Source: a virus
DNA length: 21,850 bases
Virus record (IMG/VR): IMGVR_UViG_3300025305_000165
Coordinates: 1 to 21,850 of that record
Strand: one strand, 5' to 3'
Positions 1 through 21,850 of this stretch are shown here, piece after piece. The first letter of the stretch is position 1; each line of letters begins with the position of its first letter. A program made the translations under genes and the position numbers. The notes under the pieces were generated by a model that was given only the letters and a program-made list of their open reading frames with translations, made no database searches and was not told where the DNA came from.

Positions 1-1
1 C

Positions 2-2110
2 GGTGACGACGCAGGCATAGAATCATTTTCTTTTTCTTTCGAAGGCCAGGACTACGCGACGGCGGATAAAATTTTAGTTTGCAATGCTACATATTTTTTT
101 AAAACAGTATCCGATTTCATTGCGGAATTCAAGAAAGGTCGCTATAAGTATAGTTACTCTGATTTGGCGGCATATCCTGCCGGTAGAGCCCCTTTCGTCA
201 TCAAAGCGGTTGTCGGGTGGGAACCTCCTATAAATATTCAATCTATTGTGGGGCCGCTTAAAGCAAAGGAAATTGCTAAAGCTGCCAAATCTGCAAAGCT
301 AAGCATTTTCATGAATGTTGTTAATTTTAATTATGAAGTAAACGAAGACGGCTCTTTGAAAGTTTTTGTGGAATACAGGGGGTGGCTAAACAATGCTCTT
401 TCTAATTTGAACTTTGATATATTTTTAAGCCCCGCCTCCGGTGAGAATATAGATGAACTTAAGGTAGACGTGACAAAGTATCTACGTGATCAGATGAAAG
501 AGAAGGACAAGCGCAGCAAAAAGATAAAATTGATTTTCGGGGAGGAGGAGATCCGCAAGGGTATTGGCGCCGACACTTCCACCGGGACTCTTTCATCTAT
601 GGCAAAAACTATGTTTATGTCGGCCCTCGTCAGCGCGGGCGCCGGCGGGTCTGTTAACACGACGACGCTTGATAAGGCCGCCGAGGATTCCCTTGAATCG
701 TATGTCGCAAAACGTGGACCCCGCTATAACACTAATGCCCAAACCGCCGCCGCGCAAAAAGAGAATGATGATTTTATTACAGAAGTCGCTCGACAGTTGC
801 ATCGTCAAGTTAATAGTTTACTTGAACAAGGGCAACTTGTAAATCATGATGGGCTGCTTGAAGAAATATTTAAAGAGGATTTCGTGCATAAGGTGACCAT
901 ACCGAAGAGCAGCATAGTACATTATCAGACTAAAAGTGTGAATAAAAGACTCACCCCTTCTCTTAGAAAAACGGACAAAATAATGGATAAAGATATCTCT
1001 GGGTTTACGGTACAATCTCTTAAAACGTCAGAACAACAAAAAATTGGAGATAACTTGATAAGCGCGACGAATAAAACTTTTAGGAACAGATCACGAAACA
1101 TAGATTCAAAAAGGGGCACTTTCCCCGAAGCAGGGGGGTTTGAAGGTCGATTTGGAGAGGGTGGTTCTTATAACATTCATTTTGTCACCTTTGGCGCCAT
1201 TCTGAACGCGGTCCTAAAAAGAGTTTATAGCCCGAGATCAATAATTAAAAACCCACTCTTAAAAAAATTTAAAGTAATTGTAGGACCGGCGTTTACAGAT
1301 TCACCGAGCAGTCCATTTAATGATGATACTATGTCGATTGCGGATTTGCCGGTGTCATTAGACTTATTTACTTACTGGTACCTAACCGAAATTATGGAAA
1401 GCGGGAAGGTCACTTATGGTGTTGGCAATTTTATTCAAAGCATGTTGAACTCCCTCGTGTTGCCGGCAATGGGAGCGGCTTGCCTAGACGACGAGGCGGG
1501 GGACCTCTATACGATCAAGGGGCAAGTATACAATAGTAGTTCTAGGGATACGCTGAAAAAAGGGAAGAGGTACGCAGCGATGAACATAAAATTGAAGGAA
1601 AGTATTAATACTAAAGTTCAAAATCTTACTTCTTATTATTATTTGTACATTGATTCCAAAACTACTTCAAAAGCCGTAGATAAGTTCAAAGCGGAGCTAA
1701 AATCTGGCAAGATTATACAACTTGGCACCGGATACAATAGAGGACTAACAAGAACAATTAAATTCAAAGGCAACGATATCCCATATTTTCAAGAAGCAGC
1801 GGACGCAATGTTAAACGAGAATGACAGCGAAAGCTCTGCAAGAAGGATGTTAAAATTTCACAATGCTGAAATTGAACTATTCGGCAATACGATATTCTAC
1901 CCAGGGATGATTGTGTATATCGCTCCCAACTTCCCCGGCATCAGAACACCTTTTGGGAACCCAGTAGGGTCCACCACGAGTCCCAAAAAAATCGCTTCTG
2001 CTCTTGGCATAGGAGGATATTATGTTGTTACGAAGGTAAAGAGCAGCATAGACCCAGCAGGGGGTTTTAAAACAACATTGACAGCTAATTATGAGGCAGG
2101 AGTGTCTTAA
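2..2110 (+). CDS. Virion structural protein, possible baseplate-hub-like (5' end outside window)
   Basis: The reading frame is open from the first bases of the window to TAA at 2108-2110, so the gene starts upstream. A TTG at 164 is the first nominal start inside the window, but the frame before it reads as normal protein (for example FEGQDYATADKILV), so I treat it as internal. At least 702 residues are encoded. The C-terminal part (GMIVYIAP, then GIGGYYVVTKV and a closing TTLTANYEA strand) resembles the C-terminal beta domain of phage hub/gpD-like proteins; a middle segment is rich in Ala, Gly and charged residues. No enzymatic motif is visible. The next gene overlaps its end, so the two are probably translationally coupled. 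The structural role is inferred from context and from weak pattern recall; baseplate hub is the best guess, another tail protein is the alternative. Confidence 0.5.
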   Translation, partial: GDDAGIESFSFSFEGQDYATADKILVCNATYFFKTVSDFIAEFKKGRYKYSYSDLAAYPAGRAPFVIKAVVGWEPPINIQSIVGPLKAKEIAKAAKSAKLSIFMNVVNFNYEVNEDGSLKVFVEYRGWLNNALSNLNFDIFLSPASGENIDELKVDVTKYLRDQMKEKDKRSKKIKLIFGEEEIRKGIGADTSTGTLSSMAKTMFMSALVSAGAGGSVNTTTLDKAAEDSLESYVAKRGPRYNTNAQTAAAQKENDDFITEVARQLHRQVNSLLEQGQLVNHDGLLEEIFKEDFVHKVTIPKSSIVHYQTKSVNKRLTPSLRKTDKIMDKDISGFTVQSLKTSEQQKIGDNLISATNKTFRNRSRNIDSKRGTFPEAGGFEGRFGEGGSYNIHFVTFGAILNAVLKRVYSPRSIIKNPLLKKFKVIVGPAFTDSPSSPFNDDTMSIADLPVSLDLFTYWYLTEIMESGKVTYGVGNFIQSMLNSLVLPAMGAACLDDEAGDLYTIKGQVYNSSSRDTLKKGKRYAAMNIKLKESINTKVQNLTSYYYLYIDSKTTSKAVDKFKAELKSGKIIQLGTGYNRGLTRTIKFKGNDIPYFQEAADAMLNENDSESSARRMLKFHNAEIELFGNTIFYPGMIVYIAPNFPGIRTPFGNPVGSTTSPKKIASALGIGGYYVVTKVKSSIDPAGGFKTTLTANYEAGVS

Positions 2111-2111
2111 T

Positions 2112-3344
2112 GTGGTTGATATAAAATCAAAGATGTATAAGGACGGGATGAAGGCAGGAAGTGCTTTCTTCTCTAGACAAAATGAAGAAATGGAATATCT
2201 ATTCAATAGAGATACGGATAACGTTTCTTCAATATGGGGAATTTACAGATTTTATGGCCTTGTTGACTTTAATTTCGACACAGTAAACTTAGTCGGGTCT
2301 TATCAGGACAACCTTGATAATGGATTTCTGGCCTTGACTAGTGATGGGCCAACTCCTGTATTTGTGCCAAGATTTGTTAAAAATGCGTTTGATTCCATGA
2401 CAATTTATTATAATGTAGCGAAGCAACATAACAAGGTTAGTTCTAGAGCGAATGCTTTAGTGGATTTGAATATCAAAAGAGGTTATATTAATATTACTAA
2501 TTCTCATGAAAATCACATGCAAATTTATTTTGATGCCCTCACCGAATACCTTAATTCGCGGGGGCTTATTGATAAAATAAAAGATTTTAATGAGTTTATG
2601 ACTCATTTTGCCGATTTTTCGTATCAGGTTGCTGAAGAAATACCAATAACAAGGACCGGCTTCACACGAAGTGTTTACGCGAACCCTGTCAATGGAGGCC
2701 TTGCTCTGGAAATAGAGAGCATTGATAAAGCGAATGAAGGGAGAAAAGTTAATGACTTTTATCAAAATCCGAATTTCGCTATGTTTTCAAATGTCGCTAA
2801 ACATTTTGGATTTGTAATAGATCGCGATGTTCCATGGAGGCTTATCGCAGATATCTCCTCCCCTCGAATGCATAAATTCATGAATGCAAATGATATTACT
2901 AAAGAGAGTCTTTTTGATAAGTGGTACACTAAAACGTCCCTGCTGGACCTTGATTTATTAATCAAGCATGCGGCTACATTTTATAACCATTACGTCATAA
3001 GAACCCCGCAGACAACCCGCCCTGAAGTGGTTTTTAATAATAATTGCGCCAAAAACAGCGCTTATTTCGGTGCCGCATCACCGGGGACTCTTAAGATAAA
3101 GAAATTTAAAAGATCCCTTGTTAATACCGCGAATGCAACGTCTAACTATGGACAAAAGGCATGGGTTAAGTTATATTTTAGATTAAGATTGATAGAAGAA
3201 GATATAAAAATATCGGAGACAGAGATTAGCTCACTGTTGACATCGATTTTCGCACGCAGCAAAAAGAATAATTCTATTGACATGATCCTTGCTTCCTTCT
3301 ATAGTGATCTTGAAGTAAAAAGAAGGATGGACGTAAAGGTCTAG
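2112..3344 (+). CDS. Putative virion structural protein of unknown function
   Basis: About 410 residues, no signal peptide or membrane segment, rich in Asn, Phe and Tyr, with no recognisable catalytic motif. I chose GTG at 2112 because AGGAG at 2098-2102 sits 9 bases upstream; the longer ATG at 2091 lies within the previous gene and has no ribosome-binding site. With either start it abuts or overlaps the preceding structural gene, suggesting one late transcription unit. A segment around GFVIDRDVPWRLIADI is the most distinctive part and looks like a conserved core, but I cannot name the family. The last 70 bases also carry the promoter for the next gene. It could be a tail or baseplate component; the function is not known from sequence. 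Confidence 0.55.
   Translation: MVDIKSKMYKDGMKAGSAFFSRQNEEMEYLFNRDTDNVSSIWGIYRFYGLVDFNFDTVNLVGSYQDNLDNGFLALTSDGPTPVFVPRFVKNAFDSMTIYYNVAKQHNKVSSRANALVDLNIKRGYINITNSHENHMQIYFDALTEYLNSRGLIDKIKDFNEFMTHFADFSYQVAEEIPITRTGFTRSVYANPVNGGLALEIESIDKANEGRKVNDFYQNPNFAMFSNVAKHFGFVIDRDVPWRLIADISSPRMHKFMNANDITKESLFDKWYTKTSLLDLDLLIKHAATFYNHYVIRTPQTTRPEVVFNNNCAKNSAYFGAASPGTLKIKKFKRSLVNTANATSNYGQKAWVKLYFRLRLIEEDIKISETEISSLLTSIFARSKKNNSIDMILASFYSDLEVKRRMDVKV
3277..3305 (+). promoter_or_regulatory. Sigma70-type promoter for the DNA polymerase A gene
   Basis: TTGACA at 3277-3282, exactly 17 bases, then TATAGT at 3300-3305. It lies inside the end of the upstream structural gene, about 40 bases before the polymerase start codon, so the transcript would have a leader of roughly 34 bases. 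The same -35/-10 pair with the same spacer recurs at 8764-8792 and nearly so at 5377-5405 and 15989-16017, which makes chance unlikely. Confidence 0.7.
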
Positions 3345-3345
3345 T

Positions 3346-4530
3346 ATGCTATTCCAAACGCTTGACGACAAAAACCAGTGTGTTGCGGTCTACTCGGAAG
3401 GTTCTCTCAATCTTGAGGATATTCCTGCTGGCCTCACTAAAACTTGGAATTATGCCCCTTATGTTTCCGGGGATGTAGAATACGCTAATTTATATTGCGT
3501 AGGATGCTCTTTAGATGATGTCTGCCCGCCTCGTTTGAAAGATAGGTGGGAGAGCATCAATAAGAAGTTAAAAGCCTTCCGGCGCTCATTTGGGATAGCT
3601 CTCGTTGATATGAATAATCTTTGCTTTTTTGATCTAGTTCAAGATCGGTTTTTGCTTGAATATTGCGATGTAAAGAACCAGATCACGCAGCATGTATTTG
3701 ACAACTACGAGAAGCCAAACAATTATGATTTCTTGCGAGACCTTACTGCTGTTTTACACGATATTAGATATCGAAAATTAAATATCGATATCAATGGGGT
3801 AAAGAAAATTTTTGCCAAGCCAAAGACTCGCGCGTTCCTTAAGAAGATCAATGTACTTTCGCCCTATATCAATTATGATATTGTAGGAACACGAACAGGG
3901 AGATTAACTACCAAGAAGGATTCGTTCCCTATTCTAACGATTGATAAGGATTTTAGGTCTGTCATCAAACCAAACAACGATCTCTTCATTGAATTAGATT
4001 TTAATGCTGCAGAACTGCGCACGGCCCTAGCTCTATCAGGGGTTGAGCAACCAGATCAAGATATTCACGAATGGATAGCTAAAGAAGTGTTCACCTCTGA
4101 CGAGACCCGTGATGAGATTAAGAAAAAAGTCTTTGCATGGCTATATAACCCTGTTGCGAAGAACGATACTCTAGAGCGAGTATTCCATAGAACTAAGATT
4201 ACGGATAAATATTTTAATGGCCAAGAAGTTATCACCCCCTTTGATCGACGAATTGAAGTAGATACCAGACGCGCGTTCAATTATATTGTGCAGAGCACTA
4301 CAAGCGATCTGTTCTTGCGGGTGATGATAAAAGTAGCGAACGTTTTGAAAGAGAAGAAGTCTTATGTGGCCTTCTCAGTACACGACTCGTTGGTTATCGA
4401 TTTTAGCATGGAGGATAAACATCTTCTTAATGAGATTGTCGAAGCGTTTTCAGGTACTGATTTGGCAAAATTCAAAATAAACATGAGCGTGGGTAAGAAT
4501 TACGGCTCCATGAAGACAAAGAGGCTATAA
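3346..4530 (+). CDS. polA: Family A DNA polymerase, minimal polymerase-only form
   Basis: A 394-residue family A (Pol I-like) polymerase. Motif A is seen as ELDFNAAELR with catalytic Asp218 and Glu223; upstream is the TxTGRL-type segment (residues about 182-187). The O-helix motif B keeps the spacing R255-K259-F263-Y267, matching E. coli Arg754/Lys758/Phe762/Tyr766, although the Gly after the Tyr is replaced by Asn. Motif C is SVHDS with His346-Asp347. The N-terminal about 130 residues are too short for a normal 3'-5' exonuclease domain and show no DxE motif, so proofreading is probably absent; there is no 5' nuclease domain, which is encoded separately at 7797. It starts one base after the previous stop and its stop overlaps the next ATG. 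A full C-family replicase is also present downstream, so gap filling or primer replacement is a plausible role. Confidence 0.9.
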   Translation: MLFQTLDDKNQCVAVYSEGSLNLEDIPAGLTKTWNYAPYVSGDVEYANLYCVGCSLDDVCPPRLKDRWESINKKLKAFRRSFGIALVDMNNLCFFDLVQDRFLLEYCDVKNQITQHVFDNYEKPNNYDFLRDLTAVLHDIRYRKLNIDINGVKKIFAKPKTRAFLKKINVLSPYINYDIVGTRTGRLTTKKDSFPILTIDKDFRSVIKPNNDLFIELDFNAAELRTALALSGVEQPDQDIHEWIAKEVFTSDETRDEIKKKVFAWLYNPVAKNDTLERVFHRTKITDKYFNGQEVITPFDRRIEVDTRRAFNYIVQSTTSDLFLRVMIKVANVLKEKKSYVAFSVHDSLVIDFSMEDKHLLNEIVEAFSGTDLAKFKINMSVGKNYGSMKTKRL

Positions 4531-5375
4531 TGGAAACAGTTATTGGGTTAGGAGACGCTGGATGCGCGATTGCGGAATGCTTCGGTGTATACCCACAATA
4601 TGATGTATATAAAATAAACTCTAAAAAGAGCAATGAAGAGAATTATCTTTATATCACTCCTCAAAAAACACATGAAGACTACGAAGCAAAAACAAGATTA
4701 AAAAAAGCATTTTTTGAGAAAATAAGTGGACCCATTCTCTTCGTTATAGGAGGATCGGGAGATATCTCCGGTGCTGTCTTGCGGATTCTGGAAAAGTTGA
4801 AAGCTCATCCTATCCATGTATTATATGTGAAGCCGGACACCTCTTTGTTATCGGAGACCAAAGAAAAGCAGCATAACGTAGTATTCAATGTTCTACAGCA
4901 ATACGCGAGATCGGCGCTTTTAGAGAGATTATATATTATAGAAAACTCAAAAATAGAACAGGCTCTTGGCGACGTCCCGGTTATTGGGTATCACGAGAAA
5001 ATAAATCAATTGTTGGTTTCCACAATCCATATGCTCAACGTTTGCCGAAATACGGAACCAGTGATAAACACGTTTGGAGAATCCCTTGATATATGCAGGA
5101 TTTCTTCTATCGGCCTGGTTGATATTAATAGCGGGAATACGAAGTATTTTTATGATCTCGAATACCCTAGGGAGGTCGTCCTTTATTACGCCATTAACAA
5201 CGAACGGCTGAAGACTGATGGGACACTCCTTCGTAAATTAACTACTGCGGTCAAAGAAAAAAATGATGAAAATTTACGTGCATCATTCGGGGTTTATCCT
5301 ACTGAATATGAACAGGATTACGCCTACTGTCTGGCCCATTGCTCATATATCCAGGAACAAAAAATTGGTTTATAG
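4530..5375 (+). CDS. Divergent FtsZ/tubulin-superfamily-like protein
   Basis: 281 residues. I see an N-terminal strand plus glycine loop VIGLGDAG (residues 4-11, T1-like), then a strand and loop FVIGGSGDISG (about 71-81) in the position of the tubulin GGGTGTG signature (T4). It continues as FtsZ does: helix, strand VLYVKP, a long helix, strand LYIIEN (like FtsZ ITIPN), a helix, and INTFGES at 179-185 where FtsZ has its T7 loop. The C-terminal part (SIGLVDIN to ASFGVYP and YCLAHCSYI) follows the order of the FtsZ C-terminal domain. The T7 acidic residues (NxDxxD) are not kept: the aligned positions are Phe182 and Ser185. At 281 residues it is shorter than FtsZ (about 380). It overlaps the polA stop by one base, so it is in the replication operon. 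GTP binding and filament formation are inferred; an unrelated Rossmann-like protein remains possible. Confidence 0.5.
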   Translation: METVIGLGDAGCAIAECFGVYPQYDVYKINSKKSNEENYLYITPQKTHEDYEAKTRLKKAFFEKISGPILFVIGGSGDISGAVLRILEKLKAHPIHVLYVKPDTSLLSETKEKQHNVVFNVLQQYARSALLERLYIIENSKIEQALGDVPVIGYHEKINQLLVSTIHMLNVCRNTEPVINTFGESLDICRISSIGLVDINSGNTKYFYDLEYPREVVLYYAINNERLKTDGTLLRKLTTAVKEKNDENLRASFGVYPTEYEQDYAYCLAHCSYIQEQKIGL

Positions 5376-5376
5376 C

Positions 5377-5405
5377 TTTACAAATCAATTTGTATAGGCT
5401 ATAGT
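5377..5405 (+). promoter_or_regulatory. Sigma70-type promoter for the ssb gene
   Basis: TTTACA at 5377-5382, 17 bases, TATAGT at 5400-5405, in the 100-base gap before the SSB gene. A start near 5412 would give a leader of about 64 bases. It shares its spacer length and -10 hexamer with the promoters at 3277 and 8764. Confidence 0.65.
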
Positions 5406-5420
5406 ATACCCACAATTGAG

Positions 5421-5444
5421 ATGGTTGGAAAATTTGCTAACCAT
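5421..5444 (+). promoter_or_regulatory. Leader hairpin upstream of ssb, candidate translational operator
   Basis: ATGGTTGG (5421-5428) can pair with CTAACCAT (5437-5444), 8 base pairs including one G-U, around an AT-rich 8-base loop. It lies in the predicted 5' leader about 30 bases before a strong Shine-Dalgarno (AAGGAG near 5463) and the ATG at 5476. In phage T4 the gene 32 leader contains an autoregulatory RNA structure; a similar role here is an inference. The left arm also opens a 12-codon frame ending in TGA at 5457-5459, without a convincing ribosome-binding site. Confidence 0.35.
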
Positions 5445-5475
5445 ACTCTATCCCGTTGATTAAAAGGAGTTTATC

Positions 5476-6228
5476 ATGGGTATCGATATGTCTAAAATGA
5501 AAGAGAAGTTGGCGACCTTGAACCGCAAGGGCAGCGACAAGAATAACTTTTGGCGACCGAAGGATGGCGAGCAAACAATTCGTATTGTTCCCACGCCTGA
5601 TGGTGATCCATTTAAGGAGTTTTGGTTCCACTATAATCTTGGGAACAACACCCCGTTTTTGAGCCCGAAGAAGAACTATGGAGATGAGTGCCCTCTTGAC
5701 GATTTCGTCCGCACCCTCTATAAGCAGGGAGATCCGGATAGCGTTAAGATGGCGAAGAATCTTAGCGCTAGGCAACGCTTTTTCGCTCCGGTCCTTGTGA
5801 GAGGGGAGGAAGAGCAAGGTGTACGCATTTGGGGATTCGGGCGGACCGCATATCAGGAACTGCTGAATTTAGTTCTCAATCCTGATTATGGCGATATCAC
5901 TGATGTTGACAACGGAACAGATTTGGTTATTTCCTATGGGAAGCCCACAGGGGCGCAATTTCCGCAGACTACCATCACTCCTCGCCGACGCACTTCTCCA
6001 TTGGTAGAAGACAGCGACGAGGCTGGGCGTCTTTTGGATGCAATTCCGGATGTGACAACTATTTTTGAGCGGCCAACTCCCGAAGATGTCGGGAAGATGC
6101 TTCATGACTATATGACTAGCATCGATGAAGAATTGTCTGAGGCAGCGACCTCTAACACGACTGAGGCCACCCTCACTAGTGAAGACAATTCTGTCGATAG
6201 TGCCTTTAATGAGCTAGTAAACTCATAG
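5476..6228 (+). CDS. Single-stranded DNA-binding protein, T4 gp32-like
   Basis: 250 residues. The N-terminal region is Lys/Arg-rich (KMKEKLATLNRKG), as in the cooperative-binding tip of gp32-type proteins. A core OB-fold region follows, with the typical run GEQTIRIVPTPDG, FWFHYNLG, CPLDDFVRTLYKQGD and RIWGFGRTAY. The last about 50 residues are strongly acidic with Ser/Thr (SIDEELSEA to the end), the usual partner-recruiting tail. T4 gp32 has a structural zinc site; here only one Cys is obvious in the core, so zinc is probably absent. The gene has its own promoter, a long leader, a good ribosome-binding site and a codon choice leaning to AAG, AAC and CGC, consistent with high expression. It would coat single strands for the helicase, polymerases and RecA encoded nearby. 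Confidence 0.88.
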   Translation: MGIDMSKMKEKLATLNRKGSDKNNFWRPKDGEQTIRIVPTPDGDPFKEFWFHYNLGNNTPFLSPKKNYGDECPLDDFVRTLYKQGDPDSVKMAKNLSARQRFFAPVLVRGEEEQGVRIWGFGRTAYQELLNLVLNPDYGDITDVDNGTDLVISYGKPTGAQFPQTTITPRRRTSPLVEDSDEAGRLLDAIPDVTTIFERPTPEDVGKMLHDYMTSIDEELSEAATSNTTEATLTSEDNSVDSAFNELVNS

Positions 6229-6235
6229 GCAGCTT

Positions 6236-6287
6236 GGCAACACGAGATGTTTTGCTGGCCCCCCTCGGCTTTACATCTCGTGTTGCC
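6236..6287 (+). terminator. Perfect 15-bp hairpin downstream of ssb
   Basis: Positions 6236-6250 and 6273-6287 are exact reverse complements (15 bases each) around a 22-base loop rich in C. It fills most of the 84-base gap between ssb and recA. The right arm is followed by CCTTTACC and not by a clean T run, so it is not a textbook intrinsic terminator. It may act as a partial terminator, or as a 3' stabilising or processing structure that lets ssb mRNA accumulate above recA mRNA. Confidence 0.5.
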
Positions 6288-6312
6288 CCTTTACCATAAT
6301 TAGGATTTTACA

Positions 6313-7437
6313 ATGCCAAGGCGCAGCAAAAAAGAAGCTAATAGCGATTTAGGTCGATTAAGTATGGATGAAATGCGTAAAATTATTAATCGCAAAGCAG
6401 GATACGATCTGGCCTACAATTTGACACAAGATAACCCAACCCAAGTAGCGGGTTGGATACCAACCGGCTCTAGATGGCTGGACTCAATCATCTGCAAAGG
6501 CAGGATGGCGGGAATACCGATAGGTAAAATTACAGAGATTGCCGGGTTGGAATCCACGGGAAAATCATATGTTGCGGCTATGATCGCGGCAAACGCCCAG
6601 AAGCAAGATATAGATGTTATTTATTTTGACTCGGAATCGGCGATAGACCCGGAGTTCTTGTCAAAGGCTGGGTGCGATTTAGAAAAAGTGCTCTATATCC
6701 AAGCGGAGAGTGTGGAGTTCGTGCTTGAGACCATAGAAGAGTTGTTGGGTAGCAACCAAAACAAAATGTTGTTTATCTGGGACAGCCTCGCTCTGACCCC
6801 GGCAGTTACTGATATCGAGGGGGATTTCAATCCACTCTCGTCTATGGCCGTAAAACCTCGTATTCTGTCTAAGGGCATGGCAAAATTAACTATACCGCTT
6901 GCCAACGCGAAGGCCACGTTCCTGGTCCTGAACCAGCTTAAGACCAATATTACGTCTAATGTGGCTGAAGCGATGACTACTCCTTATTTCACACCGGGAG
7001 GAAAGGCCATGCACTACGCATATGACTTGCGCATATGGCTAACTGGGCGCAAGTCTAAAGCTTCGTTTGTAAAAGACGACAACGGCTTTAGAATTGGTTC
7101 GGAAGTCAAAGCAAAGCTTGAGAAATCCAAGTTTGGAACTCAAGCTCGTGAATGTACTTTTAAGATCCTGTGGGGCGATGAAGTGAGAGTACAGGATGAG
7201 GAAAGTTGGCTTGAGGCCATCAAATCTTCTGAGCATTTCGCCTCTAGGGGGCCGTGGTATTCGATTTCGTATGGCGACGGCACCGAAGAAAAGTTTCAGT
7301 CTGCTGGCTGGAATGAAAAACTAAAAGACGATAAGTTTAAGAATCGCGTTCTTGAGATCATGGAAGAAGAAATTATTCTTAAGTTCCACAATAGAACAGG
7401 AGACGCCGCAGACTTTTATAATGTTGATGCACAGTAA
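6313..7437 (+). CDS. recA: RecA/UvsX-type recombinase
   Basis: 374 residues. Walker A is GLESTGKS (residues 78-85, Lys84), the catalytic Glu segment is FDSESAIDP (Glu108, aligned with E. coli RecA Glu96) and Walker B is LFIWDS (Asp157). A Gln/Asn strand LVLNQLK follows, equivalent to the RecA NQ motif that senses ATP. The N-terminus is a short basic helix, as expected for filament contacts. The length is close to bacterial RecA (about 350) and to T4 UvsX (about 390). It would load on SSB-coated DNA for strand exchange and recombination-dependent replication. It follows ssb across the hairpin at 6236-6287 and I find no consensus promoter of its own, so it is probably read through from the ssb promoter. 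Confidence 0.92.
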   Translation: MPRRSKKEANSDLGRLSMDEMRKIINRKAGYDLAYNLTQDNPTQVAGWIPTGSRWLDSIICKGRMAGIPIGKITEIAGLESTGKSYVAAMIAANAQKQDIDVIYFDSESAIDPEFLSKAGCDLEKVLYIQAESVEFVLETIEELLGSNQNKMLFIWDSLALTPAVTDIEGDFNPLSSMAVKPRILSKGMAKLTIPLANAKATFLVLNQLKTNITSNVAEAMTTPYFTPGGKAMHYAYDLRIWLTGRKSKASFVKDDNGFRIGSEVKAKLEKSKFGTQARECTFKILWGDEVRVQDEESWLEAIKSSEHFASRGPWYSISYGDGTEEKFQSAGWNEKLKDDKFKNRVLEIMEEEIILKFHNRTGDAADFYNVDAQ

Positions 7438-7486
7438 GTGAGGCTCTAATCGGACTCCGGACTACTTATACCTAGAGGCCAAATAT

Positions 7487-7822
7487 ATGTTTTTAAAGGG
7501 TAAAGTTAGAGAAGTTGTTTTAGAGGCTCTGCAATATGACGCTTATAAAGCGGAAGTGTCTATAAAGTCTAGTAAAGATCGCAACATCACTGAAATCCTT
7601 GACGAAATGAGAGCCTTATGCGGAGTCACTATTGTCAATATTTCATCACCATCAAAAAGTCTTAGCGAGACATCGGAGATCACAATATGCACCCTCAAAT
7701 TCTTCTTAACGAATCCAAGTTTAAAGCTTCATTTAAACAAGCTTGCTTTATCTGCGAAGAAGATCGAAGGGACTTTGGCGTTCAAGGTGTTGCGAGTTGA
7801 AAAAATACAAGGTAAAGACTAA
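7487..7822 (+). CDS. Small protein of unknown function, possible ferredoxin-like fold
   Basis: 111 residues, no signal peptide or membrane segment. I do not recognise the family. The order of predicted elements reads strand (YKAEVSIKS), helix (ITEILDEMRAL), strand (GVTIVNIS), strand (ITICTLKFFL), helix (LKLHLNKLALSAKKI), strand (LAFKVLRVEKI), i.e. beta-alpha-beta-beta-alpha-beta, compatible with a ferredoxin-like fold. This is an eyeballed prediction. It lies between recA and the flap exonuclease; its last 26 bases overlap the exonuclease start chosen here, so they are probably translationally coupled. AGAGG at 7474-7478 precedes ATG 7487. A recombination or replication accessory role is suggested only by context. 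Confidence 0.6.
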   Translation: MFLKGKVREVVLEALQYDAYKAEVSIKSSKDRNITEILDEMRALCGVTIVNISSPSKSLSETSEITICTLKFFLTNPSLKLHLNKLALSAKKIEGTLAFKVLRVEKIQGKD

Positions 7823-8774
7823 AAGAGTATTATTTATAGATGCTCTGAACTCCTATTATCGAGCTTATATTGTAGACCCTTCCTTATCTACCAATGGACA
7901 ACCAATTGGTGGTATGAAGGGATTTTTAAAGATTTTACAAAAGCTCGTCCGTGATACAAAGCCGGATAGGATTGTTATTTGTTGGGACGGCGCCGGAGGG
8001 TCGCGGCGCAGAAAGAGTATCAATAAGAATTATAAAGAAGGGAGAAATCCTATTCGATTAAACCGCTCTATAAGGAATTTGACAGAGAATCAAGAACTCC
8101 AAAATAAAGTCTGGCAGCAAACGAGGCTTGTAGAATATTTGAGCTATATGCCAGTTTCCCAGCTAATGTTTGAGAGTATAGAGGCAGATGATTTAATAGC
8201 ATTCGCTGTTAAATTAGAAGATTATACAAATTGGCAAAAGATTGTAGTTTCAAGTGACAAGGACTTTATACAAATACTAGACAAGGAAACAGTTTTGTAC
8301 CGGCCAACCCAAGAACAAGTTCTCAATATTAACAGAGTAATTAATGAATATGGAATTCATCCTAATAACTTTGCACTAGCGAGAGCCATCGCCGGAGACA
8401 AGAATGATAATCTTCCGGGAGCGAAAGGGGTGGGCCTAGCAACGGTTAAGAAGCGTTTCCCATTTATGGAAGATGAAGAAGAGTACATGGTAAGAGACAT
8501 TATAGAACACTGTAGGAAGAACGTTGACGGTGTTAAGGCGTATTCATCAATTTTACAAGAAGAAAATCTTATTAGAGAGAACTATAAGCTAATGCAACTT
8601 CATTCCCCTAGCATTAGTGCTAGCACCAAAATGAAAATCCGATCAATTATCGGCAAAGATGATCTCATTTTTAATAAGACCGAGGTGATTAAGATGATGT
8701 CGCAGGATGGGTTCGGAGAAACTAGCTGGCTGGATCTTTTCCAGCGGTTCAACAAGATACTGGTTGACAAATAG
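7797..8774 (+). CDS. 5'-3' exonuclease / flap endonuclease (T4 RNase H-like)
   Basis: About 325 residues from TTG at 7797, chosen because AAGGTG lies 7 bases upstream and the conserved strand VLFIDALN begins about ten residues later; a longer frame from ATG 7743 would overlap the previous gene by 80 bases and adds no conserved sequence. Metal-binding acids of the FEN/Pol I 5'-nuclease family are visible: Asp15 (FIDALN), Asp64 (CWDG), Glu129-Asp131-Asp132 (EADD), Asp154 and Asp156 (SSDKDF), and Asp201/Asp204 in AGDKNDN, followed by the helix-hairpin-helix GAKGVG. It would remove RNA primers or 5' flaps and so complements the polymerase-only PolA encoded upstream. The end of the gene carries the promoter for the helicase. 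Confidence 0.88.
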   Translation: MKKYKVKTKRVLFIDALNSYYRAYIVDPSLSTNGQPIGGMKGFLKILQKLVRDTKPDRIVICWDGAGGSRRRKSINKNYKEGRNPIRLNRSIRNLTENQELQNKVWQQTRLVEYLSYMPVSQLMFESIEADDLIAFAVKLEDYTNWQKIVVSSDKDFIQILDKETVLYRPTQEQVLNINRVINEYGIHPNNFALARAIAGDKNDNLPGAKGVGLATVKKRFPFMEDEEEYMVRDIIEHCRKNVDGVKAYSSILQEENLIRENYKLMQLHSPSISASTKMKIRSIIGKDDLIFNKTEVIKMMSQDGFGETSWLDLFQRFNKILVDK

Positions 8775-8792
8775 GTCTGTATCCTCTATAGT
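8764..8792 (+). promoter_or_regulatory. Sigma70-type promoter for the helicase-RNR-GroES unit
   Basis: TTGACA at 8764-8769 (overlapping the last exonuclease codons), 17 bases, TATAGT at 8787-8792. It has the same hexamers and spacer as the promoter at 3277. A start near 8799 would leave a very short leader containing AGGAGG at 8804-8809. Confidence 0.7.
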
Positions 8793-8814
8793 AAAGCAAT
8801 ATTAGGAGGGGAAA

Positions 8815-10170
8815 TTGCAACAAGACTTTTCTCTATATGGAAAAAACTTTCAGGAGAAGCTTGCCCAGTTAATTCTGGAGGATAGACCATTCTCAGAACA
8901 GATGCAGGAAGTGCTGGACATCAAGTTCTTTGAATCAAAATACCTACAAGTATTTACAAACCTTCTTTTTGGGTATAGAAGCAAGTACAGTGTACATCCC
9001 AGCAATGAGATATTAGATTCTATCTTACGAACAGAATTGGAGGAAGAACCCGACCTTATAAAAAAGCAAGTTCGTGATTTTTTTACACGAATTCGGATAA
9101 GAGAGATAGAGGATTCCGAGTATGTCAAAGATACTTCTTTAGATTTTTGTAAAAAGCAAAAGTTAAAGGAGGCAATGATGATTTCGGTGGGGCTGTTAGA
9201 CAACTCTTCTTTTGAAGAGATTAAAAATGTCATTGATGAAGCTGTTAAGTTAGGCATTGATAATGATCATGGCCACGATTATAAGAAAGATTTCGAATTG
9301 AGGTACTTGTTTAAGGCAAGAAATCCGGTAAGCACGGGGTGGCCTCGCGTAGATAAGATAACCAAAGGTGGCTTAGGGAAAGGAGAACTGGGGGTTGTTG
9401 TCGCCCCTACTGGCGCGGGCAAAACACATGCGCTTGTTCACTTAGGAGCCTCTGCTCTAAAGGAAGGGAAGACGGTTGCTCATTACACACTAGAACTATC
9501 GGAGGAAGTAATAGGACAACGATATGATAGTTGTATCACAAGATATCCGCTTTCGGGCCTCCACGCATTTAAAGATAGAATTAAAGAAACTTGTTTAGAG
9601 ATGGACGGAGAACTTTTTATTAAAGAATATCCAACAAAATCTGCATCAACAAATACTCTACGATCTTCTCTAGATAAGTTATTGAAAAGAGAGAAAAAAG
9701 TTGATTTAATCATAGTTGATTATGCGGATATTCTCAAGCCGGTAACGAATTTTAAAGAGAAAAGGAACCAACTAGAATCTATTTATGAAGAGTTGCGAGG
9801 AATCGCAAAAGAATATGAATGTCCGATCTGGACAGCCTCCCAAACTAACAGGACTGGATTGAACCAAGCGGTGATTACTATGGAAGCTATATCGGAAGCC
9901 TTTAACAAGTGCTTTGTGTCTGATTTTATTTGTACAATTTCTCGCACTAAAGAAGATAAGGTGGCGAATACGGGCAAGATGTATGTTGCAAAAAATCGCA
10001 ATGGTCCCGATGGAATGGTCTTCCCTCTGCTCTTTGATACTTCAAATGTCAAGATAGAAATATTAGAACCGACTGATGAGACTATTGATGAGATGGAGGT
10101 AAATGAGGTCAAGAGACAACAAAGAGAAATGAAAAAAGTGTACGAACAATGGGAGGAAAGGAGCAAGTGA
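8815..10170 (+). CDS. Replicative DNA helicase, DnaB/gp41 family
   Basis: 451 residues from TTG at 8815, supported by a strong AGGAGG five bases upstream. The N-terminal about 150 residues are helical, as in the DnaB N-terminal domain. The RecA-type ATPase core follows a linker (STGWPRVDKITKGGLGKGE): Walker A APTGAGKT (197-204, Lys203), a helix with ELSEE carrying the catalytic Glu region, Walker B LIIVDYADIL (Asp302-Tyr303), and TASQTNRTG, the DnaB SQxNR-type motif. A late FICTISRT/KNRNGP segment matches the arginine-finger region, and the C-terminus is a charged helix (VKRQQREMKKVYEQW). It should form the hexamer that unwinds the fork. Its stop codon is immediately followed by the RNR ATG, indicating coupled expression. 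Confidence 0.9.
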   Translation: MQQDFSLYGKNFQEKLAQLILEDRPFSEQMQEVLDIKFFESKYLQVFTNLLFGYRSKYSVHPSNEILDSILRTELEEEPDLIKKQVRDFFTRIRIREIEDSEYVKDTSLDFCKKQKLKEAMMISVGLLDNSSFEEIKNVIDEAVKLGIDNDHGHDYKKDFELRYLFKARNPVSTGWPRVDKITKGGLGKGELGVVVAPTGAGKTHALVHLGASALKEGKTVAHYTLELSEEVIGQRYDSCITRYPLSGLHAFKDRIKETCLEMDGELFIKEYPTKSASTNTLRSSLDKLLKREKKVDLIIVDYADILKPVTNFKEKRNQLESIYEELRGIAKEYECPIWTASQTNRTGLNQAVITMEAISEAFNKCFVSDFICTISRTKEDKVANTGKMYVAKNRNGPDGMVFPLLFDTSNVKIEILEPTDETIDEMEVNEVKRQQREMKKVYEQWEERSK

Positions 10171-12588
10171 ATGTACGATAAAAGAGAAGCGGAACAAAGC
10201 GCTTTAGAATATTTTAATGGTGATGAACTGGCCGCTAATGTTTGGCTGACGAAATACTGCTTAAAGGATAAGGACGGCAATTTTTTAGAAAAGACGCCGG
10301 AAGACATGCACAAGCGCCTTGCTAAAGAATTTGCAAGGGTGGAAAAGAAATTTAATGGTACGCGCGCAATGTCGGAAGATCGAGTGTTTGAAGTGTTAAA
10401 CAATTTTGATTACATTGTCCCTCAAGGGTCTCCTATGATGGGGATTGGGAACAACCATGTTAATGTATCTTTATCGAATTGTGTAGTTGTCGGCCCGCCT
10501 GAAGATAATATTTCCTCCATTGTAGATACTGGCAAAGATATCGCGAATTTATTTAAGCGTAGGTGCGGAGTCGGACTTGATATTTCTCATTTACGCCCCG
10601 AGAAGGCATCTGTAAATAATTCCGCTGGGACTACTAGTGGTGCGTGGAGCTTCGCTGATTTTTATTCGTATGTGTGTCGAATGATTGGCCAAAACGGTCG
10701 CCGTGGGGCGCTGATGATTAGCATGGATATCAGGCACCCGGACATTGAACAGTTCGTTAGAATGAAGCACGACTTAACGAAGGTCACTGGTGCGAATGTA
10801 TCTGTCAAAATAAGTGATCGCTTCATGAAAGCGGTAGAAAACAAGCAAATGTTTGCTTTGCAATTTCCAATTGATGCTAAGGACCCTACGATAACCAAAG
10901 AAATAGATGCTGTTAAGCTTTGGGATCTTATTGTAGAGTCTGCTACTAAAACGGCGGAGCCGGGGCTTTTAATGTGGGATAACATTTTGAAGTATCTCCC
11001 AGCAAATGAGTACGCCCAGTTTAAGACAGCGTGTGTCAATCCCTGTGCGGAATTGCCACTATCAGCCTATGATAGCTGTAGGCTCATCTCGATTAATTTA
11101 AAGAATTTTGTAAAAAATCCGTTTACTAAGAAGGCGGCTTTTGATTTTAAGAAATTTTCACAGATAGTTTCGTCTGCGATGCGGCTGTCTGACGATCTTG
11201 TAGAACTGGAACTGGAAAAGCTTGAAAATATCAGAACGGTGTCAGACACACCGGATGAAAAGGAATTATGGCAAAAACTTTATGATACTTGCACGAACGG
11301 TAGAAGAACTGGTCTCGGCACTCACGGGCTTGCAGATGCGCTAGCCTGTCTGAATCTAGCCTATGATTCGGACGAAAGTCTCAAGGTTATTGATAAAATT
11401 TATAAGACTTTGAAAATCTCATCATATGAAGAGAGCGTAGAACTTGCTATCGAGAGAGGCGCCTTTCCTGTCTTTTCTTGGGATACCGAGAAGGACAATG
11501 CCTTTATAAAGTCTCTACCAAAAAGATTACGAGAAAGAATACAAAAGCACGGGAGAAGAAATATCTCTATTTTGACTAATGCTCCAACTGGATCGGTCTC
11601 TATCATGAGCCAGACAAGCTCCGGACTAGAGCCAGTGTTTAGAAACTCTTATATTCGTAGAAGAAAATTGGATCATAGTGAGGAGACGGAAGCTGATTTT
11701 GTAGATGATCTAGGGGATAGATGGAAGGAGTTTAAGGTTTATCATCACAACGCACAACAATATATTGATAAATATGGAGTTGATGACTTACCTGGGTTCT
11801 TCACTGAAAGCAATCAAATTGATTGGACGAAAAGAATTGGGATACAGTCAACCATACAGCGGCATATTGACCATTCAATCAGTTCAACAATCAACTTACC
11901 AAAAGGGACTTCTTCCAAAATAGTAGGAGATCTATATTTTGATGCATGGAGAAGTGGCCTTAAGGGAGTTACAGTTTATGTTGATGGGTCGCGATCCGGA
12001 GTCTTGATATCAAAGGATTCAACGGAGAAATCCGTTGAATTCTTCCCTCAAAACAATTCTCCAAAACGGCCCATTGAACTTGATTGCGAAATACATAGGC
12101 CAACGATTAGAGGGGAGGAGTGGACCATATTAGTAGGTCTGATTGGAGATAAACCTTATGAAATTATGGGCGGCTTATCTACTTTTGTTGAAATACCGAG
12201 AAAATACACAGAAGGCGTGATTGTAAAGCATGCAAGAAAGAGCACCAATAGCGTTTATGATTTGAAGTTCGGCGAGGATGGAGACGAAATTGTTATTAAA
12301 AATGTTGTGAAAGTTTTCGATAATCCGAACCACTCGGTGTTTACCAGGATGATTTCTCTTGCAATGAGACATGGTTCTGGTGTACAATATGTCGTAGAAC
12401 AATTAAATAAGGATAGAGATAGTGATGTGTTTAGTTTCTCAAAAGTGATTGCGAGAGTATTAAAAAAATATATTCAAGATGGCAGCAGGGCATCCGATAA
12501 AACTTGCACGGAATGTAATTCCGAGGGTCTCATATATGTCGAAGGCTGTATAACTTGCACATCTTGTGGTTATGCTAAATGTGGATAG
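10171..12588 (+). CDS. nrdJ: Adenosylcobalamin-dependent (class II) ribonucleotide reductase
   Basis: 805 residues. It reduces ribonucleotides to deoxyribonucleotides using a B12-generated thiyl radical. Seen: SLSNCVVV with redox Cys104; ACVNPCAELPLS with Asn290, Cys292 (radical site) and Glu294, matching the NPCxE motif; GLGTHGLADAL; and NAPTGSVSIMSQTSSGLEPVF, the PTGS-type loop. The C-terminal third carries a TSCPD-like region and ends in a Cys-rich tail (CTECN, CITCTSCGYAKCG) typical of NrdJ zinc-ribbon/redox tails. There is no adjacent small subunit (class I) or glycyl-radical tail plus activase (class III), which supports class II. It directly abuts the helicase gene and is followed by the GroES-like gene with AGGAGG overlapping its stop. 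The enzyme would depend on host or environmental cobalamin. Confidence 0.9.
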   Translation: MYDKREAEQSALEYFNGDELAANVWLTKYCLKDKDGNFLEKTPEDMHKRLAKEFARVEKKFNGTRAMSEDRVFEVLNNFDYIVPQGSPMMGIGNNHVNVSLSNCVVVGPPEDNISSIVDTGKDIANLFKRRCGVGLDISHLRPEKASVNNSAGTTSGAWSFADFYSYVCRMIGQNGRRGALMISMDIRHPDIEQFVRMKHDLTKVTGANVSVKISDRFMKAVENKQMFALQFPIDAKDPTITKEIDAVKLWDLIVESATKTAEPGLLMWDNILKYLPANEYAQFKTACVNPCAELPLSAYDSCRLISINLKNFVKNPFTKKAAFDFKKFSQIVSSAMRLSDDLVELELEKLENIRTVSDTPDEKELWQKLYDTCTNGRRTGLGTHGLADALACLNLAYDSDESLKVIDKIYKTLKISSYEESVELAIERGAFPVFSWDTEKDNAFIKSLPKRLRERIQKHGRRNISILTNAPTGSVSIMSQTSSGLEPVFRNSYIRRRKLDHSEETEADFVDDLGDRWKEFKVYHHNAQQYIDKYGVDDLPGFFTESNQIDWTKRIGIQSTIQRHIDHSISSTINLPKGTSSKIVGDLYFDAWRSGLKGVTVYVDGSRSGVLISKDSTEKSVEFFPQNNSPKRPIELDCEIHRPTIRGEEWTILVGLIGDKPYEIMGGLSTFVEIPRKYTEGVIVKHARKSTNSVYDLKFGEDGDEIVIKNVVKVFDNPNHSVFTRMISLAMRHGSGVQYVVEQLNKDRDSDVFSFSKVIARVLKKYIQDGSRASDKTCTECNSEGLIYVEGCITCTSCGYAKCG

Positions 12589-12597
12589 GAGGATCCG

Positions 12598-12879
12598 ATG
12601 AATTTTAGACCGGTGAACAGAATGATTTTAATTGATGTTAAATCGACAGACGAGGAAGACTCGTCAACGGTGCTTCTTCCGGAGGGGTTCAAACCCGCCG
12701 AGCAATACGGTTTCGGAAAGGTTCAATTAATAGCAAAAGATTGCAAAATTGATTTGTCCGAGGGCGATGAAATAATCTTTGAAAATTCCATGCTACAAAC
12801 CGTCTGCGTGGCAGACGAAGAGGTTAATTTATTGTTAGAGAATTATGTGCTTGCTATAACAAACGGAGAAGGAGAATAG
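12598..12879 (+). CDS. GroES-like co-chaperonin
   Basis: 93 residues, the usual GroES size. The start FRPVNRMILIDV corresponds to the GroES IRPLxDRVxV strand. A polar loop at about 16-24 (STDEEDSST) occupies the GroES mobile-loop position and is followed by VLLPEG; then FGKVQLIAKD (GxVxAVGxG), LSEGDEIIFENS (VGDxVxFxxx) and a C-terminal NYVLAI (xDILAI) complete the GroES order. The mobile loop shows no GGIVL sequence and is divergent, as in T4 gp31-type phage proteins. It probably replaces host GroES on host GroEL to fold a phage protein such as the major capsid protein. AGGAGG directly upstream gives strong initiation. Confidence 0.72.
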   Translation: MNFRPVNRMILIDVKSTDEEDSSTVLLPEGFKPAEQYGFGKVQLIAKDCKIDLSEGDEIIFENSMLQTVCVADEEVNLLLENYVLAITNGEGE

Positions 12880-12880
12880 A

Positions 12881-13480
12881 ATGACTGCTTTAATTTTAGC
12901 TTTAACGACGATTTTTGTCGCGAGCCCGCAACCCCTGAAAGACTGCGAGGCTGGTGCGTATGCTTATGAAAATATTGTAGAGATTGCTGCTAATCATTGT
13001 AAATACGCAAAATCTGAGAATATTGATATCGATCTGTTATGGTCTTTAGTTGAGATAGAAGAGAAATATAATGTCCCATATCATCTTAGAGGGATGATTC
13101 TTGCCGCTGCGTGTATGGAGTCCGGTTACAATCCACTAGCGAAGGGAGATAGAAAATTTAGCAAAGATGGGAAGACACCAAAAGCAATAGGTATACTCCA
13201 ACAATGGCCTGTGTACGAAAAGGCATATGGGACTGTGCGAACGAATCCCATCTCCGCTGCGGATGGATGGATGAAACATATCGTTAGCAAGCTTGAGAAA
13301 GTTAAAAAGCAATGCAGGTTCAGGAACGAGACCAGGATATGGATAGGTGCCTGGGTGACTGGTATTCGTTATCCTAAAAAGGGTGGTCGATGCCGAGAAG
13401 TGCCGAATCATCTTAGGCTTTTAAACGACTGGCGAGATAAGGCAAGAAAGTTATCCTGTGAGCCACCAATTGGATGCTAG
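12881..13480 (+). CDS. Exported lytic transglycosylase / lysozyme-like protein
   Basis: 199 residues. The N-terminus (residues 2-14, ALILALTTIFVA) is hydrophobic and ends in VAS-PQ, a plausible signal peptide cleavage region, although no basic n-region precedes it. The SLT/GH23-like core shows AAACMESGYNPLA with the likely catalytic Glu80 and AIGILQQWP (like AxGLMQ). Seven Cys residues (the first at 22) would fit disulfides in the periplasm. It cleaves peptidoglycan; with export this could be the lysis enzyme or a tail-associated muramidase, and I favour lysis because of the leader. AAGGAG precedes the ATG. It lies one base after the GroES-like gene and its end overlaps the next gene by 23 bases. 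Confidence 0.68.
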   Translation: MTALILALTTIFVASPQPLKDCEAGAYAYENIVEIAANHCKYAKSENIDIDLLWSLVEIEEKYNVPYHLRGMILAAACMESGYNPLAKGDRKFSKDGKTPKAIGILQQWPVYEKAYGTVRTNPISAADGWMKHIVSKLEKVKKQCRFRNETRIWIGAWVTGIRYPKKGGRCREVPNHLRLLNDWRDKARKLSCEPPIGC

Positions 13481-14264
13481 GGTAGGCAACCATATTTATA
13501 ACTGGGGAGAGGTTGTGATTGGAAACAATCTGGCCTCTTTTGTTTATGCGAAGAAAAATAATTGTAAGCTCATTGTCAACGGGCTAGAGGAGACGTTCCA
13601 GTTCGAGATATTCAGGGACGAAGAGACACTTCGATCCATTGAATACGACACAATGATAGCAAACAGAAAGATGCTGATAGACCAGCTTCTGTTCGATTTG
13701 TGTCTTGAGGGTAAAGCCCCCATTAACCGAAAAATAGATTCAATTAGAATTGAACCTGAGGACAATCTTTTGAGTATTATCATATCTGATACTACGAGGA
13801 TCAAAGCCAACTATACGACACTTCGTATTTTTGATGATAATTTGATTTCTGGTTTGCCATTTACTATAGCTCAAAAAACAGATATAAATATTGTATATGA
13901 TTGGTTCAAATCAAATATAAATAGAGAAGTACATTTTTTAGAATTATACAATAAAGATAGCGCTTTGGCGAAGAAAGTCATCATTAGGAAAAAACCGGAG
14001 AACCTTGTTATTGCACAGTCTTTTCTCACTGATAAACAACTTAAAAAGTTTGATTTCTCCGATACAATGAGCAGGTTTAGCGCAGAAAGGACCCTTAAAG
14101 AAAATGAACTAAAAGGCCCACGGAATGGATTTTATAGACACAAGCCCGATGTACCTAGGTACCGGCCTATTAAATTAGATTTTATGAAGAGAGAGATTAT
14201 GCCACGGAGACGGAAAGAATTTATTAAATTTGGGAACATAACCTTTGATAATGAGGTCCTTTAA
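13458..14264 (+). CDS. Protein of unknown function, first gene of a coupled cassette
   Basis: 268 residues from GTG at 13458, inside the end of the transglycosylase gene; TTG at 13470 is an alternative, and neither has a strong ribosome-binding site, so coupling to the upstream gene is likely. I do not recognise the function. The N-terminal segment NWGEVVIGNNLASFVYAKKN followed by LIVNG reads like a strand-turn-helix-strand nucleotide-fold start but lacks a full GxGxxG. The middle is alternating short strands (IDSIRIEP, LLSIIISD). The C-terminus is very basic (KRE, PRRRKE, about 50 residues). No membrane segment. Its TAA overlaps the next gene's ATG (TAATG), which suggests that the two products work together. 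Confidence 0.6.
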   Translation: MSHQLDARVGNHIYNWGEVVIGNNLASFVYAKKNNCKLIVNGLEETFQFEIFRDEETLRSIEYDTMIANRKMLIDQLLFDLCLEGKAPINRKIDSIRIEPEDNLLSIIISDTTRIKANYTTLRIFDDNLISGLPFTIAQKTDINIVYDWFKSNINREVHFLELYNKDSALAKKVIIRKKPENLVIAQSFLTDKQLKKFDFSDTMSRFSAERTLKENELKGPRNGFYRHKPDVPRYRPIKLDFMKREIMPRRRKEFIKFGNITFDNEVL

Positions 14265-15133
14265 TGGAGCCCGGATACCATCTCGCCGGGGTTGTCCCGG
14301 TAGCCGGACAAAAGCTGGATTTTAACATGCCATGGCATGATTGCTTAATGCCGATTGCAAAAAACTATCTTGCCATAGAAAGGTCTGTAATTGATTGCGG
14401 GTACGCGGGGTGTGAGACGATATTTGTAGTTTGCCACAACGACATGATGCCGTTGATTAGGGCGAGACTTGGAGATTATATCGAAGACCCCGCCTACGCG
14501 TATAGGAGTTTTGAAGTATTCCCGCAGGAGGTTAGAGTCAGAATCCCAATTTATTATATAGCTGTGCATCCACACGATAGAGACAAAAGGGATAGTCTTG
14601 CATGGAGCGTTTTGTATGGGGCCAAAGTAGCGAATGAAATGATAGGGAGGCTCAGTAGTTGGCTTGTTCCGAACAAGTTCTTTGCGTCCTTCCCGTATGG
14701 GGTACATAATCCGGAATTGTTGAGAGAACACAGGAGGGCGATATCTAGCCCGCAAAATTTTTCACTATCTTGGCAAGGCAAAACGGTTATTGAAGATGAG
14801 TATCTGCCTTTTACTTTTGACTACGAACAATGTTTGTATTTTATAGACAATGTTAGAGGGAAAGGCACTTCTCGTTTTGTCAATCAAGAATGGGGAGACA
14901 AAAAGGTACAGTTACCAAGGGAGGAACAATATTCCGCTCGCTTCTTTAGTTTAAGTGATGTATTCTGTGATTTAGATTTTGAGATTATTGAAGAAACGCC
15001 TTACTACTTTAACATAAGCAGTTGGGATGGATATCAAAATTATATATCCAACAAGCCGGAGGAGTTACACCGCCCTGTTAAGAGGATATTAAACCCACGC
15101 TCACTAAAAGGGATTGGAGTAGAGAATGAGTGA
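14264..15133 (+). CDS. Nucleotidyltransferase-like protein (GT-A fold suspected)
   Basis: 289 residues. The N-terminal half resembles sugar-phosphate nucleotidyltransferases in layout: first strand and loop LAGVVPVAGQ, then LMPIAKNYLAIERSV (like the LxPVxxKPxLexxi helix), AGCETIFVVC as the next strand and IRARLGD after it. A strand IPIYYIAVHPHD and a helix DSLAWSVLYGAKVAN sit where transferases carry the GTAxAv helix, and WLVPNKFFASFPYG follows. The classical GxGTRL loop and a clear metal Asp are not obvious, so the substrate is unknown and activity is uncertain. It overlaps the previous gene by one base and cysK by 8 bases. The fold is inferred by reading the pattern; the alternative is an uncharacterised phage family. 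Confidence 0.45.
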   Translation: MEPGYHLAGVVPVAGQKLDFNMPWHDCLMPIAKNYLAIERSVIDCGYAGCETIFVVCHNDMMPLIRARLGDYIEDPAYAYRSFEVFPQEVRVRIPIYYIAVHPHDRDKRDSLAWSVLYGAKVANEMIGRLSSWLVPNKFFASFPYGVHNPELLREHRRAISSPQNFSLSWQGKTVIEDEYLPFTFDYEQCLYFIDNVRGKGTSRFVNQEWGDKKVQLPREEQYSARFFSLSDVFCDLDFEIIEETPYYFNISSWDGYQNYISNKPEELHRPVKRILNPRSLKGIGVENE

Positions 15134-15992
15134 TATTTTAAATTATATCGGGGGGACGCCCTTAATTCAATTGGCTCCAAATTTATTTGCAAAACTTGAA
15201 ACATACAGCCCTACCGGCTCTATCAAAGACAGGATGACGCACTATGTTTTAACGAAGGCGGAAGAACGAGGCGAAATAAAGCCGGGGGACACTATCGTTG
15301 AGGCATCGTCGGGGAATACGGGGATCTCCTTCTCTATGTTAGGCTCCGTAAAGGGTTACAAAGTGATCATCATACTGCCAAGCAACATGAGTGAAGAGAG
15401 AAAACAAATGATGAGGCTCTTTGGAGCACAAATAATCGAAGTAGGTGAAAGTGATTTTGAGGGAGCTATTGAACTAAGGGATAAAATGGTAGAAGAAAAT
15501 GAAAACTATTTTTCTCCTAACCAATTTGCCAACCCCGATAATATTAAATGTCACGAGTGGACAACTGGTTTTGAAATAAAGAAGCAATTGATAAGTAAAG
15601 GAAAAGGAGAAATTGCCGCGATAGTATCTGGTGCCGGGACTGGTGGAACTATAATGGGAACAAAAAGGGCTCTGGAGAGGTTTGTAGATCCAATACCTAA
15701 GTTTGTAATGGTGACACCCGCCGAGGGCCGCGCACACGGGATACAGGGGATCGGGGATGGAGGAGACTATTTAGTGAACCGCGAAGAGATAGACGAAGTG
15801 ATTAGCATAACGACCGAGGAAGCCATCGAGAGAGCGAAAAAATTGGCGAGAGAGGACGGCCTTCTTGTCGGCATAAGTTCTGGGGCCAATGTGCTGGCTT
15901 CTGAACGATGGATGAAAGACAATGAATTTGAAGGAGTGGTGGTCACTTTTCTGTGTGATCGCGGGGAAAGATATTTGAGTATATTTGATTGA
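15126..15992 (+). CDS. cysK: Cysteine synthase / O-acetylserine sulfhydrylase family (PLP enzyme)
   Basis: 288 residues. Forms L-cysteine from O-acetylserine and sulfide using pyridoxal phosphate. Seen: the N-terminal IGGTPLIQL, the PLP-binding Lys34 in PTGSIKDR, the substrate loop SSGNTG (61-66), the phosphate-binding loop SGAGTGGT (about 168-175), GISSGAN (249-255, Ser251/252 near the PLP ring) and the C-terminal DRGERYLS (278-285). All core motifs are intact, so it should be active. It is slightly shorter than bacterial CysK (about 310-320). It overlaps the upstream nucleotidyltransferase-like gene by 8 bases. In a phage it is an auxiliary metabolic gene; related specificities (O-phosphoserine or cystathionine beta-synthase type) cannot be excluded. 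Confidence 0.9.
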   Translation: MSDILNYIGGTPLIQLAPNLFAKLETYSPTGSIKDRMTHYVLTKAEERGEIKPGDTIVEASSGNTGISFSMLGSVKGYKVIIILPSNMSEERKQMMRLFGAQIIEVGESDFEGAIELRDKMVEENENYFSPNQFANPDNIKCHEWTTGFEIKKQLISKGKGEIAAIVSGAGTGGTIMGTKRALERFVDPIPKFVMVTPAEGRAHGIQGIGDGGDYLVNREEIDEVISITTEEAIERAKKLAREDGLLVGISSGANVLASERWMKDNEFEGVVVTFLCDRGERYLSIFD

Positions 15993-16017
15993 CAAATCTT
16001 GGCTATATTGTTATGAT
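15989..16017 (+). promoter_or_regulatory. Sigma70-type promoter for dnaE
   Basis: TTGACA at 15989-15994, 17 bases, TATGAT at 16012-16017. It begins at the cysK stop codon and lies 24 bases before the dnaE start, giving a leader of about 17 bases. It has the same -35 and spacer as the promoters at 3277 and 8764. Confidence 0.7.
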
Positions 16018-16040
16018 TTAGTACGAGATTGGAGGAAGCC

Positions 16041-19000
16041 GTGGAGAGAAAAAAATCATCAATACCTTTTGTAGGACTACACGCACATAGCGTGGTTGGA
16101 TCTCCTTTCGACGCACTTGGATATCCGCAGGAACACATGGACTTCGCCTACGAGAATGGAAGTGAGGCGTTGGCTTTAACAGACCACGGTAACGCGAATG
16201 GCATGTCTTACCAGATCCTTCATGCAAGAAAAATGAAGGAGCAAGGTAAAAATTTCAAACCTATTTTTGGAGTTGAGGCATACTTTTTGCCATCGATTGA
16301 TAAATGGAAAGAAGCATATGAGAAAGCAAAAGAGGATAAAAAGGAAGCGAGAAAACTAAAAAACTCGGACAACATGTCGATTGAGAATGAAGGCGATTCT
16401 AAATCTAAAGCTAATATCATAAAGAAAAAGAATCACCTTATTCTCATCGCGCAGAATCAAGTGGGGCTTAACAATATTTTTGCACTTATCTCGAAATCAT
16501 ATGAGGGAGACAATCGCTATCGATATCCTCGCGTTGATTACAAATTATTGGAGGAACATAATGAAGGAGTTATTGCTTCGTCTGCTTGTCTTGGCGGCGT
16601 GTATGCAGGTAATTATTGGGATAATCGTGACGACGGCTCTGACGCTGTTTTAAATGCTATGAGAGAAACAACTGAACGAATGCAGGCCATCTTTGGGGAT
16701 CGATGGTACGGTGAACTTCAGTGGTTCTCTGCACCAGAGCAACACGAGTTGAATAAACATATTATTCAAATGGCAGAAGAATATAGCATGGAGTTAATAT
16801 CGACAGCCGATAGTCATTATCCAACACCTGATGCCTGGAAAGATAGAGAACTATATAAACGTCTTGGATTTTTGGGAAGAGCACAGAAACCGGAATGGAT
16901 GACAGATGAATTACCGGTTGACATAGAAGAACTTGGTATGGAGTTATTCCCAAAGAATGGAGACCAAATGTGGGAGTCTTATAAAAAATATTCTTCCATG
17001 TGTGGCATTGAATATGATGATGAATTGATATTAAATTCAATTACCAACACTCATAAGATTGCATTTGAAAGAATCGAAGACTTTATGCCGGACAGCACCG
17101 TGCGACTCCCTGGATTTGTTGTGCCGCCTGACCACACCGCAACAGGAGCACTAACAAAGTTGGCTATTGAAGGTTTAAAAAATATGAATCTTCATAAAAA
17201 ACTTAACTACGTTGATAGGCTTAAAGAGGAAATAAAAGTTATCGATGAGCGAGGATTCAGCAAATACTTCCTTACAATGAAAGCGATTGCAGACAGAGCC
17301 AATGATGTCATGCTTGCAGGACCCGGTAGAGGGAGCGCAGCAGGATCGCTATTGTCATATGTTTTAGGAATCACACAAATAGATCCTATTAAATATGATT
17401 TGCTCTTTTCACGATTTATAAGAAGAGATGCGAAGGATTATCCGGACATTGACTATGATGTTAGTGATCGAATGAAGCTTACAAACTTGTTAATAGATGA
17501 ATGGGGAGCCGATACGGTTGTTCCTATATCCAATTATAATACTTTACAACTGAGATCCTTGATTAAAGATGTCTCTAAATTCTATAATGTACCGTTCACT
17601 GAGGTGAATCCGGTTACATCTAAAATGATCCAAGAGGCTACCCCTGCGGCAAAGAAAAAGCATGGAATCAAGTCCGGCGTATATGTTCCAACTTTCGAAG
17701 AGACTATGGAATTTTCGACGACCCTCCGGAACTATCTTGATAAATATCCATTTATTAAGACTCATATCGAGGCTATATACGGCTCCGTGAGATCAATTAG
17801 TCGCCACGCGGGCGGAGTCGTCATAGGGGAACAACTAGACAAATATATGCCACTCATTAGTAATAAGGGTGTGGTGCAAACACCGTGGTCGGAGGGTCAA
17901 AATGTTCGGCACTTAGAACCTCTTGGATTTATTAAATTTGATTTCTTGGGGTTAAGCACCCTTAGAATGATTGAGGTAGCGATCGAGCATATTTTAGAAA
18001 GACATCATGGCATGAAAAATGTGACTTATAATGATATTAGAAAATATTATAATGAAACTTTGCATCCCGATGTGATTGACTTGAATGATGAAAACGTTTA
18101 TCAAAACATTTTTCATAAGGGCAATTTTGCGGGAGTATTCCAATTTACACAGGAAGGAGCGCAAGAGTTTTGTGTCAAGGCAAAACCAAAAAACATTATC
18201 GATATTTCTGCTATTACTTCTATCTACCGCCCCGGCCCTCTTGGCGCCAATGTAGATAAATCTTATGTGGAAGCAAAAGATAGTCCGGAGAATATCCATT
18301 ATATACATCCCCTGTTGAGGGAAGTGACGCAAGAAACTTATGGTTTTCTTATTTTTCAAGAACAGATTGCTTTATTGGCACACAAGTTGGGCAATAACAT
18401 TTCCCTTGATGAGGGGAACGCTCTACGAAAGTTGTTAACAAAGAAAGGTACTGGCAGCGCAGTATCGGCAAAAATTAAAATTGAAAAGAAATTTATCGAA
18501 GGTTGCATGGAGAAGGGAATTGATAAAATTAGCGCAGAGAAACTATGGGCTAACTTTGAATACTTCTCTGGATACGGTTTCAATAAAAGCCATGCGGTTT
18601 CTTATTCTGTATTGAGCTATCAATGCGCATGGCTTCTTAACTATTATCCTTCCGAGTGGGTAGCGGCATTTCTAGACCGCGAGCCCGAAGGTAGAAAAGA
18701 ACAAGCAATCAATATTGCCAAGAAGATGGGATATGAAATTCAACCGATTGATATCAATCTCTCCACAACGAAGTGGGTAATTAGTGAAGACAACAAGAGT
18801 TTGATCCAGCCATTTAATTCGATAAAAGGGTTAGGAGAGGCTGCAATAAAACAAATCATAGATAATAGGCCATTTCATACGGCGGAAGAACTTTTGTTTA
18901 ATGAAGATATATCTTATTCCAAATTAAACAAAAGAGCGCTAGACGTGCTTTGTAGATGCGGAGCTTTAGATAATCTTATCGATGAGAGATTTACTGGAGC

Positions 19001-19466
19001 CAAGCACTTCTGGGGAGCAGTTGCATGTGAAAGGCCGAAGAACAAAAAGAAATTTCTAAATAACATTGAAGCCTTCGCTTCGGAAGGAGAGTTTAGCGAT
19101 GAAGAGAGGATTAGACATATTTCCGATTTGACCGGAGTGTTCCCATTTGATATCGTTGTGAACAAAGATGTTCAGAGGAAACTACAAGAATACTGCGTCC
19201 CTCCTTTGGGAGACTGGGATGACGATCTGGAGGTCGCTTGGTTTATTCCCAGGGAGATAGTGAGAAAAAAGACAAAGAATGGTAAAGATTATTGGGTCGT
19301 TAGAGTTCTTGATCCAACTTCGACTATTACGAGTATTAAATGTTGGGGGGTTAAAAAAGAAGATGAGTTACACATTAACCGTCCCTACATGGCTAGGCTA
19401 GATTATGATGAACAATGGGGATTTTCTACGCGCTCTATCAGACATAACTTTAAACTACTCGGATAG
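16041..19466 (+). CDS. dnaE: DNA polymerase III alpha subunit (family C, DnaE type)
   Basis: About 1141 residues from GTG at 16041, chosen because GGAGG (16031-16035) lies 5 bases upstream; a TTG at 16029 would add only four residues. The N-terminal PHP domain keeps metal-ligand motifs HAH (His14/His16), TDHGN (Asp48-His49), GVEAY (Glu79), NHLIL (His132) and DSH (Asp257/His259), with a lysine/glutamate-rich insertion at about 86-131. The palm has GPGRGSAAGS, PDIDYD with catalytic Asp469 and Asp471, and FDFLGL with Asp634. Finger and tail elements include YRPGPL, GYGFNKSHA and the helix-hairpin-helix GLGEAAI; the C-terminus resembles an OB domain. The length equals bacterial DnaE (about 1160). 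It is probably the main replicase; no separate epsilon, clamp or clamp loader lies in the window. Confidence 0.95.
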   Translation: MERKKSSIPFVGLHAHSVVGSPFDALGYPQEHMDFAYENGSEALALTDHGNANGMSYQILHARKMKEQGKNFKPIFGVEAYFLPSIDKWKEAYEKAKEDKKEARKLKNSDNMSIENEGDSKSKANIIKKKNHLILIAQNQVGLNNIFALISKSYEGDNRYRYPRVDYKLLEEHNEGVIASSACLGGVYAGNYWDNRDDGSDAVLNAMRETTERMQAIFGDRWYGELQWFSAPEQHELNKHIIQMAEEYSMELISTADSHYPTPDAWKDRELYKRLGFLGRAQKPEWMTDELPVDIEELGMELFPKNGDQMWESYKKYSSMCGIEYDDELILNSITNTHKIAFERIEDFMPDSTVRLPGFVVPPDHTATGALTKLAIEGLKNMNLHKKLNYVDRLKEEIKVIDERGFSKYFLTMKAIADRANDVMLAGPGRGSAAGSLLSYVLGITQIDPIKYDLLFSRFIRRDAKDYPDIDYDVSDRMKLTNLLIDEWGADTVVPISNYNTLQLRSLIKDVSKFYNVPFTEVNPVTSKMIQEATPAAKKKHGIKSGVYVPTFEETMEFSTTLRNYLDKYPFIKTHIEAIYGSVRSISRHAGGVVIGEQLDKYMPLISNKGVVQTPWSEGQNVRHLEPLGFIKFDFLGLSTLRMIEVAIEHILERHHGMKNVTYNDIRKYYNETLHPDVIDLNDENVYQNIFHKGNFAGVFQFTQEGAQEFCVKAKPKNIIDISAITSIYRPGPLGANVDKSYVEAKDSPENIHYIHPLLREVTQETYGFLIFQEQIALLAHKLGNNISLDEGNALRKLLTKKGTGSAVSAKIKIEKKFIEGCMEKGIDKISAEKLWANFEYFSGYGFNKSHAVSYSVLSYQCAWLLNYYPSEWVAAFLDREPEGRKEQAINIAKKMGYEIQPIDINLSTTKWVISEDNKSLIQPFNSIKGLGEAAIKQIIDNRPFHTAEELLFNEDISYSKLNKRALDVLCRCGALDNLIDERFTGAKHFWGAVACERPKNKKKFLNNIEAFASEGEFSDEERIRHISDLTGVFPFDIVVNKDVQRKLQEYCVPPLGDWDDDLEVAWFIPREIVRKKTKNGKDYWVVRVLDPTSTITSIKCWGVKKEDELHINRPYMARLDYDEQWGFSTRSIRHNFKLLG

Positions 19467-19477
19467 TGCTTTATAAT
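19449..19477 (+). promoter_or_regulatory. Weak candidate promoter before the S74 fibre gene
   Basis: A perfect -10 TATAAT (19472-19477) lies in the 56-base gap before the fibre gene; 17 bases upstream is TTTAAA (19449-19454), a 4/6 match to TTGACA. A 7-base inverted repeat, 19475-19481 with 19484-19490, overlaps its downstream edge and could be an operator or just an AT-rich palindrome. Confidence 0.35.
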
Positions 19478-19522
19478 AGTTTTAACTATTTAAGATGAAA
19501 GAGAGTACCAAGAGAGTAGTGC

Positions 19523-20665
19523 ATGGGTAGTTTCGGTAAGTTTAGCGCGGGCGTTAAGTCGGGCCTGAAAGCAGGCAGGCTAGGGCACATGAAAGACGTC
19601 AGTACACTTGCGTCTTATGACTTAGGACTTCTTAGGTACGATGCTGATGAGAAAACTTGGACAGCAGCCCCCGGAGACGTAAAAATACGTGGCGACACCT
19701 TTTTAACTGGCGCGCACAGGATACTGGGCGATCTATACGTAACTGGAACTGCGTATTTACAAAATACAGTAATCAAACACAAAACTCAATTTAGCTCTTC
19801 TGGGGCTAGTATATTTGGAGATGATTATACGGATTCTCACCAGTTCACTGGGTCTATTTTTTACAGTCAAAACATGTCGGGTGCCTTGTCTATTAGTTCG
19901 AATGCTTTGACTGCATCGTATTTAAAAGTTACTGGCTCCACGACACTAGGTAACTACACTTATACCTGGCCCTCTGCTTCTGGCGACTCCAATCAAGTTT
20001 TAACTATTGATGGCGGTGGCGGCCTTGAGTGGGCAGCCGTGGGTGTGGGGGACAACGACTACGCGACTAATGGGGATGAATATGTCGGTAATAGAACTAT
20101 TGGCAATATCACAAACTATACTCTTGGAGCCATAACGAACAATAAACAAAGAATTCATATAACAGGCGAAGGCCAGGGTGGCTTTGTCGGGGTGGGCGTT
20201 TCCGGTAGTGAGGTAACAAACATGTTAACGTTACCAAATATTCCAAACGTGTCTGGGTCGGGCAAAGCTGGTAGTTGGAGAACATATAGTTCCCGCAGAT
20301 ACAAGAAAAATATTGAAACAATAGAGAACCCCATCCCAACAGTAATGGAGTTAAGGGGAGTGACCTTCCAGTGGAAAAACGGCGACGTGAGCGACGTGGG
20401 ATTTATCGCAGAGGAAGTTGGAGCCGTTCTCCCTGAGATTGTAGAATACGAGGCAAACGGTGTAGATGCGGAAAGCATGGAGTATTCTAAAATAGGACCT
20501 TTACTTGTTGAAGTGGCCAAAGAACAACAAAAAATGATAAAGGGTCTTGATATAGCTTTAGTCACTCTTAGAGATGATTTTGAATACTACAAATTGCCTT
20601 GGTGGAGAAAAATATTCCTGTGGGTAAAAAGAAAGTTTAAAAAAGATAGTAAACAATTACAATGA
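19523..20665 (+). CDS. Tail fibre/spike protein with C-terminal S74 intramolecular chaperone
   Basis: 380 residues. After an N-terminal attachment region (GSFGKFSAGVKSG) comes a beta-repeat shaft rich in Gly, Ser and Thr (GDLYVTGTAYLQ, HQFTGSIF, LKVTGSTTLGN). The C-terminal third is a peptidase S74 domain: YSSRRYKKNI with the self-cleaving dyad Ser256 and Lys261 at the family spacing (S-x-x-x-x-K), then VTFQWKNG, VGFIAEEV, LPEIVEY and the long helix KIGPLLVEVAKEQQ. The usual Asp after the Ser is Ser257 here. The chaperone would trimerise the fibre and cut itself off, releasing about 125 residues. An unusual basic, aromatic tail (LPWWRKIFLWVKRKFKK, about 357-373) follows the coiled coil. The ribosome-binding site is weak (AGAGAG). 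Confidence 0.82.
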   Translation: MGSFGKFSAGVKSGLKAGRLGHMKDVSTLASYDLGLLRYDADEKTWTAAPGDVKIRGDTFLTGAHRILGDLYVTGTAYLQNTVIKHKTQFSSSGASIFGDDYTDSHQFTGSIFYSQNMSGALSISSNALTASYLKVTGSTTLGNYTYTWPSASGDSNQVLTIDGGGGLEWAAVGVGDNDYATNGDEYVGNRTIGNITNYTLGAITNNKQRIHITGEGQGGFVGVGVSGSEVTNMLTLPNIPNVSGSGKAGSWRTYSSRRYKKNIETIENPIPTVMELRGVTFQWKNGDVSDVGFIAEEVGAVLPEIVEYEANGVDAESMEYSKIGPLLVEVAKEQQKMIKGLDIALVTLRDDFEYYKLPWWRKIFLWVKRKFKKDSKQLQ

Positions 20666-20735
20666 TGTAGAATAAAAAGCTGTAGGGGACTTCATTTTAT
20701 AGTTAATAACCTCTTATTTGATACTACTTAAAAGT

Positions 20736-20758
20736 GGCCCGAGGGAGACCTTGGGTCC
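20736..20758 (+). terminator. GNRA-capped hairpin between the two fibre-like genes
   Basis: In the 132-base gap 20666-20797, bases 20736-20744 pair with 20749-20758 with one bulged base and one G-U pair, closed by a GAGA tetraloop. It is not followed by a T run; 20760-20775 is a further AT-rich inverted repeat (6-base arms, ATAATT and AATTAT). It could be a terminator or a 3' stabilising structure for the S74 fibre mRNA. The rest of the gap contains AT-rich sequence with TATAGT at 20698-20703 but no matching -35, and AGGGGG at 20784-20789 as ribosome-binding site for the next gene. Confidence 0.35.
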
Positions 20759-20797
20759 CATAATTAATAAATTATCAAAATATAGGGGGATATATTT

Positions 20798-21850
20798 ATG
20801 TCTATTATAATTTCCGGATCAGGAGTCCGTACTGGTGACAGTACAGTTAAGGTTCTTGAATTCGGCACGGAAGGCACGTTGACACTCAACGGTGACCTTT
20901 CCACAACCGGCTCTGCCGGATTTGCTGCGATTACTGCTACCGGTCTTGCTTCGCTTGACGGTGGTATTAATGTCAATGACTCTCTGACAGTTTCGAATGC
21001 TGGCGCTGTCGCTGGTGCAACTAGCATTGATGCTTCTGGCGATCTAACGGTCGGCACAATCACCAACGCTGAGTTCACCGTTGATGCGAGTGGCAACACT
21101 GATATCGATGGCACTCTAAACGTTGAAGGTGTGCCTACCTTTCAGGCGGCAGCGGTCTTTTCTAGCGGTATCACAACTGCCGGCGCTATCGGCGGCGGTA
21201 CTACTCTCGCTTTAACCGGATTAGCTAGCGTTGCGTCCATCTCGATGGATGACGGTTCTACACTTGGCCCAGATTCTGTGGCTGATTTGTGGACGTTCAA
21301 TGCTGATGGTGACACTATCCAGAAGGACGGTGCATACGATTTTAATCTTGCTTCACATGATGGAACAAACGGTCTAAAGCTTGGTGGTGTACTCGTTAAT
21401 GCGTCTGCTGCTGATCTCAACTTTACTAATGTTGCGGCGGCAGGCACAGCCGAGGCCTCCAAGGCTGTGGTTGTAGATTCCAACAAGGACATCTCTGGCC
21501 TCCGTGCCGTCTCCGCTACGTCGTATACGGACGGAACGGCTACGCTAACCGGTGGTAGATTCGCTGCTCTAGCTGATCTTACTGCGTCTTACGCCAAGAT
21601 CGGTGTTCTTGATGTTGTGACTATCAACAGCAAGACCACGACGATTGAGAATGTTGAAATTTCGGCTTCACTTATGATTCTTTCTGATGGTGCGACTGCT
21701 GCCAATGAAGCTGACGGCTCCGGTCTTTGGCTCAGCGGCGCTAACGCGTTCTTCGGGTGGAACAATTCCAAGGCGGCGTTAAGTGCAAGTCACAAAATGT
21801 TCGTTAACGGAAATATGGAACTTGGCTCTGGCGCATCGCTTGTTATCGGT
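20798..21850 (+). CDS. Repeat-rich virion structural/fibre protein (3' end outside window)
   Basis: ATG at 20798, preceded by AGGGGG 8 bases upstream, opens a frame that stays open for 351 codons to the last base of the window. The protein is Gly/Ala/Ser/Thr-rich with short beta repeats such as GDLTVGTI, GNTDIDGTLNVEG and TGLASLDGGI, and carries a TAEASKAVVVDSNKDISGL stretch that is common in large phage structural proteins, followed by a SASLMILSDG segment. No enzymatic motif is visible. Codons are strongly biased to GCT, GGT, ACT, AAC and AAG, more so than in the neighbouring genes, which fits a highly expressed virion protein. It probably forms a fibre or a virion-surface fibrous protein together with the S74 fibre upstream; the end and any receptor-binding tip are not visible. 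Confidence 0.75.
   Translation, partial: MSIIISGSGVRTGDSTVKVLEFGTEGTLTLNGDLSTTGSAGFAAITATGLASLDGGINVNDSLTVSNAGAVAGATSIDASGDLTVGTITNAEFTVDASGNTDIDGTLNVEGVPTFQAAAVFSSGITTAGAIGGGTTLALTGLASVASISMDDGSTLGPDSVADLWTFNADGDTIQKDGAYDFNLASHDGTNGLKLGGVLVNASAADLNFTNVAAAGTAEASKAVVVDSNKDISGLRAVSATSYTDGTATLTGGRFAALADLTASYAKIGVLDVVTINSKTTTIENVEISASLMILSDGATAANEADGSGLWLSGANAFFGWNNSKAALSASHKMFVNGNMELGSGASLVIG

What the first reader, a model, noticed from the sequence alone, without database searches (positions are those of the whole stretch)
4530..5375. Possible phage FtsZ/tubulin homologue inside the replication operon with a degenerate catalytic loop
Glycine loops at residues 4-11 and 74-81 and the following order of strands and helices track FtsZ closely, including the region before and after the T7 loop. 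The T7 acidic residues are replaced (Phe182, Ser185 where FtsZ has Asp), and the protein is only 281 residues. Known phage tubulins (PhuZ, TubZ families) position DNA or capsids; this one sits between polA and ssb, which suggests a link to replication or genome positioning. A non-hydrolysing or regulatory filament would be unusual.
Basis: partly seen in the sequence, partly recalled or inferred. Interest (0 to 1): 0.65.

Follow-up and report, generated by a model that had tools for sequence, protein, structure and literature searches.

The report
Stripped-down tubulin in phage replication operon
A large group of uncultured T4-like phages carries a small, altered relative of the cell-division protein FtsZ (tubulin) in a fixed place among its DNA-copying genes; it seems to have lost the parts that let tubulins burn GTP, which suggests a tubulin turned into a building block of the copying machinery.

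Summary
The ORF is real (4530-5375 +, 281 aa) and is a tubulin/FtsZ-superfamily protein. An AlphaFold2 model from 84 homologues (pLDDT 95.9) matches only FtsZ and TubZ among its 50 best PDB hits (E about 1e-12 to 6e-11, TM 0.62-0.73). Sequence searches nearly miss it.

It belongs to a large, apparently undescribed family (201 members below 90% identity). The gene lay between a family-A polymerase and a gp32-like ssb in 127 of 127 loci holding both, and in 115 of 117 members found by a motif scan not anchored on those genes, contig edges allowed for. The polymerase is probably the published divPolA1.

Loss goes beyond the T7 loop: helix H8 is absent from the model, the GAG (T3) motif and strict tubulin signature occur in 0/84, and the FtsZ Asp positions (F182, S185) are acidic in 2-3/201. 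But E184/D187 lie beside them, so the catalytic verdict for this protein is open.

Guanine-pocket residues N139 and N159 are both kept in 181/201 and both lost in 17/201 (5-9 changes on the tree), other pocket residues changing alongside, while Q123, R127, S128 and E52 stay.

Best reading: a pseudo-tubulin serving as a fixed part of a replication/recombination complex. Partner and filaments are untested.

The parts
4530..5375 (+). Tubulin/FtsZ-superfamily protein, 281 aa; start codon overlaps the polA stop by one base (TAATG)
   Evidence: model pLDDT 95.9; Foldseek PDB and BFVD; family of 201 non-redundant members
4545..4568 (+). T1-like glycine loop, residues 6-13 (GLGDAGCA)
   Evidence: G6 82/84, G8 84/84, G11 75/84, C12 71/84
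4749..4772 (+). Shortened T4-like phosphate loop, residues 74-81 (GGSGDISG)
   Evidence: strict [SAG]GGTG[SATG]G in 0/84 members
4896..4916 (+). Near-invariant Q(E/Q)YARS(G/A) stretch at the end of helix H4 (residues 123-129), candidate partner surface
   Evidence: Q123 84/84, R127 84/84, S128 83/84; kept in 17/17 pocket-less members
4944..4946 (+). Asn139, aligned with FtsZ N165 (guanine contact)
5004..5006 (+). Asn159, aligned with FtsZ N186 (guanine contact at start of core helix H7)
5049..5099 (+). H7-to-S7 loop (residues 174-190, 17 residues in all 84 members) in place of T7 loop and helix H8
   Evidence: DSSP of the model
3346..4530 (+). Family-A DNA polymerase, 394 aa; homologue of the first gene of Flavobacterium phage immuto, a published divPolA1 phage
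   Evidence: PMC11348598
5476..6228 (+). gp32-like single-strand DNA-binding protein
6313..7437 (+). UvsX/RecA recombinase
7743..8774 (+). 5'-3' exonuclease
8815..10170 (+). DnaB-like helicase

Best explanation
The protein is a degenerate (pseudo-)tubulin that has been built into the replication/recombination machinery of a clade of T4-like phages. It is made together with the small family-A polymerase (start and stop codons overlap) and works as a structural subunit or adaptor that holds that polymerase and/or the ssb-UvsX module together, possibly through its conserved H4 end and H2 surface. In most members a guanine nucleotide probably still sits in the pocket as a structural or switch ligand; canonical GTP-driven treadmilling is unlikely. 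Shown (by prediction and comparison): fold, operon position, family-wide loop losses, concerted loss of pocket residues. Inferred: nucleotide binding, weak or absent hydrolysis, adaptor role. Not known: the binding partner and whether it forms filaments.
For: Fold: AlphaFold2 pLDDT 95.9, pTM 0.92; the 50 best PDB hits are all FtsZ or TubZ; best viral hit is a phage protein named FtsZ. Place: polA-tubulin-ssb in 127/127 loci holding both flanking genes; in a scan by the QEYARSG motif, 83 of 117 members have both neighbours, 32 run to a contig edge on one side, 2 lack one neighbour. The gene starts within 15 bases of, or overlapping, the polA stop in most members. Degenerate site: no GAG in the T3 region (0/84), strict tubulin signature 0/84, no H8 in the model; FtsZ Asp positions acidic in 2 and 3 of 201. 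Pocket: N139 and N159 both present in 181, both absent in 17, of 201 (Fisher 6e-22, not corrected for kinship); among 140 columns the best trackers of the loss are 159, 10, 154, 138, 102 and 77, all in or beside the pocket loops; at least 5 and up to 9 changes on the tree; Q123, R127, S128, E52 and L84 unchanged in 17/17. The published divPolA1 is reported to lack exonuclease residues and part of its thumb (PMC11348598), so a helper subunit is plausible.
Against: No direct evidence of contact with polymerase, ssb or any partner; co-location may only reflect timing of expression. Related phages with a similar polymerase-ssb operon but no detectable tubulin exist (immuto, LR756508, Mel-JY01), so such a module can work without it. 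Profile-profile scores against small FtsZ/PhuZ alignments are weak. E184/D187 could still serve as T7 acids. Independent-pair tests on well-supported branches have too few pairs for significance (4 pairs). Loops were assigned from alignment and secondary structure; model coordinates could not be inspected.
Confidence: 0.5

Rival explanations
1. A true cytomotive phage tubulin like PhuZ or TubZ: it forms GTP-dependent filaments that position replicating phage DNA.
For: Same superfamily fold; guanine-pocket residues kept in 181/201; E184/D187 could act as T7 acids; gene is among DNA replication genes.
Against: T3 GAG motif and strict T4 signature absent (0/84), H8 absent from the model, no T7-region acid position above about 69% acidic; 17/201 members have lost the pocket residues but keep the gene.
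Confidence: 0.15
2. A processivity partner of the family-A polymerase: the tubulin fold clamps or steadies the thumb-truncated divPolA1 on DNA.
For: Start/stop overlap with polA in many members; divPolA1 reported with truncated thumb and inactivated exonuclease; no T4-type clamp (PF02916, T4 control positive) or bacterial beta clamp (PF00712) detected in the large contigs of the clade searched.
Against: immuto has this type of polymerase without a detectable tubulin; diverged clamps may escape HMMs; contigs may be incomplete.
Confidence: 0.18
3. A decoy that joins or caps host FtsZ protofilaments and blocks host cell division.
For: Truncated FtsZ-like protein lacking the T7/H8 face that the next subunit needs; phage inhibitors of FtsZ are known (own knowledge: lambda Kil, T7 gp0.4).
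Against: Host-takeover genes are usually small, early and patchy (own knowledge); this gene keeps one slot in a replication operon across proteins as low as 22% identical; pocket losses do not fit an FtsZ-mimicking face.
Confidence: 0.07
4. A Rossmann-type NAD(P)- or nucleotide-binding enzyme only superficially like tubulin.
For: Weak Pfam hits to TrkA_N in 15/84 members (best 0.0025) against Tubulin in 8/84 (best 0.011); GxGxxG motif.
Against: Foldseek ranks FtsZ/TubZ for all 50 best solved structures over nearly the whole length.
Confidence: 0.03

Closest known systems
FtsZ (Staphylococcus aureus 5h5h and others)
   Same: Whole-length fold, TMq 0.62-0.73; T1 glycine loop; Asn pair of the guanine pocket (N165/N186 in E. 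coli numbering)
   Different: 11-15% identity; shorter; lacks GAG T3 motif, full T4 signature, H8, and acids at FtsZ's T7 Asp positions; sits in a phage replication operon
TubZ (plasmid/phage partition tubulin, e.g. 4ei8)
   Same: Fold (TMq 0.64 for 4ei8); borne by mobile elements
   Different: TubZ is a GTPase that forms dynamic filaments for DNA partition (literature); no partition genes recognised here, loops degenerate
PhuZ (phiKZ-type phage tubulin)
   Same: Phage-encoded tubulin fold; N-terminal profile match E 5.6e-5 for a single comparison
   Different: Weaker structural match (Noxifer PhuZ E 3.6e-5, TMq 0.52); PhuZ phages are jumbo nucleus-forming phages, these carry T4 gp23 capsid
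A0A6J5RW92, 'FtsZ Cell division GTPase', uncultured Caudovirales phage
   Same: Best viral structural match (E 1.1e-12, TMq 0.76, 18% identity)
   Different: 452 residues; its genome context could not be examined here
divPolA1 phages (PMC11348598)
   Same: Same kind of polymerase-led replication operon; second, regular polymerase near a groES/groEL gene, as in this window (dnaE and Cpn10)
   Different: The paper's text does not mention tubulin or FtsZ; immuto lacks the gene

Membership tests
Tubulin/FtsZ superfamily | N-terminal GTPase-domain fold, core helix H7, C-terminal domain | tested here: met
   Model with pLDDT 95.9; top 50 PDB hits all FtsZ/TubZ
Tubulin/FtsZ superfamily | Tubulin signature [SAG]GGTG[SA]G (T4 loop) | tested here: not met
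   0/84 members; loop shortened to GG(S/A)G. This lowers the claim of a working GTPase, not of the fold
FtsZ | GAG-containing T3 loop | tested here: not met
   0/84 in residues 36-60; present in 11/11 FtsZ controls
FtsZ | T7 loop NxDxxD with catalytic Asp | tested here: inconclusive
   Aligned positions acidic in 2-3/201, but acid at 187 in 138/201; motif found in 10/11 FtsZ controls
FtsZ | Guanine contacts N165/F182/N186 (E. coli numbering) | tested here: met
   N139 and N159 in 181/201; Tyr, Phe or His at 155 in most. By alignment only
PhuZ/TubZ | GTP-dependent dynamic filaments | not testable with these tools
   needs purified protein
PhuZ | Sequence membership of PhuZ or Tubulin families | tested here: not met
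   No Pfam or PHROG family reached for this protein; no tblastn match in 50,697 phage records that include PhuZ phages
divPolA1 phages | Divergent family-A polymerase heading an ssb-recA-exonuclease-helicase operon, plus a regular polymerase elsewhere | tested here: met
   Homology to immuto gp001, gene order, dnaE plus groES in window; exonuclease and thumb features not re-examined here

The most novel reading that the evidence does not exclude
A tubulin-superfamily protein has become an obligate, non-cytoskeletal subunit of a DNA replisome, possibly the processivity partner of a thumb-truncated polymerase, and in several lineages has dispensed with its nucleotide pocket altogether.
Probability: 0.3. 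Interest if true: 0.88.

Novelty: new variant of a known kind. Interest (0 to 1): 0.68.

Why it matters
The well-studied tubulin relatives are cytoskeletal GTPases. A family that keeps the fold and one fixed slot in a replication operon, but lacks several nucleotide-handling loops and repeatedly loses the pocket, would show a tubulin turned into a structural part of DNA replication. The family is large in uncultured T4-like phages and is missed by Pfam and PHROGs, so it is a readily testable gap in phage biology, and the pocket-less members are natural controls for what the nucleotide does.

Tried and rejected
AlphaFold2 on six close homologues gave a poor model (pLDDT 47); it was not used. 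Single-sequence Pfam, PHROG and PDB sequence searches gave nothing significant. Named phages: no tblastn match for three members. hhalign against small FtsZ and PhuZ alignments gave weak scores (best E about 5e-5), so homology rests on structure. I first took the T7 acids as plainly lost; the E184/D187 pair made me lower that to inconclusive for this protein. Most FtsZ hits in the phage collection look like bacterial DNA in phage records and served only as FtsZ controls. LR796625, MK892584 and MK892766, genomes of the divPolA1 paper, are not held. The paper library holds open-licence papers only, so absence of earlier reports is not proof of novelty.

Full report
Observation. The window is an IMG/VR viral fragment of 21,850 bases. 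The ORF at 4530-5375 (+) encodes 281 residues and begins on the last base of the polA stop codon. Upstream is a 394-aa family-A polymerase, downstream gp32-like ssb, UvsX, 5'-3' exonuclease, DnaB-like helicase and ribonucleotide reductase; further on lie Cpn10 (groES), a PALP-type enzyme and a DnaE-type polymerase.

Identity. Sequence tools hardly see it: no significant Pfam, PHROG or PDB match for the protein itself; among 84 homologues Pfam Tubulin is hit weakly by 8 (best 0.011) and TrkA_N by 15 (best 0.0025). An alignment of 84 homologues gave an AlphaFold2 model with pLDDT 95.9 and pTM 0.92. Its 50 best PDB hits are all FtsZ or TubZ (E about 1e-12 to 6e-11, TMq 0.62-0.73, 11-17% identity); the best viral hit is a phage protein named FtsZ. 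Superfamily membership is therefore taken as shown by predicted structure.

Family and context. Scans anchored on the polymerase and the ssb yielded 159 loci, some from the same contigs; in all 127 that hold both genes the tubulin lies between them. In L146 other genes (a methyltransferase among them) lie upstream of ssb and the tubulin is farther off on the contig. Pairwise identity falls to 22%. Six large contigs all carry T4 gp23 capsid protein and one family copy each; five of them carry a DnaE-type polymerase. The polymerase resembles gp001 of Flavobacterium phage immuto, a phage of the published divPolA1 group, which has a second regular polymerase near groES/groEL (PMC11348598). Immuto, Mel-JY01 and LR756508 lack a detectable tubulin.

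Degenerate site. By HMM alignment, N139, H155 and N159 fall on E. coli FtsZ N165, F182 and N186. Counting on from N159, FtsZ D209 and D212 fall on F182 and S185, acidic in 2 and 3 of 201 members; but E184 and D187 are close by, 187 being acidic in 138/201. The loop from H7 to S7 is 17 residues in 84/84 and the model shows no H8. GAG in the T3 region and the strict T4 signature are absent from 84/84; FtsZ controls have both. FtsZ residue roles are from general knowledge.

Pocket co-loss. In 201 members below 90% identity, N139 and N159 are both present in 181, both absent in 17, N139 alone absent in 3. Of 140 columns, those best tracking the loss are 159, 10, 154, 138, 102 and 77, from the T1, T4, T5 and T6 loops and H7. 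Residue 77 in the phosphate loop is acidic in 11/17 pocket-less members and 4/184 others. The tree, built without the main pocket columns, needs 9 changes, at least 5 on well-supported branches (an 84-row tree gave 9 and 4). Fisher values are not corrected for kinship and the independent-pair tests are too small to reach significance. Q123, R127, S128, E52 and L84 are unchanged in 17/17. Reading (inference): the pocket binds a ligand in most members, several lineages gave it up, and the rest of the protein is kept for something else.

Mechanism. The most economical account is a pseudo-tubulin subunit of the replication/recombination module. A processivity role for the polymerase is possible: no T4-type clamp (T4 as positive control) or beta clamp was found in the large contigs, though diverged clamps could be missed. 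PhuZ-like positioning, host FtsZ interference and a Rossmann enzyme are less likely.

Novelty. No held paper reports this family; the library is limited. I rate it a new variant of a known kind: an apparently undescribed, degenerate tubulin family with a fixed replication context.

Noticed in passing
window 16029-19466 and 12598-12879: A DnaE-type polymerase III alpha (PHP, alpha, finger, HHH domains) and a Cpn10 (groES) gene in a phage fragment that also has a family-A polymerase; fits the divPolA1 group's second polymerase near chaperonin genes.
   Followed up: partly
window 15126-15992: PALP-type PLP enzyme (cysteine-synthase-like), a possible auxiliary metabolic gene.
   Followed up: no
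window 2091-3344 and 164-2110: Two large ORFs upstream of polA with no significant Pfam or PHROG match, conserved in the close relatives (about 49-63% identity outside the identical copy).
   Followed up: no
L023 7167-7835 and 7839-8018; G002 and G003: Tubulin gene split in L023, and stop codons inside the matched stretch in two large contigs; frameshift, sequencing error or a shorter C-terminus not distinguished.
   Followed up: no
L146 561-3636, L157 108-2188: Methyltransferase and other genes directly upstream of ssb; in L146 the tubulin lies farther off on the contig, in L157 (7.5 kb) none was found.
   Followed up: partly
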